From an uncultured Sphingomonadales bacterium (GTDB lineage Bacteria; Pseudomonadota; Alphaproteobacteria; Sphingomonadales; Sphingomonadaceae): a stretch of DNA of 64,000 bases. The notes beneath the pieces were generated by a model, which saw only the letters and a list, made by a program, of their open reading frames with translations, made no database searches and was not told where the DNA came from. The stretch spans positions 1 through 64,000 of the forward strand of contig CAILBC010000021.1 in the NCBI GenBank assembly GCA_903832325.1, read 5' to 3'. The position numbers and the translations under genes are program-made. Within the stretch, counting starts at the first letter, position 1, and each line of letters opens with the position of its first letter. This document shows positions 1-64,000 of this stretch, one piece after another.

Positions 1-88
1 AGGGCCAGCTCTGCCGACCCCAGACCCAGAAAGGGATAAACCCAGACCTTGACCATGGCCGTCACCGGCCGCACATATCCCATACCCA

Positions 89-127
89 CCCGGGTCAATT
101 CTCGATGAAAATCCCGGGTCAATTCTC
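89..127. mobile_element. Candidate terminus of an IS21-family element
   Basis: Two identical 15-bp direct repeats (CCCGGGTCAATTCTC) lie at 89-103 and 113-127, 24 bp apart from start to start. Multiple short terminal repeats containing a GGGTCAATTCTC-like core are typical of the ends of IS21-family elements (istA/istB) in proteobacteria. The transposase genes would lie to the left of the window, so only the end is visible. The assignment rests on motif recognition alone; a chance or unrelated repeat is possible. Confidence 0.4.
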
Positions 128-184
128 AGCGCAACTCAACAATTAGACATCCCAACGAACAGGATATCATGCCTCCTCGCCCTG

Positions 185-967
185 ATGGAAAAGACGAGCG
201 ACTCGCGGAGCACCCGGACTGATGAGGACCTCAAAGTCCAGATCATTGGCGACATCCAGCACGCGCGGTCCTTCTTCAAACACGCGGAAGTGGCCGAGCG
301 CGACGAGTATGTGGAGCACTACATCACCCAATTGAGGGGGATCGCAGTCGAGCTCGGGCGTCCCGAATACCTCGCGTTTTTGCGCGCCGCCAACGATGGT
401 GATCTCGGCATGTATCAGCCGATCCCGAAGCCGAAGCGCTTCGAAGTCGCCACGAAGCTGGTCAAGATGGCCGACGATCTAAAGATCAGCCGGCACCACC
501 CCGTGGTGGTCGTCACGCTCGCGTGCCTTTACGGTAACGCGTCGGCCAGGGGCGTCCTTAAGTTTAAGCCAGCCCACGCTACCTTCGGCGCCGAGAACGT
601 CCTGGCGGACGTGATGGCGATCCGCCGGCTCATGGACCGGCAGCTGGAGCTCGAGAGGGAGTACCATCTCGGCCTCACATCCATCCGGCATACCGCCTAC
701 GTCACCGACGACGCGGCGCTGGCGCTGGTCATGTCATGCTTCCACGGCACGGCCCTGAGCACGCGCGACGCCGGTGACCATCAAGAGGTGCTCGTGAGAG
801 GCAAGGTCGACTTCGCCGACCTGCTGACCGAGATTAGCCACGAGCCGGGTCCACTTAGTAACCTGTCGGTTTCGGCCTCCGCGGGGCTGAGTGAATACGA
901 CCGCCTTTGCGCCCTTATATTCGGGCAACAGCCCGGCGGCGGAGATCCAGCCAGCGCAACGGCCTGA
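185..967 (+). CDS. Hypothetical protein, 260 aa
   Basis: I do not recognise this protein. The open frame has natural composition: a charged, probably helical N-terminal half (about residues 15-75), a more hydrophobic stretch around residues 95-115, and a C-terminal half without obvious motifs. No signal peptide, membrane segment, helix-turn-helix or nucleotide-binding motif is evident. The gene begins about 60 bp after the candidate insertion-sequence terminus and reads away from it. The RES toxin genes further right are on the opposite strand. It is likely accessory cargo. The start is the first ATG of the frame; the ribosome binding site is weak. Confidence 0.6.
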   Translation: MEKTSDSRSTRTDEDLKVQIIGDIQHARSFFKHAEVAERDEYVEHYITQLRGIAVELGRPEYLAFLRAANDGDLGMYQPIPKPKRFEVATKLVKMADDLKISRHHPVVVVTLACLYGNASARGVLKFKPAHATFGAENVLADVMAIRRLMDRQLELEREYHLGLTSIRHTAYVTDDAALALVMSCFHGTALSTRDAGDHQEVLVRGKVDFADLLTEISHEPGPLSNLSVSASAGLSEYDRLCALIFGQQPGGGDPASATA

Positions 968-1212
968 AGTAGGCCCGAACGTCTTCGGTGAGCAGAGGCT
1001 GCGGCAGTTGCTAACCGCACGTGGCGCGGATGTCGTCAGCAATATTGACCCTGTCGCACGAGGGTTGCCGTCACGACCCAACGCATGTCGCTCAGCTTTT
1101 ACGGCCCATGCGTGATATGTCGCACGCTCAGCTTCCTCTTGATGTTACCGATGATCTGGTTGGTCGAGCCGTGCGAATATACCGCGCACGCAATTTACTC
1201 GCGGGCTTCCTG

Positions 1213-2412
1213 CTACGATTTTAACTCGTAATCCTCAAATCCCGGGACGAGCACGACCGGCGAGGCGGGCGCATCATAGGTGATGCCGCGCACATGATGG
1301 ACGCCCGAATGACCTTCCATGAACTGCGCGCTTGCTGGATCAAGCAGGCAGAAGTTCACGCCGTCCGATACCGAGCTGCGATATTGCACGCCGTCGAAGC
1401 CTTTCTGCCGAAGGACTACCGCGAGCAGCTGGGTGAGCAGATAACTGCCCTTGTCGTTGGGCGTCACCGGTGTGCTCATTAGCCGGTCGAACGCTTGGAT
1501 GATGTCGAACTGGTCGAGCCGCACCTCGTTCTGTGAGAACAGCGCGATGTCCGGGTCAAAATCGGCGAGCTTGAGGTCAGCGAGCGTTTCGAAACCGCCA
1601 ACTGAGACGTAGTGCCCCGGATGCGGCCGGATCTCGGCCAGCGCGGTATAAACCTTGGAGGCTAGGTACAGCACCGGTTCGCCCTCCCGGTTAAGTCGGC
1701 CGTGCCCCGGCGTCGGCGACGCGCCGATCGCCGCTCCAGTATAAGGCTGGCGCCGCAGCTCGGTCTCGAAGTTGTCGAAATGCTGGAAAGTCGCCTGCAC
1801 GCCGGTTCGCGCACGCATCCCGATCGTGCCCTTCGGCAGCGTGAACGCCAGATCGCTTAGAAACGGATCGATCAGCGCTTCCATCGCTGGCGCGACATCG
1901 CCGAAATCATCGGTGAGCAGGCGCTGGGCAAGTTTGCGCAGGATGGACGGATTTGAGCGCGAGAGCGCAAGGTTGAGGTGCCGGGTACCGTCCTCGTCGA
2001 AGCCCGCATAAATCGCGATGCCCTTGTCCGGGTCGGGATAAGGCGGCTCTTCGAGAAGCAAGTAGAATTCGTCTTGATAGGTGTCGGCCACCGGGGGCGT
2101 GACCACCAGGTTGGTGTCGTCGGCGAACAGAGCGGGCGTGCTCTCCCCACCCCAGTGCGAATTATAGGCAAACTCGTCCCAATAGAACCGGATCAGCGCG
2201 CGCAACAGCATCACCATCGGCTCGATATCTTGCGGATCGCGCACGACCACATCGTCGCGGCAGCAAAAGGCACAGATGCCGGTAACACTGCGCGCCGCGA
2301 TTATCCGCTTCAGGCTCGGATGCCGCGCGCAATCGATGCAGATGCTAACTTGCGGATATTCTTCCAATGCCGTCACGCCCAAATTTTCCTTGATTGCCGC
2401 AGCGCTGCACAT
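1213..2412 (-). CDS. HEPN/RES-type protein with zinc-ribbon-like N terminus and RES domain
   Basis: This is a 399-aa protein, much longer than a stand-alone RES toxin (about 160-240 aa). Two CxxC pairs near residues 26-50 look like a small zinc-binding knuckle. A helical region around residues 65-90 fits the HEPN/RES N-terminal domain found on long RES proteins. The RES domain spans roughly residues 210-370: an Arg-containing segment followed by a GRLNREGEPVLYLA stretch and TALAE. RES domains of characterised toxins (ParT, MbcT, Res) degrade or modify NAD+; activity here is inferred. The only close upstream gene is the 105-aa ORF ending 66 bp away, not an Xre antitoxin. It could be a toxin or an abortive-infection effector. 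Confidence 0.7.
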   Translation of the reverse strand: MCSAAAIKENLGVTALEEYPQVSICIDCARHPSLKRIIAARSVTGICAFCCRDDVVVRDPQDIEPMVMLLRALIRFYWDEFAYNSHWGGESTPALFADDTNLVVTPPVADTYQDEFYLLLEEPPYPDPDKGIAIYAGFDEDGTRHLNLALSRSNPSILRKLAQRLLTDDFGDVAPAMEALIDPFLSDLAFTLPKGTIGMRARTGVQATFQHFDNFETELRRQPYTGAAIGASPTPGHGRLNREGEPVLYLASKVYTALAEIRPHPGHYVSVGGFETLADLKLADFDPDIALFSQNEVRLDQFDIIQAFDRLMSTPVTPNDKGSYLLTQLLAVVLRQKGFDGVQYRSSVSDGVNFCLLDPASAQFMEGHSGVHHVRGITYDAPASPVVLVPGFEDYELKS

Positions 2413-2478
2413 CGCCGTCCGCCCTCGCGAAATCCAGTCCGCATTTTGGCAATCTTGCGATCTCGCGGGCGTGGCGTC

Positions 2479-2796
2479 TCAATAAGTCCGATACGATCCG
2501 GGTCCGGTCGGGGCGAGCTCGAGGCCGTAATCGGCGTCGAGCCGCACATGCACAGGCGGAAAGGACGCCAGATAATAGTCGGGCACGGTGATCGGCGCGT
2601 TCGGATTGATCCCTTCCGACTTGAGCCAATCATCAATGATCGCCCCATATTTCGGATCCGACGGGACCTTCACCGCATGGAGCGCGACGCTGAGCTCACC
2701 TGCGGTGTGCAGATCCAAGAACAGATCCCCGCTGACCACCGCGAGGAACGGTGCGGGGTGCGTGGCAACGTCCGCCAACAACAATCCAACTGACAT
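2479..2796 (-). CDS. Small protein upstream of the long RES gene, possible partner
   Basis: The protein is 105 aa from the ATG at 2796; the open frame reaches 2853, but the longer N terminus is Arg-rich and unlikely. I do not recognise the family. It starts with a hydrophobic segment and carries acidic patches, with no signal peptide or DNA-binding motif visible. It lies 66 bp upstream of the 399-aa RES gene on the same strand, so the two are probably co-transcribed. By position it could be the neutralising partner or a sensor, but nothing in the sequence proves this. It may also be unrelated to the RES gene. Confidence 0.55.
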   Translation of the reverse strand: MSVGLLLADVATHPAPFLAVVSGDLFLDLHTAGELSVALHAVKVPSDPKYGAIIDDWLKSEGINPNAPITVPDYYLASFPPVHVRLDADYGLELAPTGPGSYRTY

Positions 2797-3002
2797 AATT
2801 CGTATAGGCCTTTCCAAACTTGATGGGCGCGCGTCCGGTCGTCTGCAGTGCACCTCTTCCCTATATTCTCAAACCGCGTGGGCGCGTGTCCATATCATTC
2901 GGCAGCGCATGACTGCGGCCAACCGCTAAACATCAGCTTCAGATTAGAGCAGATGTTCAAGTTGTGGCATGGGAAAGACGGTTTCGTCCCAGTGCCGGCC
3001 AT

Positions 3003-3722
3003 TCATAACTCGAACTGCCCCGCTGAAAACTCATGCCGCTCGAGCGAGGGAAATGCGCCCAGCACGGACAACTGTTCGCCCTGATGCCGAAAGTGCCATG
3101 TCCTGTGTATTACGGGCTCGGCATTCTCGAAAGCCTGCGGATCGAACACGACGATATTGCAGCTCCACCCCTCAGTGCGCGCGGACAGCGTCCGGATCAA
3201 TCCCGTGCCTGCAAACCGGGCCTTGGTGGCCAAAGCCTGGCAGGCGGTGTAGTCGTGTGCGGCCGTCCAATCCGCCTCCCTCTCCGCGAACGGTTGCTGC
3301 GTCAGGTCCAAGGCCCGATCTGTTGCCACCCGCACGTGGAAGCTGGTGTATTCGACCGTTGTGGTCGGCGGGGTGAAGCCCGGTGAGCGACTGAAGAAGC
3401 GCAGCGACCAATAGGCCGTCTCGGCGATGGCAGTCGACTCGGCCTCGGCAGCGTAGAAAATACCAGGGCGCTCGTCGGCGCGGCGGAAACGACTGGCGCG
3501 ATTATGGCCATAGCGGAAGGGTGTTGCGAGAAGGAAGTGCAGGTGCCGCGCGCTTTCGGGCACAGTCGGCTTCACTTCCTCCGCCAGCTCTTCCAGCAGG
3601 GACTGTGTCGCGCCGTCGCTGGCAAGGCGGTTGGTCGAGATACGGTGTTGCCCTTCGACGAGGCGCCAGACCTTGCCGCGATAGGGCCGATGTTCAGACG
3701 CGAGCGCGGTAGAAGTCCACAT
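3003..3722 (-). CDS. RES-family toxin of a type II toxin-antitoxin pair
   Basis: This 239-aa protein carries a RES domain: the WRLVEG segment near the N terminus, then GIFYAAEAESTAIAETAYW, which contains the conserved Tyr and Glu. Characterised members (MbcT, ParT, Res) act on NAD+ and deplete it or modify targets; that activity is expected here by family. I chose the ATG at 3722, which overlaps the end of the antitoxin gene by 29 bp. The upstream part of the open frame is only antitoxin-gene shadow. The overlap implies translational coupling with antitoxin made first. It is cytoplasmic, without a signal peptide. Confidence 0.85.
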   Translation of the reverse strand: MWTSTALASEHRPYRGKVWRLVEGQHRISTNRLASDGATQSLLEELAEEVKPTVPESARHLHFLLATPFRYGHNRASRFRRADERPGIFYAAEAESTAIAETAYWSLRFFSRSPGFTPPTTTVEYTSFHVRVATDRALDLTQQPFAEREADWTAAHDYTACQALATKARFAGTGLIRTLSARTEGWSCNIVVFDPQAFENAEPVIHRTWHFRHQGEQLSVLGAFPSLERHEFSAGQFEL

Positions 3723-4068
3723 AATCACACAGTTCAATAAGGCCGCGCATCGTGTCGAGTTTGTCGATCGGCTTGGCGCCAAGGTCGAGATTGGGGGTGG
3801 CGAGCCAACTCCGGACCGCTGCATCGTCGCTTCCCAGCAGCGCGTCGAGGCTGCGGAACAGGCGCAGCAGGAACTGGCCGGCTTCAAAGGACTTGGACGC
3901 GGGATCGAGTTCGGTGGTGCCGCGTTTCAGGCGCGAAACCGTAGGGGCCGAGATACCCAGTATCACGCCGAGCTTGGCGTTGTTCAGCGACCAGAATTCA
4001 GCAATGCGGACGATGGCGGCGCTCAAAGCAGTGGCTCGATCCGGTTTTGGGCTGGCTAGTGCAGGCAT
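3694..4068 (-). CDS. Xre/MbcA/ParS-type antitoxin
   Basis: The 124-aa protein has the usual two-part layout: an Xre-like helix-turn-helix around residues 25-60 (LGISAPTVSRLKRG) and a C-terminal toxin-binding domain (about 75-124) with the NLDLGAKPIDKLDT signature of the MbcA/ParS family (formerly DUF2384). It should neutralise the adjacent RES toxin by masking its active site and repress its own promoter. The toxin start lies inside the 3' end of this gene. A short inverted repeat just upstream of the start codon is a candidate operator. Confidence 0.88.
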   Translation of the reverse strand: MPALASPKPDRATALSAAIVRIAEFWSLNNAKLGVILGISAPTVSRLKRGTTELDPASKSFEAGQFLLRLFRSLDALLGSDDAAVRSWLATPNLDLGAKPIDKLDTMRGLIELCDYVDFYRARV

Positions 4069-4074
4069 GGGGGC

Positions 4075-4093
4075 ATCCTTTCATATGAAGGAT
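4075..4093 (-). promoter_or_regulatory. Candidate autoregulatory operator of the Xre-RES pair
   Basis: An inverted repeat ATCCTT-N7-AAGGAT lies 7 bp upstream of the antitoxin ATG, with a TATAT stretch next to it that could be a -10 element. Antitoxins with an Xre domain commonly repress their own promoter by binding such a repeat. The binding is inferred from position and symmetry only. Confidence 0.45.
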
Positions 4094-4207
4094 ATATGCC
4101 ATAAACATTCAAATGACCAGAGCGTGCGGGGCTTTCCTGGTGCCCAATATGGCCCAATTGTGGTCGGTTCATTATCGATGAGCCGCGACCAGTTGGATCA
4201 TGCCATT

Positions 4208-4462
4208 TCACAGGCCCAGCTCCAAAGTTTTCTCCGGCAGATTCTCCAGATTTGCTGCCAAGATGCGTTCGAGCCTCGCGATCTTCATGTCCTCCGGCAT
4301 GCCGAATGTGCCTTTCAAAATTCGTTGCTCGTCTTGTTCGACCTGCGCGACAGTCTTGATCTCTCTGCCAGGGACGGCTTGGCACGCGTTTTCTGGCAGA
4401 TGAACTGTTGCAGGATCTTTGAGGATATCGAGCGCGGATACCTTGGCGGCGCTGTTGCGCAT
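4208..4462 (-). CDS. Hypothetical protein fragment, 84 aa from first ATG
   Basis: The minus-strand frame encodes an 84-aa protein with natural composition (KTVAQVEQDEQRILKG, then a helical IARLERILAANLENL). I do not recognise it. The same frame stays open upstream of the ATG to about 4565 and still looks like protein (RPVPNPDSAYRIERAT just before the Met), with no ATG, GTG or TTG in that stretch. This suggests a gene that lost its 5' end, or one with an internal frameshift, rather than a complete small gene. It faces the TonB receptor gene head to head and could be a leftover of the accessory segment to its left. Confidence 0.4.
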   Translation of the reverse strand: MRNSAAKVSALDILKDPATVHLPENACQAVPGREIKTVAQVEQDEQRILKGTFGMPEDMKIARLERILAANLENLPEKTLELGL

Positions 4463-4752
4463 GGTTGCCCGCTCGATGCGATAGGCGCTGTCTGGATTTG
4501 GAACAGGCCGTTTAACCCGTGCCGCCGTTGTTGCCGTTCTGCTGCGGCGTGCCCGCCCGCATTGTCATGGCCGATACCGCCCATGATGCCGATGCCTTGC
4601 AGCAGGCCATCGCTGGCAAGCCGGCACTGGCCGTCCTATCCGACAACCCGCCGTCGCGGGTTTGCGGCGGGCTGTCGCGCGCGGCCTGCGCTGTGTATCG
4701 ACAAGACGGAGCCGATCATGCACAGGCGGTCCGGGTGGCGAAGGGGTGGTTG

Positions 4753-7287
4753 ATGTTCGCGCAGACAGTGCGTGCCAGGTGTGGATTTGCAACTGTTGCA
4801 GCGTTGTCGATAGGCGGGGCGACAGCAGGTCTGGCTGCCATTGGCATGCTGGCGCCCGAAATGGCGCGGGCGCAGGATGCCGCGAGCGCGGCTGCGGCGT
4901 TTCCTGCCGCACCGCTGGCCGAAACCTTGCGCCGGATTACCGATCGTTTTGGCGTGTCAATCGGGTCTGACAACGCGCTGCCCGCGATCATGACACGGCG
5001 CGTGGACCGGGCCCGCAATGCCGCCGATGCGCTGTCGCGCGTTTTGCAAGGCAGCGGCTGGCAGGCGCGGCAGATCGGCCCGGGGCTGTGGCGGATTGTC
5101 GCCGCACCCCGCAATCCGCAGGCCCGGCCTGCCCGCGGCGAGCCTGCCACCCGGCCTGCCCCGCCACGGCTTGCCGCGCCCCCCGCAGCCTTGGCGCCGG
5201 AAGCACCGGCACCCAACGATATCGTGGTCACTGCAGACAAGACCCCGGCGCGGCTGGCGGTGGTATCGCACGCGATCAGCGTGGTGCGGTTCGGGCTGGA
5301 GGACCAGAATTTCCCGTCCAGCGCCAGTGCGGCAGTGGCGCGCGAAACCGATGGGCTGGTGCTCACGGCGTTGGGCGCGGGCAACAACCGCATGTTTCTG
5401 CGCGGGGTGGCCGACAGCCCGTTCAACGGATCGAGCCAATCGCCCGTGGCGGTGCTGATCGATGGCGGCCGGCTGACGTATTCCGCGCCCGATCCCGATT
5501 TGCGGCTGGTCGATGTTGACCGGGTGGAGCTGCTGAAGGGGCCGCAGGGTTCGCTTTACGGCACGGGCGTGCTGGGCGGCATCTATCAGGTGGTGGCGCG
5601 CGCGGCGCGGGTTGACCGGATCGAGGCGATGGCTTCGGCCGGGGGCACGGTGAGCACCCGCGGGGCGGGCGGCCCGGCCGGATCGGCCATGATCAACCTG
5701 CCGCTGGTGCGCAATGCGATCGGGCTGCGGCTGGTCGGCTATGGCGAGCGGGAGCCCGGCTGGATCACCACCGGCACCCGCGCCAATGCCAACCGCACCG
5801 GCGTGGCCGGCGCCCGTGGCGATCTGGGCATCGAACCGGCACCGGGCTGGCGCATCGATCTGACCGGGCTGGCACAGCGCATTCACGTGGATGACAGCCA
5901 GTATGTCTATGCCCCGGGCACGCTGGCGCGGCCCGATCAACAGGCCGAACCGCACCTGACCGAAATTGCCCATGCCGGCATGCGGCTGAAGGGCATGATC
6001 GGCGCGGTGCGGATCGACGCGGTGAGCGGCTATACCTGGCATCATCTGCGCGCGGCCCTGGATGCCACGGTGGGCGGCGCGGCACTGGCATCGGCGCTGG
6101 GCGCGGATACGGCGGGGCTGTTTACCGATGACCGGCAATTCCGCGTGTGGGAAAGCGAGCTGCGCCTGTCGGGCCAGGTGGCCGGGGTGCGCTGGCTGAT
6201 CGGCGCGGCCCATACCGAAGCGCATGAACACGCTGGCCGCAGCCTGACTGCATCATTTGGCGGCGGCGGCGGCGGCGGATCGGACCAGGGTGGCAATGTC
6301 TCGCTATCGGAGGCTGCCGTGCTGCCGGCATCGCTTCAGCCCGATGCATCCGGTACCTCCAGCGACGTGGCGGTGGATCAAAGCCGGCGCAATGCGGCCG
6401 ACAGCGGCGTGTTCGGCACGATTGTCGTGCCGCTGACCCGGCATCTCGATATCGAAGGCGGCGCGCGGTTCTATGTCAGCGTGCTCGATGTGCAGCGCAT
6501 CGTCGAAGAGGCTTCGGGCCAGCAGCGCACGGCAAAACGCGGGATCAGCCCGGCCGGCGCGCTGACCTGGCACCCGCGCGACGGGCGGCTGGTCTGGCTG
6601 CGGTATGGCCGGGCGTTTCGCCAGGGCGGCCTTGCCTTTGGCGAAGACGGCCGGGTTACCGCCTTTGCCGGCGACCGGCTTGACACACTGGAGGCTGGCT
6701 GGCGCGAAACGCGCGGGGCCCTGACTGTCAATGCCGGCGGCTATGTCACCTGGTGGAACGACATGCAGGCCGATACACTGCAATCGACCGGCCTGATCGA
6801 AACGCAGAATGTGGGCCGCGCGCGGATCGAAGGCGGCGAGCTGGGCCTGACGCTGGCGCTGCGCGATACCTGGCAGATCGGCCTGGGCACCACGGTGCAG
6901 CACGCGCGGCTGATCGATGCGGCCAGCGCGATCGCGATGGCCGGCGCCCGGCTGCCGATGATCCCCGATTACACGCTGCGCGCCGGGGTGGACCGCGGAT
7001 TTCACCTGCTGGGCGGCGAAGGCCATGTGCGGGCATCGGTGCGCTGGCTGGGGCCCGCGCGGCTGAGTTTTGATCCCCGGCTGGACCAGCCGACCGGCAA
7101 TGTGCTGGAAACCGCGCTGGCCGCTTCGCTGCGCCGGGGGCCGACATGCGTGTCGCTGATGATTGACAACCCGTTGAACCGGGCCGGCAATGCCTTTGCC
7201 TATGGCAATCCGTTCCGCACGGCCTCGCGCCAGATCACACCGCAGGCGCCGGTGCGGGCCACGGCGATGGTTACGGTGCGGTTTTGA
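4753..7287 (+). CDS. TonB-dependent outer-membrane receptor with STN signalling domain (FecA-like)
   Basis: From the ATG at 4753 the protein is 844 aa. It has a signal peptide (about residues 1-38), an STN domain (about 45-115, from FPAAPLAETLRRITDRFGVS), a TonB-box/linker region, a plug (about 155-290, with the LLKGPQGSLYGTG motif) and a C-terminal beta barrel ending in an aromatic residue. STN-bearing receptors signal ligand binding to an inner-membrane FecR-like anti-sigma factor; both the ECF sigma factor and FecR gene follow directly. The likely substrate is a ferric siderophore or similar chelate, not resolvable from sequence. The frame is open upstream to 4519 but that part looks like antisense coding. 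A His/Gly-poor, Gly-rich loop (FGGGGGGGS) sits in the barrel. Confidence 0.88.
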   Translation: MFAQTVRARCGFATVAALSIGGATAGLAAIGMLAPEMARAQDAASAAAAFPAAPLAETLRRITDRFGVSIGSDNALPAIMTRRVDRARNAADALSRVLQGSGWQARQIGPGLWRIVAAPRNPQARPARGEPATRPAPPRLAAPPAALAPEAPAPNDIVVTADKTPARLAVVSHAISVVRFGLEDQNFPSSASAAVARETDGLVLTALGAGNNRMFLRGVADSPFNGSSQSPVAVLIDGGRLTYSAPDPDLRLVDVDRVELLKGPQGSLYGTGVLGGIYQVVARAARVDRIEAMASAGGTVSTRGAGGPAGSAMINLPLVRNAIGLRLVGYGEREPGWITTGTRANANRTGVAGARGDLGIEPAPGWRIDLTGLAQRIHVDDSQYVYAPGTLARPDQQAEPHLTEIAHAGMRLKGMIGAVRIDAVSGYTWHHLRAALDATVGGAALASALGADTAGLFTDDRQFRVWESELRLSGQVAGVRWLIGAAHTEAHEHAGRSLTASFGGGGGGGSDQGGNVSLSEAAVLPASLQPDASGTSSDVAVDQSRRNAADSGVFGTIVVPLTRHLDIEGGARFYVSVLDVQRIVEEASGQQRTAKRGISPAGALTWHPRDGRLVWLRYGRAFRQGGLAFGEDGRVTAFAGDRLDTLEAGWRETRGALTVNAGGYVTWWNDMQADTLQSTGLIETQNVGRARIEGGELGLTLALRDTWQIGLGTTVQHARLIDAASAIAMAGARLPMIPDYTLRAGVDRGFHLLGGEGHVRASVRWLGPARLSFDPRLDQPTGNVLETALAASLRRGPTCVSLMIDNPLNRAGNAFAYGNPFRTASRQITPQAPVRATAMVTVRF

Positions 7288-7299
7288 ACGCGCAGGGGC

Positions 7300-7375
7300 G
7301 GGTCATTCAGGTTTCGGGCATTCAGGTTTCGGGCCGGTCAGTTTTGGGCCGGTCAGTTTCGGGCCGGCAAGTTTC
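7300..7375. repeat. 15-bp tandem repeat, five units
   Basis: Five consecutive units (one of 16 bp, four of 15 bp) begin at 7300, 7316, 7331, 7346 and 7361; each starts GGG and ends TTT or TTC, the commonest being GGGCCGGTCAGTTTC. A partial unit follows. The array fills the gap between the receptor and the sigma-factor gene, so it lies in the leader of the sigma gene. Function unknown. Confidence 0.85.
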
Positions 7376-7408
7376 GGGTAGGCCCGGTTGCTCCCCGCGA
7401 CCGGGCGC

Positions 7409-8041
7409 ATGACCGATCCCGCCGATCACATCCCCGCGCGCGACGGGTTGCACGCGGTGTTTGCCGCCGAACGCGCGGCGCTGGGCCGGTTTGTCCGCGC
7501 GCGCGGGGTCGATCCGGCCGATGTGGACGATCTGTTGCAGGATCTGTGGCTGCGGATTGGCGCGGCCCAGACCGGCCCGGTGGGCAATGCCCGTGCCTAT
7601 CTGTTCCGCATGGCCAACAACCTGGTGCTCGATACCCGGCGCGGGCGGCGGCGGGCGATGGCGCGCGATCATGGCTGGCTGGCGCTGGAGGGCCATGCCG
7701 ACGCACCGGCAGAAGCGCGCGCAGACCCGGCCCCCGATGCCGAGACGGTGATGGCCCACGCCCAGGAACTGGCGCTGCTGCGCGCCGCCATCGATGCCCT
7801 GCCCCCGGGCGCGGCGCGCGCCCTGCGGTTGCACCGCATCGATGGCCTGCCCCATGCCGATGTCGCCCGGATCATGGGCATCAGCCGCAGCGGGGTTGAA
7901 AAGCATCTGGCCGTGGCGCTGCGTCATCTGCGCCAATCGCTCGATTCGGTGGTTAATGCGAACTGCGGTTTTCCCGACAGGGCGGCGTCTGACAGCACAG
8001 GCCATGGCGCAAAGGGTGCGCCGGGGCAGGACCGATCGTGA
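7409..8041 (+). CDS. ECF-type RNA polymerase sigma factor (FecI-like)
   Basis: This 210-aa protein has region 2 (about residues 15-75, with VDDLLQDLWLRIG and FRMANNLVLDTRR) and region 4 (about 125-185, with LPPGAARALRLHRIDGL and the HTH ISRSGVEKHLAVALRHLR). It should direct transcription of the receptor gene and possibly its neighbours when FecR is triggered. I chose the ATG at 7409; a TTG at 7388 is in frame but less likely. The stop codon overlaps the fecR-like start by one base, a sign of translational coupling. The C-terminal tail after region 4 is about 25 residues longer than usual. Confidence 0.88.
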   Translation: MTDPADHIPARDGLHAVFAAERAALGRFVRARGVDPADVDDLLQDLWLRIGAAQTGPVGNARAYLFRMANNLVLDTRRGRRRAMARDHGWLALEGHADAPAEARADPAPDAETVMAHAQELALLRAAIDALPPGAARALRLHRIDGLPHADVARIMGISRSGVEKHLAVALRHLRQSLDSVVNANCGFPDRAASDSTGHGAKGAPGQDRS

Positions 8042-8985
8042 TGAACGAACCCGATGCAATGCCGGATCCGATCGTGGCGCAGGCCGCGCAATGGCATGTC
8101 GAAAGCCACGGCGATGCCATGGACTGGGACGCGTTCACGCGCTGGCTGGAGGCTGACCCGCGTCATGCCGCCGCCTATGATGCCGTGGCGCAGACCGATG
8201 CGCTGATTGCCGAGCATGCGGCAGAGCTGGCCGATCGCCTGTCCGACGATGCCGCTCCGCCTGCACCGCGCCGGGCGCTGCCCAGGTTTGCCGCCGCGGC
8301 CCTGGCCGCCGCGGCCGGTGTTGCGCTGGTGCTCGGCTGGCCGCAGCCGCAGGCGCAGATCACCCGCACCGGCGACAGCGCGCGCGTGGTCGCGCTGGCC
8401 GACGGATCGCAGATCACGCTCGCGCCGCGCAGCCGGCTGACGGTGACGGGCAATCGCCTGGCGCTGGATGGCGAGGCGCATTTTGCCATCCGCCACGATC
8501 CTTCGCGCGCGCTGCAGATTGCCGCAGGCCCGGTAACGATCGTGGATATCGGCACGACCTTTGATGTTGCGACCAGCGCCAGCGATGCCGGGGTGCGCAT
8601 CGCCGTAACCGAAGGCAGCGTCACCGCGACCGCACAACACGACGCAACCGTGCATCTGGGCCAGGGTGACGGCGTGCAGTTTCAGGCCGGCACGCCGCCG
8701 CGCGTGGTGGCCGGGCGGGGTCTGGGCCTGGCCGGGTGGGCCAGCGGCGCGCTCAGCTATGACAATGCGCCGCTGGCGCTGGTGGCCGAAGACATTGCGC
8801 GGCTGACCGGCACCCGGATAACGCTTGCCCCCGGACTGAGCGCACGGCGTTTTTCGGGATCGCTGAGTTTGATCCGCAATGGTGCCGATAAAGACGCCGG
8901 CAAAAGCCGCACGGCGCGCGATCTGGCGAAAATTCTTAACCTTCGCTTGGTACCCGAATCGGATGGGGTGATGCTGGTCGGGTAA
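8041..8985 (+). CDS. FecR-family anti-sigma factor / signal transducer
   Basis: The 314-aa protein has a cytoplasmic N-terminal DUF4880 domain (about residues 8-50, with WDAFTRWLEADPRHAAAYD), a single membrane segment (about 82-100), a periplasmic FecR domain (about 108-210, with the GDSARVVALADGSQITLAPRS stretch) and a C-terminal DUF4974-like domain. It should hold the sigma factor inactive and receive the signal from the STN domain of the receptor encoded just upstream. The ATG at 8041 shares a base with the sigma-factor stop; a GTG at 8038 is an alternative. The order receptor-sigma-FecR differs from the classical fecI-fecR-fecA order. Confidence 0.88.
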   Translation: MNEPDAMPDPIVAQAAQWHVESHGDAMDWDAFTRWLEADPRHAAAYDAVAQTDALIAEHAAELADRLSDDAAPPAPRRALPRFAAAALAAAAGVALVLGWPQPQAQITRTGDSARVVALADGSQITLAPRSRLTVTGNRLALDGEAHFAIRHDPSRALQIAAGPVTIVDIGTTFDVATSASDAGVRIAVTEGSVTATAQHDATVHLGQGDGVQFQAGTPPRVVAGRGLGLAGWASGALSYDNAPLALVAEDIARLTGTRITLAPGLSARRFSGSLSLIRNGADKDAGKSRTARDLAKILNLRLVPESDGVMLVG

Positions 8986-9165
8986 TGCTGGCCCCCGCCG
9001 CGCGCAGAGCCGCTTTTCCGGCAGCGTCCCGACGGGACAAATTTTTTGCAAAAGCCCTGGTGGCAACTGCGGCCCGTTCGGGGCGGCGGCGTCATGAAAG
9101 GGACGAACCCCGGGCAACCAACGGCGCGGGGCGGGACAAGACGACGAACGTTTGCGGAGGCAGGC

Positions 9166-9612
9166 ATGGCGACAACAGTCAATCTTACGGTCAATGGCAC
9201 GGCGCGCACGGTCACCGTCGACAGTCTCGATACACCGCTGCTGTGGGTCCTGCGCGATACGCTGGGGCTGACCGGCACCAAATATGGCTGCGGCGTGGAA
9301 ATCTGCGGCGCCTGCACGGTTATTGCCGATGGGCAAGCGATCAAGACCTGCGACACCAGCGTTGGTGAAATGGCAGGCCGCACGATCATGACAGTCGAAG
9401 GGCTGGCCGCGGATGCCGATGGCAAGAAGGCGCAGGCCGCGTGGATTGCCGCACAGGTTCCGCAATGCGGATACTGCCAGTCGGGCTTTCTGATGGCCAC
9501 CGTTGCGGCGATGAAGGCCGGCCACCACGGCAGCAATATCGCCGGCGAATTGAGCAATGTCTGCCTGTGCGGCACGTATCCGCGCATCGCCAAAGCGATC
9601 AGCACCCTTTAA
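9166..9612 (+). CDS. Molybdenum hydroxylase small subunit, [2Fe-2S] (isoquinoline 1-oxidoreductase alpha type)
   Basis: The 148-aa protein is the iron-sulfur subunit of a xanthine-oxidase-family hydroxylase. Ferredoxin-type cluster ligands are C42, C47, C50 and C62; the second, all-helical domain supplies C101, C104, C133 and C135 (CGYCQSGF and CLC). It passes electrons from the molybdenum centre of the large subunit encoded 37 bp downstream. A good Shine-Dalgarno (GGAGG) precedes the ATG at 9166; the in-frame extension upstream is Arg/Gly-rich and implausible. The substrate (an N-heterocycle or aldehyde) cannot be told from sequence. Confidence 0.9.
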   Translation: MATTVNLTVNGTARTVTVDSLDTPLLWVLRDTLGLTGTKYGCGVEICGACTVIADGQAIKTCDTSVGEMAGRTIMTVEGLAADADGKKAQAAWIAAQVPQCGYCQSGFLMATVAAMKAGHHGSNIAGELSNVCLCGTYPRIAKAISTL

Positions 9613-9649
9613 AAAAACCCGAAACTGCGCGATCAGGAGGAGCCTGCCC

Positions 9650-11842
9650 ATGGCCAATACCTCGCAAGTTACCGTCACCCGCCGCGGCTTTGTTGCTGGC
9701 GGGGTCGCAGCGACCGCCGGTTCGGCTCTGGTCGTGCCGCTGGTGATGCAATCGGCGGGCACCACGACCGTGCCCTTGTCAGTCCGGCGGCCCGGGCTGC
9801 TGCCCGCGCCCGGCACCCCGCTGGGTGCTTATCTGAAGATTGACAGCAACGATATCGTCACCGTGATGATCGGGCCGACCGAAATGGGCCAGGGCATCCT
9901 GTCGGGCCTGGCGCAGCTCGCCGCGGCCGAACTGGGGATCGACTGGAAACAGGTCCAGGGCGAACATTCGGTAACGACCGGCGCCAATGCGGCCAGCTTT
10001 GTAAACCCGCTGTTCCACGCGCAAGTTACCGGTGGCAGCACGAGCATGCGCGGCTGGTATCTGCCGATGCGTCAGGCCGCTGCCCAGGCGCGCGCGCTGC
10101 TGTTGCAGGCAGCTGCCCAACAGTTTGGCGGCAATTGGGCGCTGGCCCCCGGCGGCAAAGTTGTCCACCAGGGCGTCTTTCACACCTTTGGCGAACTGGT
10201 CGCGACAGCGGCGACTTTGCCCATGCCCGCGGTGCAGCCGCTGGAAGACCCGCGCGGCTATATCGGCAAGGCCCTGCCGCGGCTGGATATTCCGCCAAAA
10301 GTCAACGGCCACGCGGTGTTCGGCATCGATGTTGTGCTGCCCAACATGGTCTATGCCACCACGGTCCATTGCCCGACGCTGGGTGGAACCGTGAAAACCG
10401 CCCCCGCCACCGCCAACGGCGCCCAGGTGATCAACCTGACAACCGCCGTGGGGGTTGTCGCGGCCGATACCCATGCCGCCTTCAGCGCGGCGCAGGGTCT
10501 GGCCAGCCGCGTGACCTGGACTTTGCCGACCAATCTGGCGCTGCTGGATTCGACCAGCATCTTTGCCGCCGGTGCCGCGCTGCTGACATCGACCACCGTC
10601 GCGCCGCAACCCGCCGAAACCGCGGGTGACGCGGCCAAGGCGCTGGCCGCGGCAACGAAAACGATCGATGCCACCTATACCCTGCCCTTTGTCGCGCACA
10701 CGTATCTGGAAGTGATCAACTGCACGGTCCACCCGATCCATACGGCGGGCGTGCTGACCGCGATGGAACTGTGGGTGCCAACCCAGGCGCAGGCCTTTGT
10801 CCTGCCCACGGTGGCCGCGCTGACCGGCCTGCCGATGACCGCGATCACGGTCCACACGCCGTTTATCGGCAGCGGTTTCGGGCGGAAAATCGAACAGGAT
10901 TACGTGACCGAGGCGGTGAAGATCGCATTGGCGGTGAACAAGCCGGTGAAACTGACGTGGAGCCGCCCGCAGGATTTCGCCAACGACAAGTTCCGCCCTT
11001 GCGCGCAGATCCGCGTGCGGCTGGGCGCAGACAGCACCGGCGCCCCCACCGCGCTGGTCTATCGCAATGTCTCGCCATCGATTTCGGGCCAGCGCAATCC
11101 CAACAACCCCGAAGATACCGGCGCGGTCGCCGGCGCGGTGGGCATGCCTTATGCCATTGCCAACCGGCAGATCGAATTCGTGCCCAACCCTTGTGCAATC
11201 CCGCTCGGCTATTGGCGGTCGGTGGGTGAAAGCTACAACACCTTTGCGGTGGAAAGCGCGATCGACGAATTGGCGCTGGCGCTGAATCAGGACCCGCTGA
11301 CATTCCGCCGCACGTTCCTGGCGGGCGATCCGCGCGCGCTGGGCGTGGTCAACGCCGTGGCAACGCTCGCCAACTGGGGCAAGCAGGCCGCCGGGCACGC
11401 GCAGGGCCTGGCCTTTCTCAAAGGGTTCGGCAGCTATATCGCGGTCGTTGCCGATGTGACGAAATCGGGCACCGGCGGCACTTTGCATGTGTCGAAACTG
11501 TCGGTGGCGATTGATTGCGGCGTCGTCGTGAACCCCGATTCCGTGGCCGCGCAATTGGAAGGCGGGCTGATCCACGGGATGGCCGCGACATTGTGGCAGC
11601 AGGCGACTTTTGCCAACGGGGTGCCGGCGGTCAGCAATTTCAACCGCTATCGCGTGGCCCGGCTCAGCGATGTTCCGGCCATTGCGACAACCATCGTTTC
11701 CAGCACGCAGGCCCCGGGCGGTGTCGGCGAAACCGGCGTGCCCTGCGTGGCACCGGCCATTGCCAATGCCTGGGCCCGCCTGACCGGCGTTCGCCAGCGC
11801 AGCCTGCCCTTCTTTCCCGGTTCAACGATGAGCGACGGCTGA
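9650..11842 (+). CDS. Molybdenum hydroxylase large subunit, isoquinoline 1-oxidoreductase beta type (Tat substrate)
   Basis: The 730-aa protein binds the molybdenum cofactor. The N terminus has a twin-arginine signal (TRRGFVAGG at residues 10-18) followed by a hydrophobic stretch, so the enzyme is probably exported folded with its small subunit. Recognisable cofactor-site segments are GPTEMGQGI, the GSGFGRK loop, and GVGETG near the end with the catalytic Glu at about residue 694. There is no FAD subunit; a cytochrome usually accepts electrons in this family but none is encoded beside it. AGGAGG at 9635-9640 sets the start. No XdhC-like maturation gene is adjacent. Confidence 0.88.
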   Translation: MANTSQVTVTRRGFVAGGVAATAGSALVVPLVMQSAGTTTVPLSVRRPGLLPAPGTPLGAYLKIDSNDIVTVMIGPTEMGQGILSGLAQLAAAELGIDWKQVQGEHSVTTGANAASFVNPLFHAQVTGGSTSMRGWYLPMRQAAAQARALLLQAAAQQFGGNWALAPGGKVVHQGVFHTFGELVATAATLPMPAVQPLEDPRGYIGKALPRLDIPPKVNGHAVFGIDVVLPNMVYATTVHCPTLGGTVKTAPATANGAQVINLTTAVGVVAADTHAAFSAAQGLASRVTWTLPTNLALLDSTSIFAAGAALLTSTTVAPQPAETAGDAAKALAAATKTIDATYTLPFVAHTYLEVINCTVHPIHTAGVLTAMELWVPTQAQAFVLPTVAALTGLPMTAITVHTPFIGSGFGRKIEQDYVTEAVKIALAVNKPVKLTWSRPQDFANDKFRPCAQIRVRLGADSTGAPTALVYRNVSPSISGQRNPNNPEDTGAVAGAVGMPYAIANRQIEFVPNPCAIPLGYWRSVGESYNTFAVESAIDELALALNQDPLTFRRTFLAGDPRALGVVNAVATLANWGKQAAGHAQGLAFLKGFGSYIAVVADVTKSGTGGTLHVSKLSVAIDCGVVVNPDSVAAQLEGGLIHGMAATLWQQATFANGVPAVSNFNRYRVARLSDVPAIATTIVSSTQAPGGVGETGVPCVAPAIANAWARLTGVRQRSLPFFPGSTMSDG

Positions 11843-11862
11843 TCATGCGGTCACCCGGCTGA

Positions 11863-12471
11863 ATGTTGCCAAAGTTGCTTGCCCCGCCCGGGTTGTTTGC
11901 CGTGGCTGCGCTTGCCGCGCTGCTTGCGGGGGGGCCGGCGCGTGCCGATGTGTTCGAATTGGGTGCCAATGGCGCCTTCGCCCGGGTCGATCGCCAGGCG
12001 CAGGCCCCGGTTGCGGCGGAAACGGCCGTCAGCCTGCGCGCCATGACCGGGCCGGCGCGGGCGCGCACCATTCTGGCGGCGATTTCCGTGCTGGCGCGGC
12101 GCAACCGGCTCGATCCGGCGCTGGTCGAGGCCGTGGCCTGGGCGGAATCGCGGCTGCACCCCGATGCCGTTTCGGCCAAGGGCGCGGTGGGGGTGATGCA
12201 GCTGATGCCGGCAACGGCCGCGCAGATGGGCATCGATGCGCACGACTGGCGCACCAATGTGGCGGGCGGAGCCGCGCTGCTGGCGCGGTTGCTGCGCCGT
12301 TATGACAACGATCTGGTCAAGGCGCTGGCCGCCTATAACGCGGGCACCGCAGCGGTCGATCGCTATCACGGGGTGCCGCCGTGGCGCGAAACGCGCGCCT
12401 ATGTCGCTGCCATCTTGGACCGGCTGGCGGTTCGTGCCATGCAGGACACCACAAGCGGCCAGAACGGGTAG
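11863..12471 (+). CDS. virB1: VirB1-like lytic transglycosylase
   Basis: The 202-aa protein has a signal peptide (residues 1-28) and an SLT domain (about 75-190): VEAVAWAESRLHPDAVSAKG with the catalytic Glu, GVMQLMPATA, and AAYNAGTAAVDRYHGVPPW. It should cut peptidoglycan to let the secretion channel span the wall. It starts 20 bp after the molybdenum hydroxylase gene and heads the type IV secretion operon. The final codons and stop are tandemly duplicated (12460-12484). Confidence 0.85.
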   Translation: MLPKLLAPPGLFAVAALAALLAGGPARADVFELGANGAFARVDRQAQAPVAAETAVSLRAMTGPARARTILAAISVLARRNRLDPALVEAVAWAESRLHPDAVSAKGAVGVMQLMPATAAQMGIDAHDWRTNVAGGAALLARLLRRYDNDLVKALAAYNAGTAAVDRYHGVPPWRETRAYVAAILDRLAVRAMQDTTSGQNG

Positions 12472-12484
12472 ACAGAACGGGTAG
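12460..12484. repeat. Duplicated 12-bp stop-codon segment
   Basis: The 12-mer CAGAACGGGTAG occurs at 12460-12471 and again at 12473-12484, 13 bp apart. The first copy ends the virB1 frame, and the second lies just before virB2. It is probably a slippage product. Confidence 0.8.
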
Positions 12485-12490
12485 CGGGAC

Positions 12491-12853
12491 ATGATGAACA
12501 GCAAAAGGATCATGGCACAGATGGCGACGCGGCACGTGCGCGGCGCAAGTGCGGCGGCGGCCGTGTGGCTGGCCGGCCTGCGCCCGGTGCTGGCGCAGGC
12601 GCAAGTGGCGGTGCAGGCCAATCCGGCCGGATCGGGCCCGATCAACGCCGCACTCGGCTGGATCGAAGGCACGCTGCTGGGATCGCTGGCGACAACCGCG
12701 GCGGTGATCGCGGTGGCGGTGGTCGGGCTGATGATGCTGACCGGGCGGATCGACTGGCGGCGCGGGCTGACGGTGATTCTGGGCGCGTTCATCCTGTTTG
12801 GCGCGGCCACGATCGTTGCCGGCATCCGCGGCGTCGCCGCCGGCACGCCATGA
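12491..12853 (+). CDS. virB2: VirB2/TrbC-like pilin subunit of a type IV secretion system
   Basis: The 120-aa protein has a long signal sequence ending near AQAQV (about residue 38), then two hydrophobic helices (about 57-80 and 90-112) separated by a short basic loop (GRIDWRR). This is the typical VirB2/TrbC hairpin, which polymerises into the pilus. The first ATG at 12491 was chosen; a second Met follows it. The 3' end overlaps virB3 in an ATGA arrangement. Confidence 0.85.
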   Translation: MMNSKRIMAQMATRHVRGASAAAAVWLAGLRPVLAQAQVAVQANPAGSGPINAALGWIEGTLLGSLATTAAVIAVAVVGLMMLTGRIDWRRGLTVILGAFILFGAATIVAGIRGVAAGTP

Positions 12854-13134
12854 GCGCGCTGCCCGCAGACCCCTTGTTCGGTGCGCTGACCCGGCCGCAG
12901 ATGGTCGCCGGGGTAACCTACAGCTATGCCGTGTTCAATCTGATCGTGACCATCGAGCTGTTCCTGATCAGCCACCGCTTTGCCATTCTGCTGCTCGCGC
13001 TGGTGATCCATGCCGCAGGGGTGATGGGCTGCCTGCGCGATCCGCGTATCTTCGATCTTTGGCTGGTGCGCGTAAGTCGTTGCCCCCGCATCAGGAATTT
13101 CGGTTTCTGGGCGGCCAATTCCTACATGCCATAG
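12850..13134 (+). CDS. virB3: VirB3-like inner-membrane protein
   Basis: The 94-aa protein has the DPLFGALTRPQMVAGV N terminus typical of VirB3 (a conserved xPLFxGLTRP motif), then two membrane helices (about 22-38 and 40-58) and a DPRIFDLWLVR tail. VirB3 works with the VirB4 ATPase at the base of the channel. Its ATG overlaps the virB2 stop (ATGA), and virB4 starts 10 bp later. Confidence 0.87.
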   Translation: MSALPADPLFGALTRPQMVAGVTYSYAVFNLIVTIELFLISHRFAILLLALVIHAAGVMGCLRDPRIFDLWLVRVSRCPRIRNFGFWAANSYMP

Positions 13135-13144
13135 GCCCGCGCCG

Positions 13145-15556
13145 ATGACCGCCACCGCGATCGGCCATGGCTTTGGCACAAGGCTGCGCCCGCGCGAAAC
13201 GCCGGTGGGCAAACACTTGCCCTATGCCTGGCACTATGACCGCGACACCGTGATCTGCCACGATGGCACGCTGCTGCAAGTGGTCGAAGTGGCAGGGTTC
13301 GCCGGTGAAACCGCCGACGATGCCGACATCAACTATCGCAAGCAACTGCGCGAAACGCTGTTGCGCAGCATCGCCGATTCGCGGCTGGGGCTGTATCATC
13401 ACATCATCCGCCGCCCGGTCGGGGTGGACAGCGCGGGCGGCTTTGCCGATCCGTTCTGCCGTCTGCTCGATGCGCGCTGGCACGATGCGCTGGGCGCGCG
13501 CGGCCTGTTCCGCAACAGCCATTTCCTCACCCTGGTGCAGCGCCCCTTGCGCGGCGGGGTGGGCTGGCTGGACCGGCTGTGGCGCGCCAGCCGCGATGCC
13601 GATGCGGTGCAACGCGAAGACCTGCGCCGCATGCAGGCCGCGCGCGAGGCGGTGCTGGCCACGCTTGCCCCCTATCGCGCCCGCGCGTTGGGGGTGATTC
13701 GCGATGATCAGGGCGAATCATCGGAAATTGCCGCGTTTCTGGCGCTGCTGCTGGGCGGGGATGACCGCCGCGTGGCCACCAGCGCCGACGATCTGGCGAT
13801 GCATATCCCCGATCGGCGCCTGACATTCGGGCTGGAGGCCATGGAAATCGGCGCGGGCAACGGGCAACCGCGCCATTATGCGGCAATCGTGTCGCTGAAG
13901 GATTATCCGGCGCTGTCGGCACCCGGCATGCTCGATGCGGTGACCCGCCTGCCGCACCAGATGGTGCTGAGCGAAAGCTTTTCGTTCATGGACCGCACGG
14001 CCGCGCTGGGCCGCATGGGCACCGCGCTGCGCCGGCTGCGCGCCGCCGAAGACGATGCCTGGTCGCTGCGCGATGAACTGGCCGCCGCGCGCGACGATGT
14101 CGGCGCGGGGCGTGCGGCATTTGGCGAACACCACCTGACCGTGCTGGTGCGCGCGCCCGATCTGGCCGCGCTCGACAGCGCGGTCGCCGATGTCCAGGCC
14201 GCGCTGGGCGAAGCCGGCGGGGTCGGCGTGCGCGAGGATATCAATCTGGAACCCGCGTTCTGGGCGCAGTTTCCCGCCAATTTCACTTATGTTGCGCGAA
14301 AGGCGATGATTTCCGCCGCCAATTTTGCCAGCTTTGCCGCGTTCCACGATGCGCCCACCGGATCGGCCGCCGACAACCATTGGGGCCCGGCGCTGGCCGT
14401 GCTGGAAACCACCGCCGACACCCCCTATCACCTGAACCTGCACCACGGCGATCTGGGCAATTTCACCGTGATCGGCCCCAGCGGGTCGGGCAAGACCGTG
14501 CTGCTGACCTTTCTGATGGCGCAGGCCGAAAAATTCGGCCCGCGCATCGTGTTTTTCGACAAGGATCGCGGCGGCGAGCCGTTCATCCGTGCTGCCGGCG
14601 GCCGCTATCACCGGCTCAGCGCCGGGGGCGCGACCGGGTTCAACCCGCTGCTGCTGCCCGATACGCCGGGGCACCGCGCGTTCCTGCGCGAATGGCTGGC
14701 GCTGTTGCTGGGCGGGGCCGAATTGCTCGATGTGGAAGAGATCGCGGTGGTGGCCGATGCGATCGATGCCAATTTCGATCAGCCGCCGGCGCTGCGCCGC
14801 CTGCGGTTCCTGCGCGAAATGCTGGCCGGGGCGCGAATCCCTCGCGCGGGTGATCTTAGCGCACGGTTGCGCGCCTGGCATGGCGATGGCGAACACGCCT
14901 GGCTGTTCGACAATGCCGAAGACAGCCTGGATTTCGCACAGCCGATCGCCGGGTTCGACATGACCGAACTGCTCGACAATCCGGTGCTGCGCACCCCGGT
15001 CATGTTCTATTTGTTCCATCGCGTCGAACAAGTGCTGGATGGCAAGCCGACGATGATCGTGATCGACGAAGGCTGGAAAGCGCTCGACGATGACGTGTTT
15101 GCCCGGCGGCTGAAGGATTGGCAGAAAACCATCCGCAAACGCAACGGCGTGGTCGGGTTCTGCACGCAAAGCGCGGGCGATGCGCTGGACAGCCGGATTG
15201 CCGGGGCGATCATCGAACAGGCCGCCACGCAGTTTTTCCTGCCCAATCCCAAGGCGCGCAGCGAAGATTATATCGGCGGCTTTGGCCTGACCGCGCACGA
15301 ATTCGCGCTGGTGCGCAGCCTGCCCGATACGGCGCGCTGCCTGCTGGTCAAACGCCCCGATCACAGCGCGGTGGTGCGGCTGGACCTGTCGGGGCTGGAG
15401 GATCTGATTCCCGTGCTGTCGGGCACCGAACGGTCGGTGCGCCTGCTCGATGAATTGCGCGAAACGCATGGCGATGATCCGCATGACTGGCTGGCGCCGT
15501 TCATCGATGCCGTGCGGGGCAAGGCCCAAAGTGCAGGCCGGAGTGCAGGCCGATGA
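13145..15556 (+). CDS. virB4: VirB4 ATPase of a type IV secretion system
   Basis: At 803 aa it has the normal size. An N-terminal VirB4 domain (about 1-400) interacts with VirB3 and the membrane. The C-terminal ATPase carries Walker A (GPSGSGKTVLL, about 444-454), a Walker B-like MIVIDEGWK (about 636-644) and a downstream RxNG-type segment (RKRNGVVGFCTQS). It powers pilus assembly and substrate transfer. The gene ends with ATGA overlapping virB6. It is the largest and best-conserved gene of the operon. Confidence 0.93.
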   Translation: MTATAIGHGFGTRLRPRETPVGKHLPYAWHYDRDTVICHDGTLLQVVEVAGFAGETADDADINYRKQLRETLLRSIADSRLGLYHHIIRRPVGVDSAGGFADPFCRLLDARWHDALGARGLFRNSHFLTLVQRPLRGGVGWLDRLWRASRDADAVQREDLRRMQAAREAVLATLAPYRARALGVIRDDQGESSEIAAFLALLLGGDDRRVATSADDLAMHIPDRRLTFGLEAMEIGAGNGQPRHYAAIVSLKDYPALSAPGMLDAVTRLPHQMVLSESFSFMDRTAALGRMGTALRRLRAAEDDAWSLRDELAAARDDVGAGRAAFGEHHLTVLVRAPDLAALDSAVADVQAALGEAGGVGVREDINLEPAFWAQFPANFTYVARKAMISAANFASFAAFHDAPTGSAADNHWGPALAVLETTADTPYHLNLHHGDLGNFTVIGPSGSGKTVLLTFLMAQAEKFGPRIVFFDKDRGGEPFIRAAGGRYHRLSAGGATGFNPLLLPDTPGHRAFLREWLALLLGGAELLDVEEIAVVADAIDANFDQPPALRRLRFLREMLAGARIPRAGDLSARLRAWHGDGEHAWLFDNAEDSLDFAQPIAGFDMTELLDNPVLRTPVMFYLFHRVEQVLDGKPTMIVIDEGWKALDDDVFARRLKDWQKTIRKRNGVVGFCTQSAGDALDSRIAGAIIEQAATQFFLPNPKARSEDYIGGFGLTAHEFALVRSLPDTARCLLVKRPDHSAVVRLDLSGLEDLIPVLSGTERSVRLLDELRETHGDDPHDWLAPFIDAVRGKAQSAGRSAGR

Positions 15557-16758
15557 TGACCTGCCCCGGCCCTGCCGACAGCCTGGGCGCCGTGCGCGGC
15601 GTGCTCGGCTCGGTCGATTGCCAGGTGGAAGGCTATGCCCGCGCCGCCTATCTGGCACTGTCGGGCCCCCAATCGTTCTTTCCCGCCGCGCTGACCAGCC
15701 TGCTGGTGATCTATGTCGCGCTGATCGGGTTTCGCATGATGTTCGGCATCGGCCAGGTGCGCGTGGCCGATGCGCCGATGATCGCGCTGAAAATCGGCAT
15801 CGTGCTGAGCCTGGTGTTCAACTGGTCGCTGTTTGAAACGCTGGTGTTCAATCTGGCCACCGACGCGCCCTATGAAGTGGCGCAAGTGGTTGCCCAGCCG
15901 CTGCGCACCGGCGGATCGACGCTGGCGGCCGACCCGTTGACCGGGCTGCAGGCGCTCTATGACGAAATCGGCACCGATGCCGAAGATCTGGGGCACAAGG
16001 CCGGGCCCAATCCGGTGCTGCTGCAAGGGGGTGAGGCGCTGGCTTCGCAAAAGCTGTGGACCGCGCAGGCGACCTTGTTTCTGAGCACCGCGGGCGTGCT
16101 CGCCATGGCGATGATCGCGGTGGGCATCCTTACGGCGCTGGGGCCGGTGTTCATCGCGGCGGCGCTGCTGGGCGAAACCGCGGGGCTGTTCTGGGGATGG
16201 CTGCGCGCGCTGGTCGGCGTGGCGCTGGTGCCGATGCTGTGCTGGACAACCACGCTGATCCTGCTGGCCACGGCCGAACCCTGGGCGCTCGATCTCGCCA
16301 ACGGGCGCAGCGGGGGGCATATCCGGCTGGCGACGGTCGACACGCTGAGCCTGATCATTTTCGTGTTTGCCGCCGCGCAGGCCGCGCTGACCGCGGCGTG
16401 CCTGGCGATTGCCGGCGGGCTGGGCCTGGCCCGGCGCACATCGGCCGCGCGCGACCGAAGCACAGCGCCCGCAGCCGCCCCGACAATCGACCCGGGGCCG
16501 ATGTCCCGTGCCGAGCGGCTGGCGCTGACCATCGGCGCACCCGGCGCCGCGCGGCGCCGCGGGGCCGAAGCGGCCAGCCTGCGCATCGATGCGGGCACCG
16601 GCGCAGCGAGCGCGGCCGGCACAACCACGGGCGCAGGGCGTGGTGGCCCGGCTGAGGGCGGCGGCGGCGGCCCGCTGGCAGGCGATGCCTATTGGCGCAA
16701 CGCCCATTTGCGCAGCGGCAGCAGCGCGACCGCGCGCAAGACAAGGAGGCGATCATGA
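15553..16758 (+). CDS. virB6: VirB6/TrbL-like polytopic inner-membrane protein
   Basis: The 401-aa protein has about five to six hydrophobic segments between residues 45 and 300, including SLLVIYVALIGFRMMFGIGQV and the LVGVALVPMLCWTTTLILL region, as expected for VirB6. The last 100 residues are rich in Ala, Gly and Arg and probably cytoplasmic. VirB6 forms part of the inner-membrane channel. It overlaps both neighbours by ATGA (virB4 and virB9), so no room exists for virB7 or virB8 between them. Confidence 0.85.
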   Translation: MMTCPGPADSLGAVRGVLGSVDCQVEGYARAAYLALSGPQSFFPAALTSLLVIYVALIGFRMMFGIGQVRVADAPMIALKIGIVLSLVFNWSLFETLVFNLATDAPYEVAQVVAQPLRTGGSTLAADPLTGLQALYDEIGTDAEDLGHKAGPNPVLLQGGEALASQKLWTAQATLFLSTAGVLAMAMIAVGILTALGPVFIAAALLGETAGLFWGWLRALVGVALVPMLCWTTTLILLATAEPWALDLANGRSGGHIRLATVDTLSLIIFVFAAAQAALTAACLAIAGGLGLARRTSAARDRSTAPAAAPTIDPGPMSRAERLALTIGAPGAARRRGAEAASLRIDAGTGAASAAGTTTGAGRGGPAEGGGGGPLAGDAYWRNAHLRSGSSATARKTRRRS

Positions 16759-17723
16759 GGTCCTGGCATGCGCTGGCGGCCGCCGCCGCGCTGATCCTGT
16801 CCTGGTCACCGGCAGGCGCGGCCGACGTTGCACCGGGCGCTCCGGCAGGCCTGCCGGCCATCGATCCGCGCGTGCGCGTGATCGACTATGCGCCCGATAC
16901 GATCGTGCCGCTGGACACCACCCCCGGCTTTGCCGTGACGATCGATTTCGGCGATGAGGAAAAGATCGAAACGGTTTCGATCGGAGACAGCAGCGAGTGG
17001 CAGATTTCGCCCAACCGGCGCGCCAATCTGCTGTTTGTAAAGCCGATGGCCGCGCCGCTGGCCACCAACATGACCGTGGTCACCTCGATGCGCGTCTATT
17101 ACTTCGCGCTGACGGCCAGCGCGCGACGGCGGGCTGGCCATACCGGCCCAACGCATACCGGCCCAATCCATTCTGGCCCAATCCATTCTGGCCCAATGCA
17201 TACTGGCCCCATGCATTCTGGCCCGCTGCAATCCGGTGCTGCGCCCGCCGGGCAGATCTTTGCATTGCATTTCGCGCATGCCGCCCCGGCAACCGTGGCC
17301 GCGCTGGCCGATCCCGTGCCGGCCGATGCGCCCGCGGCGGCGCCTTCTGCCACCCAACCGCACGTGGCCAATGCCGCCTACAGCTATGAAGGATCGCGTG
17401 AGGCGCTGCCGCTGCGCGTGTTTGACGATGGCACGTCGACCTGGTTCCGCTTTGCCGAAACGATGGACCTGCCCGCGATTTTCGCGCGTGAGCCAGACGG
17501 GTCGCTGGCCGTGGCGAACATTGCCAACCGCGATGGCTATGTGGTGATCGACCGCATCGCGGCCAGCTTTGAATTGCGGCGTGGCAAGGCGGTAACGCGC
17601 GTGTTCAACGATGCCTTTCGCCCCGAAGCGGCGGCGGGATCGCAATTGCCCCTGCACGATACGCGCCATCGCAGGGCCAAATCGCCTCCGATCGCCGCAG
17701 TGAATCCAGAGGTGAAGCCATGA
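16755..17723 (+). CDS. virB9: VirB9/TrbG-like outer-membrane core protein with repeat insertion
   Basis: The 322-aa protein has a signal peptide (about 1-21), an N-terminal VirB9 domain (about 30-125, with NLLFVKPMAA) and a C-terminal domain (about 205-305, with PLRVFDDGTSTWFRFA). These bind VirB10 and form the outer-membrane core complex. Between the domains sits an unusual run of five-residue repeats of the form HxGPx (residues 129-160), encoded by a 15-bp tandem repeat, which lengthens the linker. The ATG at 16755 overlaps the virB6 stop, with AGGAGG upstream. VirB9 normally pairs with lipoprotein VirB7, which is missing here. Confidence 0.87.
   Translation: MRSWHALAAAAALILSWSPAGAADVAPGAPAGLPAIDPRVRVIDYAPDTIVPLDTTPGFAVTIDFGDEEKIETVSIGDSSEWQISPNRRANLLFVKPMAAPLATNMTVVTSMRVYYFALTASARRRAGHTGPTHTGPIHSGPIHSGPMHTGPMHSGPLQSGAAPAGQIFALHFAHAAPATVAALADPVPADAPAAAPSATQPHVANAAYSYEGSREALPLRVFDDGTSTWFRFAETMDLPAIFAREPDGSLAVANIANRDGYVVIDRIAASFELRRGKAVTRVFNDAFRPEAAAGSQLPLHDTRHRRAKSPPIAAVNPEVKP
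17139..17237. repeat. 15-bp tandem repeat inside virB9, six and a half units
   Basis: Six full units start at 17139, 17154, 17169, 17184, 17199 and 17214, with a partial seventh. On the plus strand they read CATWCYGGCCCAAYS-like and encode HTGPT, HTGPI, HSGPI, HSGPI-type pentapeptides. The complementary unit (GGGCCGGTATGCGTT) resembles the 7300-7375 unit. The repeat lies in the VirB9 interdomain linker and keeps the frame. Confidence 0.88.
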
Positions 17724-19048
17724 CCGATCCGGTGCGCCCAAAGCCGGACTTTTCGACCCCGGACGCTTCGCCGTTCGTCGGGCCACAGGCCTGGCCGCCT
17801 TCGCTGGTCGCGCGCAAGCCGTCGCTGGTGCTGCCGGTGATGGGGGGGCTGGCGATTGTCGTGCTGGCCCTGCTGGTTTTTCTGGGGCTGAACGGGCAGC
17901 ACCGCAGCGGCGATGCCGCCCCTGCCATCGGCACGGCCACCGGCCCGGCGATGCTGGCCCCCGGCGCCGCTGCGGGCGCGCCATCACCCATGGCCGGTGC
18001 AGCCACCGCGCCGGGCACGGCCCCCACGGTGATGATGCCCGGCCTGGGCGCAGACGGCACGGGAACGCCGGGTGCAGGACCGGGGCTGGCGCGCGTGGCA
18101 CCTTCCGACACCGCAGCGATTGATCAGGCGGGTCTTTCCCCGGCCGGGGCGGCCCTGCCCGGCACCGTACAGGCCACCACCTCGCAACGGTTCCACGGCC
18201 CGCTGGTGGTCGTCGATACCGGCGGTGGCGGACAGGCAGGTGGCGGGCAGGCAGGTGGCGGGCAGGCAGGTGGCAGCCAGCCTGGCGCCGGGGCCGCGCT
18301 GGCGATAGGCGGCACGGGCGGCGGCTCGGGCCAGGCAGCATCGGGCGCAAGCAGCCCGATCGGCAATGGCGGCGAAGGCGCCAATGGCGGCGGGCTGTCG
18401 GCGCAACTGGGCGGCGGCACCGGATCGATCGCGCCGACACGGCTGGCCGATACCGCGCGGATCGCGCCGCAGGGCACGATCATTCCCGCCGTGCTGGAAA
18501 CCGGCATCAATTCCGATCTGCCCGGGTTTGTCCGCGCCATCGTCGGGCGCGATGTGCGCGGGTATGATGGCACCACCGTGCTGATCCCGCGCGGCGCGCG
18601 GCTGATCGGCCAATATCGCAATGCCGTGGCCGTGGGCCAGTCACGCGCCTTTGTGGTGTGGTCGCGCCTGATCACCCCGGCCGGGCTGTCGCTCGATATC
18701 CAGTCACCCGGCACTGACAACACCGGGCGCAGCGGCATTGCCGGGGAAACGCATTCGCATTTCTTTCGCCGGTTCGGCAATGCGATCCTGCTGTCGGTGC
18801 TCAATGCCGGGTTGCAGGCCGGGGCCAACAGCGTGGCATCGCCCGGCACGGCCATCGTGATCGGATCACAGGCCCAGGCCAGCAATGTCGCATCGATGGC
18901 GCTGCAAAAGGAAATCGACATTCCCCCCACCGTGATCGTCAACCCGGGCACACCGATCCGCGTGTTCGTGGCGCGCGATCTGGACTTTACCGGGGTGGCA
19001 GAAAAGCCTGCCGCGCCTGCAAGGCCCAACCCGCCCGCAAGGCACTAG
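17720..19048 (+). CDS. virB10: VirB10-like scaffold protein of a type IV secretion system
   Basis: The 442-aa protein has a cytoplasmic N terminus, one membrane helix (about 35-55), a long Gly/Ala/Pro-rich periplasmic linker (about 60-245) and the TrbI/VirB10 barrel domain (about 250-430), with ETGINSDLPGFVRAIVGRD and VLIPRGARLIGQYRN. VirB10 spans both membranes and gates the outer pore. The linker contains three copies of a 15-bp repeat (GQAGG). Its start overlaps the virB9 stop (ATGA), and virB11 starts two bases after its stop. Confidence 0.9.
   Translation: MTDPVRPKPDFSTPDASPFVGPQAWPPSLVARKPSLVLPVMGGLAIVVLALLVFLGLNGQHRSGDAAPAIGTATGPAMLAPGAAAGAPSPMAGAATAPGTAPTVMMPGLGADGTGTPGAGPGLARVAPSDTAAIDQAGLSPAGAALPGTVQATTSQRFHGPLVVVDTGGGGQAGGGQAGGGQAGGSQPGAGAALAIGGTGGGSGQAASGASSPIGNGGEGANGGGLSAQLGGGTGSIAPTRLADTARIAPQGTIIPAVLETGINSDLPGFVRAIVGRDVRGYDGTTVLIPRGARLIGQYRNAVAVGQSRAFVVWSRLITPAGLSLDIQSPGTDNTGRSGIAGETHSHFFRRFGNAILLSVLNAGLQAGANSVASPGTAIVIGSQAQASNVASMALQKEIDIPPTVIVNPGTPIRVFVARDLDFTGVAEKPAAPARPNPPARH
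18233..18277. repeat. 15-bp tandem repeat inside virB10, three units
   Basis: Units CAGGCAGGTGGCGGG at 18233-18247 and 18248-18262 are identical; a third at 18263-18277 has two changes. Each encodes five residues (Gln-Ala-Gly-Gly-Gly type) in the flexible periplasmic linker. Confidence 0.85.
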
Positions 19049-19049
19049 T

Positions 19050-20057
19050 ATGGATGGGGTCTATCTCAGCGCCTATCTTCAGGTCTTGCGTCCGTTTCTC
19101 GACACGCCCGGCATTACCGATGTGTGGATCAACCGCCCGGGCGAAGTCTGGCTGGAATCGCGCGATGGCCCGATCACCCGCGTGGCCGCGCCCGATCTGA
19201 CCGCCAGCCTGCTCGACCGGCTGGCGCGGCAGATCGCCGCGGCCAGCCACCAGGCGTTCAATCGCCAGCAGCCGCTGGTTTCGGCCAGCCTGGATGATGG
19301 CACGCGGGTGCAGATCATCGGAGAGCCGGTGGTGCGCGCAGGTCCCGTGCTTGCCATCCGCCGCCACGGCATGTCGGACCGGTCGCTTGACGAGCTGGAA
19401 AGCGCGGGGCTGTTTGCCCTGACGCGCCAGGCGGGGGCGCAGGCTGCCGATCGCGACCTCGCCACGCTGCTGGATCGCGGCGATCACGCCGCATTCCTGC
19501 GTGCCGCGGTGGCCGCGCGCAAGACGATCGTGCTGGCAGGCGGCACATCGTCGGGCAAGACCACGCTGATGAATGCGCTGATCAAGGCAATCGGCCCGGA
19601 CGAACGGCTGGTGACAATCGAAGATGCCCCGGAATTGCAGATCGATCACGGCAATGTCGTGGCGATGATCGCCACGCGCGGCGATGGCGGTGAAGGGCGC
19701 GTGGAAACCGAAGACTTGTTGCAGGCTGCGCTGCGCCTGCGGCCCGATCGCATCCTGTTGGGCGAATTGCGCGGGGCCGAAGCCTTCAGCTTTCTGCGCG
19801 CAGTCAATTCGGGCCACCCCGGATCGATCACCACGGTTCATGCTGATTCGCCACAGGGCGCGCTCGACCAGATCGCGCTGCTGGCACTCACCGCCAATGG
19901 CGCGGTCGGCTGGGATGCGATTCGCGCCTATATCCGCCAGGTGGTTGATGTGGTGGTACAATTGCGCCGCGTCGACGGCGTGCGCCGCGTAACCGAGATT
20001 GCCTGGCTGTCAGGACCAAAGTCGCCTGGACTGGAATTGGTCGCGCCGGGGGCCTGA
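19050..20057 (+). CDS. virB11: VirB11 ATPase of a type IV secretion system
   Basis: The 335-aa hexameric AAA-like ATPase has an N-terminal domain (about 1-135, from FLDTPGITDVWINRPGEVW) and a RecA-like domain with Walker A GGTSSGKTT (about 163-171), an Asp box (LVTIEDAPEL), Walker B region (RPDRILLGELRGAEAF) and His box (GSITTVHADS). It switches the VirB4 complex between pilus assembly and secretion. It is the last gene of the virB operon; no virD4 coupling ATPase follows. Pilin genes of the Flp type come next. Confidence 0.92.
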   Translation: MDGVYLSAYLQVLRPFLDTPGITDVWINRPGEVWLESRDGPITRVAAPDLTASLLDRLARQIAAASHQAFNRQQPLVSASLDDGTRVQIIGEPVVRAGPVLAIRRHGMSDRSLDELESAGLFALTRQAGAQAADRDLATLLDRGDHAAFLRAAVAARKTIVLAGGTSSGKTTLMNALIKAIGPDERLVTIEDAPELQIDHGNVVAMIATRGDGGEGRVETEDLLQAALRLRPDRILLGELRGAEAFSFLRAVNSGHPGSITTVHADSPQGALDQIALLALTANGAVGWDAIRAYIRQVVDVVVQLRRVDGVRRVTEIAWLSGPKSPGLELVAPGA

Positions 20058-20189
20058 AAATGGTCCGTATTGCCAGAAAACTGCGGTTCCCGCCCCGCCT
20101 GTCTCCCCGCGATTAACCGAAGTTTCAGACCTGTTTCTTAAACGTGACCCCCGGGAACACTGACCGTCACTGCAAAAAGGGGACTTTGC

Positions 20190-20372
20190 ATGAATCTGAT
20201 CAATCGCATCCTGAAGGATGAAGCCGGCGCCACCGCCATCGAATATGGCCTGATGGCCGCGCTGATCAGCGTTGCCGCGATCACCGCGATGGGCGCCCTG
20301 GGCAATTCGCTGGGCAACACATTCAACTACGTTTCGGGCCAGATGACCAACGCGCAGAGTGGCAAGCTCTGA
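20190..20372 (+). CDS. flp: Flp/Fap-type pilin, copy 1
   Basis: The 60-aa prepilin has a short basic leader ending in Gly13, then ATAIEYGLMAAL with the Glu at +5 and Tyr at +6 expected for class IVb Flp pilins, and one hydrophobic helix. It should be cut by a prepilin peptidase and assembled by a Tad-type machine. No tad/cpa assembly gene lies in the window, so the machine must be elsewhere. It is 55/60 identical to copy 2 and has its own terminator. AAAAAGGGGAC precedes the start. Confidence 0.9.
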   Translation: MNLINRILKDEAGATAIEYGLMAALISVAAITAMGALGNSLGNTFNYVSGQMTNAQSGKL

Positions 20373-20460
20373 TCAACGCGTAGCAGGTGATGGTCAGGAA
20401 ACCGGTTCGGCAATAAACCGCCAAAGAAACCGCATCGGCAAACGGGCGGGTCGCATTTCG

Positions 20461-20490
20461 AAGGGGGGCAGGGAAACCTGCCCCCCTTTT
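20461..20490 (+). terminator. Rho-independent terminator after flp copy 1
   Basis: A perfect 12-bp stem (AAGGGGGGCAGG, 20461-20472, with its complement at 20477-20488) closes a GAAA tetraloop and ends in TTTT. It lies about 90 bp after the pilin stop. The same hairpin recurs after copy 2. Confidence 0.9.
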
Positions 20491-20807
20491 CGTTGCGTGC
20501 GGTGCACGCCGGCACCAGTTGCTGCAGCGCCCTTGCATGAATTGTTTCAGTCAAGAATCCGGGGCTGATTCGGAGCAAAAGAATTTCTGCAGCGCGCCCG
20601 GCAACAAAATCACGATTCCGTCCTGCAATGGGACGATATAGGCCCAAAACCCGATTTTCCCGGTGGATATACGATTTTCACCCCCGGAACCCCTGCAAAA
20701 AAACGATCCGGGAGGCGGCGGCTTTAACCACTGCTTTACGCCCTGTGGGTAGAAACGGTCTTGCCACTCCGGGGACAACGAGCGGCATCTTAAAAGGGGA
20801 ATTTACC
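20491..20807. other. Intergenic region between the two pilin genes
   Basis: About 317 bp without a convincing gene. It should contain the promoter of pilin copy 2. The only specific signal seen is TTAA-N7-TTTA at 20724-20738, one base off the CtrA site TTAA-N7-TTAA, about 70 bp before the pilin start. An AAAAGGGGAA ribosome binding site lies just before 20808. Confidence 0.5.
20724..20738 (+). promoter_or_regulatory. Candidate CtrA-like box upstream of flp copy 2
   Basis: TTAA, seven bases, then TTTA. CtrA of alphaproteobacteria binds TTAA-N7-TTAA and activates the Flp-type pilin gene pilA in Caulobacter. One mismatch and a single occurrence make this tentative. Confidence 0.3.
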
Positions 20808-20990
20808 ATGAAGCTGATCAACAAGATCCTGAAGGATGAAGCTGGCGCCACCGCGATCGAATACGGTCTGATCGCTGCTCTGATCGCCGTCGCCGCGATC
20901 ACCGCGATGGGTGCGCTGGGCAACTCGCTCTCGAACACCTTCAACTACGTCTCGGGTCAGATGACCAACGCTCAGAGCGGCAAGCTCTAA
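20808..20990 (+). CDS. flp: Flp/Fap-type pilin, copy 2
   Basis: The 60-aa prepilin differs from copy 1 at five positions (2, 6, 22, 27 and 42), all conservative or small. The processing site Gly13 followed by ATAIEYG is intact. Its codons lean more to GCT, GGT and CTG forms than those of copy 1, as in highly expressed genes, so this may be the main pilin. The true start is the ATG at 20808, set by AAAAGGGGAA and by alignment with copy 1; the open frame extends upstream without support. Confidence 0.9.
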   Translation: MKLINKILKDEAGATAIEYGLIAALIAVAAITAMGALGNSLSNTFNYVSGQMTNAQSGKL

Positions 20991-21016
20991 GTCGTAAGTC
21001 GAGACTGCGACGTTTG

Positions 21017-21045
21017 AGGGGGGCAGGGAAACCTGCCCCCCTTTT
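21017..21045 (+). terminator. Rho-independent terminator after flp copy 2
   Basis: An 11-bp stem (AGGGGGGCAGG at 21017-21027 with its complement at 21032-21042), GAAA loop and TTTT tail. It matches the terminator of copy 1 almost base for base, so gene and terminator were duplicated together. Confidence 0.9.
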
Positions 21046-21072
21046 CGTATCCGCGAATACCGTAATACCGCG

Positions 21073-21885
21073 CTATTTCTGGCACTTCGCGCAGAAAAAG
21101 CTCGATCGCCCGCCCTGGACCAGGCGCTCGACGCGCCCGCCGCAGGCGCAGGGATCGCCCTGGCGGCCATAGACCCGCCAATCTTTCGCGAAATAGCCCA
21201 GCTCGCCATCGGGCCGCGCATAATCGCGCAAGGTCGATCCGCCCGCGGCAATCGCCTCGTTCAGCACCGCACGGATTTCGGGAACCAGCCGCATCAGCGC
21301 CGCGCGTGCCACTTTGCCCGATTCGCGCGCCGGATGGATGCGCGCGCGATGCAGCGCCTCGCAAACATAGATATTGCCAAGCCCGGCCACGATTCGCTGA
21401 TCGAGCAGCAACAGCTTTACCGCAGCGCTGCGCCCTTCGAACGCGCGCGCCAGATGGCCCACCGTCAGATCGGGGCCCAGCGGTTCGGGCCCCAGCGCGG
21501 CAAACGGCGCAAACGTGCCCAGCGCGGCCGTATCGACCAGATCGACCGAGCCGAATCGGCGCGCATCATTCAGCACCAGCACGTGCCCGCGCCCGGTTTC
21601 CAGCCGCAGGTGATCATGCCTGTCGGGCGCGGCGGGATCGATTCGCCAGCGCCCCGACATGCCCAGGTGAAACACCATGGTCTGGCCCCGGTCGGTCTGG
21701 ATCAGCCCGTATTTCGCCCGCCGCCCCAGCGCCACGACGCGCGCGCCGGTCAGCGCCTGGACCAGATCGACCGGAAACGGGCGCCGCAGATCGGGCCGGT
21801 TTACCGCCACGCGCACCAGCCGATCCCCTGCCAGCACCGTGGCCAGGCCGCGCACCGTGGTTTCGACTTCGGGCAATTCGGGCAT
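21073..21885 (-). CDS. mutM: Formamidopyrimidine-DNA glycosylase (Fpg/MutM)
   Basis: The 270-aa enzyme removes 8-oxoguanine and formamidopyrimidines and nicks the abasic site. The start MPELPEVE gives the catalytic Pro2 and Glu3. The helix-two-turn-helix (about 150-220, with LLLDQRIVAGLGNIYVCEAL) and the C-terminal zinc finger (four Cys between about 245 and 268) are complete. The ATG at 21885 is fixed by the N-terminal motif; the long upstream extension of the frame is antisense to ubiE. It is divergent from ubiE, sharing an 85-bp promoter region, as in many alphaproteobacteria. Confidence 0.96.
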   Translation of the reverse strand: MPELPEVETTVRGLATVLAGDRLVRVAVNRPDLRRPFPVDLVQALTGARVVALGRRAKYGLIQTDRGQTMVFHLGMSGRWRIDPAAPDRHDHLRLETGRGHVLVLNDARRFGSVDLVDTAALGTFAPFAALGPEPLGPDLTVGHLARAFEGRSAAVKLLLLDQRIVAGLGNIYVCEALHRARIHPARESGKVARAALMRLVPEIRAVLNEAIAAGGSTLRDYARPDGELGYFAKDWRVYGRQGDPCACGGRVERLVQGGRSSFFCAKCQK

Positions 21886-21970
21886 GGGCGGGTGATCTCT
21901 GGTGCGCACAAAGGAGCAAACTGCCCTATCAGGCTTTGCCCGGCGGGCAATTGTCATTAGAGGATCGGGC

Positions 21971-22720
21971 ATGACCACCAGCGACGCCCCCAGCCAAACC
22001 GCCTCTTTCGGGTATGAGGACATTCCGGCCGAAGAAAAGGTGGCCCGGGTGGGCGCGATCTTTTCCAATGTGGCGCGCAAATACGATGTGATGAACGATG
22101 CCATGTCGGCGGGCATGCACCGCCTGTGGAAAGACCGCTTTGTTGCTTGCGTGCGCCCCCGCAGCGGAGAGGCGATCCTCGACATGGCCGGCGGCACGGG
22201 CGACATTGCGTTTCGCATGGCGCCCAGCGGGGCGGAAATCACCGTTGCCGATATCAACCAGGATATGCTCGATGTGGGCATCGAACGCGCGGAAAAGCGC
22301 GGGATAGAGGGCCTGTCATGGTCGTGCCAGAATGCCGAAACGCTGGATTTCGCCACGCGCAGTTTTGATGCCTACACGATCGCGTTCGGCATCCGCAATG
22401 TCACCCACATCGACCGCGCGCTGGCCGAGGCGCATCGCGTGCTGAAATTCGGCGGGCGGTTTTTCTGCCTGGAATTTTCCACCACGCAATGGCCCGGCTT
22501 TGCCCAGGTCTATGATCTCTATTCGCACCATGTCGTGCCGCAGATCGGCAAGATGATCGCCGATGATGCGGATTCGTACCGGTATCTGATCGAATCGATC
22601 CGCCGCTTTCCGACCATGCCCGCCTTTGCCGGGATGATTCGCGACGCCGGGTTTGCCCGGGTGAAAGTGGAACCGATTCTGGGCGGGCTGGTCGCAATCC
22701 ATTCCGGCTGGAAAGTCTGA
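21971..22720 (+). CDS. ubiE: Ubiquinone/menaquinone C-methyltransferase UbiE
   Basis: The 249-aa SAM-dependent enzyme methylates the ring of the quinone precursor. Signature regions: VARKYDVMNDAMSAGMHRLWK near the N terminus (the family motif), motif I DMAGGTGDIAF, and GIRNVTHIDRALAEAHRVLK. The ATG at 21971 agrees with family length. ubiB follows 14 bp later, so the two form a ubiquinone operon. Confidence 0.95.
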   Translation: MTTSDAPSQTASFGYEDIPAEEKVARVGAIFSNVARKYDVMNDAMSAGMHRLWKDRFVACVRPRSGEAILDMAGGTGDIAFRMAPSGAEITVADINQDMLDVGIERAEKRGIEGLSWSCQNAETLDFATRSFDAYTIAFGIRNVTHIDRALAEAHRVLKFGGRFFCLEFSTTQWPGFAQVYDLYSHHVVPQIGKMIADDADSYRYLIESIRRFPTMPAFAGMIRDAGFARVKVEPILGGLVAIHSGWKV

Positions 22721-22734
22721 AGGCTTTTCAAACC

Positions 22735-24309
22735 GTGGCCCTGTCCGATTTTGTCCATATCCGCCGCCTGCTTGGCTGGGGCCGGGTGCTTGCACGCCAC
22801 GGTGCGCTGCGCGGCATCGAGCGCGATGCCAACACCCCGTCGGCGGTGCGACGCCTGTGCCGGATTGCGCGGTTCGGCGCGATCCAGCCCGCCGTGCCCG
22901 ATTATTCGGCGGCGTTTTGCGCCATCGGCCCGGCCGCGATCAAGCTGGGCCAGACTTTGGCCACGCGCCCCGATCTGGTGGGCGAAGATGCGGCGCACAA
23001 TCTGCTGGCGCTGCAGGATCAGCTGCCCCCGGTGCCGTTTGCGGACATCCGGCGCGAGATCGAGGCCAGTTTCGAACGCCCGATCGAGGCGCTGTTCGCC
23101 ACGTTTGACCCGGTGCCGGTGGGCACCGCCTCAATCGCGCAAGTCCACCGCGCCACCACCACCGATGGCCGCGCGGTCGCGGTGAAAGTGCTGCGCCCCG
23201 GCGTGCGCGAAAAGCTTGGTCGCGACATCGCGACGTATGAATGGGCCGCCGCCCATCTTGAAGCGCTGGGGGGTGAGGCGCAGCGGCTGCGCCCGCGGCT
23301 GATCATTGCCAATTTCCGCCGCTGGACCATGCGCGAGCTTGATCTCCGGCGCGAAGCGGCCTCTGCCTCGGAATTGGCCGACCTGATGCGCGCCTTTCCC
23401 GGCTATCGCGTGCCCGCGATCGATTGGGACCGCACCAATGGCCGGGTGATGACGCTCGACTGGATCGACGGGATCAAGATCAGCGATGTCGCGCGGATCG
23501 ATGCCGCCGGGCATGACCGCAAGGATCTGGCCAGGCGGCTGGTGCTGGCGTTTCTGACCCAGGCGATCAGCGGCGGCTATTTCCATGCCGACATGCACCA
23601 GGGCAATCTGTTCGTGGATGGCGACGGCACGATCGTGGCGATCGATTTCGGCATCATGGGGCGGATCGACCGGCGCGCGCGGCAATGGCTCGCCGAAATC
23701 CTTTATGGCCTGACCACCGGGAATTATCGCCGCGTCGCCGAAATCCATTTCGAGGCGCAATATGTGCCCAGTTATCATTCGGTTGATGAATTCGCCACGG
23801 CCCTGCGCGCCGTGGGCGAACCGATGCGCGGCAAACCGGTGAGCGAGCTTTCGGTGGGGCAGATGCTCGACGGGCTGTTTGCCATCACCCGCGATTTTGA
23901 CATGCAGACCCAGCCCCACTTGCTGCTGCTGCAAAAAACCATGGTCATGGTCGAAGGCATCGCCACCCAGCTCGATCCCGAAATCAACATGTGGGAAACC
24001 GCCGCGCCCTTCGTGCAGAACTGGATCCGCGACGAACTGGGGCCCGAGTCGGCGATTGCCGACCGCCTGCGCGAAGATGGCGCCACGCTGCTGCGGCTGC
24101 CCGATCTGATTCGCCGCATCGAGGACCGGTTTCCGGCCAAAGGCGGCGCGCCCGAGGCGCCGCCGCTGCCCGATATTGCGCTGATGTGGGATCGCAAGCC
24201 GGCCACGGGCGGGTCGGGCCGCGCCGGATCGATATTGACCCATCTGCTCGCCGCGGGCGCGGGTGCGGGCATCCTGTTGCTGGGGCTGGTTTCCGGCTGG
24301 TGGGGCTGA
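22735..24309 (+). CDS. ubiB: Ubiquinone biosynthesis protein UbiB, atypical kinase
   Basis: The 524-aa protein belongs to the ABC1/ADCK/UbiB family needed for coenzyme Q synthesis. Visible motifs: AAIKLGQTLATRPDL (KxGQ), VGTASIAQVHRA (Ala-rich loop), VKVLRPG with the ATP-binding Lys, FHADMHQGN (catalytic loop) and AIDFGIMG (DFG). Two C-terminal hydrophobic segments end in SGWWG, a membrane anchor. Start is GTG at 22735. The acyltransferase gene starts right after its stop. Confidence 0.94.
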   Translation: MALSDFVHIRRLLGWGRVLARHGALRGIERDANTPSAVRRLCRIARFGAIQPAVPDYSAAFCAIGPAAIKLGQTLATRPDLVGEDAAHNLLALQDQLPPVPFADIRREIEASFERPIEALFATFDPVPVGTASIAQVHRATTTDGRAVAVKVLRPGVREKLGRDIATYEWAAAHLEALGGEAQRLRPRLIIANFRRWTMRELDLRREAASASELADLMRAFPGYRVPAIDWDRTNGRVMTLDWIDGIKISDVARIDAAGHDRKDLARRLVLAFLTQAISGGYFHADMHQGNLFVDGDGTIVAIDFGIMGRIDRRARQWLAEILYGLTTGNYRRVAEIHFEAQYVPSYHSVDEFATALRAVGEPMRGKPVSELSVGQMLDGLFAITRDFDMQTQPHLLLLQKTMVMVEGIATQLDPEINMWETAAPFVQNWIRDELGPESAIADRLREDGATLLRLPDLIRRIEDRFPAKGGAPEAPPLPDIALMWDRKPATGGSGRAGSILTHLLAAGAGAGILLLGLVSGWWG

Positions 24310-24335
24310 GATGGGTGGGCCTGAAATGGTTGGAC
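24306..24335. repeat. 15-bp duplication at the ubiB/acyltransferase junction
   Basis: Two 15-bp units, CTGAGATGGGTGGGC at 24306-24320 and CTGAAATGGTTGGAC at 24321-24335, differ at three positions. They span the ubiB stop and the first codons of the next gene, and create two in-frame ATGs. Confidence 0.65.
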
Positions 24336-25474
24336 CTGTTCTGCGTATGCCCAAACGGCATTTCAATGTGCTCGATCTGTCGCGTCTGCTCGCGGCCTGC
24401 GCGGTGCTGTTCTGGCACTATCAGCATTTCTTTGTGCCGCCGGTCGATTTCGAATTCCACGTGCGGCGATCGATTTCGCCGTTCTATCACCAGATCGCCT
24501 GGCTTTATGATTATGGCCATGTCGCGGTGGAATATTTCTGGGCGGTATCGGGGTTTGTCTTTGCCCATGTCTATCTCGCCGATGCCGGCGGGCGCGGGCG
24601 GTTCTGGCTGGCGCGGCTGGCGCGGCTGTGGCCGCTGCACCTGATCACGCTGATCGCGGTGGCGGTGTTGCAGGCGTGGTACACCGCGGTTAACGGCACC
24701 GCCTTCATCTATCACCACCAGACCGCGTGGCATTTCCTGCTCAATCTGGCGATGGCGCAAACCTGGGGGTGGCAGGTCAACCAGTCGTACAACGGTCCGA
24801 CCTGGTCGTTGTCGACCGAAATCGTGGCCTATGCCGCGTTCTGGGTGATGTTGCCCGCGCTGCGCCGCACCCCGCTGGCGCTGTCGTTGCCGGTGGCGCT
24901 GGTGCTGTTTGCGGTGATTTTTGCCAATATCCTGCCGCCTGATCAGCCGGCCGAGGCGCTGGCGGCAAAGCTGTCCACCGTGGTCAATTGCGTGGCCTAT
25001 TTCTTTGGCGGTGCGGCGGTCTATGGCGCGGCGCTGCGCGGCTGGCTGACGGCCGGGCGGCTGGCGCTGATCGCGCCGGCGCTGGCGCTGGCCGGATGGG
25101 CCCTGTCGGGGATGAAACTGCACGGCCATGATGCCGCAATTCTGGCTGGCACTTTTGCCGTGTTGAGCGGGGCGCTCGCGATCGATCTGGCCGATCGATC
25201 CGGTGCCCTTCGGCTGGGCAAAGTGCTGGGCGATGCGTCCTATGGCATCTATTTGTGGCATTTCCCGTTGCAGCTCGCGATGGTGCTGCTGGTCGATGCC
25301 ACGCTGGGCACGCGCATGGTGTTTCGCCAGCCGGTGTTTCTGATCATGTTCGTGGTCGGCGCGATTATCGCCGGATTTGCCTCGCACCGCTGGATCGAAC
25401 GCCCGGCGCAGCGCGCGGTGATGCGGTGGGCCGAACGGTTTCGCGCGGACCGGCCCGCAACATTGCCATTATAA
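24311..25474 (+). CDS. Acyltransferase 3 family membrane protein
   Basis: The 387-aa protein has about ten membrane helices and the acyltransferase-3 signature: a His in FWHYQHF near helix 1, FWAVSGFVFAHVYL, RLARLWPLHL, and GDASYGIYLWHFPLQL. Such enzymes O-acylate sugars or lipids of the envelope (OafA-like). Start is uncertain: ATG at 24311, 24326 or 24347 are all in frame because of a local 15-bp duplication. It lies two bases after ubiB. Confidence 0.85.
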   Translation: MGGPEMVGPVLRMPKRHFNVLDLSRLLAACAVLFWHYQHFFVPPVDFEFHVRRSISPFYHQIAWLYDYGHVAVEYFWAVSGFVFAHVYLADAGGRGRFWLARLARLWPLHLITLIAVAVLQAWYTAVNGTAFIYHHQTAWHFLLNLAMAQTWGWQVNQSYNGPTWSLSTEIVAYAAFWVMLPALRRTPLALSLPVALVLFAVIFANILPPDQPAEALAAKLSTVVNCVAYFFGGAAVYGAALRGWLTAGRLALIAPALALAGWALSGMKLHGHDAAILAGTFAVLSGALAIDLADRSGALRLGKVLGDASYGIYLWHFPLQLAMVLLVDATLGTRMVFRQPVFLIMFVVGAIIAGFASHRWIERPAQRAVMRWAERFRADRPATLPL

Positions 25475-25479
25475 CTGGA

Positions 25480-25878
25480 TCAGGCAGCGATTTCGGCAAT
25501 CCGGTGGTGCGGCAGATAGCGCCAGCCGGCGATCAGCAGCACAACCTCCAGCGCTTCGACCGCCATCGGCATCGGCCAGCCCGGATAGGGACCGGTCACC
25601 AGCAGATCGATCGCCCGCCCGGTCAGCGTGACGGCAAACAGCAGCAGCGGCACCAGCATCAGATCGGCATTGCGGCGCCAGGCGCCCCACAGCATGGCAA
25701 AGCCCGCCACCCCGAAAAACGACGTGAAATCGCCGCGAATGGTTGAAATGCCGGCATGGCCGATGGCCTGCACACCCAGCCCCGGCGCAACGTCCATCGG
25801 GTGAATCAGGAAAGACCCCGCCATGAACAGGTCGAACAGGCCGATCAGAAAGATCAGCGCGGTCAGGACAAGACGCAT
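25480..25878 (-). CDS. DUF4345-like small membrane protein
   Basis: The 132-aa protein has four predicted membrane helices (about 4-22, 48-66, 72-90 and 105-122), and loops LIHPMDVAPGLGVQAIG and GDFTSFFGVAGFAML. This resembles DUF4345 proteins of unknown function. It is convergent with the acyltransferase gene, only 5 bp apart, and divergent from coaBC. Confidence 0.7.
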   Translation of the reverse strand: MRLVLTALIFLIGLFDLFMAGSFLIHPMDVAPGLGVQAIGHAGISTIRGDFTSFFGVAGFAMLWGAWRRNADLMLVPLLLFAVTLTGRAIDLLVTGPYPGWPMPMAVEALEVVLLIAGWRYLPHHRIAEIAA

Positions 25879-25974
25879 CGGCAGGGGTTCCTTTTGGCCA
25901 TTGTGCGGCCAAACGGCCGATCATGGTCCAAAAGGATTGCGCCAGCCGCCGGGCCAATGCAAGAAGCAGCCGCA

Positions 25975-27156
25975 ATGAAAATCCTGTTGGTCATTGGCGG
26001 TGGCATAGCCGCCTACAAGGCGGCAGAACTCGTGCGCCTGATCCGCCGCGAGGGCGGCAGCGTGACGTGCGTGCTGACCGAAGGGGGTGCGCACTTTGTC
26101 ACCCCGCTGACTTTGGCCGCACTCAGCGAAAACCCCGTGCACACCACGCTGTGGGATCTGAAGAACGAAGTGGAAATGGGCCATATCCGCCTGTCGCGTG
26201 AAGCGGATCTGGTGGTGGTGTGCCCGGCAACCGCCGATCTGATGGCGCGCATGGCGGCGGGCATGGCCAATGATCTGGCAACGACCCTGCTGCTCGCCAC
26301 CGACAAGCCGGTCATGGCCGTGCCGGCGATGAATGTGCGAATGTGGCAGCACGCGGCCACCGTGGCCAATGTGGCCACGCTGCGCGCGCGCGGGGTCACG
26401 GTGATGGACCCCGATGAAGGCGCCATGGCCTGCGGCGAATTCGGGCCCGGCCGCCTGCCCGAACCGGATGCGATCATGGCCGCGATCACGCAACACCTGG
26501 TGCCGCGTCTGCGCCCGCTGACCGGCCGCCACGTGCTGATCACCGCCGGGCCAACGCATGAACCGATTGATCCGGTGCGCTATATCGCCAACCGGTCGAG
26601 CGGGCGGCAGGGGTTTGCCCTGGCTGCGGCCGCGGCCGAGGCGGGCGCCACCGTCACGCTGGTGGCGGGGCCGGTTTCGTTGCCAACCCCGCCCGGGGTG
26701 CAGCGGATCGATGTGCAAACCGCGCGCGAAATGGCCGCGGCGGTCACGGCCGCGCTGCCCTGCGATGTGGCGATCATGGTGGCCGCAGTGGCCGATTGGC
26801 GCGCCGCCGATGCCGCCACCCAGAAACGCAAAAAGGACGGCAGCGGGCACATCGCGCCGTTGGACCTCATCGAAAATCCCGACATCCTCGCCGGCCTGAG
26901 CCATGGCACGGCGCGCCCGCGCCTGCTGATCGGCTTTGCCGCCGAAACCGAGCAGGTGATCGACCATGCCCGCGCCAAACTGGCGCGCAAAGGCGCCGAC
27001 TGGATCATCGCCAACGACGTTTCGGGCGATGTGATGGGCGGGGCGGACAACACCGTGCACATTATCCGCGCCGATGGCGTGGAAAGCCTGCCACGCATGG
27101 CCAAGGCCGAAGTGGCGCGCGCAATCATTGCAAAGGTGGCCGATGCATTCTGCTGA
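25975..27156 (+). CDS. coaBC: Bifunctional phosphopantothenoylcysteine decarboxylase/synthetase CoaBC
   Basis: The 393-aa protein carries out two steps of coenzyme A synthesis. The N-terminal FMN-binding CoaC half (about 1-180) has [14 protein letters not shown] and PAMNVRMW. The C-terminal CoaB half (about 185-393) has [20 protein letters not shown] and the KRKKDGS lysine motif. The ATG at 25975 fits the family. It overlaps dut by 14 bp, a common alphaproteobacterial pairing. Confidence 0.95.
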
Positions 27157-27595
27157 TCCCGTTCCCGTTCGCGTGCGCCGGCTGGCACACAATGCCGATC
27201 TGCCGCTGCCCGCCTATGCCACCACGGGTGCGGCCGGAATGGACGTGGTTGCCGCCGAAGATGTGGCGATTGCGCCAGGCGCGCGCCATGCCGTGGCCAC
27301 CGGCCTTGCCATGGCGATCCCGCCCGGGTTTGAAATCCAGGTGCGGCCGCGTTCGGGGCTGGCGCTGAAACACGGGGTGACGGTGCCCAATACCCCGGGC
27401 ACGATCGACAGCGATTATCGCGGCGAACTGAAAGTGATCCTGATCAACCACGGCGATTCGACATTCGTGGTGCAGCGCGGGGACCGCGTGGCGCAACTGG
27501 TGCTGGCCCCGGTGACCCAGGCGACCTGGCTGGAATCCGACGAACTGGATTCCACCGCGCGCGGCGCCGGCGGGTTTGGTTCGACAGGCATCTGA
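27143..27595 (+). CDS. dut: dUTP diphosphatase
   Basis: The 150-aa trimeric dUTPase hydrolyses dUTP to dUMP. All five motifs are present: AGMDVVA (1), RPRSGLALK (2), [13 protein letters not shown] (3), RGDRVAQLV (4) and [11 protein letters not shown] (5). The start is the ATG at 27143 inside the coaBC 3' end. A REP-like palindrome follows the stop and may act as terminator. Confidence 0.96.
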
Positions 27596-27601
27596 CCAGA
27601 T

Positions 27602-27648
27602 CCTCCCCGGACCGGGGAGGGGGACCGGCGAAGCCGGTGGAGGGGTCA
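27602..27648. repeat. REP-like palindromic element, plus orientation
   Basis: Two adjacent hairpins: CCTCCCCGG/CCGGGGAGG (27602-27620), then ACCGGC-GAA-GCCGGT (27624-27638), ending in GGAGGGG. An inverted copy with the same layout lies at 28206-28251. Such elements are common between genes in sphingomonads. Confidence 0.7.
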
Positions 27649-27722
27649 GGCCGTTGCAGACCAGCCCGCGCGGCGCTTGAGCGTCACGTTGTGCGAAGAG
27701 TTACACGCATGGCACAACCGTA

Positions 27723-28115
27723 TTATCCGCCAGATTGCGCGATCCAATGGTCGTTCATCCAGTCAGCATAGCCGAGCAACTCCCCCTCCTTGCGCTCGTG
27801 CGCCAGCGACCATTGCGGGCTCGAATGCAATTCGATCATGGCCGCAATGCGCCAGACTTCCGCGGGCAAGGCGAACAGGATGGTATGCAGGGCAAAAGTC
27901 CGGTCGCTGGTCGGCTCGGCAAAATGATCGGTCCTGACCAGAGTGCCATTGGCGACGTGGCGGTCAAACAACCGCAGATACCGGATAACAACTGCGGGAA
28001 ACTGGTCCCTGGCATCACAAAATCGGGCAAGGGGCTTTGTGCCGGCAAGCATCATGCCGAGTTCGCGATTGGTGTGGAGCGGATAGGGCAGCCTTGCGGC
28101 GATTGGAATCGGCAT
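27723..28115 (-). CDS. Hypothetical protein, 130 aa
   Basis: I do not recognise the family. The protein looks natural: it is soluble, with a basic N-terminal part (RFCDARDQFPAVVIRYLRLFD) and an aromatic C-terminal part (LLGYADWMNDHWIAQ). No signal peptide or membrane helix is visible. The gene is enclosed by inverted REP-like elements on both sides and lies between dut and a DUF4136 lipoprotein gene, so it may have arrived as a unit. Confidence 0.6.
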   Translation of the reverse strand: MPIPIAARLPYPLHTNRELGMMLAGTKPLARFCDARDQFPAVVIRYLRLFDRHVANGTLVRTDHFAEPTSDRTFALHTILFALPAEVWRIAAMIELHSSPQWSLAHERKEGELLGYADWMNDHWIAQSGG

Positions 28116-28147
28116 GCGGGTGCCCCTGAAGCCGGCCGAGGTTGCGC

Positions 28148-28182
28148 TGTGTGGGGCACAGCATCAGGCCGCGCCCCACACA
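28148..28182. repeat. Inverted repeat upstream of the 130-aa gene
   Basis: TGTGTGGGGC (28148-28157) pairs with GCCCCACACA (28173-28182) across a 15-base loop. It is in the presumed promoter or leader of the minus-strand 27723-28115 gene, so it could be an operator or a leader hairpin. No T-run follows on either strand. Confidence 0.5.
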
Positions 28183-28205
28183 AGGTGTTGTGCAATTGCG
28201 ATGCG

Positions 28206-28251
28206 CCTCCACCGCCCTTCGGGCGGTCCCCGGCCCCGGCGCGGGGAGGAT
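28206..28251. repeat. REP-like palindromic element, inverted copy
   Basis: It contains ACCGCCC-TTC-GGGCGGT (28211-28227) and a CCCC/GGGG arm ending in GGGGAGGAT. Read on the minus strand it repeats the architecture of the 27602-27648 element with different stem bases. Confidence 0.65.
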
Positions 28252-28262
28252 CTGAGCGCGGC

Positions 28263-28967
28263 TTATTTCTTCTTTTCGGGCGGGATCGAGATGCGCACGG
28301 TTTCGCCGCTGTGGCCGGGGAAGCCGGTGAACAGCGATTCGATCAGATTGGGCACCAGATAGGGCAGGCGGTTGGATGGCGAAACCGCTTCGGCCTTGCC
28401 TTCGAACAGGCGCTGGCCATCGTTGCGGCGCCTGATCCGCACTTCCACGCCGCTGGTATAGACGGTGGTCACGCTGACATCGTCAAACCACGGGTTGTAC
28501 ATGCCATAACCCCAGCCGCGGTGGCCATAGAACCCGCCATAGCCGCCGCGAAAACCGCCGTAATAGCCGCGCCACGGCCCCCAATAGGGATCGGGGCCAT
28601 AAATGCTGACTTTGTCGCGGCCTTTGTCCACGCCATAATCGAATTCGACCACCAGGTCCGCTGTGGCCGGATCGCCCGCAACATAGCCGACCTTGCGCAG
28701 TTGTTCGGCCACCAGCCCGGCATATTGCGAAAATTCCAGGCCGCCGGCATTGCGCGCGTCTTCGGCAACCACGGCAAAAGTCTGGCCGGCGGGCGCAGGC
28801 AGATCGTGCTGAAACCGCGAGACGCTGGCATTGAAGTTTTCGGCACAGCCGCCCAGGCCCATGGCCATCGTGGCGGCCAGCGCCAGCGGCAGCGTCAGCC
28901 GCGCAATCCGCCGCAGGGCCGAAATGGCCGGGGCCTGGTCGGAAATACAAGTCTGCTTCGTAAGCAT
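28263..28967 (-). CDS. DUF4136-type lipoprotein
   Basis: The 234-aa protein has a lipoprotein signal (lipobox LGGC, Cys41, after a long N-terminal lead) and a DUF4136 domain (about 45-225). The centre is rich in Gly, Tyr and Trp (GGFRGGYGGFYGHRGWGYGMY). DUF4136 proteins are envelope lipoproteins of unknown function. The start could be at a later Met, as the lead before the hydrophobic core is long. Confidence 0.75.
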   Translation of the reverse strand: MLTKQTCISDQAPAISALRRIARLTLPLALAATMAMGLGGCAENFNASVSRFQHDLPAPAGQTFAVVAEDARNAGGLEFSQYAGLVAEQLRKVGYVAGDPATADLVVEFDYGVDKGRDKVSIYGPDPYWGPWRGYYGGFRGGYGGFYGHRGWGYGMYNPWFDDVSVTTVYTSGVEVRIRRRNDGQRLFEGKAEAVSPSNRLPYLVPNLIESLFTGFPGHSGETVRISIPPEKKK

Positions 28968-29167
28968 TGCATCAAACTCCCTGTCGGACCGGCGCCCCTG
29001 CCGAACCGGAACCTACCCTGCAAACCCGCCTGTGCGCACGCGAGTATCCGGCGATCAGGCTGAATACGGCTTGAACGCAGGCGAGGCCAGCGCCCCTTCG
29101 CGTTCAGGCCCACCCTGTCCAAAAGGACATGTGCCCGTTTGCCCGGCGCCTGACCAGCCCCTTGCGG

Positions 29168-30187
29168 TTATCCCGTCACCAGCCCCAGTGCGGCATATGT
29201 CGCATCGAGCGTGGGGCGCGCCAGCGTGCGGGCACGCGCGGCGCCCTGGGCCAGAATCGCATCGAGCGCAGTGCGATCGGCGCGCAGATCACGGAACCGC
29301 GCGGCAATCGGTGCCAGCCGGTCAACCAGCAGATCGCCCAGCGCAGGCTTGAACCGGCCAAACCCCTGCCCGCCGAATTCGGCCAGCACGGTGGCCACAT
29401 CGCACCCGGCCATCACCGCATAGATCGCCACCAGATTGCGCGCTTCGGCCCGGCCCTCCAGCCCGGCGGCTTCGCCCGGCAGCGGTTCGGGATCGGTCCT
29501 GGCCTTTTTCACTTTCTGCATGATCGTGTCGGCATCGTCGGTCAGGTTGATGCGGCTCATGTCCGATGGGTCGGACTTGCTCATCTTGGCCGCGCCATCG
29601 CGCAACGACATGATCCGCGCCGCCTCGGGCGGGATGATCGGCGCCGGCAGGGTAAACACCGGCGCGTCTTCGCTGGCAAAATCGTTGTTGAATTTCTGGG
29701 CAATATCGCGCGCCAGTTCCAGATGCTGCTTCTGGTCTTCGCCCACCGGCACGTGGGTCGCCTGATAGAGCAGGACGTCGGCGGCCTGGAGCACCGGATA
29801 GGAATAGAGCGCAACGGAAGCACCCTCGCGGTTCTTGCCCGCCTTGTCCTTCCATTGCGTCATGCGGCCCAGCCAGCCCATCCGCGCGGTGCCGCACAGC
29901 AGCCATTGCAATTCGGCATGGGCGGGCACTTGTGCCTGGTTGAACAGCACCGACCGCTGCGGATCGATTCCGCAGGCGACCAGCGCGGCGACCATTTCGC
30001 GCGTGTTCGCGGCCAGGTCGGCCGGCACATGGGGCATCGAAATGGCGTGGAGATCGGCCAGGAAATACAGGCAGGTCGCGCCTTTGGCGGTCCATTCATC
30101 CTGCATCGCCACCCAGTTCCGGATCGCCCCGAGATAATTGCCAAGGTGCAGATTGCCGGTGGGCTGAATGCCGGAAACGATACGCAT
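29168..30187 (-). CDS. trpS: Tryptophanyl-tRNA synthetase
   Basis: The 339-aa class I enzyme charges tRNA-Trp. The HIGH-like motif is HLGN at residues 14-17 ([13 protein letters not shown]), and KMSKS is intact at about residue 197. The start [11 protein letters not shown] is the family N terminus; the open frame extends upstream through the murJ 3' region as a shadow. It lies 20 bp downstream of murJ on the same strand, an alphaproteobacterial arrangement. Confidence 0.95.
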
Positions 30188-30207
30188 GGAACAGAAGGAC
30201 CTTGTGC

Positions 30208-31779
30208 CTATGATGCGCGGCGGCGCCGCAAAAGAAGGGCGATATCGTCGCGCGAAAACGCGCCGAGCACCACCGTGGCAAGGGCATAGACCAGCATGCC
30301 CGCCGAAACCAGCGCAGCCAGCGCGCCAAACCGCACCGGCCACGACCCCTGGACATAGGGCGTGATCAGCATCTGCCCGCGCCACAGCGCCGCGCCCATC
30401 ACCAGCGCGGCCAACAGCAGGCGCGGCGCGCGCCGCCGCAGCCGCCGGTCGGCCATGAAGTGCCCGCGCCGCTCCAGCTCGCGATAGAGCATCCACACAT
30501 TGACCGATGACGCGATCGCCGTGGCCAGCGGCGGGCCGACATGCTGCAACGGCACGATCAGCATCAGGTTGCCCACCAGATTGACCGCCATCGAAATCAC
30601 CGCAAAGCGCACCGGGGTGCGTGTATCCTGCCGCGCGTAAAACCCGGGCGTCAGCACTTTGACCAGGATGTAGCTCGGCAGCCCGATCGAAAACGCGGCA
30701 AGCGCCTGCGCGGTGTAATGCGTTGCGGCGGGGGTATAGCGGCCATAGCCGAACAACGCCGCCGCAATCGGATCACCGCAGACCACCAGCGCGACCGTCG
30801 CCGGCAGGGTGAGCAGCAGCGCCAGCTCCATCCCGCGGTTTTGCGTATCGAGCGCGGCAAGATCGTCCCCCGCGCCCAACTGGCGCGAAATCGTCGGCAG
30901 CAGCACGGTGCCAAGGCCAATGCCGATCAACCCCAGCGGCAACTGGTTCAGCCGGTCGGCAATGTAGATATAGGTAACCGACCCATGGCTGAGCAGCGAG
31001 GCGGCAAGCGCGGTGGAAATCACCAGGTTGATCTGCGCCGCGCCAGCGCCGGCCGCCGCGGGCAGGATCAGCGTCATCAGGCGCTTCACTTCGGGTGTCA
31101 GCCGCGGCAGGCGCAGCCGCAGGCTGACCCCGTTGCGCCAGCAGGCCCAGCCCAGCCAGGCCAGCTGCAACACGCCGGAAACCGACACCGCAATCGCCTG
31201 ATTGCGCGCGGTGGCCAGCGGATCGGCGTTGTGAAACACCAGCAGCGCGGTGATCAGCGTAAGATTGAGCAGAATCGGCGCCGCAGCGTTGACCCAGAAT
31301 TTCTGCAGCGAATTCAATATCCCGCCAAACAGCGACACCAGGCTGATCAGCATGAGATAGGGAATGGTGTAGCGCGAACAGGTGACGGCAAAGGCGAATT
31401 CGCCCGGGGTGACGCCATGAAACTTGCCCGACAGCACCAGCGTTACCGGCCAGGCAAACAGTTCCAGCAGCACGGTCAGCGCAATCAGCACCGGCAGCAA
31501 CACCGCCAGCGCCTGTTCGGCAAAGACCAGTCCGTCGGCCAGGCCCCGGCCATCCGGATCGGACACTTTGCGATTGAACATCGGGATGAAGGCCGAGGCA
31601 AAGGCGCCTTCGGCAAACAGCGCGCGAAACAGGTTAGGCAGCCGGAACGCGACAAGAAACGCATCGGAGGCAAAACTGGCCCCGACATAGCGCGCAAACA
31701 GGCTGTCGCGCACCAGGCCGAGCACGCGGCTGATCAGAGTCAGGCCGCCGATCGTTCCTGTTGCCTTCAGCAGGTTCAT
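30208..31779 (-). CDS. murJ: Lipid II flippase MurJ
   Basis: The 523-aa protein has 14 or so hydrophobic helices and the MVF/MviN signature [25 protein letters not shown], followed by [20 protein letters not shown]. It moves lipid II across the inner membrane for peptidoglycan synthesis. trpS follows 20 bp downstream. A short 15-bp direct repeat lies just upstream of its start. Confidence 0.95.
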
Positions 31780-31784
31780 GGCGC

Positions 31785-31819
31785 CGGAATCATGATTTCG
31801 GGTGTCATGAATTCAGGTG
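31785..31819. repeat. 15-bp tandem repeat between secB and murJ
   Basis: Units at 31790-31804 (TCATGATTTCGGGTG) and 31805-31819 (TCATGAATTCAGGTG) differ at two positions. The array lies in the gap between secB and murJ, just upstream of the murJ start. Confidence 0.65.
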
Positions 31820-31880
31820 GGTGGTGTGGGCCGGACAACCGGGCCCGGTCGCGTGCGGCGTACCGGGCCCGGCAGCACGA

Positions 31881-32423
31881 TCAGGCTTCGCCCATCGGGT
31901 TGGCGACTGCGGCCGCGGCGGCTTCGGCCTGCTGCTGCTGCAACTGCGCAAAGTACAGCCCGTTGAAATCGATCGGTTCGAGCATCAGCGGCGGATAGCC
32001 GGCATCGCGCACGGCATCGGCCATGATGCGGCGGGCAAACGGAAACAGCAGGCGCGGCGCCTCGGCAAACAGGAACGGATGCGCCTGGTCATCGGGAATG
32101 TTGCGCATCGCGATCAGCCCGCCAAACGCCATTTCGACCAGATAGGCGAGGCCCTGCGACGTCTTCGACGTGGCCTTGATCTTCAGTTCGACCTCGTGAA
32201 GTTCGGGTGCGAACGTGCGGGCAGCGATATTGAATTCCACCTGCAGCTCGGGTGTTTCGGTCCATTGAAAGCTGTCGGGCGCATTGGGGTTTTCGACCGA
32301 CAGGTCCTTCACATATTGCGAAACGAACCCGATCGCCGGGCTGGTATCTTCGCCATTCACGGCGGGCCCGTCGTTCTGCGGATCGAGGTTGAGCGTGCTG
32401 ATGATATTGCCTTCGTCGGCCAT
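31881..32423 (-). CDS. secB: Protein-export chaperone SecB
   Basis: The 180-aa cytosolic chaperone keeps precursors unfolded for SecA. Family features: a QYVKDLSVENPNAP stretch near residues 37-50, the LVEMAFGGL region, and the LFPFARRIMADAVRDAGYPPLML motif. The C-terminal tail is Gln/Ala-rich. The ATG at 32423 is supported by the alphaproteobacterial N terminus MADE. It is divergent from the Tim44-like gene, matching many alphaproteobacteria. Confidence 0.95.
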   Translation of the reverse strand: MADEGNIISTLNLDPQNDGPAVNGEDTSPAIGFVSQYVKDLSVENPNAPDSFQWTETPELQVEFNIAARTFAPELHEVELKIKATSKTSQGLAYLVEMAFGGLIAMRNIPDDQAHPFLFAEAPRLLFPFARRIMADAVRDAGYPPLMLEPIDFNGLYFAQLQQQQAEAAAAAVANPMGEA

Positions 32424-32827
32424 GGATCGTGCTTTCGTGGGTTTGGCTTGCGAAAAGGGCCGAATGCGTTGCCCTGCCCTGACGGGCGCGCCTAGCATCT
32501 GCGCCCGGAGACGGCAACCGCCCCCGCTCTTTCGACCCCGCTTTCCGGGCGCAGATGCCAGGCTCCAGCCCCGCCCGCGAGGGCGATAAACCAGGTGCCG
32601 CCCGCGAGGGCGATAAACCAGGTGCCGCCCGCGAGGGCGATTGGGAAAGTGCTGCCCGCGAGGGCGATTACCCACAAGGCCGCTTCTTTTTTGCCACGGA
32701 AATGAAACAAGGCCTCGTGCATCGGTTGTTCATTTGTAAATCGTATCTATCTCGGGCACAGTGTGGTGGGATTGATCCGGCAGGTCGCGCGATTCCGGTT
32801 GCGCAACCTGCCCCGATCCATCACCGA
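32424..32827. other. Divergent intergenic region between secB and the Tim44-like gene
   Basis: About 400 bp that should hold promoters for both genes. Its main feature is the 27-bp tandem repeat at 32574-32681. Frames through it (AREGDKPGA repeats, for example) are products of the repeat rather than genes. Confidence 0.6.
32574..32681. repeat. 27-bp tandem repeat, four units
   Basis: Units start at 32574, 32601, 32628 and 32655, each opening CCCGCGAGGGCGAT. The first two are identical over 27 bp; the third and fourth keep the first 14 bases and diverge after. CCCGCGAGGG is a small imperfect palindrome. No spacer diversity of CRISPR type. Confidence 0.85.
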
Positions 32828-33526
32828 ATGCGGGAATTTGGCATGCGGGATCTTGTGGAAATTATCATCCTGGCGATGATCGCCTTGTTTCTCGGGCTGC
32901 GGCTCTATGCGGTGCTCGGGCGCCGGACGGAGGACAGCGGGGAACCGTTGCGTCGCCGGCTGGAACAGGCCGATCCGCAGGCCAGCCCGCGCGGGCTGCC
33001 GACCAAACTGCCCGAAAAGGCACCGGTGGCTGTGCGCGCCGTGGGCTCTGCCGCGGAACCCACCGGGTTTGACGCCGCTGCCGAAACCGGCATCCGCGCG
33101 ATTATCGCCGCCGATCGCCGGTTCGATGTCACGCTGTTTCTCAGCGGGGCCAAATCCGCCTATGGCATGGTGCTGGAAACGTTCTGGCGCGGGGACAAGG
33201 ATGCGCTGGCGCAGCTGTGCGAACGCGCCGTCTATGAAGGGTTTGCCGCCGCAATCGATGCACGCGCCGAAACCGGCGAAACGATCGACGCGCGGCTGAT
33301 CCGCATCAACGATGCGCGGATCATCTCGGCCGACTATGCCGCACCCGTGGCAACGATCGCGGTGCGCTTCGTCGCCGATATCGCCTCGGTCACGCGCAAC
33401 GGCGATGGCGCGGTGGTCGCCGGATCGCTCAACGATGCGATCGAAAGCCGCGACTTGTGGACATTCACCCGCGATCTCAATTCGCGCGATCCCGACTGGC
33501 AGCTCGACGAAACCGACCAGGGCTGA
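32828..33526 (+). CDS. Tim44-like domain protein (TimA)
   Basis: The 232-aa protein has one N-terminal membrane helix (about 9-25, in DLVEIIILAMIALFLGLRLY) and a C-terminal Tim44-like domain (about 85-225, with FLSGAKSAYGMVLETFWRGD). This is the alphaproteobacterial relative of the mitochondrial import subunit Tim44; its role in bacteria is not settled but lies at the inner membrane. ATG at 32828 was chosen; 32843 is possible. mltA follows 7 bp later, and the secB gene lies on the other side. Confidence 0.85.
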   Translation: MREFGMRDLVEIIILAMIALFLGLRLYAVLGRRTEDSGEPLRRRLEQADPQASPRGLPTKLPEKAPVAVRAVGSAAEPTGFDAAAETGIRAIIAADRRFDVTLFLSGAKSAYGMVLETFWRGDKDALAQLCERAVYEGFAAAIDARAETGETIDARLIRINDARIISADYAAPVATIAVRFVADIASVTRNGDGAVVAGSLNDAIESRDLWTFTRDLNSRDPDWQLDETDQG

Positions 33527-33533
33527 TTTCCCG

Positions 33534-34775
33534 ATGTTCCGGCGTGCGGCGGGGCTGCTGGCGAGTTGTGCCCTGCTGTCCGCCTGCGGCCAGCTGATCC
33601 CGCCTTCGCAACAGGTCCATCCGGTTCATGCCGGCCCCTCCAGAGCAGGCAATGCTGTGCTGGCCGGAGTGCGCCGTGGCCCGCCGCCTGCCGCTTTGGG
33701 CCTTACCGCCACCGCCGGCCGCGCCGCGTTGCAGGCCTTTGCCACCAGTTGCAGCCGCATGGCGCTACGCACCGATGCCAGCGGGCTGACCCAGCCGAAG
33801 GATTGGGCAGCGCCGTGCCAGGCCGCCGCGACCTGGCCGCGCAACGATGCCGTGCGGTTTTTCATCAGCTGGTTTGAAACTGCCGAAGTGGGTGGCGGCA
33901 CGGCCTATGTCACCGGCTATTTCGAGCCCGAAATCGCCGGCGCGCGCAGCCACCTGCCCAGCTATGACACGCCGGTCTATCGCCTGCCGCCGGATCTGGT
34001 GCGCGCGCGCCCCGGCGATGCCCCGCCCGGCCCCGATGGCCGCCAGCCGCTGGGCCGCTACGATGCCAACGGGATTTTCGTGGCCTATTGGGATCGCGCG
34101 CAGATCGAGGATGGCGCGCTGGCCGGGCTGGGGCTGGAACTGGCCTGGGCGGCGGACCCGGCCGAGCTGTTTTTCCTGCAAGTGCAGGGATCGGGCCGGT
34201 TGCGCGCGCCCGATGGCACGATCATGCGCATCGGCTATGCCGGCGAAAACGGCTGGAGCTATACCGGGATCGGCAGCGTGCTGAACGGCCTGGGCCTGAT
34301 CGGCAGCGGGCCGGGGCAATATGCCGGATCGATGCAGGGCATCCTGCGCTATATCCACGATCACCCCGCCGAAGGCCGCGCGCTGATGCGGCAAAATCGC
34401 AGCTATATCTTCTTTCGCGATACCACCACGCCGCGCGGCGCCGCGCCCGGCACGGGATTCGATCCCGATGCCGGACCGATCGGTGCGCTGTCGGTGCCGG
34501 TCAGCCCGCGAGTCACGCTGGCGGCCGACCCCGCCTATGTCCCGCTTGGCGCGCCGGTGTTCCTGACCACCGACCGGCCCGAAGTGATCGGGCTGTGGGT
34601 GGCGCAGGATACGGGCGGCGCGATCAAGGGCGCCAACCGGTTCGACAGTTTCTGGGGCGCCGGTGCCGATGCACGGCGCATCGCCGGCGGGATGAGCGCC
34701 CGTGGCCACGCGCTGATCCTGCTGCCCCGCGGCGCACTGGCCCGCCTGGCGCAGGGCACCGGCGGCGCGCGATGA
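33534..34775 (+). CDS. mltA: Membrane-bound lytic murein transglycosylase A
   Basis: The 413-aa lipoprotein (lipobox LSAC, Cys18) has the MltA domain (about 120-310, with TGYFEPEIAGAR and FFLQVQGSGRL) and a C-terminal 3D domain (about 330-405, with LWVAQDTGGAIKGANRFD). It cuts glycan strands of peptidoglycan, forming 1,6-anhydro ends. It lies 7 bp downstream of the Tim44-like gene and overlaps the Smr gene by ATGA. Confidence 0.94.
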   Translation: MFRRAAGLLASCALLSACGQLIPPSQQVHPVHAGPSRAGNAVLAGVRRGPPPAALGLTATAGRAALQAFATSCSRMALRTDASGLTQPKDWAAPCQAAATWPRNDAVRFFISWFETAEVGGGTAYVTGYFEPEIAGARSHLPSYDTPVYRLPPDLVRARPGDAPPGPDGRQPLGRYDANGIFVAYWDRAQIEDGALAGLGLELAWAADPAELFFLQVQGSGRLRAPDGTIMRIGYAGENGWSYTGIGSVLNGLGLIGSGPGQYAGSMQGILRYIHDHPAEGRALMRQNRSYIFFRDTTTPRGAAPGTGFDPDAGPIGALSVPVSPRVTLAADPAYVPLGAPVFLTTDRPEVIGLWVAQDTGGAIKGANRFDSFWGAGADARRIAGGMSARGHALILLPRGALARLAQGTGGAR

Positions 34776-35353
34776 GACCGGTACCGCGCGGGCTGAGCGC
34801 CGATGAGGCGGCGCTGTGGCGCAAAGTGGCCGCAACCGTAACCCCGCTGCACCAGCCCGCGCCAAAGCCCGCCGCACCGGTGCCGGTGCCCGCACCCGAG
34901 CCCGTTCCCCCCGCGCCAAGGCCCGTGCGCGGCCGCGTGCCCCCCGCGCTGCCCCCGCCGCCGCCCCCGCCACCATCGGCGCCCTCGGCGCGGCCGCTGA
35001 CCCGTGACGGGCTCGATGCCAGCTGGGATCGCAAACTGGCGCGCGGCACCATCGTGCCCGATGTAACGATCGATCTGCATGGCATGACGCTGGACACCGC
35101 GCATGCCCGGCTGATCGGCGGCGTGGCGCAGGCGCTGGCGATGGGCGCGCGGGTGATCCTGCTGATCGCGGGCAAACCGCGCCCGCATGGCGACCATGAT
35201 GCGCGGGGCGAACGGCGCGGCGCGATCCGTGCCAAATTGCTCGACTGGCTGGCGCACAGCCCCCATGCGGGGTCGATTGCCGCCGTGCGCGGCGCTGCCC
35301 CGCGCCATGGCGGGGTGGGCGCGGTCTATATCGTGCTGCGCAAACCGCGCTAA
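34772..35353 (+). CDS. Smr-domain protein
   Basis: The 193-aa protein has a Pro-rich linker (about 30-75) and a C-terminal Smr domain (about 105-190) with the DLHGMTLDTAH motif and RGAAPRHGGVGAVYIVLRK end. Smr domains are nucleases or nicking-related; the bacterial small versions are poorly characterised. It overlaps mltA (ATGA), a pairing common in alphaproteobacteria. Confidence 0.88.
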   Translation: MRPVPRGLSADEAALWRKVAATVTPLHQPAPKPAAPVPVPAPEPVPPAPRPVRGRVPPALPPPPPPPPSAPSARPLTRDGLDASWDRKLARGTIVPDVTIDLHGMTLDTAHARLIGGVAQALAMGARVILLIAGKPRPHGDHDARGERRGAIRAKLLDWLAHSPHAGSIAAVRGAAPRHGGVGAVYIVLRKPR

Positions 35354-35404
35354 AATTTTAAACCGCCAAATTTTAACCTGGCAAATTTTAACCCGCCAAA
35401 TTTC
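35353..35404. repeat. 15-bp AT-rich tandem repeat, three and a half units
   Basis: Units AAATTTTAAACCGCC (35353-35367), AAATTTTAACCTGGC (35368-35382) and AAATTTTAACCCGCC (35383-35397) are followed by AAATTTC. The array fills the gap between the convergent smr and dapE genes, and is far more AT-rich than the surroundings. It shares only its period with the GC-rich arrays. Confidence 0.85.
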
Positions 35405-36531
35405 TAATCAAGCGCGGCGGTCGCGATGCGGTGATAGATCCGCGTCAGCACGGCCAGATCGTCGATCGCCACCGCCTCGTCGGTCTTGTGCATGGTCGCA
35501 TTGGACAGGCCGAATTCGATGACCGGGCACAGCGCGCGCAAAAACCGCGCGTCGGACGTGCCGCCGGTGGTGGACAGATCGGGCGTCACGCCGGTTTCGG
35601 CCTGAACCGCCGCGCTGACCAGATCGGAAAAGGCGCCAGGCAGCGTGATGAACGCCTCCCCCGAAATCACGGCCCGCACCGATACCCGGTGGCGTGCCGC
35701 CATCGCGGAAACCTGCTCGACCAGATCGGGCCCGCGCTGCAGATCGTTGAAGCGGATCGACAGGCGCGCGCGCGCTTCGGCCGGGATCACGTTGGTGGCC
35801 GGGTTGCCCACCGCAAGGTCGGTCACTTCCAGGTTTGACGGCTGAAACCAGTCGCTGCCCGAATCGAGGTCCCACCGGTCAAGTTCGGCCAGCAGCGCGA
35901 TCAGCCGGGGAATCGGATTGTCGGCGAGGTGGGGATAGGCAACGTGCCCCTGCATGCCCGCGGCCGTGAGCCACATGTTGACCGATCCGCGCCGCCCGAT
36001 CTTGACCATGTCGCCCAGCCGGTGGACCGACGTCGGCTCTCCCACCAGGCACAGATCGGGCAGATCGCCGGCTTCGCGCAGGCGCTTGATGATTTCCACC
36101 GTGCCGAATTGCGCCGGGCCTTCTTCATCGCCGGTGATCAGGAAACTGATCGTGCCCGCTTCGCGCGGGATCTGCGCCACCGCGGCAACCATCGCGGCAA
36201 TTGCGCCTTTCATGTCGACCGCGCCGCGCCCGTGGAGCAAGGCCCCGCGGCGTTCGGGGGTGAACGGCGCGCTGGTCCAGCCCTGCCCCGGCGGCACCAC
36301 GTCGAGATGCCCGGCAAAGGCGAAATGGCGGCTGCCCGCAGGGCCCGCCCGCACGGCAATGCAGTTTTCCACCGGCCCGTCGGGCGCTTCGCCGGCGACA
36401 AACCGATCGACCGCAAAGCCCAGCGGTTCGAGCATCGCCGCCAGTTCGGCAAATACGCTGCCGGTTGCGGGCGTGACGCTGTCATGCGCGATCAGCCGCT
36501 CGGTCAGCACGACCGGATCGAGATCGGGCAT
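35404..36531 (-). CDS. dapE: Succinyl-diaminopimelate desuccinylase
   Basis: The 375-aa metallopeptidase-like enzyme makes LL-diaminopimelate for lysine and cell-wall synthesis. Metal ligands are recognisable: His in GHLDVVPPG, Asp in RGAVDMKG, EE in TGDEEGPA, Glu in VGEPTS, and the C-terminal His in NATMHKTDE. The ATG at 36531 starts the conserved N terminus. It lies directly after a GST-like gene (2 bp gap). Confidence 0.94.
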   Translation of the reverse strand: MPDLDPVVLTERLIAHDSVTPATGSVFAELAAMLEPLGFAVDRFVAGEAPDGPVENCIAVRAGPAGSRHFAFAGHLDVVPPGQGWTSAPFTPERRGALLHGRGAVDMKGAIAAMVAAVAQIPREAGTISFLITGDEEGPAQFGTVEIIKRLREAGDLPDLCLVGEPTSVHRLGDMVKIGRRGSVNMWLTAAGMQGHVAYPHLADNPIPRLIALLAELDRWDLDSGSDWFQPSNLEVTDLAVGNPATNVIPAEARARLSIRFNDLQRGPDLVEQVSAMAARHRVSVRAVISGEAFITLPGAFSDLVSAAVQAETGVTPDLSTTGGTSDARFLRALCPVIEFGLSNATMHKTDEAVAIDDLAVLTRIYHRIATAALD

Positions 36532-36533
36532 CG

Positions 36534-37205
36534 TCACGGCGCCTCCACCGGCAATTCGTATTGGGCGATGCGCCAGGGTTCGGCCAGCGCAGCAGCGCGC
36601 CATTCGGCAATCCACGGATGTTCGTTCAGCGCGGCGGCATAGCTTTGCGCAAAGCCGGGCAGCGCCACGCCATAGCTGATCATGCGCAGCGCCACCGGGG
36701 CATAGGCGATGTCTGCCGCGCCAAAGCTGCCAAACAGGAACGGCCCGCCTTCGCCAAACCGCGCGCGCGCTTCGGCCCAGAGCGTGAGGATGCGGTTGAT
36801 ATCGGCCACCACCGCCGCGTCCATCGCCACGGGCGCACCATCGCGGCCCAGATTGAACGGCAGGCCGCCGCGCAACGCGCCGAAGCCGCCATGCATTTCG
36901 GCAACGATCGCGCGCGCCAGCCCCGATGCCGCCGGATCGCGCGGCCAGAACCGGTCACGCCCGACCCTGTCCGCCAGATGCTCCAGGATTGCCAGGCTGT
37001 CCCACACCACGGTGCGATCATCCCACAGCACCGGCACTTTGCCCGCCGAGGGCGCAATCGCCGGCAAAGTGCGCCGCACAGTTTCCCAATCGGGGCCGAA
37101 CAGCGGCACCACTTCGACCGTGAATGGCAGGCCCGACTGCCGACAGGCGAGCCAGCCGCGCAAGGACCAGCTTGAATATCTGCGATTGCCGATAACCAGT
37201 TTCAT
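36534..37205 (-). CDS. Glutathione S-transferase family protein
   Basis: The 223-aa protein opens with NRRYSSWSLRGWLACRQSG, the glutathione-binding thioredoxin fold, and continues with a helical C-terminal domain. The N-terminal SxW motif with YSSWSLR is typical of a GST subgroup near maleylacetoacetate isomerase or YfcF. It is a paralogue of the GST at 46017-46700. It sits between engB and dapE on the same strand. Substrate unknown. Confidence 0.85.
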   Translation of the reverse strand: MKLVIGNRRYSSWSLRGWLACRQSGLPFTVEVVPLFGPDWETVRRTLPAIAPSAGKVPVLWDDRTVVWDSLAILEHLADRVGRDRFWPRDPAASGLARAIVAEMHGGFGALRGGLPFNLGRDGAPVAMDAAVVADINRILTLWAEARARFGEGGPFLFGSFGAADIAYAPVALRMISYGVALPGFAQSYAAALNEHPWIAEWRAAALAEPWRIAQYELPVEAP

Positions 37206-37233
37206 TGGTGCCTCGGTAGTTTGCTGAAAAGAT

Positions 37234-37899
37234 TCAGATCGCCGCGTCGTCCAGGATCGCCGCGCGCAGGGCGGCAATCCCGGCGTGCTTTTCCGCCGAG
37301 GTTACCAGCACGCCGGGATAGGCGGCGGTGTGCTTGCGCGCGATCGCTTCGGTGGCGGCGTGGACCGTAGACAGTTCGTCGGAACGGACTTTGTCGGCCT
37401 TGGTCAGCACCAGGCGATAGCCGACGGCTGCTTCGTCGAGCATCGCCATCATCTCCACATCGACCGGTTTGACCCCGTGGCGCGCATCGATCAGCAACAG
37501 CGTGCGTTTCAGCACGACCCGCCCGCGCAGGAAATCGCGCACCAGCTTGCGCCAGGTCTCGGTCACTTTGGGCGGCGCCTTGGCAAAGCCATATCCGGGC
37601 ATGTCGACCAGGCGCAGCACGGTCGGGTCACCCACTTCGAACCAGTTCAATTCCTGCGTGCGGCCCGGCGTGACCGAGGCGCGCGCGATCGACTTGCGCC
37701 CGGTGACCGCGTTGATCAGCGAGCTTTTGCCCACATTCGAGCGCCCGGCAAAGGCCACTTCCGGCTCTGCCGGATCGGGCAGGAATTTCAGCGAGGGCGC
37801 CGATTTGAGGAATTCCACCCGGCCGGAAAACAGCGCACGCGCACGCTCTTCCAGCGCCATCAGGCGCAGGCCTTCGGCATCAGGTCCAGTGGCGCGCAT
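37234..37899 (-). CDS. engB: Ribosome biogenesis GTP-binding protein EngB/YsxC
   Basis: The 221-aa GTPase assists large-subunit assembly. Motifs: GRSNVGKS (G1), TPGRTQ (G2), DMPGYG (G3), TKAD (G4) and SAEKHAG (G5). The start at 37899 overlaps the yidC stop by one base (TGATG), a translational coupling; the Met 13 codons later is an alternative. It closes the rpmH-rnpA-yidD-yidC block. Confidence 0.93.
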   Translation of the reverse strand: MRATGPDAEGLRLMALEERARALFSGRVEFLKSAPSLKFLPDPAEPEVAFAGRSNVGKSSLINAVTGRKSIARASVTPGRTQELNWFEVGDPTVLRLVDMPGYGFAKAPPKVTETWRKLVRDFLRGRVVLKRTLLLIDARHGVKPVDVEMMAMLDEAAVGYRLVLTKADKVRSDELSTVHAATEAIARKHTAAYPGVLVTSAEKHAGIAALRAAILDDAAI

Positions 37900-39737
37900 C
37901 AGGCGGTATCGCCCTTGCGTTCGCGCTTTACCTGCCGATCGATATCGGTCTGGTCCTTCTGCGCCTGCGCCTTCAATTGCGGGTGGCGGCTATAGAGAAA
38001 CCGCTGCTGCGCGATCGTCAGAATGTTCGACGTGGTCCAATACAGCAACAGGCCCGAGGCGAACGTCGACATCACGAACATCATCATCCACGGCATGATC
38101 GCCATGACCTGCTGTTGCGACGGGTCCATCGCGGCAGGCTGCAGCTTGAACTGAAGCCACATTGTCGCGCCCATCAACAGCGCCAGCACGCCGATGCCCA
38201 GGAACCCCGGCGGCGTGAACGGCAAAGTGTCGAACAGATTGAGAATATGCGAGGGATCGGGCGCAGACAGATCGTGAATCCACCACACGAACGGCTGATG
38301 ACGCATTTCGATGGTCAGCACGAGCACTTTGTACAGCGCAAAGAACACCGGAATCTGCAGGAACATCGGCAGGCAGCCAGCCAGGGGGTTGACCCCTTCG
38401 GCCTTGTACAGCGCCATGATTTCCTGCTGCGCCTTCGGCTTGTCGTCCTTGTAGCGGTCCTGGATCGCCTTCATCTTGGGCTGGATCGCGCGCATCGCCG
38501 CCATCGAGGCAAACTGCCGCTGCGCCACAGGGAACATCATCCCGCGCACGATCAGCGTCAGCAGGATGATCGCCACACCAAAGTTGCCCACCGCATGAAA
38601 CAGCGAATCGAGCAGCCAGAAAATCGGCTTTTCAAACCAGCGGAACCAGCCCCAGTCGATTGTCAGCGAAAAATTGGCAATGCCCTGGCCTTCATAGGCT
38701 TCGAGCACGCTGTTTTCCTTGGCCCCGGCAAACAGGCGCAGCGACTGGGTCTGCGTCTGCTGCGGCGCGACGCTGACCGGACGATAGACCAGATCGGCGC
38801 GGAACAGGCCCTTGCCCAGCGCGCGATAGCTGCCCGCCGGGTGGGTGCCGGCATCGGGCACCAGCGACGACAGCCAATAGATGTCGGTAAACCCGATCCA
38901 GTTTGCCTGGCCCGCCGGCGCAATTTCACCCGCGGTGGCAACATCCTTGTAATGGCTGGCGAAATTGACGGTTCCGTCAAACGCGCCGATCGGGCCCGAA
39001 TGGATCTGCCAGGTATCGAGGCTGGCCGTGCGATCGGTGCGGTTGATCAGCGCAAATGGGCGCACCGAAACCGCCGCGGGCCCGGCATTGGTCACGCTTT
39101 GCGTCACGGTCAGCATGTAGTTGGCATCAACCGCATAGCGGATCGCAAAGGTCTGGCCAGTGGCATTGGCCCAGCGCAGCGTCACCGGGGTAGACGGCGT
39201 CAGGCGGCGACCATCGGCCTGCCACACGGTGCTGCCGCCCGGGGTTTGCACCCCGTTTTCGCCCACCCAGCCGGCCTGCGCAAAATATTGCGCCGGCGTG
39301 CCGGCGGGGGAAAAGATGCGCACCGGCGGGCTGCCCGGATCGGCAGTTTCGCGGTGGCGGTTAAGCGTAATATCATCGACCAGCGCGCCGACCAGATTGA
39401 TCGAGCCGCGGATGCCCGGCGCATCGATCGCCACGCGCGTGGGCGCGGCGAGAGCGGATTTAAGATCGCGCGCTTCGGCATTGAGGTCTTCGGTCGATTG
39501 CAGCCCGCCTTCGCGTGTCGGCTTGGCCGGGGTGGCATCAGTGCCGGCCGCTGGCGTGGCGCCAGGCGCGGGCGCCCCGGAGGACCCGGCAGGCGCGGGC
39601 GTGGTGCCGGCGGGGCCAGTGGCCACCACCTTCTTGTCGTACATGTGCGGATAGAACAGTCGAAGGCCCTGGTCCCAGCCGATCAGGATGATCCCCATCA
39701 GGACCACCGCCCAGATCATGTTGCGCTGATTTTCCAC
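37899..39737 (-). CDS. yidC: Membrane protein insertase YidC
   Basis: The 612-aa insertase has an N-terminal helix (about 8-25), a large periplasmic beta domain (about 60-370) and five C-terminal helices containing IILLTLIVRGMMFPVAQRQF and the MPWMMMFVMSTFASGLLLYW region. It inserts and folds inner-membrane proteins with or without SecYEG. An Ala/Pro/Gly-rich stretch (about 45-70) joins helix and domain. It belongs to the rpmH-rnpA-yidD-yidC-engB order. Confidence 0.95.
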   Translation of the reverse strand: MENQRNMIWAVVLMGIILIGWDQGLRLFYPHMYDKKVVATGPAGTTPAPAGSSGAPAPGATPAAGTDATPAKPTREGGLQSTEDLNAEARDLKSALAAPTRVAIDAPGIRGSINLVGALVDDITLNRHRETADPGSPPVRIFSPAGTPAQYFAQAGWVGENGVQTPGGSTVWQADGRRLTPSTPVTLRWANATGQTFAIRYAVDANYMLTVTQSVTNAGPAAVSVRPFALINRTDRTASLDTWQIHSGPIGAFDGTVNFASHYKDVATAGEIAPAGQANWIGFTDIYWLSSLVPDAGTHPAGSYRALGKGLFRADLVYRPVSVAPQQTQTQSLRLFAGAKENSVLEAYEGQGIANFSLTIDWGWFRWFEKPIFWLLDSLFHAVGNFGVAIILLTLIVRGMMFPVAQRQFASMAAMRAIQPKMKAIQDRYKDDKPKAQQEIMALYKAEGVNPLAGCLPMFLQIPVFFALYKVLVLTIEMRHQPFVWWIHDLSAPDPSHILNLFDTLPFTPPGFLGIGVLALLMGATMWLQFKLQPAAMDPSQQQVMAIMPWMMMFVMSTFASGLLLYWTTSNILTIAQQRFLYSRHPQLKAQAQKDQTDIDRQVKRERKGDTA

Positions 39738-39750
39738 TATGCCTCGCGTC

Positions 39751-39798
39751 GTATCGTTTCAGGGATGTATCGTGTCAGGGATGTATCGTTTCAGGGAT
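39751..39798. repeat. 16-bp tandem repeat, three units
   Basis: Units GTATCGTTTCAGGGAT at 39751, GTATCGTGTCAGGGAT at 39767 and GTATCGTTTCAGGGAT at 39783. The array lies between yidD and yidC, upstream of the yidC start. Confidence 0.85.
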
Positions 39799-39831
39799 CT
39801 GTCTGTGCCGGAACAGGGCCCGGCCATGGGG

Positions 39832-40041
39832 TCACGGCACCGGATCGTAGCCGCTGCCCCCCCACGGGTGGCAGCGCAATAGCCGCTTCAGCGTCAGCCA
39901 ACCACCCCTTATCGCACCATGACGTTCAAGCGCCTCGATCGCATAGGCAGAGCAGCTCGGCATATAGCGGCAGGTGGGCGGCATGACCGCCGATGGCCCG
40001 ATCTGCCAGGCCCGGACCAGCAGGACAAGCAGCCGCTTCAT
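39832..40041 (-). CDS. yidD: Membrane protein insertion efficiency factor YidD
   Basis: The 69-aa protein carries the YidD signature: [23 protein letters not shown] and [16 protein letters not shown]. It is associated with membrane insertion by YidC and lies in the conserved position between rnpA and yidC. Its ATG overlaps the rnpA stop (ATGA). Confidence 0.95.
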
Positions 40042-40430
40042 CGCCGTGCCGCGCCGTTTTGATGGGGTTTGGAGCCCGATCCCTTCGGCCGTCGCGGCGG
40101 ATCGCCTTTGCCTGCGGTGGCGCGGGCCAGCGCGGCCAGCAGCTCGCTGCGCAGCAGGGCGAAATCGCGCTCCACCCCGCCTTCGCGCCCGATCAGCACA
40201 TGGTCAGCCCCCGCAATCCCGCTGTGCGGCAGCACATCGCGCAAAAGTGCGCGAAACCGGCGCTTCATCCGGTTGCGGCACACCGCATTGCCGATCTTGC
40301 GGGTAACGGTCACGCCAAAGCGCAGCCCATTCGGTTCAAGCCCCGCGGCCCGCACCAAAAGCACGAAACCGGGCCTTGCGACCCGGATTCCCTGGTTTGC
40401 AGCGACGAAATCGGCCCGTTTGCGAATCAC
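40038..40430 (-). CDS. rnpA: Ribonuclease P protein component
   Basis: The 130-aa protein from the GTG at 40430 supports the RNA subunit in tRNA 5' processing. The RNR motif is clear: [20 protein letters not shown]. No ATG exists in the right place; GTG in the [10 protein letters not shown] context gives a normal start, [11 protein letters not shown]. The open frame upstream reaches into rpmH and beyond, without support. The C-terminal tail is basic (about 25 residues). Confidence 0.9.
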
Positions 40431-40543
40431 CGCCAGGCGAAGCGCCTGGCCAGTGGCAATCGCATGAACCTGATTGCCGGCGCCCGCAGCGACCGGGTCA
40501 ATCCCGGCCGGGCTGGTCGCACCGGCGTCCGGATCAGCGACGA

Positions 40544-40678
40544 TCAGGCGGACAGGTTCTTGCGGCCGCGCGCACGACGGGCGCGCAGGATCTTGCGGCC
40601 GCCGACAGTGGCCATGCGGGCGCGAAAGCCGTGACGGCGGGCGCGGACAAGGCGGCTGGGCTGAAAAGTGCGCTTCAT
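40544..40678 (-). CDS. rpmH: 50S ribosomal protein L34
   Basis: The 44-aa protein [19 protein letters not shown] matches L34 throughout, ending in RKNLSA. It heads the rpmH-rnpA-yidD-yidC-engB operon. The ATG at 40678 is certain from the conserved N terminus. Confidence 0.97.
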
Positions 40679-41128
40679 GACAAGTTGCTCTTTGCTGTTC
40701 GAATGGACCCGGACGAGCGCGCCGGCAAAACGGGAGAATCCCCCGCCCGGCTGGCACATGCGCGGGAATCAGGCGGTGGCCGATACGCAAAGGCGGCGCT
40801 TGCGTCAAGGTCGCATGCCCCTGCGGCACGGTCGGCAGCCAAAAAGCCCCGATAGGATATGGAAAAAGCCCCGCCGTTGCCGGCCGGCCCGTCGCTTCAA
40901 GGAAAATACCTGGCCGTTGCCGGCCGGCCCATTCCTTCAAGAAAAAAGCCCGGCCGTTGCCGGCCGGGCTGAAAGTTTTGGGAGAGGATGCCTGAAAGGC
41001 AGGATCTATATGCACCGCACCCGAAAATTGTGCAAATGCGAAAGAAGCGAATGCGGATGCAATTTATGCAAGTGGCGCCGCTGACTGGTTCAAAAATTGC
41101 GCGAACGTTTGCCAATGGCCGATTTCCG
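40679..41128. other. Intergenic region upstream of rpmH
   Basis: About 450 bp without a convincing gene. The right part (40863-40972) is a three-fold repeated hairpin array; the left part (40679-40860) should hold the rpmH promoter. The stretch 40990-41128 is AT-richer and shows no feature I can name. Confidence 0.6.
40873..40970 (-). terminator. Three tandem terminator-like hairpins, 40-bp period
   Basis: The core GCCGTTGCCGGCCGG recurs at 40873, 40913 and 40953. The last copy is a perfect 10-bp stem on the minus strand (AGCCCGGCCG with its complement), followed by TTTTTT, a rho-independent terminator for the minus-strand methyltransferase gene at 41129. The first copy, reading minus, also ends in TTTTT. 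The middle one is followed by ATTTT. Confidence 0.8.
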
Positions 41129-41935
41129 TCAGGACCCCGGCTTCACGAAGCGAAAGGCGAACCGGTCGGTATGGCCGCGCACCGCCGGATCGAACACGGC
41201 AACGGTGTGCGGATCGTCGCTGCGTTGCAGCGCAGCGCTTTCACCATCGGCCACGAAGCCGGCGCGGGCAAAATCGGCGCGCACCCGCGCGGGATCGATG
41301 CGGTGGAATTTATCGGCAGTTTCGCGCGGGTCACCACCGGCGGCCGCATGGTCGATCACGATGACCCGCCCGCCCGGGCGCAGCGCGGCAAACCAGTTGC
41401 GCAGCACCGCATCCACATCGCGCACCGGATAATGGTATTTGGCCGAGGACCAATAGAGGTCATGGTATTCCAGATTCGTGAAAATCACGTCCAGGCTGGC
41501 AGGCGCCAGCGTTTGCGCGGTACCAGGCACAAACAGCGCGCGGATATTGGCGTGGCGCGCCAGCAGCGGCGCCCAGGCTTTTGCATCGTAATTGGCATCG
41601 ATGCCAATGGCATAGACCGTGCCCGCCGGCCCCACCGCATCGGCCAGCAGATCGGAATAATAGCCCCCGCCCGCGCCCCAGTCGGCCACCGCATCGCCGC
41701 GCCGCAGCCCGGAAAAGGCCAGCATCTCTGCCGGCTTGCGCCCGTCATCCAGCTTTCGCGCATCGGCGCTGCGCCCGGGATCGGCAATCGCTGCGGCAAT
41801 CTGCGCGGCCGAAACCGGGGCCTGCGCGGCATCATGGTGCGAAACGGGATGGCCCGGCCGCGCGCATAGCGCAGCCGGCGCCAGCGCCAGCGCGAGCGAC
41901 AGGACAATCGAAGGCGCGACAAATCTGGGTGGCAT
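41129..41935 (-). CDS. Secreted class I methyltransferase-like protein
   Basis: The 268-aa protein has a signal peptide (about 1-26, with ALALAPAALCA) and a SAM-binding Rossmann domain: motif I VADWGAGGGYYSDLLADAVG, then GIDANYDAKAW, DVIFTNLEYHDLYW, LRPGGRVIVIDHAAAGG. This is the pattern of exported predicted methyltransferases (COG4798 type). Export of a SAM enzyme is odd because SAM is cytoplasmic; the true role is unknown. The longer frame to 42091 was rejected in favour of the ATG at 41935. Confidence 0.8.
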   Translation of the reverse strand: MPPRFVAPSIVLSLALALAPAALCARPGHPVSHHDAAQAPVSAAQIAAAIADPGRSADARKLDDGRKPAEMLAFSGLRRGDAVADWGAGGGYYSDLLADAVGPAGTVYAIGIDANYDAKAWAPLLARHANIRALFVPGTAQTLAPASLDVIFTNLEYHDLYWSSAKYHYPVRDVDAVLRNWFAALRPGGRVIVIDHAAAGGDPRETADKFHRIDPARVRADFARAGFVADGESAALQRSDDPHTVAVFDPAVRGHTDRFAFRFVKPGS

Positions 41936-42053
41936 GGGCAAAGGCTCCCGCGGTGACCGGCGCGATCCATTCGCGCCCCGCATGGCAGCATCGGCCCGCC
42001 CGATCCGGCGCGTCAATCGCAAATCGTCAAACGGCAGCGCCCGGCCAGACGGA

Positions 42054-42833
42054 TCAGTGCACCAGGAACAGCGGCAGCACCGACCGGTCAAGCAGCGCGC
42101 GCGACACGCCGCCCAGCAGCAGCTCGCGCAGCCGGCTCTTGCCGAACAGGCCCATCACCACCAGCCCGGCGCCCTGCGCCAGCGCAAACTGTTCGATGGT
42201 CGCGGCAATCGTGCCCTTGCGTTCGGTTTCGTGACATTCGGCATGAATATCGTGGCGCGACAGATAGCTGGCGGCATCGGCGGCGGGATAGTCATCGCCC
42301 TTTTCGCGCACGGTGAGCAGATGCACCGCGCTGGCCAGCCGCAGCAGCGGCAGCGCCGCGCGCAGGGCCGAGGCGCCTTCGTGTCCGCCATCCCAGGCCA
42401 CCACCACCGGCCGGTCAAACGCCAGCAGCGGCGCACCCTTTGGCACAGCCAGCACCGGCACACGCACGCCCAGGCCGATTTCCTCAAGCGAGGGGTCTTC
42501 GAGGCTGGTGATCACCAGGTCGGTATAGCGCGAGGCGCTCGCCACGCCTTCGATGCGGCCTTCATCAACCACCACGACATCGAACGCCACGTCCTGCGGG
42601 GCCAGCCGGGCATCGAGATTGCTGGCAAGCTGTTCGTCGGCGGCCCGCACCTGGTTGATCACTTCGGCCGACAGCGCCGCGCCGCCAAACGGTTCCCACA
42701 GCGCCATTTCGGCAAACGGCGTGGCGATCTGGAACGTCACATGCGATTGCATCACGCGGGCCAACGCCAGCGCGGTTTCAACACGATCGTCCAGCGTGGC
42801 CGAATTGTCGACGGGGCAGAGAATGGAGCGCAT
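42054..42833 (-). CDS. Universal stress protein, two Usp domains
   Basis: The 259-aa protein has two Usp folds (about 1-140 and 145-259). The second carries GLFGKSRLRELLLGG, close to the ATP-binding GxxG(x9)G(S/T) pattern; the first lacks a clear version. Such proteins act in stress, often under low oxygen. A candidate FNR/FixK box lies 58 bp upstream of its start. Confidence 0.9.
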   Translation of the reverse strand: MRSILCPVDNSATLDDRVETALALARVMQSHVTFQIATPFAEMALWEPFGGAALSAEVINQVRAADEQLASNLDARLAPQDVAFDVVVVDEGRIEGVASASRYTDLVITSLEDPSLEEIGLGVRVPVLAVPKGAPLLAFDRPVVVAWDGGHEGASALRAALPLLRLASAVHLLTVREKGDDYPAADAASYLSRHDIHAECHETERKGTIAATIEQFALAQGAGLVVMGLFGKSRLRELLLGGVSRALLDRSVLPLFLVH

Positions 42834-42890
42834 GGGGGATCCTCCTTCAATATAAGAATTGCAGTCTGCCCCCCCGGACACGAGTCGACC

Positions 42891-42904
42891 ATGATCCAGG
42901 TCAA
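42891..42904 (-). promoter_or_regulatory. Candidate FNR/FixK-type box upstream of the Usp gene
   Basis: Read on the minus strand, TTGACCTGGATCAT matches the FnrL/FixK consensus TTGATCTGGATCAA at 12 of 14 positions. Its centre is about 65 bp from the Usp start codon, a fitting distance for activation at -41.5 of a promoter. It points to induction under low oxygen. Confidence 0.55.
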
Positions 42905-42990
42905 CTTGGAGCCTATTCACCTCTTGCGCGGGGTAAGCGAGCGATTAAGACCGGCGCCAGCCGTGAAGGGCCCGGCACGAGGATGGATCG

Positions 42991-43674
42991 ATGACAACGC
43001 AACGCCGGTTTTCCGCGGTGATTTTCGATTTTGGCGGGGTGATCACCGCCTCGCCCTTCGAAGCGTTCAACCGGTTGGAGGCAGAGCGCGGCCTGCCCCG
43101 CGATTTCGTGCGCCAGGTCAACGCCGCAAACCCGGATTCGAATGCCTGGGCGCGGTTTGAACGCGCCGAAATCGATGCCGCCACGTTCGACACGCTGTTT
43201 GCCGCAGAGGCAGCGGCGCAAGGTCATGCGCTGGAGGGTGCGGCGGTGCTGGCGGTGCTGGCAGGGGCCGTGCGCCCGGCCATGGTCATCGCGCTCGACC
43301 GGTTGGTCGCCGCCGGCTATCGCATTGCCTGCATCACCAACAATGTGCCCACCGGCCACGGCGCGGGCATGGCCCGCAGCGGCGACCGCGCCGACGCGAT
43401 GGAGGCGATCTTTGCCCGGTTCGAACATGTGATCGAAAGCTCGAAGGCCGGGGTGCGCAAGCCCGATCCGCGAATCTATGCGATGATGTGCGAAAAGCTG
43501 GACCTGCCCCCGCAGGCCTGCATCTATCTCGATGATCTGGGCATCAACTGCAAACCCGCCGCAGCCATGGGCATGCACGCGATCAAGGTAACCGGCGGGG
43601 ACCAGGCGCTGGCCGATCTGTCCGCTGTGCTGGGCCTGCCGCTGGGTGCGGACGGCGATCACGGATCGATCTGA
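42991..43674 (+). CDS. HAD-family hydrolase
   Basis: The 227-aa enzyme shows the HAD nucleophile region VIFDFGGVI, the Thr/Ser motif ITNN, the Lys in KAGVRKPDPRIY and the acidic pair in YLDDLGIN. The cap (about 20-90) is helical. The layout resembles the N-terminal phosphatase of bifunctional epoxide hydrolases. Substrate unknown. It is convergent with the LysR gene, overlapping by 16 bp. Confidence 0.88.
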   Translation: MTTQRRFSAVIFDFGGVITASPFEAFNRLEAERGLPRDFVRQVNAANPDSNAWARFERAEIDAATFDTLFAAEAAAQGHALEGAAVLAVLAGAVRPAMVIALDRLVAAGYRIACITNNVPTGHGAGMARSGDRADAMEAIFARFEHVIESSKAGVRKPDPRIYAMMCEKLDLPPQACIYLDDLGINCKPAAAMGMHAIKVTGGDQALADLSAVLGLPLGADGDHGSI

Positions 43675-44534
43675 AGCCGCCCCGCCCGGCGGAACAGTTC
43701 GAGCACCAGCGGATCGCGCTCGCTGTCGCGGATGGCGGCTTCGAATTGCAGCGCGCGCGCCGGGCGCGGGGCGATTTCGACCAGCGTGCCCGCGGCAAGA
43801 TCCGCGCGCACCATCGTTTCGGGCATGACTGCCGCGCCGCGCCCGGCCAGCACGATATCGATCAGCGTGCGCACATTGCCGCAAGTGGCCACACTGCGCG
43901 CCGGAATGCCGGTGGCGGCGAGGCAATCATGCGTAACCGTGTGAAGCGGCGAACTGGCAGGCAGCGCCCAGATCGGCACAGCATCGGGCGCGCTGCCGAT
44001 CGTGGCCGCCGTGGCCGCGCTGGCGGCAAAGACCAGCGCCACCATGCCGATCGGCGCGGTGCGCAAGCCTGGCCCCGCCACCGGCCCGGCCAGAAACGCC
44101 AGATCGCTGCGCCCGGCCAGCAATTGCTGCGCCATGCGCGCGGTCAGATCGATTTCGACCTCCAGCGTTACGCCGGGCAGATCGCGCTCGATATCGCGGA
44201 CAAAGCCGGGAAGGCAGCTTGCCGCGGCGATTTCCCCCGCGCCCACGCGCACCACGCCGGCCACCCCGGCAAACCCGCTGGCGCGGGTGAGCGCGCGTTC
44301 GAATCCGGCGCAAAGCGGTTCCACTTCGCGCACCAGATCGCGGCCGCGCGCGGTCAGCACCATCTGTCGCCCTTCGCGGCGGAACAGCGCCACGCCCAGT
44401 TGGTCCTCGATTTCGCGCACCCGCGCCGAAATCGCCGGCTGCGTGGTGTTCAGCCGCTCTGCCGCGGCGCGGAATGTGCCCAGCCGGTCAATCCACAGCA
44501 GCGTTTCAAAATGATAGATGGCGAGTCTGGACAT
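43659..44534 (-). CDS. LysR-family transcriptional regulator
   Basis: The 291-aa protein has an N-terminal winged HTH (about 4-62, with FRAAAERLNTTQPAISARVREIEDQLG) and a LysR substrate-binding domain (about 90-285). It is divergent from the CoA-transferase genes with a 110-bp gap containing an AT-rich palindrome, the usual geometry for control of the divergent operon. Inducer probably a 3-oxoacid or its relative. Confidence 0.92.
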   Translation of the reverse strand: MSRLAIYHFETLLWIDRLGTFRAAAERLNTTQPAISARVREIEDQLGVALFRREGRQMVLTARGRDLVREVEPLCAGFERALTRASGFAGVAGVVRVGAGEIAAASCLPGFVRDIERDLPGVTLEVEIDLTARMAQQLLAGRSDLAFLAGPVAGPGLRTAPIGMVALVFAASAATAATIGSAPDAVPIWALPASSPLHTVTHDCLAATGIPARSVATCGNVRTLIDIVLAGRGAAVMPETMVRADLAAGTLVEIAPRPARALQFEAAIRDSERDPLVLELFRRAGRLQIDP

Positions 44535-44542
44535 TGATCATT

Positions 44543-44554
44543 TTGATTTATCAA
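44543..44554. promoter_or_regulatory. Candidate LysR-type binding site
   Basis: TTGAT-TT-ATCAA is a perfect interrupted palindrome inside an AT-rich stretch between the divergent LysR and scoA genes. LysR regulators bind T-N11-A palindromes of this kind. It is near the LysR start and may also be autoregulatory. Confidence 0.5.
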
Positions 44555-44644
44555 ATTTCATAAAAAAGTATCGCTATTTTCGATCGGTTGGCGGGGTTAG
44601 GGTCGCCACGCCACCCGGGAGAGTTTCCCGATTGGGAGAGATTC

Positions 44645-45355
44645 ATGGCCAACAAGCTCTACCCCGATGCCGCATCCGCGCTTGATGGCGTGTTGCGAGA
44701 TGGACTGCTGATCGCCTGCGGCGGATTCGGCCTGTGCGGGGTGCCCGAACGCCTGCTCGATGCGGTCTGCGCATCCGGGGTGAAGGATCTGACATTTGCC
44801 TCGAACAATGCCGGGATCGATGGCGAAGGCATCGGCCGGCTGCTGCGCACGCGGCAGGTGAAAAAGATGATCGCGTCGTATGTTGGTGAAAACAAGGAAT
44901 TCGAACGCCAGTATCTGGCGGGCGAGCTTGAGGTGGAATTCAGCCCGCAGGGCACGCTGGCCGAACGCATGCGCGCCGGTGGTGCGGGCATTCCCGGGTT
45001 TTACACGCGCACCGGCGTGGGCACGCTGGTGGCCGAAGGCAAAGAGGTGAAATGCTTTGACGGGCGCGATTACATTCTGGAACGCGGCATCTTTGCCGAC
45101 CTGGCGCTGGTGAAAGCCTGGCGCGCGGATGAAACCGGCAATGTCGTGTTTCGCAAGACCGCGCGCAATTTCAACGTGCCCGCAGCCCAATGCGGAAAGA
45201 TCTGCGTGGTCGAAGTGGAAGAGATCGTGCCCACCGGCAGCCTGGACCCCGATAAAATCCACCTGCCCGGCGTCTATGTGCAGCGCCTGATCGTGGGCGC
45301 ACCCTATGACAAGAAGATCGAATTCCGCACCACCCGCGCCAGGGAGAACGCATGA
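44645..45355 (+). CDS. scoA: 3-oxoacid CoA-transferase subunit A
   Basis: The 236-aa subunit has the family N terminus and [31 protein letters not shown] and [11 protein letters not shown] stretches. With subunit B it transfers CoA from succinyl-CoA to acetoacetate or 3-oxoadipate. The ATG at 44645 follows a GGAGAG ribosome binding site. Start-stop overlap with subunit B (ATGA). Under the divergent LysR gene. Confidence 0.93.
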
Positions 45356-46005
45356 TGGCCCAGACAGCACAAGGGTGGAGCCGCGATGAAATGGCGGCAC
45401 GCGCCGCACGCGAATTGCAGGACGGGTTCTATGTCAATCTGGGCATCGGCATTCCCACGCTGGTGGCCAATCACATTCCGGCCGGGGTTTCGGTCACGCT
45501 GCAATCGGAAAACGGCATGCTGGGCATCGGGCCGTTCCCTTATGATGAAGATGTCGATCCCGATCTGATCAATGCGGGCAAGCAGACGATCAGCGAATTG
45601 CCGCAATCGGCCTATTTTGACAGCGCCACCAGCTTTGCCATGATCCGCGGCGGGCATATCGATCTGACCGTGCTGGGCGCGATGGAAGTGTCGGAAACCG
45701 GCGACATCGCCAACTGGATGGTGCCCGGCAAAATGATCAAGGGCATGGGCGGGGCAATGGACCTGGTCGCCGGGGTGAAACGGATCATCGTGGTGATGGA
45801 ACATTGCGCCAGGGATGGCAGCGCGAAATTCATCCCCGCCTGCACCTTGCCGCTGACCGGGGTGGGCGTGGTCGACATGATCGTGACCGATCTTGCCGTG
45901 TTTGCGCGCGCCGATCATGCCAGCCCGTTTCACCTGGTGGAACTGGCCCCGGGCGTGACTGCCGCAGACCTCGCGGCGAAAACCACCGCGCACTTCATCA
46001 CCTAG
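45352..46005 (+). CDS. scoB: 3-oxoacid CoA-transferase subunit B
   Basis: The 217-aa subunit carries the catalytic Glu53 in the SENG motif ([12 protein letters not shown]) and [19 protein letters not shown]. Overlaps subunit A by ATGA. Acetoacetate (ketone or PHB breakdown) or 3-oxoadipate (aromatic pathway) could be the substrate; the cluster context does not decide. Confidence 0.93.
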
Positions 46006-46016
46006 GGCATCGTGCG

Positions 46017-46700
46017 ATGGTCACACTGATCACCGCCAACCGGAACTATTCCAGTTGGTCGCTGCGCCCCTGGGTGCTGATGCGCGCGCTGGGCATTGCG
46101 TTTGACGATTCCATCGAACCGTTTGCCAAGCCGGTGAACTGGCAGGAATTTCGTGCCTTTTCGCCCACGGGGCAGGTTCCGGTGCTGATCGACGGTGCGG
46201 CCACGGTGTGGGATTCGCTGGGCATCACGCTTTATCTGGCCGATCGCCATGCCGGCATCTGGCCCGAAGACCCCGCCGCGCGCGCCTTTGCACAATGCGC
46301 GGTGGCCGAAATGCACGGCGGGTTTTCCGCGCTGCGCAACCGGTGCACGATGAATGTGGGGGTGCGCGCGCGCCTGTCGGACATTCCTGCCGATCTGGCC
46401 CGCGACATTGCCCGCGTGACCGAGATTCTTGCCGAGGGCATCGACCGGTTCGGCGGCCCCTGGCTGACGGGCGCAGCGTTCACCGCTGTCGATGCATTTT
46501 ACGCCCCGGTCGCGTTCCGCATCCGCACTTATGGTATCGATGTCGGGTCCACCGCGCAGCGCTGGGTCGATGCGGTGCTGGCGCATCCGGCGATGCTGGA
46601 ATGGGAAGAGGCCGCGCTGGCCGAAACCTGGCGCGAGGCCGAACACGAGGACGATCTGGCGCGCTGCGGCGCGGTGATTGCCGACTATCGCCGATCCTGA
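46017..46700 (+). CDS. Glutathione S-transferase family protein
   Basis: The 227-aa protein begins with ANRNYSSWSLRPWVLMRALG (glutathione-binding) and has a C-terminal helical domain. It is a paralogue of the GST at 36534-37205. It follows scoB by 11 bp and may belong to that operon. Its 3' end overlaps the DUF983 gene on the other strand by 16 bp. Substrate unknown. Confidence 0.85.
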   Translation: MVTLITANRNYSSWSLRPWVLMRALGIAFDDSIEPFAKPVNWQEFRAFSPTGQVPVLIDGAATVWDSLGITLYLADRHAGIWPEDPAARAFAQCAVAEMHGGFSALRNRCTMNVGVRARLSDIPADLARDIARVTEILAEGIDRFGGPWLTGAAFTAVDAFYAPVAFRIRTYGIDVGSTAQRWVDAVLAHPAMLEWEEAALAETWREAEHEDDLARCGAVIADYRRS

Positions 46701-47164
46701 TCGGGCTCTTCGCCGGGCGCCGGCGCATCATGCCCGGCATTCAGCCGTTCCCAGCTGGCCTCGGTGCCGGCCTCGATCGCTTCGTTGAGATATTGCGACG
46801 CGACCAGCCAGCCCTTGAACGGGCGCAATGACCCCAGGCAGCCCAGCCCCAGAATCGGCGCCGAAACCAGCGCATGAACCCACCACGGCGGCGCAAAGGT
46901 TACTTCGATCCACACCGCGACAAACGTCAGCGGAAAGGCGGTGATGCACAGCGCGAAAAACGCCGGGCCATCATCGGCATGGGCGAATCTGTAATCCAGC
47001 CCGCAGACCGGGCAGCGCGCCGCCAGCTTCAGCCAGCCATCAAACATCGACGCCTTGCCGCACCGCGGACACACCCCGCGCCACCCCGAATGCAGGATGT
47101 GCCGCAGTTTTTCGTTGTTGATCAGGGCCAAGGCACATCTTCCCGTCAGAGGTTGCCGCCCCAT
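46685..47164 (-). CDS. DUF983 zinc-ribbon membrane protein
   Basis: The 159-aa protein has a zinc knuckle (CPRCG and CPVCG at about residues 32-55) and two membrane helices (about 70-88 and 92-115). DUF983 proteins are alphaproteobacterial and often linked to cytochrome oxidase or fatty-acid genes; here the neighbours are GST and acyltransferase genes. The ATG at 47164 was chosen over the longer frame. Confidence 0.82.
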   Translation of the reverse strand: MGRQPLTGRCALALINNEKLRHILHSGWRGVCPRCGKASMFDGWLKLAARCPVCGLDYRFAHADDGPAFFALCITAFPLTFVAVWIEVTFAPPWWVHALVSAPILGLGCLGSLRPFKGWLVASQYLNEAIEAGTEASWERLNAGHDAPAPGEEPDQDRR

Positions 47165-47242
47165 TACGCCACCGCGGCACTGTCCGGCAAGCGTTCGACT
47201 TGGGCGCATTTCGCGTGTAGATCAAACCATGGGGGGTCACTC

Positions 47243-47875
47243 ATGAACGAACGCACCACAGCCACGCCGCGCAGCGATGCGCGGCCCGAAATTGGCACGC
47301 TGTCGCGCTGGACACGCGCGGCGTTGCTGGCGTTCTATCGCCGCGAGGGCTGGCGCGCCGAAGGCACGCCACCGGCCGACGGGCGCTATGTGATCATTGC
47401 CGCGCCGCACACGTCAAACTGGGATTTCGTCTATTTTCTGGGGCTGGTTCAGGAATTGGGGATCGATGCCCATTTCATGGCCAAGCAAAGCCTGTTCCGC
47501 TGGCCGATCGGCGGCTTCATGCGCGATATGGGCGGGATCGAGGTCGACCGGTCGGGCAAACACGACATGGTGCGCCAGATGATCGACGAATTTGCCCGGC
47601 GCGACCGTTTCGTCCTGACTATCGCACCCGAAGGCACGCGCAGCCGCGTGCAATCGTGGCGCACCGGATTCTATCACATCGCGCTGGGCGCGCAGGTGCC
47701 GATGGTGGTCGGGTTCATGGATTATGGACGGCGCACCGGCGGGCTGGGCCCGGCGATCATGCCCACCGGCGATTACCGCGCCGACATGGCGCAAGTTGCC
47801 GCGCTGTACCGCGATGTGACCCCGCGCCACCCGGACCGGGGATTTCGCGATTTCGAAGCGATGATCAATGGCTGA
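47243..47875 (+). CDS. 1-acyl-glycerol-phosphate acyltransferase-like protein
   Basis: The 210-aa protein has the PlsC-like His motif AAPHTSNWDFVYF (H-T-S-N-W-D) and the PEGTRSR motif, both needed for acyl transfer to a lipid or sterol acceptor. One hydrophobic N-terminal segment. ATG at 47243 has AGGGGGGTCA-type spacing. It overlaps the next gene by 8 bp. Confidence 0.87.
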   Translation: MNERTTATPRSDARPEIGTLSRWTRAALLAFYRREGWRAEGTPPADGRYVIIAAPHTSNWDFVYFLGLVQELGIDAHFMAKQSLFRWPIGGFMRDMGGIEVDRSGKHDMVRQMIDEFARRDRFVLTIAPEGTRSRVQSWRTGFYHIALGAQVPMVVGFMDYGRRTGGLGPAIMPTGDYRADMAQVAALYRDVTPRHPDRGFRDFEAMING

Positions 47876-48362
47876 CGCCGCACGCCGGACGACTGCGCCA
47901 GTCCGCACCGAACGCGCACTGGGCTGGGGGGCGCTGGCGCTGTTGGCCGCGGTGGTGATCGCAGTGGCGCGCGGCCGCCCGCACTGGCCAATGGTGCCGG
48001 CCGTCGTGTGGATTCACCTGGCCGCGATGATCGTGGTGCTGGCGCTGACCCCGGTGCTGCTGTGGCGCCGGCGCGGCACGATCGCGCACCGCCGGCTGGG
48101 CTGGATCTGGGCTGTGGCCATGATGATCAGCGCGGTTGACAGCCTGTTTGTCCATTCCGTGCGGCCAGGCCGGTTCAGCCCGATCCATCTGCTGTCGATA
48201 CTCGTGCTGGTGGCGGTGCCCGGCGCGGTGCGCGCGGCGCGGCGGCATGATGTGGCCCGGCATCGCCGCACGATCCGCGCGCTGGCAATCGGCGCGCTGC
48301 TGGTCGCGGGGTTTTTCACATTTCCCTTTGGCCGGATGCTCGGGGCCTGGCTATTCGGCTGA
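47868..48362 (+). CDS. DUF2306-type membrane protein
   Basis: The 164-aa protein has four hydrophobic helices and the [24 protein letters not shown] stretch that marks DUF2306. Function unknown; the acyltransferase gene just upstream is co-directional and overlapping. Its end overlaps the ferredoxin gene on the other strand by 12 bp. Confidence 0.8.
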
Positions 48363-48752
48363 TCCCGCGCCAGCCGGCGGCGTGATGCGATAGCGTTCGA
48401 CCGGGTGGCCATCGCGCAAGTGCCCGGTGATGATCTGTTCAAGCACTTCGGGCGTGCACGAATGGTACCATACACCTTCGGGATAGACGACCGCGACCGG
48501 GCCGGCGGCACAGACCCGCAGGCACCCCGCCTTGCTGCGCAGCACGCCCGCCGCGCCGCCCAGGCCCAGTTCGCCCAGTCGCCGTTTCAGAAAAGCCCAG
48601 CTTTCCTGCCCCACGGCGCGCGGGCAGCACTTGTCCTTGTCGGGATCGACACACAGGAAAATGTGCCGCCGGGGGGCAAACCCGCCCAGCTGCGCCACGG
48701 TGTTGCGCGCCGCAGTCAGGTCAACGGGTTCGTTCATGCCGGATTCGTTCAT
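48351..48752 (-). CDS. Thioredoxin-like [2Fe-2S] ferredoxin
   Basis: The 133-aa protein matches thioredoxin-fold ferredoxins: Cys in [14 protein letters not shown], and CLRVC (about residues 75-80) as ligands. It could act in nitrogen, cobalamin or hydroxylase electron transfer; the partner is unknown. The ATG overlaps the stop of the thioesterase gene (ATGA). Confidence 0.83.
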
Positions 48753-49183
48753 AGAAGCGCCCAGGCGTCGAGCGCGGCCAGCATGTCGGGCCCCAGCGGC
48801 GCCGGGCGATCATCGATGATCGACACCAGCACCGATTGCGCGCTGGCAACCGCCTGGTCGTGCTGCATCAGCAGCTGTTGCAGCGTCCAGCTGGTCCGCC
48901 CGGTGGCCACCGGCGCGGCAAGGCAGACCAGCGGATCGGGAAAATGCGCCTGTGCCAGGTAATGGATCTCGATTGCGGCGACCATGAAGCGCCGCCCGCC
49001 GGGGGTGCGATCCGCACGCATGCCCGTCGCATAGGAAAAACGCACCCGCGCATCTTCAAGCATCGCGGCGATCGCCACATTGTTGATATGGTCGTTGGGA
49101 TCGAGATCGGCAAAGCGCGAGGTGACATCGACACGATGGCGATAGCGCGCCGGGTCGAGCAGTTCTGGTCCTGGGCGTGCCAT
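48749..49183 (-). CDS. Acyl-CoA thioesterase, hot-dog fold
   Basis: The 144-aa protein has the 4HBT-family motif [26 protein letters not shown] (Asp of the YbgC/4HBT group). It should hydrolyse an acyl-CoA or aryl-CoA. It overlaps the ferredoxin gene by ATGA and lies just downstream of popZ on the same strand. Confidence 0.87.
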
Positions 49184-49212
49184 GCGCTTGCGTCGGGCCG
49201 GCGGGTGGCCGG

Positions 49213-49746
49213 TCAGCCCTTTTTGTGCAGGATACGCGCGATTTCGGCGGAAACCATGCGTTCGACCATCGCCGGCAGATGATCATCCAGCCATTTCGCC
49301 AGCATCGGGCGCAGCATATCGCGCACCAGCCCCTCCAGCGAGGTTTCACCCGACCGCACGATCTGCGGGCGCGCGCCGGGCTGCGACAGGGCGGCCAGCG
49401 CGGCCAGCGAATCGCGCATGGCCGACGCCGTCACTTCGTTGAGCAGGGGGCTGTCTTCATCACCGGAATCATCGGCATCATCGGCGCCGGGATCATCATC
49501 ATGATCGGATGCGGCGTGCCGGGCATGGCCCTTGCCCCCGTGGTCCTGCGCCGGCGTGGCGCGATCGGCGCCCAGCACTTGTGCCGCGACTTCGCCCAGA
49601 TCAAGCACATCGCCCAGCCGGTCGCGTGATGCGTTGCCCGGGGGCGGACCATCGCGGCGCGCGGCTTCGGCCCGGTTGTCACGGGCGATCACTTTCTTGA
49701 TCGACGCCAGGATTTCCTCGACCGACGGTTCGCTCGACTGCCGCAT
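49213..49746 (-). CDS. popZ: PopZ-like polar organising protein (DUF2497)
   Basis: The 177-aa protein has the N-terminal PSVEEILASIKKVIARD helix and C-terminal LRPMLAKWLDDHLPAMVERMVSAEIARI helix of DUF2497/PopZ, joined by an acidic, disordered-looking linker (about 65-110). PopZ assembles at the cell pole and holds the chromosome origin in alphaproteobacteria. It lies just downstream of tolC. Confidence 0.9.
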   Translation of the reverse strand: MRQSSEPSVEEILASIKKVIARDNRAEAARRDGPPPGNASRDRLGDVLDLGEVAAQVLGADRATPAQDHGGKGHARHAASDHDDDPGADDADDSGDEDSPLLNEVTASAMRDSLAALAALSQPGARPQIVRSGETSLEGLVRDMLRPMLAKWLDDHLPAMVERMVSAEIARILHKKG

Positions 49747-49828
49747 GCCCCGTATGACCCCCTTCAGCTTTGCGAATCGCGTGGCCCCCAGCGATTAACA
49801 CCTTGGCACTCGTTGCGGTAGGGGTCGC

Positions 49829-51331
49829 TTACGGCAGCGGCCGGGGCGCCACCACGGCATCTTGCGCCGGGGTGGCGCGGGTCGAGCTTGACTGGCGCAC
49901 CGGTTCGGCATCGCGGTGCCAATCCGAAGCGTCGCGCGACACCTGGTCGAAATGAACCTGCGGATCGTAAAGCGCCGCGCCCAGATCATCATCGAGCGCC
50001 AGATCGCGCGACTGCGCCCTGCCCATAGCCGCCAGCAAGTTGAACCCGGCGACATAGGCATTGCGCCGCGCCGTGGCCAGATTGACTTGCGCGTTGAGCA
50101 GTTCCTGTTCGGCATCGAGAATGTTCAGGATCGTGCGATTGCCCACGGTGTTTTCCGCGCGCACGCCTTCAAGGCTGAGCGCGGCGGCCTCGACCGCGGT
50201 CTGGTTCAGCCCGATCGCGTCATTGGCCGCTTTCCAGCTGGCGAAATCGGCGCGCACCGTGGCGATCACTTCGCGTTCGACCGAAATCTCGCGTTCGTCG
50301 GCGGCGCCCTCGTTGGCCTGGGCGCGGCGGATTTCCGCGCTGGGCAGGCCGCCCTGATAAAACGGGATCGTCGCCTGCAGGCCCACTTGCGCGGTGCCGA
50401 CATGCGGCAGATTGCCCAATTGCACGGCCAGCGGCGGCAGACTGCCCAGATTGTTGATATAGGCACTCGATGCCACCACCGAAACCTTTGGCAGGCGCGA
50501 GGCATCGGCCGTTTTCACGTCATAGCCCGCCGCCTTGGTCGCCAGCCGCGCCGCGACCAGATCGGGATTGGCATCGAGCGCGATCTGCACCGCATCATCG
50601 GGGCTGTGCGGCAGCCCGGCGATCGGCGGCGGCGCATCCAGCGTTTCGGGCGGATGGCCAACCACCTGGATATAGCGTTCACGCGCGCCGATCAGGTTGG
50701 ATTCGGCGCTGCGCAGCGCGGCGCGGCCTTGCGCCAGCCGCGAATTGGACTGCGCCACGTCGGTCCGCGTGACGTCGCCGATTTCAAAGCGGTCGCTGGT
50801 CGCCTTCAGGTTGATTTCCAGCACTTCGACATTCTTGCGGTTGAGCGACACGACCGCGGCATCGAGCGTGACATCCAGATAGGCCGTGACCACTTGCGAA
50901 AAGACCGAGGTTTCGGTGCCGCGCAGCGAAGCCTGGCCCTGCTGCACGCGCGTGCGTGCGGCGCTGATCGCGGCGCGGGTGCCACCGCCGGCATAGATCG
51001 GCGCGCTGAACGAGGTGGTTGCCTGCAGCGTCTGGCTCGCCGAAAAATCATAGGCGCCATAGGCCTGCTTTTCGACCTGGTGGGAGTAAGACACCGAACC
51101 CTGCAGGCTGGGCAGCGCCTGCGCGCGCGCAATCGGCACGGTTTCATCGGTGGCGCGCTGCGTGGCGCGCGCCGCGGCCAGATCGGGATTGGCGCGATAG
51201 GCCGCGATCAGCGCCTCGCGCAGCGTTTCGGCATGGAGCGCCGGGGCACCGGCGACCATTATCGCCGCGCCCAGCAGCAGCAACCGCTTGCGCAGGGCCA
51301 GCCGTGCGGCCCGATCACCACCCCGATGCAA
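49829..51331 (-). CDS. tolC: TolC-family outer-membrane channel
   Basis: The 500-aa protein has a signal peptide (LLLLGAAIMVAGAPALHA, about 14-31) and two long coiled-coil halves typical of TolC. The start is not an ATG: a TTG at 51331, two bases after the pcm-like stop, has GGAG nine bases before it and gives a normal signal peptide; the open frame reaches 51574 only as shadow. It pairs with ABC, RND or MFS exporters for type I secretion or efflux. The pcm-tolC order recurs in alphaproteobacteria. Confidence 0.87.
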   Translation of the reverse strand: MHRGGDRAARLALRKRLLLLGAAIMVAGAPALHAETLREALIAAYRANPDLAAARATQRATDETVPIARAQALPSLQGSVSYSHQVEKQAYGAYDFSASQTLQATTSFSAPIYAGGGTRAAISAARTRVQQGQASLRGTETSVFSQVVTAYLDVTLDAAVVSLNRKNVEVLEINLKATSDRFEIGDVTRTDVAQSNSRLAQGRAALRSAESNLIGARERYIQVVGHPPETLDAPPPIAGLPHSPDDAVQIALDANPDLVAARLATKAAGYDVKTADASRLPKVSVVASSAYINNLGSLPPLAVQLGNLPHVGTAQVGLQATIPFYQGGLPSAEIRRAQANEGAADEREISVEREVIATVRADFASWKAANDAIGLNQTAVEAAALSLEGVRAENTVGNRTILNILDAEQELLNAQVNLATARRNAYVAGFNLLAAMGRAQSRDLALDDDLGAALYDPQVHFDQVSRDASDWHRDAEPVRQSSSTRATPAQDAVVAPRPLP

Positions 51332-51333
51332 GA

Positions 51334-51954
51334 TCAGAAGCTCCAGCTTTTCTTGGCGGCGAATTCCGGCAGGACCGCAAAATCGGCCTCGCCCAGGCTG
51401 GTCAGCACCAGGTCGCCCAGCACGCGGCGGCCGATTGCCAGCCGCGCCACGCCGCGTTCGATCAACCCGGTGACCACCCGGCCCTGATCGGCCAGCACAG
51501 CCACAAGCGCGGGCGGCACTTGCCCGATCGCGCCATCGATCAGCACCAGCGAATAGGGCGCGGCAATGGTCCAATCGCCCCCGGAGCCGTCACCATCGCG
51601 CCCATCACCGTGCGGTGCCGCCACGGTCACTTTGGCACCCAGCCGCGCCACCAGCGCCGCCAGATACGTGCCCGGGCGCCCGATCACCAGCACATGATCG
51701 GCCGCAACCGGCTCCGCCGCGGTCAGCATCTGCCCGTGGGTCAGCGCCGGGGCCAGTACCGCGCCATTGCCCAGCGGCACGGCGCGATCGATATAGGCAA
51801 TCGCGCGCGCGGCCTCGGGCACGTGATCTTCGCGCGGTTCGGCGGCAAATGCAGCCAGAATCGCCGGATCATTGACCCCGCTGACACGCAGCTGGCTATC
51901 CACCATTGCCCGCCGCGCCGCGTCAAAGCCCACGCGTTCTTCAACCAAGGTCAT
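51334..51954 (-). CDS. Protein-L-isoaspartate O-methyltransferase-like protein, degenerate SAM motif
   Basis: The 206-aa protein has the N terminus MVDSQLRVSGVNDPAILAAFA and PAL-T-HGQML core of the Pcm family. The SAM-binding motif I (VLEIGTGSGYQTA in the family) is VLVIGRPGTYLAAL here: the Gly-rich loop is altered. It may not be an active methyltransferase. It overlaps neither neighbour but is 2 bp from tolC. Confidence 0.85.
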   Translation of the reverse strand: MTLVEERVGFDAARRAMVDSQLRVSGVNDPAILAAFAAEPREDHVPEAARAIAYIDRAVPLGNGAVLAPALTHGQMLTAAEPVAADHVLVIGRPGTYLAALVARLGAKVTVAAPHGDGRDGDGSGGDWTIAAPYSLVLIDGAIGQVPPALVAVLADQGRVVTGLIERGVARLAIGRRVLGDLVLTSLGEADFAVLPEFAAKKSWSF

Positions 51955-52171
51955 GAATTCCCCTGTTTTCGATCAAATTTCCATGGCCTTGCGCCCTGTA
52001 GAGGGGGCATGGCACCATGCCGATGGCTCTAGATTATCGTTCTGTCTGCGCCAAGTCATTTGCATGTCGTACGTCGAGGCGTAAGGGCGTTTGTCGAAGG
52101 CAAAGGTGGCTGTTCCACGCGGTCCCTTTGCCCGCGCAGGATATGGCCGGCACAGAAAGGTGGCAGGGAAC

Positions 52172-53695
52172 ATGGCAGACATGGTGACAATCCGCGAGGC
52201 AGACCTGATCGACAGCGTGGCCGACGCGTTGCAATTCATCAGTTTCTTCCACCCGATGGACTATATCCGCGCGCTCAGCGACGCCTATCAGGCCGAACAG
52301 GGCCCCGCCGCGCGCGATGCCATTGCCCAGATTCTGACCAACAGCCGGATGTGCGCCGAAGGCCACCGCCCGATCTGCCAGGATACCGGCATCGTCAACG
52401 TGTTCGTCAAATGGGGCCAGGATTGCCGGCTGGACAGCGCCATGAGCCTGCAGGACGTGGTGGATGAAGGCGTGCGCCGCGCCTATCTCAACCCCGACAA
52501 CAAGCTGCGCGGATCGATTCTGGCCGATCCCGCATTCACCCGCCGCAACACGCGCGACAACACGCCCTGCGTGCTCCATGTCGATATGGTGCGCGGCAAC
52601 ACGGTCAGCATCGATGTGGCGGCCAAAGGCGGCGGCAGCGAAAACAAATCGAAATTCAAGATGATGAACCCCAGCGATTCGATCGTCGACTGGGTGCTGG
52701 AAATGCTGCCGCAAATGGGCGCCGGCTGGTGCCCGCCCGGCATGCTGGGCATCGGCATCGGCGGCACGGCCGAACATTGCATGCTGCTGGCCAAGAAATC
52801 GCTGATGGAACCGATCGACATGGCCCAGCTGAAACAGCGCGGGGCACAAACCGACATCGAGCGGCTGCGTATCGAGATTTTCGACAAAGTGAATGCGCTG
52901 GGCATCGGCGCGCAAGGGCTGGGCGGGCTGTCGACCATCCTCGATGTGAAGATCATGGATGCGCCGTGCCACGCCGCGGGCAAACCGGTGGCGATGATCC
53001 CCAATTGCGCCGCCACCCGCCACGCCCATTTCGTGCTCGACGGATCGGGGCCGAGCTATCTCGAGGCGCCGCAGCTTGACGAATGGCCCGATGTGCACTG
53101 GACGCCCGACGCGGCGGCCCGGCGCGTCGATCTCGACACGCTGACCGCTGCCGAAGTCCAGAGCTGGAAACAGGGCGACCGTCTGCTGCTCAACGGCCGC
53201 ATGCTGACCGGGCGCGACGCCGCGCACAAGCGCATCCAGGACATGCTGGCGCGGGGTGAGCCGCTGCCGGTCGATTTCCACGGCCGCGTGATCTATTATG
53301 TCGGTCCGGTCGATCCGGTGCGCGAAGAAGTTGTCGGCCCCGCAGGCCCGACCACCGCCACGCGCATGGACAAGTTCATGGACATGATGCTCGATCAGGG
53401 CCTGCTCGCCTGCGTGGGCAAGGCCGAGCGCGGCCCCGCCGCCACCCAGGCGATCGCCGAACACAAATCGGCCTATCTGATGGCGGTGGGCGGCGCGGCC
53501 TATCTGGTGGCGCGCGCAATCAAGCAATCGCGCGTGGTCGGGTTCGAGGATCTGGGCATGGAGGCAATCTACGAATTCACCGTGGAGGACATGCCGGTCA
53601 CCGTGGCCGTCGATTCCGAAGGGCAGAACGTGCACCAGCTTGCCCCGCTGGTCTGGAAGAAAAAGATCGCCGACGAGGGCCTGTTGCCCGCCTGA
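52172..53695 (+). CDS. Class I fumarate hydratase, iron-sulfur type
   Basis: The 507-aa enzyme interconverts fumarate and malate. Features: ICQDTGIVNVFVKWG near residues 71-85, GGGSENKSKFKMM, GIGIGGTAEHCMLLAKKS, and the C-terminal domain from about 350 (REEVVGPAGPTTATRMDKF). Its Cys residues serve the [4Fe-4S] cluster. The ATG at 52172 with GGCAGG spacing fits the family. A strong terminator follows. Confidence 0.93.
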   Translation: MADMVTIREADLIDSVADALQFISFFHPMDYIRALSDAYQAEQGPAARDAIAQILTNSRMCAEGHRPICQDTGIVNVFVKWGQDCRLDSAMSLQDVVDEGVRRAYLNPDNKLRGSILADPAFTRRNTRDNTPCVLHVDMVRGNTVSIDVAAKGGGSENKSKFKMMNPSDSIVDWVLEMLPQMGAGWCPPGMLGIGIGGTAEHCMLLAKKSLMEPIDMAQLKQRGAQTDIERLRIEIFDKVNALGIGAQGLGGLSTILDVKIMDAPCHAAGKPVAMIPNCAATRHAHFVLDGSGPSYLEAPQLDEWPDVHWTPDAAARRVDLDTLTAAEVQSWKQGDRLLLNGRMLTGRDAAHKRIQDMLARGEPLPVDFHGRVIYYVGPVDPVREEVVGPAGPTTATRMDKFMDMMLDQGLLACVGKAERGPAATQAIAEHKSAYLMAVGGAAYLVARAIKQSRVVGFEDLGMEAIYEFTVEDMPVTVAVDSEGQNVHQLAPLVWKKKIADEGLLPA

Positions 53696-53718
53696 CGGCA
53701 ATCGACCAACAGCCGACA

Positions 53719-53760
53719 GGCCCCGACCGTTGCGCTGGCGCGGTCGGGGCCTTTCGTTTT
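53719..53760 (+). terminator. Rho-independent terminator after the fumarase gene
   Basis: An 11-bp GC-rich stem (GGCCCCGACCG at 53719-53729, complement at 53741-53751), an 11-base loop and TTTCGTTTT after it. Confidence 0.92.
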
Positions 53761-53773
53761 ACACCGTCTGGCG

Positions 53774-55138
53774 ATGGCCAGCCTTTCCGATCCTTTCCCC
53801 GAGTTTGCAGCCGATCCCGCAGCACCTGCGGTCGGGCACGTGCCCGCGCGGCAAGTGCTGGGATCAGCCGTGGCCTTGTGGCTGTGCTATTTCGTGCTGA
53901 TCACGATGCGGTCGCTCGTGGTCGAACTGGGCGAATTTTCCGATCTGCTGTGGCGCCGCGCGCTGGTGACGCTGGCCGGCATCGTGGTCACGCTGATGGC
54001 CTGGCAATTGCTGCGCTGGTTTGACGGGCGCGCCATCGTGGTGCGGCTGAGCGCGGCGGTGGTGATCATGCTGCCCGCCGCGCTGGCGCTGGCGGCGGTC
54101 AACCAGGCCGCCTTTGCCCCGCTGGAGGCGCAGATGTTCGCGCGGCTGACTGCCGCGCCCGGCGCGCCATCGCCGCGCATCGAACCCGGATCCAAAGTGC
54201 GCGTGCGCCACGATCTGTCGGGCAACCTGCTGATCGATATCGACGACGGCGCATCCCCGGGGGGGCAATCCCCGTCATCAACCGCCCCTGGCAGGCGCCC
54301 CCCGCCAGCAACCGGGTTCACAAAGCCGGTGACCGTGATCCAGGACCCGGTGGACCACGAAGGGCTGTGGCGCCAGCTCACCGATGTTGCGCTGGGCCGC
54401 TATTTTCTGCTGATCGCCTGGGCCGCGCTCTATCTCGCGCTGGGCAATGCCGAAATGGTGCGTGCCGCCGAACGGCGCGAGGCGGAATATCGCCGCGCGG
54501 CAAAGGCCGCAGAGCTGCGATCGCTGCGGTACCAGGTCAATCCGCATTTCCTGTTCAACACGCTGAATTCGCTGTCAGCGCTGGTGTTGACCGGGCGCGG
54601 CTCTGCCGCCGAACAGATGATCCAGGCGATGTCGAGCTTTTATCGCCATAGCCTCGCCGCCGATCCCACCGGCGATGTGCCGCTGGCCGACGAAATCGCG
54701 CTGCAGCGCCATTATCTGGATATCGAGGCGGTGCGCTTTCCCGACCGGTTGCGCACGGTGTTCGACGTGCCCGATGATCTGTCGCTCGCCCCGGTGCCGG
54801 GGATGATCCTGCAGCCGCTGGTGGAAAATTCAATCAAATATGCCGTGGCGGCGACCACTCGCGCGGTCACCATCACCATTGCCGCCCACACCGAAGGGCG
54901 GCAGCTGATCCTGACCGTTTCCGACGATGGCCCGGGCAAGACCGGCACCGAAACCGGCACCGGGATTGGCCTGGCCAACGTGCGCAGCCGGCTCGCCGCG
55001 CGGTTTGGCGCGATGGCCCAGGTTGCCAGCGGCCCGCTGCCCGAAGGTGGCTATGCCACCACGCTGGCCCTTCCGCTGCCCGCCCCCGTTCCCCTGCCGG
55101 AGCCAAACCGCCAATGCCGCCCTTCACGAAACCGGTGA
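53774..55138 (+). CDS. LytS/YehU-type sensor histidine kinase
   Basis: The 454-aa protein has three to four N-terminal membrane helices (about 30-50, 60-80, 90-115, 215-230), a phosphoacceptor His258 in QVNPHFLFNTLNSL and an HATPase domain (about 345-440, with LQPLVENSIKYAV and VSDDGPGKTGTETGTGIGL). The pattern fits the LytS/YehU group, in which the His lies in the His_kinase domain. The TGA stop overlaps the regulator ATG by one base. Confidence 0.9.
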   Translation: MASLSDPFPEFAADPAAPAVGHVPARQVLGSAVALWLCYFVLITMRSLVVELGEFSDLLWRRALVTLAGIVVTLMAWQLLRWFDGRAIVVRLSAAVVIMLPAALALAAVNQAAFAPLEAQMFARLTAAPGAPSPRIEPGSKVRVRHDLSGNLLIDIDDGASPGGQSPSSTAPGRRPPPATGFTKPVTVIQDPVDHEGLWRQLTDVALGRYFLLIAWAALYLALGNAEMVRAAERREAEYRRAAKAAELRSLRYQVNPHFLFNTLNSLSALVLTGRGSAAEQMIQAMSSFYRHSLAADPTGDVPLADEIALQRHYLDIEAVRFPDRLRTVFDVPDDLSLAPVPGMILQPLVENSIKYAVAATTRAVTITIAAHTEGRQLILTVSDDGPGKTGTETGTGIGLANVRSRLAARFGAMAQVASGPLPEGGYATTLALPLPAPVPLPEPNRQCRPSRNR

Positions 55139-55926
55139 TGACCATGACCGAACCCCTGCCCCTGCACACGCTGGCCTTGCGAACACTCATTGTTGATGAC
55201 GAGCCGCTGGCAATCGAGCGGTTGCAGATCCTCGCCGCGCGGCTGCCCGCGCTGCACGTGGTCGGCACGGCCAGCGACGGCGCACAGGCGCTGCGGCTGG
55301 CCGAAGCGTTAAGCCCCGATCTGCTGCTGCTCGACATGACCATGCCCGAAATCGACGGGCTGACCGTGGCGCGGCGGATGACCACGCTGGCGCTGCGCCC
55401 GGCGGTGATTTTCGTGACCGCGCACGACCAGTTTGCCGTCGAAGCGTTCGATTGCGATGCGGTGGACTATGTCTTGAAGCCCGTGGCTGCCGATCGGCTG
55501 GAACGCGCGGTGGAGCGTGCGCTGGCGCGTCGCAGCGGCGCGGCCGATGCCCCGGTGGCAAACCCGTCACAGCCGGGCACGCCCGATGCCGGCGCCTGGC
55601 TGGAAGAATTCTGGGTGCCGCACCGCAGCGAGCTGATCCGGCTGGCCGCGCGCGATATCGACCGGATCGATGCCGAACGCGATTATGTGCGCCTGCATGT
55701 CGGGCCGCGTTCGTACCTGATGCTGCACACCATCCAGGGGCTGGAGGACCGGCTCGATCCGGCGCGGTTCATTCGCCTGCACCGGTCAACCATCGTGCAG
55801 CGCGATCGCATTGCCGGCCTGCGCCATGACGGGCTGGGGGTGTGGTCGGCCGAACTTGCCGATGGCACCGCGCTGCGCATCGGACGCACCTACCTGCCCG
55901 GCGCGAAGGCCATGGCAGGACGGTAA
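55138..55926 (+). CDS. LytTR-family response regulator
   Basis: The 262-aa protein has a receiver domain (Asp66 in LLLLDMTMPEIDG, Lys114 in YVLKPV) and a C-terminal LytTR DNA-binding domain (about 155-255, with AARDIDRIDAERDYVRLHV). It starts at 55138 on the stop of the kinase gene, so the two are translated together. Target unknown; the divergent neighbours are the fumarase and the catabolic cluster. Confidence 0.92.
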   Translation: MTMTEPLPLHTLALRTLIVDDEPLAIERLQILAARLPALHVVGTASDGAQALRLAEALSPDLLLLDMTMPEIDGLTVARRMTTLALRPAVIFVTAHDQFAVEAFDCDAVDYVLKPVAADRLERAVERALARRSGAADAPVANPSQPGTPDAGAWLEEFWVPHRSELIRLAARDIDRIDAERDYVRLHVGPRSYLMLHTIQGLEDRLDPARFIRLHRSTIVQRDRIAGLRHDGLGVWSAELADGTALRIGRTYLPGAKAMAGR

Positions 55927-55935
55927 CGGTTGCCT

Positions 55936-57237
55936 TCAGCGCGGTTTGAGCCTGAACGGCGCGAGCAGCAGCAGCGCGATCAGCGATCCGCCGGCCATGA
56001 CCATTGCCACCACCGGCAGGCCAAGCTGCGCCTTGAACAGCGCGCCCGCCAGAATCGGCGAGAGCGCCCCGCCAAACCGGCCAATCCCCACCGCAAAGCC
56101 CGTGCCCGTGGCGCGCACATGGGTGGGGAACCCGGCGGCAAAGCTGGCATAGAAGCCGACGATTGCGGCATTGGCAAAGACCATGCCCAGCGATGCGGCA
56201 ATCGACCAGACCAGCAGCGACGATGCCTTGTCATGCGTGCCGAACAGCGCCACGCCGACCACCGACCCGGCCAGCACCACCAGCGTCGGGCGCTTGATCC
56301 CGAACTTGTGCATGAACACGCCGAAACAGGCCCCGCCGATCGCCCCGCCAATGTTTGCCGCAGTCAGCACCCCCGCCGCCTCGCTGGGTGAATGGCCCAG
56401 ATCGGCAATGATCTTGGGCGCCCATTTGAGAATGAAATAAAAGCTGATCGCGTGAAAGAAATAGCCGAAGGTCAGCACCAGGGTCGTACCAATCAGCCCG
56501 GGCTTCAGGATGTCGAACACGCTGGCCCGGGCCTGTTCGGGTTCGTGCGGGGCGAGCGCGGCCAGGTTCGGCAGGCGGAACCGGGTAAGCGTGCGGTTGA
56601 TCGCATCAAGCGCACCGGCCGGCCGCTTCTGATCGAGAAAGGCCGGGGTTTCGGGCACGAACAGAAACACCAGCGGAATGAATAACGCCGTTGCGCCCGC
56701 GCCCAGCGCAAACACCGCGCGCCAGCTTTGCCCTTTCAGCAATTGCTGCACGATCAGCCCGCCGATCACCCCGCCCAGCGGATAGCCGATGACCATGATC
56801 GCCATCGCCAGGCTGCGGTGTTTCAGGTTCGACATTTCGGCCGCCACCGCGTTGATCGAGGCGAGCATGCCGCCGATCCCCAGCCCGGTGACCAGCCGCC
56901 AGATCGACAGCGTCTGCGGGCTGGCCGCGGTGGTTGCCATGACCATGCCCAGCGTCATCACGCACAGGCACAGCAGCATGGCGCGCCGCCGCCCGGCCAG
57001 ATCCGCAAGGCCGCCCAGCACGATCGAGCCGACCACCATGCCCCACAATTCCATCGACAGCACCACGCCCAGCGCTTCGCGGCTGACATGCCATTCCCTG
57101 GCAATGCCCGGCGCGGCAAAGGCGCTGGCCAGGATATCGAATCCGTCAAGCGCATTGAGCCCGATGGTGATCGCCACGGCCAGCCATTGCAGCGGGTGCA
57201 TCCGCCCCTGTTCGATAACGTTGCGCGCAGTGGTCAA
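55936..57237 (-). CDS. MFS transporter of the aromatic acid/H+ symporter type
   Basis: The 433-aa protein has 12 helices. The segment ALDGFDILASAFAAPGIARE with DGFD and the loop GGLADLAGRRRA (helix 2/3 motif) are characteristic of the aromatic-acid symporter family (PcaK/BenK type). It should import an aromatic acid, fitting the upstream catabolic genes. It is last in the minus-strand cluster, 44 bp after the alcohol dehydrogenase gene. Confidence 0.9.
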   Translation of the reverse strand: MTTARNVIEQGRMHPLQWLAVAITIGLNALDGFDILASAFAAPGIAREWHVSREALGVVLSMELWGMVVGSIVLGGLADLAGRRRAMLLCLCVMTLGMVMATTAASPQTLSIWRLVTGLGIGGMLASINAVAAEMSNLKHRSLAMAIMVIGYPLGGVIGGLIVQQLLKGQSWRAVFALGAGATALFIPLVFLFVPETPAFLDQKRPAGALDAINRTLTRFRLPNLAALAPHEPEQARASVFDILKPGLIGTTLVLTFGYFFHAISFYFILKWAPKIIADLGHSPSEAAGVLTAANIGGAIGGACFGVFMHKFGIKRPTLVVLAGSVVGVALFGTHDKASSLLVWSIAASLGMVFANAAIVGFYASFAAGFPTHVRATGTGFAVGIGRFGGALSPILAGALFKAQLGLPVVAMVMAGGSLIALLLLAPFRLKPR

Positions 57238-57281
57238 TGGTGGTTCCCTTGGTCCGGATATCGGTGCGATCGGGCGGCCGG

Positions 57282-58295
57282 TCAGGGCGCGATCAGGATC
57301 TTGCAGTCATGCGTGCGGCGGCGCAAGGCTTCGAACCGCGCCGGCGTTTCCTCCAGCGAGACCGTGCCGGTAACCAGCAGGCGCGGTTCGATCGCCCCTG
57401 CGTCCAGCGCATCGAGCGCCGCTTCGTATTCGCCGCGGGTAAAGAACGCCGAAGTGATCAGCCGCACTTCCTTTGACAGCATGGCAAAGCTGTTGAACGT
57501 ATCGGGCCGGGTGCACAGCCCCAGCAGCAGGATCGTGCCGCGATTGCGCACCTGGTTCACCGCCTGCGCGATCAGCCCGGGCATCCCCACGCATTCAAAC
57601 ACGATATCGGCCTTGCCGCCCAGCGCGCGTTCGGCGCCGCCAACGGGATCGGCCGGATCGACCGCAAAGCCGGTGGCCCCCATGCCCAGCGCGCGGGCCT
57701 GCTGATAATCGGCGATATCCTGCACCACCACTGCGCCCGCGCCCATGCGCCGCGCCCAGAACGCCACGGCCAGCCCGATCGGCCCGCCCCCCAGCACCAG
57801 CACTTTGTCACCAGCGCGCAGGCCCGCCATGTTCACCCCGTGCAGCGCAACCGCCAGCGGTTCGATGATCGCGCCGTCGTCCAGGCTGACCGATCGGGGC
57901 AGGCGGATGCACTGGTTGGACCGGGTCACGGCATATTCGGCATAGCCGCCGCCCTGCAGGCCAAACCGGTCGCACCAGGCGACTTCGCCCGCGCGGCACG
58001 ACGCACAAGTGCCGCACGATTGCAGCGGGATCACCGAAACCAGATCGCCGATCGCCAGCGCGTTGCCGGACCCGGTGGTGCCTTTGCCCAGCGCAACCAC
58101 TTCGCCGGCGAATTCGTGCCCCAGCACGTCGCCCGCGCCTTTGCCATAGGCGGGGTCTTCGGTCATGTGCAGGTCCGACCCGCAGATGCCGCAGCGCGCC
58201 ACGCGCACCACCACTTCGCCTTCGCCCGGGGTCGGATCGTCCAGCGTTTCCACAGTCAGGGGCTGGTGCAGCCCCTGCATCACGACAGCTTTCAC
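57282..58295 (-). CDS. Zinc-dependent alcohol dehydrogenase, MDR family
   Basis: The 337-aa enzyme has the catalytic zinc region GICGSDLH, GHEFAGEVVALG, a structural zinc Cys set (C93-C107 region CGTCASCRAGEVAWC), and the Rossmann motif VLGGGPIGLAV. It should oxidise an alcohol intermediate with NAD(P)+. Overlaps the SDR gene by ATGA. Confidence 0.92.
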   Translation of the reverse strand: MKAVVMQGLHQPLTVETLDDPTPGEGEVVVRVARCGICGSDLHMTEDPAYGKGAGDVLGHEFAGEVVALGKGTTGSGNALAIGDLVSVIPLQSCGTCASCRAGEVAWCDRFGLQGGGYAEYAVTRSNQCIRLPRSVSLDDGAIIEPLAVALHGVNMAGLRAGDKVLVLGGGPIGLAVAFWARRMGAGAVVVQDIADYQQARALGMGATGFAVDPADPVGGAERALGGKADIVFECVGMPGLIAQAVNQVRNRGTILLLGLCTRPDTFNSFAMLSKEVRLITSAFFTRGEYEAALDALDAGAIEPRLLVTGTVSLEETPARFEALRRRTHDCKILIAP

Positions 58296-59134
58296 CTGAA
58301 ATTGCCCAGCTGCACGCCGCCGTCGATCACCACGTGGGCCCCGGTCATGAAGCTGGACGCATCCGATGCCAGCAGCAGCGCCAGCGGCTTGATCTGGTCG
58401 GTTTCGGCCATCGCGCCCAGCGGAATGGTCTTGTCGAACGCGGCCTTGGCCACCGGGTTCTTCTTGACCCAGCCGCCGCCGATATTGGTGATGAACGGGC
58501 CCGGCGCGATGGCGTTCACGCGGATGCGGTATTCGGCCAGTTCCAGCGCGACGTGGCGCACCATATGCAGCACGCCCGCCTTGGCCGGCATATAGGCCAT
58601 GCCCACAATGGGTTCATTGATGATGCCCGCATTCGATGCGGTGGCGATGATCGACCCACCGCGCCCTTGCGCCTTCATCACCCGCGCCGCTTCGCGCATG
58701 GTGTTGAAAATGCCGGTCAGATTGACCCCCATCGACCGGTCCCAATCGGTTTCGGGGTTCAGCGTGTCGATCTGGCCATCGGCGTTGCGAAACCCGCCCG
58801 GGTTCCAGAATCCCGGGCCCGGGTCCATCCCGGCATTGGCAAAGCAGATGTCGAGCCCGCCGCAGGCGGCAACGTGATCGTCAAACACCGCGCGCATCGC
58901 CGCACGGTCCCGCACATCGAGCGTGGCGGCGCGCGCCTTGCCGCCCAGTCCATTTTTCAGACCGGCGACGATCCGGTCAGCCTCGCGCTGCGCGCCTTCG
59001 CCATCGATATCGGTCAGCGTGACGGTCGCGCCGGCTTCGGCCATGGCCTCGGCATAGGCAAGCCCGATGCCCGATGCCGCGCCGGTAACGATTGCCGATC
59101 GCCCGGCGATGGCAAACTGTTCAAGCGTGGTCAT
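58292..59134 (-). CDS. Short-chain dehydrogenase/reductase
   Basis: The 280-aa enzyme has TGAASGIG (cofactor loop), NAG in CFANAGMDPG, and the catalytic Ser (TASNAGI), Tyr and Lys in AYMPAKAG. It has an unusual long insertion around residues 100-125 (PGPGFWNPGGFRNADGQ). Overlaps both neighbours (ATGA). Confidence 0.92.
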   Translation of the reverse strand: MTTLEQFAIAGRSAIVTGAASGIGLAYAEAMAEAGATVTLTDIDGEGAQREADRIVAGLKNGLGGKARAATLDVRDRAAMRAVFDDHVAACGGLDICFANAGMDPGPGFWNPGGFRNADGQIDTLNPETDWDRSMGVNLTGIFNTMREAARVMKAQGRGGSIIATASNAGIINEPIVGMAYMPAKAGVLHMVRHVALELAEYRIRVNAIAPGPFITNIGGGWVKKNPVAKAAFDKTIPLGAMAETDQIKPLALLLASDASSFMTGAHVVIDGGVQLGNFR

Positions 59135-60216
59135 GGCGTTTCGTCCTGTGTTGCGGCGCGTTCGGCGGCGATCATCTTGCGCAATTGGCGCCGAGCGCGG
59201 ATGCCGCCGCCATCGCCTTCGAGAACCAGCGGCTGCAGGTCCCAGAAATCCTGGCCCGCCATCAGCCGGTGGGCATCGCGGATCAGCGGCATGTCTTCGT
59301 GTTCAAACGCGAATTCCAGCGCGCCGCGCATGGCGTTGGAAAATTCGGCATCACCCACTGCGAAATCGCGCGCCGTGGCCCACAGATAATGCGTGGTATC
59401 GGCGGTTTCGGGCGTGAACGCATGGATCGAGGGCATGTTGCCCAGCTGATCGAACGGGGTGCCGGGTTCACCGGTGCGGAAATCGAACGACAGCGTGGCC
59501 GGCGCATGCCACACGACATGGCCGTCAAACGCCTGTTTGCGCCCGGCGGTGCCCAGGATCGCCGAAATCCCTTCCGACAGATAATCGTCGGGCTGCGCAT
59601 AATGGGCGTGGACCGTTTCGCCCTCTTGCCAGAACCGCCGCGCGCCTTCGGTAAAGGCGCTTGCGACCAATGCCGGATGCACGAAATTGGCGTGGCTGAG
59701 ATCGAGGATATTGTCGGAATAGAGCTCGTAATGCCCCTCGGCCGTAGTGCTGCCGCGCACCGCATCCCAGCGCGGATCGGCCAGCCAGGCAAAATCCGGA
59801 ATCCTGCTGTCATCGGCGCGCGCCGGATCGCCCATCCAGATCCACAGCAGCGCATGGCGTTCGACCAGCGGATAAGTGCGCACCGAAACCTGCGGCACCG
59901 CCCCGCCCGGATGCGGATTGAACACGCATGTGCCATCGCTGCCAAAGCGCAAGCCGTGATAGGGGCATTGCAGCGCGTCATCGATCACCGCACCATCGCC
60001 CAATGGCGCAAAGCGGTGCGGACAGCGCCCGCCGATCGCCTGCGCCACGCCCTGGGCATCGCGAAACAGCGCCACCGGCTCTTCCAGAAAGACTTTGGCC
60101 TGCGGCGCATCGCCCAGGCCATCGGCCCAGCCGGCCACATACCAGGCATTGCGCAAATAGACCCCGCGCGGGCCATCCAGCTTTGGCGTCGCCGTGCGTG
60201 TCGTCGTCATCGCCAT
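59131..60216 (-). CDS. Rieske-type aromatic oxygenase (vanillate demethylase-like)
   Basis: The 361-aa oxygenase has a Rieske centre (C65/H67 in CPHR and C84/H87 in CPYH) and the mononuclear iron site D172, H175 and H180 in NILDLSHANFVH. The length and layout match O-demethylating monooxygenases such as VanA rather than the two-subunit dioxygenases. A reductase is not encoded nearby. The ATG at 60216 has AAGGCGA upstream; 60210 is possible. Confidence 0.9.
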   Translation of the reverse strand: MAMTTTRTATPKLDGPRGVYLRNAWYVAGWADGLGDAPQAKVFLEEPVALFRDAQGVAQAIGGRCPHRFAPLGDGAVIDDALQCPYHGLRFGSDGTCVFNPHPGGAVPQVSVRTYPLVERHALLWIWMGDPARADDSRIPDFAWLADPRWDAVRGSTTAEGHYELYSDNILDLSHANFVHPALVASAFTEGARRFWQEGETVHAHYAQPDDYLSEGISAILGTAGRKQAFDGHVVWHAPATLSFDFRTGEPGTPFDQLGNMPSIHAFTPETADTTHYLWATARDFAVGDAEFSNAMRGALEFAFEHEDMPLIRDAHRLMAGQDFWDLQPLVLEGDGGGIRARRQLRKMIAAERAATQDETP

Positions 60217-60235
60217 TCGCCTTGAAGTCAGCCGC

Positions 60236-60766
60236 TTACAGGTAAAGCGCCGGGTTGATCGGCAGGTCGTGTTCGCGGCAATAGCTCTCATAGTGGTTGA
60301 TGAACCACCACACATCGAGCGTTTCGACGTGGTTGCCGTTTTCGTCGAAGAATTCGTTGGCGCCCTGCATGTGAAACAGCGCCTTCATCCCGTTCGGATC
60401 ATCGGTCACCAGCGTATGCGCGGTGCCCGGGGTTTCGGTGATGAATTCGCCCGGTTTGCACACCCAGTCGTATTCCAGATAGCGAAAGCTGCCTTCCAGC
60501 CCGATCGCCCAGACTTTGCCGCGGTGTTTGTGCGTGCCGATCACCCCGGGGCCCTTGATCCACAGGATGTTGACATAGATGTTTTCGCGCACGTCAAACG
60601 CCAGGTGGCGGATCGCCGCGTTGTCGCCAAACGGCACCCACGGGCTTTCGGCTTCGCTGCCGCCCACATAGGTGCCTTCGACCCCCAGCCGCTTGATCGT
60701 GTCGCCATACAGTTCGGGCACGGCGACAATCTTGTAGGCGCCGGACGGCGGTGCGGTCATCGACAT
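60236..60766 (-). CDS. Cupin protein of the 2,4'-dihydroxyacetophenone dioxygenase family, copy 1
   Basis: The 176-aa protein has cupin motif 1 (H79 and H81 in GVIGTHKHRGK) and motif 2 (GEFITETPGTAHTLV with H117). The family includes 2,4'-dihydroxyacetophenone dioxygenase, a non-haem iron enzyme that cleaves a C-C bond next to the carbonyl. Three His ligands are present. It lies 19 bp upstream of the Rieske gene. Closely related to copy 2. Confidence 0.88.
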   Translation of the reverse strand: MSMTAPPSGAYKIVAVPELYGDTIKRLGVEGTYVGGSEAESPWVPFGDNAAIRHLAFDVRENIYVNILWIKGPGVIGTHKHRGKVWAIGLEGSFRYLEYDWVCKPGEFITETPGTAHTLVTDDPNGMKALFHMQGANEFFDENGNHVETLDVWWFINHYESYCREHDLPINPALYL

Positions 60767-60777
60767 GGGTCTGGCCT

Positions 60778-61314
60778 TTAAATGTACAGCTTGGGATTGA
60801 GCGGAATGCCGTGCGCCTTGCAGTGCGTTTCGTAGTGGTTGATGAACCACCACACGTCGGTCGTTTCGACGAAATTGGCATTTTCGTCATAGAATTCGAT
60901 CGGGCCCTGCATCCACCCGAACAGCTTCACGCCTTCGGGATGGTCGGTCACCAGGGTGTGGCTTTCACCCGGAACTTCGAGAATCAGCCCGCCGGGCGAG
61001 GCGACCCAATCGTATTCCAGATATTTCACGCTGCCTTCCAGGCAGACCATCATGATCGTGCCGCGGTGCAGGTGCGTGCCGATGACGCCGGGTTCCTTGA
61101 TCCACAGGATGTTGGAAAAGATCCCCTGCCGCACGTCAAAGGCCAGATGCTTGATCGCCGCCTTGTCGCCAAACGGCACCCACGGGCTGTCCACGTCCGA
61201 CTGCGCGTCGATATAGCGGCCGCCGGGGCTGAGCCGGGCGACGATTTCGCGATGGGCAAACGGCACATCGACAATGGCCGCCTTGGTGGACGGCGGCGCG
61301 GTCATCGTGTTCAT
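60778..61314 (-). CDS. Cupin protein of the 2,4'-dihydroxyacetophenone dioxygenase family, copy 2
   Basis: The 178-aa protein has H81 and H83 in GVIGTHLHRGT and H119 in LEVPGESHTLV, the same iron ligands as copy 1. The DVWWFINHYE segment at the C terminus is shared with copy 1. The two probably arose by duplication. Adjacent copies are 11 bp apart on the same strand. Confidence 0.88.
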   Translation of the reverse strand: MNTMTAPPSTKAAIVDVPFAHREIVARLSPGGRYIDAQSDVDSPWVPFGDKAAIKHLAFDVRQGIFSNILWIKEPGVIGTHLHRGTIMMVCLEGSVKYLEYDWVASPGGLILEVPGESHTLVTDHPEGVKLFGWMQGPIEFYDENANFVETTDVWWFINHYETHCKAHGIPLNPKLYI

Positions 61315-61325
61315 GGCAGGTGTCC

Positions 61326-61859
61326 TTATCGGATCAGAGTATCGACATAGTCGGCACCGATGCCGTTGCCGGCATAGTGCGCGCGGGCCGCGGCGATGTA
61401 GTCATAGACATCGTAATGCCCGACGGTGTTGCCTTCATCATCCAGCCACATCAGCGGGCCCGACACGACGAAAAACACCTTCATCGGCTCCGGGCTGTCA
61501 TAGCATACCAGCGTGTGCGATTCGCCCGGCGTTTCATAAACGAAGTCACCCGCGGTCGCGGTCCATTCGTGTTCCAGATAGGCCCATTTGCCGCTGATCG
61601 TGTAGGCCCAGATCGGGTGCGGGTGGTAATGGCGGCTGACCAGGCCGGGGCCCGATGACATCAGCACATCGGCCCACATGTTCTTGGCCGGGCTGATCCA
61701 CACCGGTTTTGACGAGACGGTTTCGGAAATCGGCACCCAGAAGCGCGGATCGCCTTCGGCAATTTTCGACGCATAGACTTCGGGAAGGCCGCCGTCCTTG
61801 AAGACTTTGTCGATCGGCTTGATGTCTTTCCAGAATTCCAGATGGGGGGATTCGGGCAT
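61326..61859 (-). CDS. Cupin protein of the 2,4'-dihydroxyacetophenone dioxygenase family, copy 3 (divergent)
   Basis: The 177-aa protein has H77 and H79 in SRHYHPHP and H115 in YETPGESHTLV. The rest is more distant from copies 1 and 2, and its C terminus is different (NTVGHYDVYDYIAAARAHYA). It is the first gene after the TonB receptor. Probably a separate activity or a partner of the others. Confidence 0.88.
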   Translation of the reverse strand: MPESPHLEFWKDIKPIDKVFKDGGLPEVYASKIAEGDPRFWVPISETVSSKPVWISPAKNMWADVLMSSGPGLVSRHYHPHPIWAYTISGKWAYLEHEWTATAGDFVYETPGESHTLVCYDSPEPMKVFFVVSGPLMWLDDEGNTVGHYDVYDYIAAARAHYAGNGIGADYVDTLIR

Positions 61860-61880
61860 CGGGCTTCTCCTGGATTGCGC

Positions 61881-61912
61881 AAAAAATGGGGGCGCCCGGC
61901 CGGGCGCCCCCT
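61881..61912 (-). terminator. Terminator of the TonB receptor gene
   Basis: A perfect 12-bp palindromic stem GGGGGCGCCCGG/CCGGGCGCCCCC (61888-61911) is followed on the minus strand by CATTTTTT. It separates the receptor gene from the cupin genes, which then need their own promoter or read-through. Confidence 0.85.
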
Positions 61913-61919
61913 GACGGGA

Positions 61920-64000
61920 TCAGAACTTTACGCTGAGCCGTGCGTACCATTCGGCCGGGCGGTTGTAGGTGCCGTAGATTTCGCCACCGGCAACTTGCGC
62001 CTGACCGGTGATCAGGTACCGCTGGTTGGTCAGGTTCGTGCCACCGACAGTGAAATCCCACTGCTTGCTCGGCGCCTTGTACGTCACGCTGGCGTTGAGC
62101 TGGTTGGTGGCGACGCGTTCCAGCAGGAACGTGCCTTCGGTGTCGTTGCGCATGCTCGTGGTGTGGGTGAAGTCAGCCAGGAAGACCAGGCTGCCCTTGT
62201 CACCCAGCGTCGCTTCATACCGCGGCGAAATGTTCATCTTCCAATGCGGCGCCTTGGGCAGCGGCGCGCCGGCATAGATCCCGGCCTGCAGCGGGTTCGG
62301 CGCGACATAGGCCGAGTTGCCACCGCAGAAGGCCGCCGCATTGCCGCCTTCACCGCAGATATAGGTGAAGTGGGCATCGAGGTAGCCGACCGAACCCGTG
62401 ATCGTCAGGCCATCGGCCGGAGCGACGACCGCTTCGGCTTCAAAACCGCGCACCCGCGCCTTGCCCAGGTTGGCAACGGTAGGCGAAACGCCGATCTGCT
62501 GGTTCAGCTGGATGCCGTTGTAGCTCGTGTTGAACGCCGACAGGTTAAGCTGCAGGTGACGATCAAAGAACTTCGACTTCAGGCCGATTTCGAACGTTTC
62601 CGCCTTTTCCGGGCCGAACGTCGGCGCATAGGGCAGCGGGTTCGACAGACGCGTGGTCCAGCCGCCCGAACGATAGCCGCGCGACCAGGACACGTAGGCC
62701 ATCATATCCTTCTGGGGATGGATCTGGATGCCGGCCTTGGGCGAGAAGTTGTTGAAAATGCGCGAATTCGGACCCTGCGCATAATAATCGAAGTAGTTCG
62801 CCAGCTGGCCCAGATTCGAACCGTAGCCGTTGCTTCCGCCATTGAAGTAGTTGAAATTGTTGTTGGCGGTCGGGAACCCGGTCAGCGCCGCGCAAAGCGG
62901 GCTGGGGGCGCAGTTGAACAGCTTGTAGCTGAAGCCGTTGTCATCGGCCTGGCCACCATAATAGTTCTTGTGCTCGTGGGTATAACGGCCACCCAGCGTG
63001 ATGCTGATGAAGTCGTTGAAGGTATAATCGAACTGGCCGAACGTGGCGAGCGCGGTGGTGTTGATGCGGCCCGGACCGTCAACCTGCAGCAGGCCATCGG
63101 CAAAAGTCACATAGTCATGCAGATCGCCGGCTTCGTTGAAGACATAGGCGCCCACGGTGTACTTCAGCTTCTTGTCCGCGCTTGTGCCGTTGATCTGGAA
63201 TTCCTGGCTCCACTGGTGCTGCTTCACGGTGAAGCTGGTCTGCAGGAAGTTCAGCGGCGAGCCATCGAGATCGACGCCCGCGTTGAAATCGACATTGCGG
63301 AACGCCGAGATCGACTTGATCTGCAGGTTGTCGGTCAGCTGGTCTTCCAGGGTCAGCGTGATGCCGTACTGGCGAACTTTCGAATAGTTGTTGCCGGTGG
63401 CATAGCTGGTGTCGGGGTTGCCGGTAATGAAGCGGCTGTCAAACGGCAGCAGCGGGTTCGGGTTGTTCGGCCCGGCAATGCCGGCGCCGGCCAGGCCCGG
63501 CAGCGTGTTGTAGCCCTGCACGCCGGTGCGCGGACCGCACAGCGCCTGCGCATTGCGCGCCGCAATCTGATCGGCGGTCGAGCCGATGCAGAAGTTGTAC
63601 AGCCCGCCAAACAGGAAGCCCGACGATCCGGTGATCACGTCAAGGCCGGTCTGCACCGGGAAGCCTTCGTTGGGGCCCAGGTCGTTGGCGTTCATCCCGC
63701 CGAACGGCCCCGGAACGTGCTCGGTCGTACCGAGCAGGGTGTTGGCGGTCGATTCCTGATCGACATTGGTATAGTCGGCCGCCAGCGTCGCCTTGAACGA
63801 TCCGCTGGTGTATTTCAGCTTGCCGCGCAGGCTGTAGCTGTTGTCACCGCCCTGACGGTTGCCGCCGCTGTTGTAGCCGGCCGCGTTGAACTGCGTGAAA
63901 TTGTCAGCGCTGTAGCCCGTGGCGGGGTAGGGAACGCGATACTGGTACCCATCGCGACGGAGCATGCCGAACGTCAACGACGACGTGAGGTTTTCGGCCA
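61920..64000 (-). CDS. TonB-dependent receptor, 5' end outside the window
   Basis: This is the C-terminal part (more than 690 residues) of an outer-membrane TonB receptor. The barrel ends with a terminal Phe (ARLSVKF). Typical barrel strands are visible (GAYVFNEAGDL, SITLGGRYTHEHKN, FSPKAGIQIHPQKDMMAYVSWSRGYRSGGW). No signal or plug domain is in view. It is the entry gene of the catabolic cluster and probably imports the aromatic substrate. The upstream sequence continues in frame to the window edge (AENLTSSLTFGMLRR). Confidence 0.9.
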   Translation of the reverse strand, partial: AENLTSSLTFGMLRRDGYQYRVPYPATGYSADNFTQFNAAGYNSGGNRQGGDNSYSLRGKLKYTSGSFKATLAADYTNVDQESTANTLLGTTEHVPGPFGGMNANDLGPNEGFPVQTGLDVITGSSGFLFGGLYNFCIGSTADQIAARNAQALCGPRTGVQGYNTLPGLAGAGIAGPNNPNPLLPFDSRFITGNPDTSYATGNNYSKVRQYGITLTLEDQLTDNLQIKSISAFRNVDFNAGVDLDGSPLNFLQTSFTVKQHQWSQEFQINGTSADKKLKYTVGAYVFNEAGDLHDYVTFADGLLQVDGPGRINTTALATFGQFDYTFNDFISITLGGRYTHEHKNYYGGQADDNGFSYKLFNCAPSPLCAALTGFPTANNNFNYFNGGSNGYGSNLGQLANYFDYYAQGPNSRIFNNFSPKAGIQIHPQKDMMAYVSWSRGYRSGGWTTRLSNPLPYAPTFGPEKAETFEIGLKSKFFDRHLQLNLSAFNTSYNGIQLNQQIGVSPTVANLGKARVRGFEAEAVVAPADGLTITGSVGYLDAHFTYICGEGGNAAAFCGGNSAYVAPNPLQAGIYAGAPLPKAPHWKMNISPRYEATLGDKGSLVFLADFTHTTSMRNDTEGTFLLERVATNQLNASVTYKAPSKQWDFTVGGTNLTNQRYLITGQAQVAGGEIYGTYNRPAEWYARLSVKF

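Follow-up and report, generated by a model that had tools for sequence, protein, structure and literature searches.

Why do three genes of one cupin family stand in tandem beside a Rieske oxygenase gene, and which compounds do their products act on? The initial annotation of the window (the whole 64,000-nucleotide stretch of DNA that was analyzed) had placed these cupins in the 2,4'-dihydroxyacetophenone dioxygenase (DAD) family and suggested a pathway for an acetophenone-like or related lignin aromatic. From the gene order, protein families, metal-site and pocket residues, conservation and linkage that we observed, we consider it rather likely that the locus of this Novosphingobium-type bacterium, made of two operons, degrades phenolic aryl ketones of the lignin type (hydroxyphenylethanones and phenylpropanones) at their oxidized side chains.

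Operon 1 lies on the minus strand, mostly within the window, in the order VOC-MFS-TonB receptor-CupC-CupB-CupA-Rieske-SDR-ADH-MFS (Table 1). The three cupin genes and the Rieske gene had been located correctly, all on this strand, and Pfam agrees with the SDR, ADH, MFS and TonB receptor named in their neighborhood. Because the gaps are 11 and 11 bp between the cupin genes C, B and A and 19 bp between cupA and the Rieske gene, and the SDR and ADH genes each overlap the preceding gene by 4 bp, the cupin-Rieske-SDR-ADH genes very probably form one operon. The open reading frame of cupA reaches 60853, but translation probably begins with the ATG at 60766, at a distance of 11 bp from the cupB stop codon. 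The MFS gene follows 44 bp downstream of the ADH gene (84% in locus L006), and the TonB receptor gene continues beyond the window to about C21:64595 (tblastn with a Novosphingobium TBDR on L090). The PDB matches include carbonyl and polyol reductases for the SDR, and ketose reductase and (R,R)-butanediol dehydrogenase for the ADH. Operon 2 is divergent, on the plus strand just outside the window, and reads UPF0261-BCCP-biotin carboxylase-carboxyltransferase-HAD phosphatase.

Table 1. Features of the cupin locus and the adjoining carboxylase module.
Feature	Position	Strand	Evidence or predicted role
MFS transporter, nearest aromatic acid/H+ symport family	55936-57237	-	TIGR00895 286.7 bits, below cut-off 418.55
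Zn-dependent polyol/butanediol-type dehydrogenase (ADH)	57282-58295	-	Pfam; Zn motifs
Classical SDR dehydrogenase	58292-59134	-	adh_short_C2 5.5e-54 (Pfam); TGxxxGxG and YxxxK motifs
Rieske non-heme iron oxygenase, DdmC/VanA_C type	59131-60216 (ORF to 60315)	-	VanA_C 3.2e-50, Rieske 2.4e-16 (Pfam)
CupA, divergent DAD-family cupin	60236-60766	-	
CupB, divergent DAD-family cupin, changed pocket	60778-61314	-	
CupC, DAD-like 3-His Fe(II) cupin	61326-61859	-	Predicted aryl alpha-hydroxyketone dioxygenase
TonB-dependent receptor, C-terminal part	61920-64000	-	Pfam TonB_dep_Rec_b-barrel 1.9e-37
BCCP, BC, carboxyltransferase and NagD-like phosphatase	C21:67973-72103	+	Biotin_lipoyl, Biotin_carb_N/C, PYC_OADA, Hydrolase_6

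The cupins had been described as two close and one distant, and we found exactly this: CupA and CupB are 60.0% identical, and their identities to CupC are 28.7% and 28.3%, respectively. CupC is 60.8% identical to DAD (4p9g) over 171 positions, and CupA and CupB are 28-31% identical to DAD. This kinship is not due to chance, since phmmer against PDB chains gave E=1.5e-76 for CupC to DAD 4p9g and E=5.5e-20 for CupA to DAD 5bpx. The iron-binding His set also holds, as CupA, CupB and CupC each have the HxH and the third His of DAD. In addition, all three retain Tyr93 and Glu108 of DAD, and these residues and the Fe ligands are invariant within each lineage (86 A, 70 B and 68 C sequences aligned).

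Using the residue roles for pocket and iron site described in the available text of PMC4219425, we found that 18 of 22 named DAD residues are identical in CupC, including Trp61 and Asp63, which bind the phenol hydroxyl. Its iron site is H77, H79 and H115 (His76, His78 and His114 of DAD), invariant in the 68 C-type sequences covering them, and its departures from the DAD pocket are Phe43 to Ile, Val82 to Ile, Phe148 to Tyr and Met156 to Ala. Hence, CupC has the iron site and pocket of a DAD (EC 1.13.11.41), and this activity is predicted for it. In CupA and CupB, Trp61, Asp63, Ser49, Trp137, Tyr153 and Met156 are all replaced, and Phe129 is Gly in every aligned B-type sequence covering that position. 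The Trp61/Asp63 pair is absent from both aligned lineages, being Tyr/Asn in the 86 A sequences (98%/100%) and Phe or Tyr/Asn in the 70 B sequences (80% or 20%/100%). Because this pair is not kept, we class CupA and CupB by sequence as DAD-related cupins outside DAD proper. The locus thus encodes three related, distinct iron enzymes, judged from their residues, of which one resembles the known DAD and two are uncharacterized.

The three copies had been suggested to form a mixed enzyme or to take different substrates. In the tree, the three types fall into separate lineages, with one A-type sequence beside the B clade and several inner nodes poorly supported; the three pockets differ from one another at positions with little or no variation inside each lineage; and, among the 89 loci examined, B or C is sometimes absent while A remains. 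On these grounds, a hetero-oligomeric enzyme is less likely. The same three observations make different substrates the better of the two options, with the activities themselves predicted.

Three copies together had been called unusual, which did not hold: all three cupins occur in 55 of the 89 loci (85 of which were picked for holding CupA), and 37 of the 149 Novosphingobium genomes have a CupC ortholog. Many plasmid matches also carry the label '2,4'-dihydroxyacetophenone dioxygenase family'. CupA-SDR-ADH stands alone in Halomonas-type loci, with carboxylase genes not in view there; hence, the role of this core unit may be other than aryl-ketone degradation. Across 80 cupA loci, the TBDR family was found in at least 55, the Rieske gene in at least 39 (41 at >=63% by another count) and a vanillyl-alcohol-oxidase-type flavoprotein in at least 25; these family counts are lower bounds because the simple gene caller sometimes took antisense frames (families 11 and 12). 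In 8 of the 80 loci, a gene for a LigL-like C-alpha dehydrogenase stands next to the cluster or after it (the L031 copy was checked against the PDB). The flavoprotein was rejected as an operon member, its best relative in the own genome (78%) being on another contig, C43. Since flavoproteins of this type include pinoresinol hydroxylases, the pinoresinol pathway was considered, and it was rejected as well: in the available text of PMC12607616, the PinZ-PinU route relies on a reductase together with a lignostilbene-type dioxygenase, and 'cupin' appears nowhere in the main text of that paper.

The Rieske oxygenase reported next to the cupins is genuine: both the [2Fe-2S] motif, CxHx(n)CxxH, and the mononuclear motif, DxxHxxxxH, are present, and the VanA_C domain scores 171 bits (cut-off 23.5). 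Its best PDB match is the dicamba O-demethylase DdmC (221 bits), and an aryl-ether O-demethylase is probable. The gene is present in 30 of the 37 CupC genomes and missing in 7; in 3 other genomes it occurs although CupC is absent.

Carboxylase genes are visible in 5 of the 80 cupA loci. Because each of these loci extends no farther than 10 kb from cupA, so that the carboxylase genes fall out of view in most, we made a separate whole-genome test of co-occurrence and found the carboxyltransferase in 34 of 37 CupC genomes relative to 9.4 expected, in a test that ignores phylogeny. In 31 genomes the two genes share a contig, 8.5-12.6 kb apart; 3 CupC genomes lack the carboxyltransferase and 4 genomes have it without CupC. 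BCCP, biotin carboxylase, a PYC_OADA-type carboxyltransferase and a NagD-like phosphatase lie in one cluster, as in the hydroxyphenylethanone (Hpe/Acv) pathway, where HpeC, HpeB and HpeA are BCCP, carboxyltransferase and biotin carboxylase and HpeD is NagD-like (PMC9618137). In gene content, the module matches this pathway apart from the kinase. With such a module adjoining the window, and co-occurring with CupC, the acetophenone-like or lignin-type substrate class proposed at the outset is well supported, more strongly than the window by itself could show.

The two-component HpeHI/AcvAB kinase was not found in the genome, whose sole PPDK_N protein is one 905-aa open frame matched in two stretches, and hpeE/hpeF-like genes were not seen adjoining the module. 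A UPF0261 gene stands in place of the kinase. A Novosphingobium UPF0261 protein (L041, 75% identical to that of the own genome) matches structure 9mpy at 789 bits, and from this match and the linkage the protein is probably a MarK-like kinase; a single-component MarK route is known in Novosphingobium aromaticivorans (Hall et al. 2025, as cited in PMC13101465). The UPF0261-BCCP-BC-CT-HAD order recurs on pBAR1 (Sphingomonas bisphenolicum AO1), on pSYA3-2 (Sphingobium yanoikuyae A3) and on one plasmid of Pseudomonas putida YC-AE1, described as a bisphenol-A degrader, and no Cupin_7 match was present on these three plasmids. The pBAR1 proteins are 65% (UPF0261) and 55% (HAD) identical to those of the own genome. 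Plasmid relatives of the carboxyltransferase are at 72-73% in N. humi, also with the cupin cluster, and at 71% on pBAR1, pSYA3-2 and one more S. yanoikuyae plasmid.

DAD itself cleaves 2,4'-dihydroxyacetophenone with O2 to 4-hydroxybenzoate and formate. In the scheme we propose, where every reaction, the direction of transport and the regulation are predicted, the TonB receptor and MFS proteins would import the compound, and the SDR and ADH would convert alcohols, diols and ketones of the side chain into one another. Aryl methyl ketones would be phosphorylated (by the probably MarK-like UPF0261 protein), carboxylated and dephosphorylated. Aryl alpha-hydroxyketones would bind the Fe(II) of CupC by both side-chain oxygens and be split with O2 into an aryl acid and a short acid, as by DAD, and CupA and CupB may carry out cleavage of this kind where the side chain or ring does not suit CupC. 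The Rieske enzyme would remove ring O-methyl groups, so that the acids could enter protocatechuate 4,5-cleavage; genes of the LigA/LigB type are present in the own genome, as is a FAD monooxygenase read as PobA-like.

A special case of this aryl-ketone reading is that the SDR and ADH make aryl alpha-hydroxyketones from vicinal diols or diketones, which the cupins split, with the carboxylase handling a parallel substrate. We regard it as a tentative possibility: the ADH resembles butanediol and polyol dehydrogenases, a DAD-like gene directly precedes a '2,3-butanediol dehydrogenase' gene in Agrobacterium, and in Ensifer and Sulfitobacter it follows the gene of a ThDP-dependent enzyme. Moreover, according to the available text of PMC8612281, the enzyme cleaving the GP-1/diol side chain of G-diketone in N. 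aromaticivorans is still to be found, and the published locus tags fit a position of this cluster beside ligL, a match made by tag. However, the product proposed in PMC8612281 is an aldehyde, vanillin, and DAD chemistry yields an acid. The Rieske enzyme could in turn supply the alpha-hydroxyketone by hydroxylating the acetyl methyl of hydroxyacetophenones, without O-demethylation. Its position directly after the cupins, its occurrence in most CupC genomes and its methyl-oxidizing DdmC/VanA type agree with this, but the two genes also occur without each other and its closest PDB match is an O-demethylase, and we find such a role quite unlikely.

The linked carboxyltransferase raises another reading, in which CupA and/or CupB cleave an aroylacetate (a beta-keto acid) to aryl acid and glyoxylate, replacing the CoA-dependent last steps that other systems use. 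On the three Cupin_7-free plasmids, the module adjoins genes for BKACE and a thioesterase (two records) or acetoacetate-CoA ligase and an amidohydrolase (one record). In the own genome, the only BKACE match is on another contig, near a 3-hydroxyacyl-CoA-dehydrogenase-like gene; BKACE was rejected as the missing last step, as this single match sits in another kind of locus. According to the available text of PMC11837543, N. aromaticivorans F199 lacks homologs of VceA/VceB, and the pockets of CupA and CupB differ from that of DAD. Yet no DAD-family cupin with a beta-keto acid substrate is reported in the literature found, and some loci with cupA-type genes beside SDR-ADH showed no carboxylase, which leaves this cleavage unlikely. 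A broader proposal is rather doubtful: CupA and CupB would each represent a new line of 3-His cupin dioxygenases and complete the breakdown of aryl ketones with an O2-dependent cleavage (e.g. of aroylacetates or propanone-type side chains), replace the CoA-dependent steps of other bacteria and supply the missing side-chain-cleaving enzymes of lignin catabolism in Novosphingobium. That the cupins are regulatory or inactive ChrR-like proteins is very improbable: Pfam does name the domain 'ChrR Cupin-like', with CupA scoring just under the cut-off of that family, but the ChrR model itself matches CupA poorly (15.5 bits against a cut-off of 124.5) and reported neither CupB nor CupC, the Fe ligands, Tyr93 and Glu108 are invariant among the aligned homologs, and CupC is near a proven dioxygenase.

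We thus favor degradation of phenolic aryl-ketone side chains, for which the locus gives linked candidates for side-chain cleavage in Novosphingobium lignin catabolism; in N. aromaticivorans, the enzyme processing vanilloyl acetaldehyde is still to be found according to the available text of PMC11837543. CupC is predicted to take phenolic alpha-hydroxyketones, and CupA and CupB to have substrate ranges other than that of CupC. If true, this would be an O2-dependent, CoA-free route for shortening the side chains of lignin, of use in strains for lignin conversion, and some of the proteins that carry the annotation '2,4'-dihydroxyacetophenone dioxygenase family' would gain a function. In the open-access literature found, no function is assigned to CupA or CupB, and 'cupin', 'TonB' and 'marK' are absent from the main text of PMC12710314.

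Among known systems, DAD of Alcaligenes sp. 4HAP (4p9g/5bpx; PMC4219425) shares with CupC the Fe histidines, Tyr93, Glu108, Trp61/Asp63 and a length of 177 aa, whereas the three-cupin cluster is a feature here, with none mentioned for DAD in the available text. Cluster G-II of Novosphingobium sp. MBES04 also has a DAD-like gene in an inducible operon; this gene is induced 45-fold by a lignin dimer, and its promoter responds most strongly to a phenylpropanone and also to 2,4'-dihydroxyacetophenone (PMC10866074). That cluster has four genes, three of them called hypothetical, and is likened here by description alone, as given in the available text. The MarK route of N. aromaticivorans shares the genus and probably the same UPF0261 gene. 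Finally, the Hpe/Acv pathways of Rhodococcus rhodochrous GD02 and Sphingobium SYK-6 (PMC9618137, PMC13101465) share the three-component biotin carboxylase and the NagD-like HAD phosphatase; in contrast, a UPF0261 gene occupies the place of the HpeHI-type kinase here, and the cupins are linked to the module.

We found that the three cupin genes of the 2,4'-dihydroxyacetophenone dioxygenase (DAD) family share a strand with Rieske oxygenase, SDR, ADH and MFS transporter genes and very probably form one operon with them, since the distances from cupC to the MFS gene are, in order, 11, 11, 19, -4, -4 and 44 bp. Adjoining the MFS end on the forward strand (53774-55926) are two genes named by eye from their translations, a sensor histidine kinase and a LytTR-type response regulator; their relatives (71% and 82%) occupy the same place in the locus of Novosphingobium sp. 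FSW06-99, so the two could be a regulator or simply reflect synteny. A tblastn search of the window and of C21:60000-79999 gave neither an AraC nor an IclR gene like those of other loci.

Genes of the cupin operon and of the carboxylase module on contig CAILBC010000021.1 (C21)
Product	Position	Strand	Domains and structural matches	Remark
TonB receptor	cut by window end	-	TonB barrel (Pfam)	first in transcription order within the window
CupC	61859-61326	-	Cupin_7	
CupB	61314-60778	-	Cupin_7	
CupA	60766-60236	-	Cupin_7	just under family cut-off
Rieske oxygenase	60216-59131	-	VanA_C + Rieske	
SDR	59134-58292	-	adh_short_C2	
Zn-ADH	58295-57282	-	ADH_N/ADH_zinc_N	
MFS transporter	57237-55936	-	MFS_1	
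UPF0261 ('Tm-1-like')	C21:66762-67976	+	UPF0261 N and C domains	
BCCP	C21:67973-68461	+	Biotin_lipoyl	
Biotin carboxylase (BC)	C21:68458-69792	+	Biotin_carb_N/C	
Carboxyltransferase (CT)	C21:69789-71258	+	PYC_OADA + HMGL-like; PDB: pyruvate carboxylase, oxaloacetate decarboxylase subunits	
HAD phosphatase	C21:71255-72103	+	Hydrolase_6; PDB: chronophin/NagD-type	

The initial annotation had described two close cupins and a distant one in tandem, all with the iron-binding histidines, and this was borne out: CupA and CupB share 60.0% identity with one another and 28-29% with CupC, and all the histidines are kept. Identity to the crystallised DAD (4p9g) is 60.8% over 171 positions for CupC, 31.1% for CupA and 28.5% for CupB. 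We mapped 22 DAD residues, namely the iron ligands, cavity lining and polar contacts (one a backbone contact) named in PMC4219425, where Tyr93 is described as hydrogen-bonded to the alpha-hydroxyl and the published model has Trp61 and Asp63 holding the phenol OH. No variation occurs at the three histidines, Tyr93 or Glu108 in any aligned sequence spanning them (68 C-type, 70 B-type and 86 A-type). CupC keeps 18 of the 22 positions, including Trp61 and Asp63, CupA keeps 11 and CupB 9. Relative to DAD, CupA and CupB have Tyr (A) or mostly Phe (B) for Trp61, Asn for Asp63, Ile for Ser49, Phe for Trp137, Phe for Tyr153 (87% in B) and His for Met156, and all aligned CupB sequences have Gly in place of Phe129. 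Since these pocket substitutions are fixed or nearly fixed within each lineage, they fit enzymes having substrates of their own better than decaying copies. CupC has Ile at the Phe43 position, which might, as a guess, give space for a methoxy group. Every sequence-level DAD feature tested was present in CupC; CupA and CupB lack the phenol-binding feature and are not classed as DAD. Hence, CupC is best read as a predicted DAD-type dioxygenase, and CupA and CupB as DAD-related putative dioxygenases with specificities other than that of CupC. Elsewhere in the same genome, Cupin_7 proteins lie at G000:C22:152693-153016 and G000:C26:166192-166419, one of which outscores the window cupins.

Three copies together had been considered unusual, which the counts do not support. 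Among 89 loci (L006-L090 and L093-L096), 85 of them picked for holding CupA, the combinations were A+B+C in 55, A+B in 14, A+C in eight, A alone in eight and C alone in four, these four being DAD loci on plasmids, retrieved with CupC. CupC orthologues (≥81%) occur in 37/149 Novosphingobium genomes. Hence, the tandem trio is a regular feature of part of the genus. In the tree, A, B and C fall in separate groups, with one A-labelled sequence beside B. Most hosts of the best 80 of 135 loci from a scan of species genomes with CupA are Novosphingobium or other Sphingomonadales; a few are Halomonas-type bacteria or Alphaproteobacteria of other orders. The closest cupA (94%) is that of Novosphingobium sp. 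FSW06-99, whose locus showed neither cupC nor the cluster SDR in the stretch from the TonB receptor gene to the ADH gene. Four Halomonas-type loci (L077, L083, L084 and L087) show a minimal cupA-SDR-ADH unit, with neither other cupins nor a Rieske gene in view, and may serve a different substrate.

Neighbours recur across the best 80 of 135 loci, the counts being lower bounds and the AraC, IclR, VOC, MBL and quinone-oxidoreductase genes named by eye: MFS in at least 63, ADH 58, SDR 56, TonB receptor 55, AraC 52, UPF0261 42, VOC 42, Rieske 39 (41/80 by tblastn at ≥63%), quinone-oxidoreductase-like 38, IclR 35, vanillyl-alcohol-oxidase-type flavoprotein 25 and MBL hydrolase 22. Directly after ADH, locus L031 has a LigL-like C-alpha dehydrogenase gene whose product matches 4yae 'C alpha-dehydrogenase', the LigL structure (287 bits); relatives 67-71% identical to it lie further downstream in seven other loci. 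The flavoprotein of locus L028 matches 9ffk (837 bits), deposited with work on VAD and Novosphingobium nsVAO (PMC7617285), and a 78% relative is encoded on another contig of our genome (G000:C43, about 47600-50700). There, a cytochrome-c-like gene precedes this vanillyl-alcohol-oxidase/PCMH-type flavoprotein gene and a relative of the family-14 (MBL-like) hydrolase follows it. DAD-like genes of Rhizobiaceae and Roseobacteraceae adjoin '2,3-butanediol dehydrogenase' or ThDP enzyme genes, neighbours that would suit alpha-hydroxyketone chemistry, and a Paraburkholderia DAD-like gene precedes an MFS gene.

The contig runs to 102,738 bases, of which the window covers C21:1-64000. Past the TonB receptor gene, C21:60000-79999 holds MFS and VOC genes on the receptor's strand, and divergent from VOC a carboxylase module, with the predicted VOC and UPF0261 starts 124 bp apart and a 4 bp overlap at each junction from UPF0261 through BCCP, BC and CT to HAD. 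Carboxyltransferase orthologues (≥72%) occur in 38/149 Novosphingobium genomes: 34 have both it and CupC (9.4 by chance; Fisher p ~1e-25, uncorrected for kinship), four have it alone and three have CupC alone, in assemblies 67%, 81% and 99% complete. The two genes share a contig in 31/34, 8.5-12.6 kb start to start, and lie on separate contigs in 3/34. Rieske orthologues (≥65%) occur in 33/149 genomes, one match carrying a stop codon. Because 30/37 CupC genomes have one and three genomes have it without CupC (overlap counted by hand), the Rieske oxygenase is frequent but dispensable, consistent with O-demethylation of methoxylated substrates.

Our preferred reading is that of an aryl-ketone catabolic locus. 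The proposed pathway for an acetophenone-like or lignin aromatic gains from the adjoining Hpe-type (hydroxyphenylethanone) module and from CT in 34 of the 37 CupC genomes, while its reactions stand as predictions. For N. aromaticivorans, PMC8612281 describes reduction of G-diketone to GP-2/GP-1 and a diol and gives the side-chain-cleaving enzyme as unknown. According to PMC11837543, strain F199 is without VceA and VceB homologues, so the enzymes after vanilloyl acetaldehyde are still to be found. The N. aromaticivorans tags are Saro_1863 for IclR and Saro_1867 for AraC (PMC12352068), with ligL as SARO_RS09390 and SARO_RS09410 as Saro_1879 (PMC8612281). Counting the conserved order (IclR, QOR, VOC, MFS, AraC, TonB receptor, CupC, CupB, CupA, Rieske, SDR, ADH, LigL) from Saro_1863 gives 1867 for AraC and 1875 for LigL, in agreement with the tags, by tag arithmetic and not by sequence. 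In Novosphingobium sp. MBES04 under a lignin dimer, the top induced gene reported is DAD-like (44.58-fold), its promoter responding most strongly to a phenylpropanone and also to 2,4'-dihydroxyacetophenone (PMC10866074). The finding is real and coherent and its elements are of known kinds; the novelty lies in how they are combined and in CupA and CupB, two cupin lineages not yet characterised.

For acetovanillone and 4-hydroxyacetophenone, Rhodococcus rhodochrous GD02 is described as using HpeHI for phosphorylation, then the three-part HpeCBA for carboxylation and HpeD for dephosphorylation, the nearest characterised homologue of HpeD being NagD (PMC9618137); a similar pathway in N. aromaticivorans uses the single-component kinase MarK (PMC13101465). 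As far as these accounts go, the Hpe/Acv pathway and our module would work alike, but an HpeHI kinase was not seen in our genome, where a PPDK_N search gave one protein, a single 905-aa frame. The UPF0261 protein of Novosphingobium locus L041, 75% identical to ours, matches structure 9mpy (789 bits), and we infer that UPF0261 is probably the kinase of the module.

The order UPF0261-BCCP-BC-CT-HAD also occurs on pBAR1 of Sphingomonas bisphenolicum AO1 (UPF0261 65% and HAD 55% identical to ours), pSYA3-2 of Sphingobium yanoikuyae A3 and a plasmid of Pseudomonas putida YC-AE1. On pBAR1 and pSYA3-2, a carotenoid-oxygenase-type gene, a thioesterase gene and a BKACE gene lie upstream; across the plasmid loci (L099, L100 and L101), the alternative partners are BKACE/thioesterase or acetoacetate-CoA-ligase genes. 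Cupin_7 had no match in the three plasmid records. Bisphenol A degradation yields 4-hydroxyacetophenone, and S. bisphenolicum AO1 reportedly degrades bisphenol A. P. putida YC-AE1 is described as a bisphenol A degrader (PMC9733184). The plasmid copies suggest a mobile hydroxyacetophenone module.
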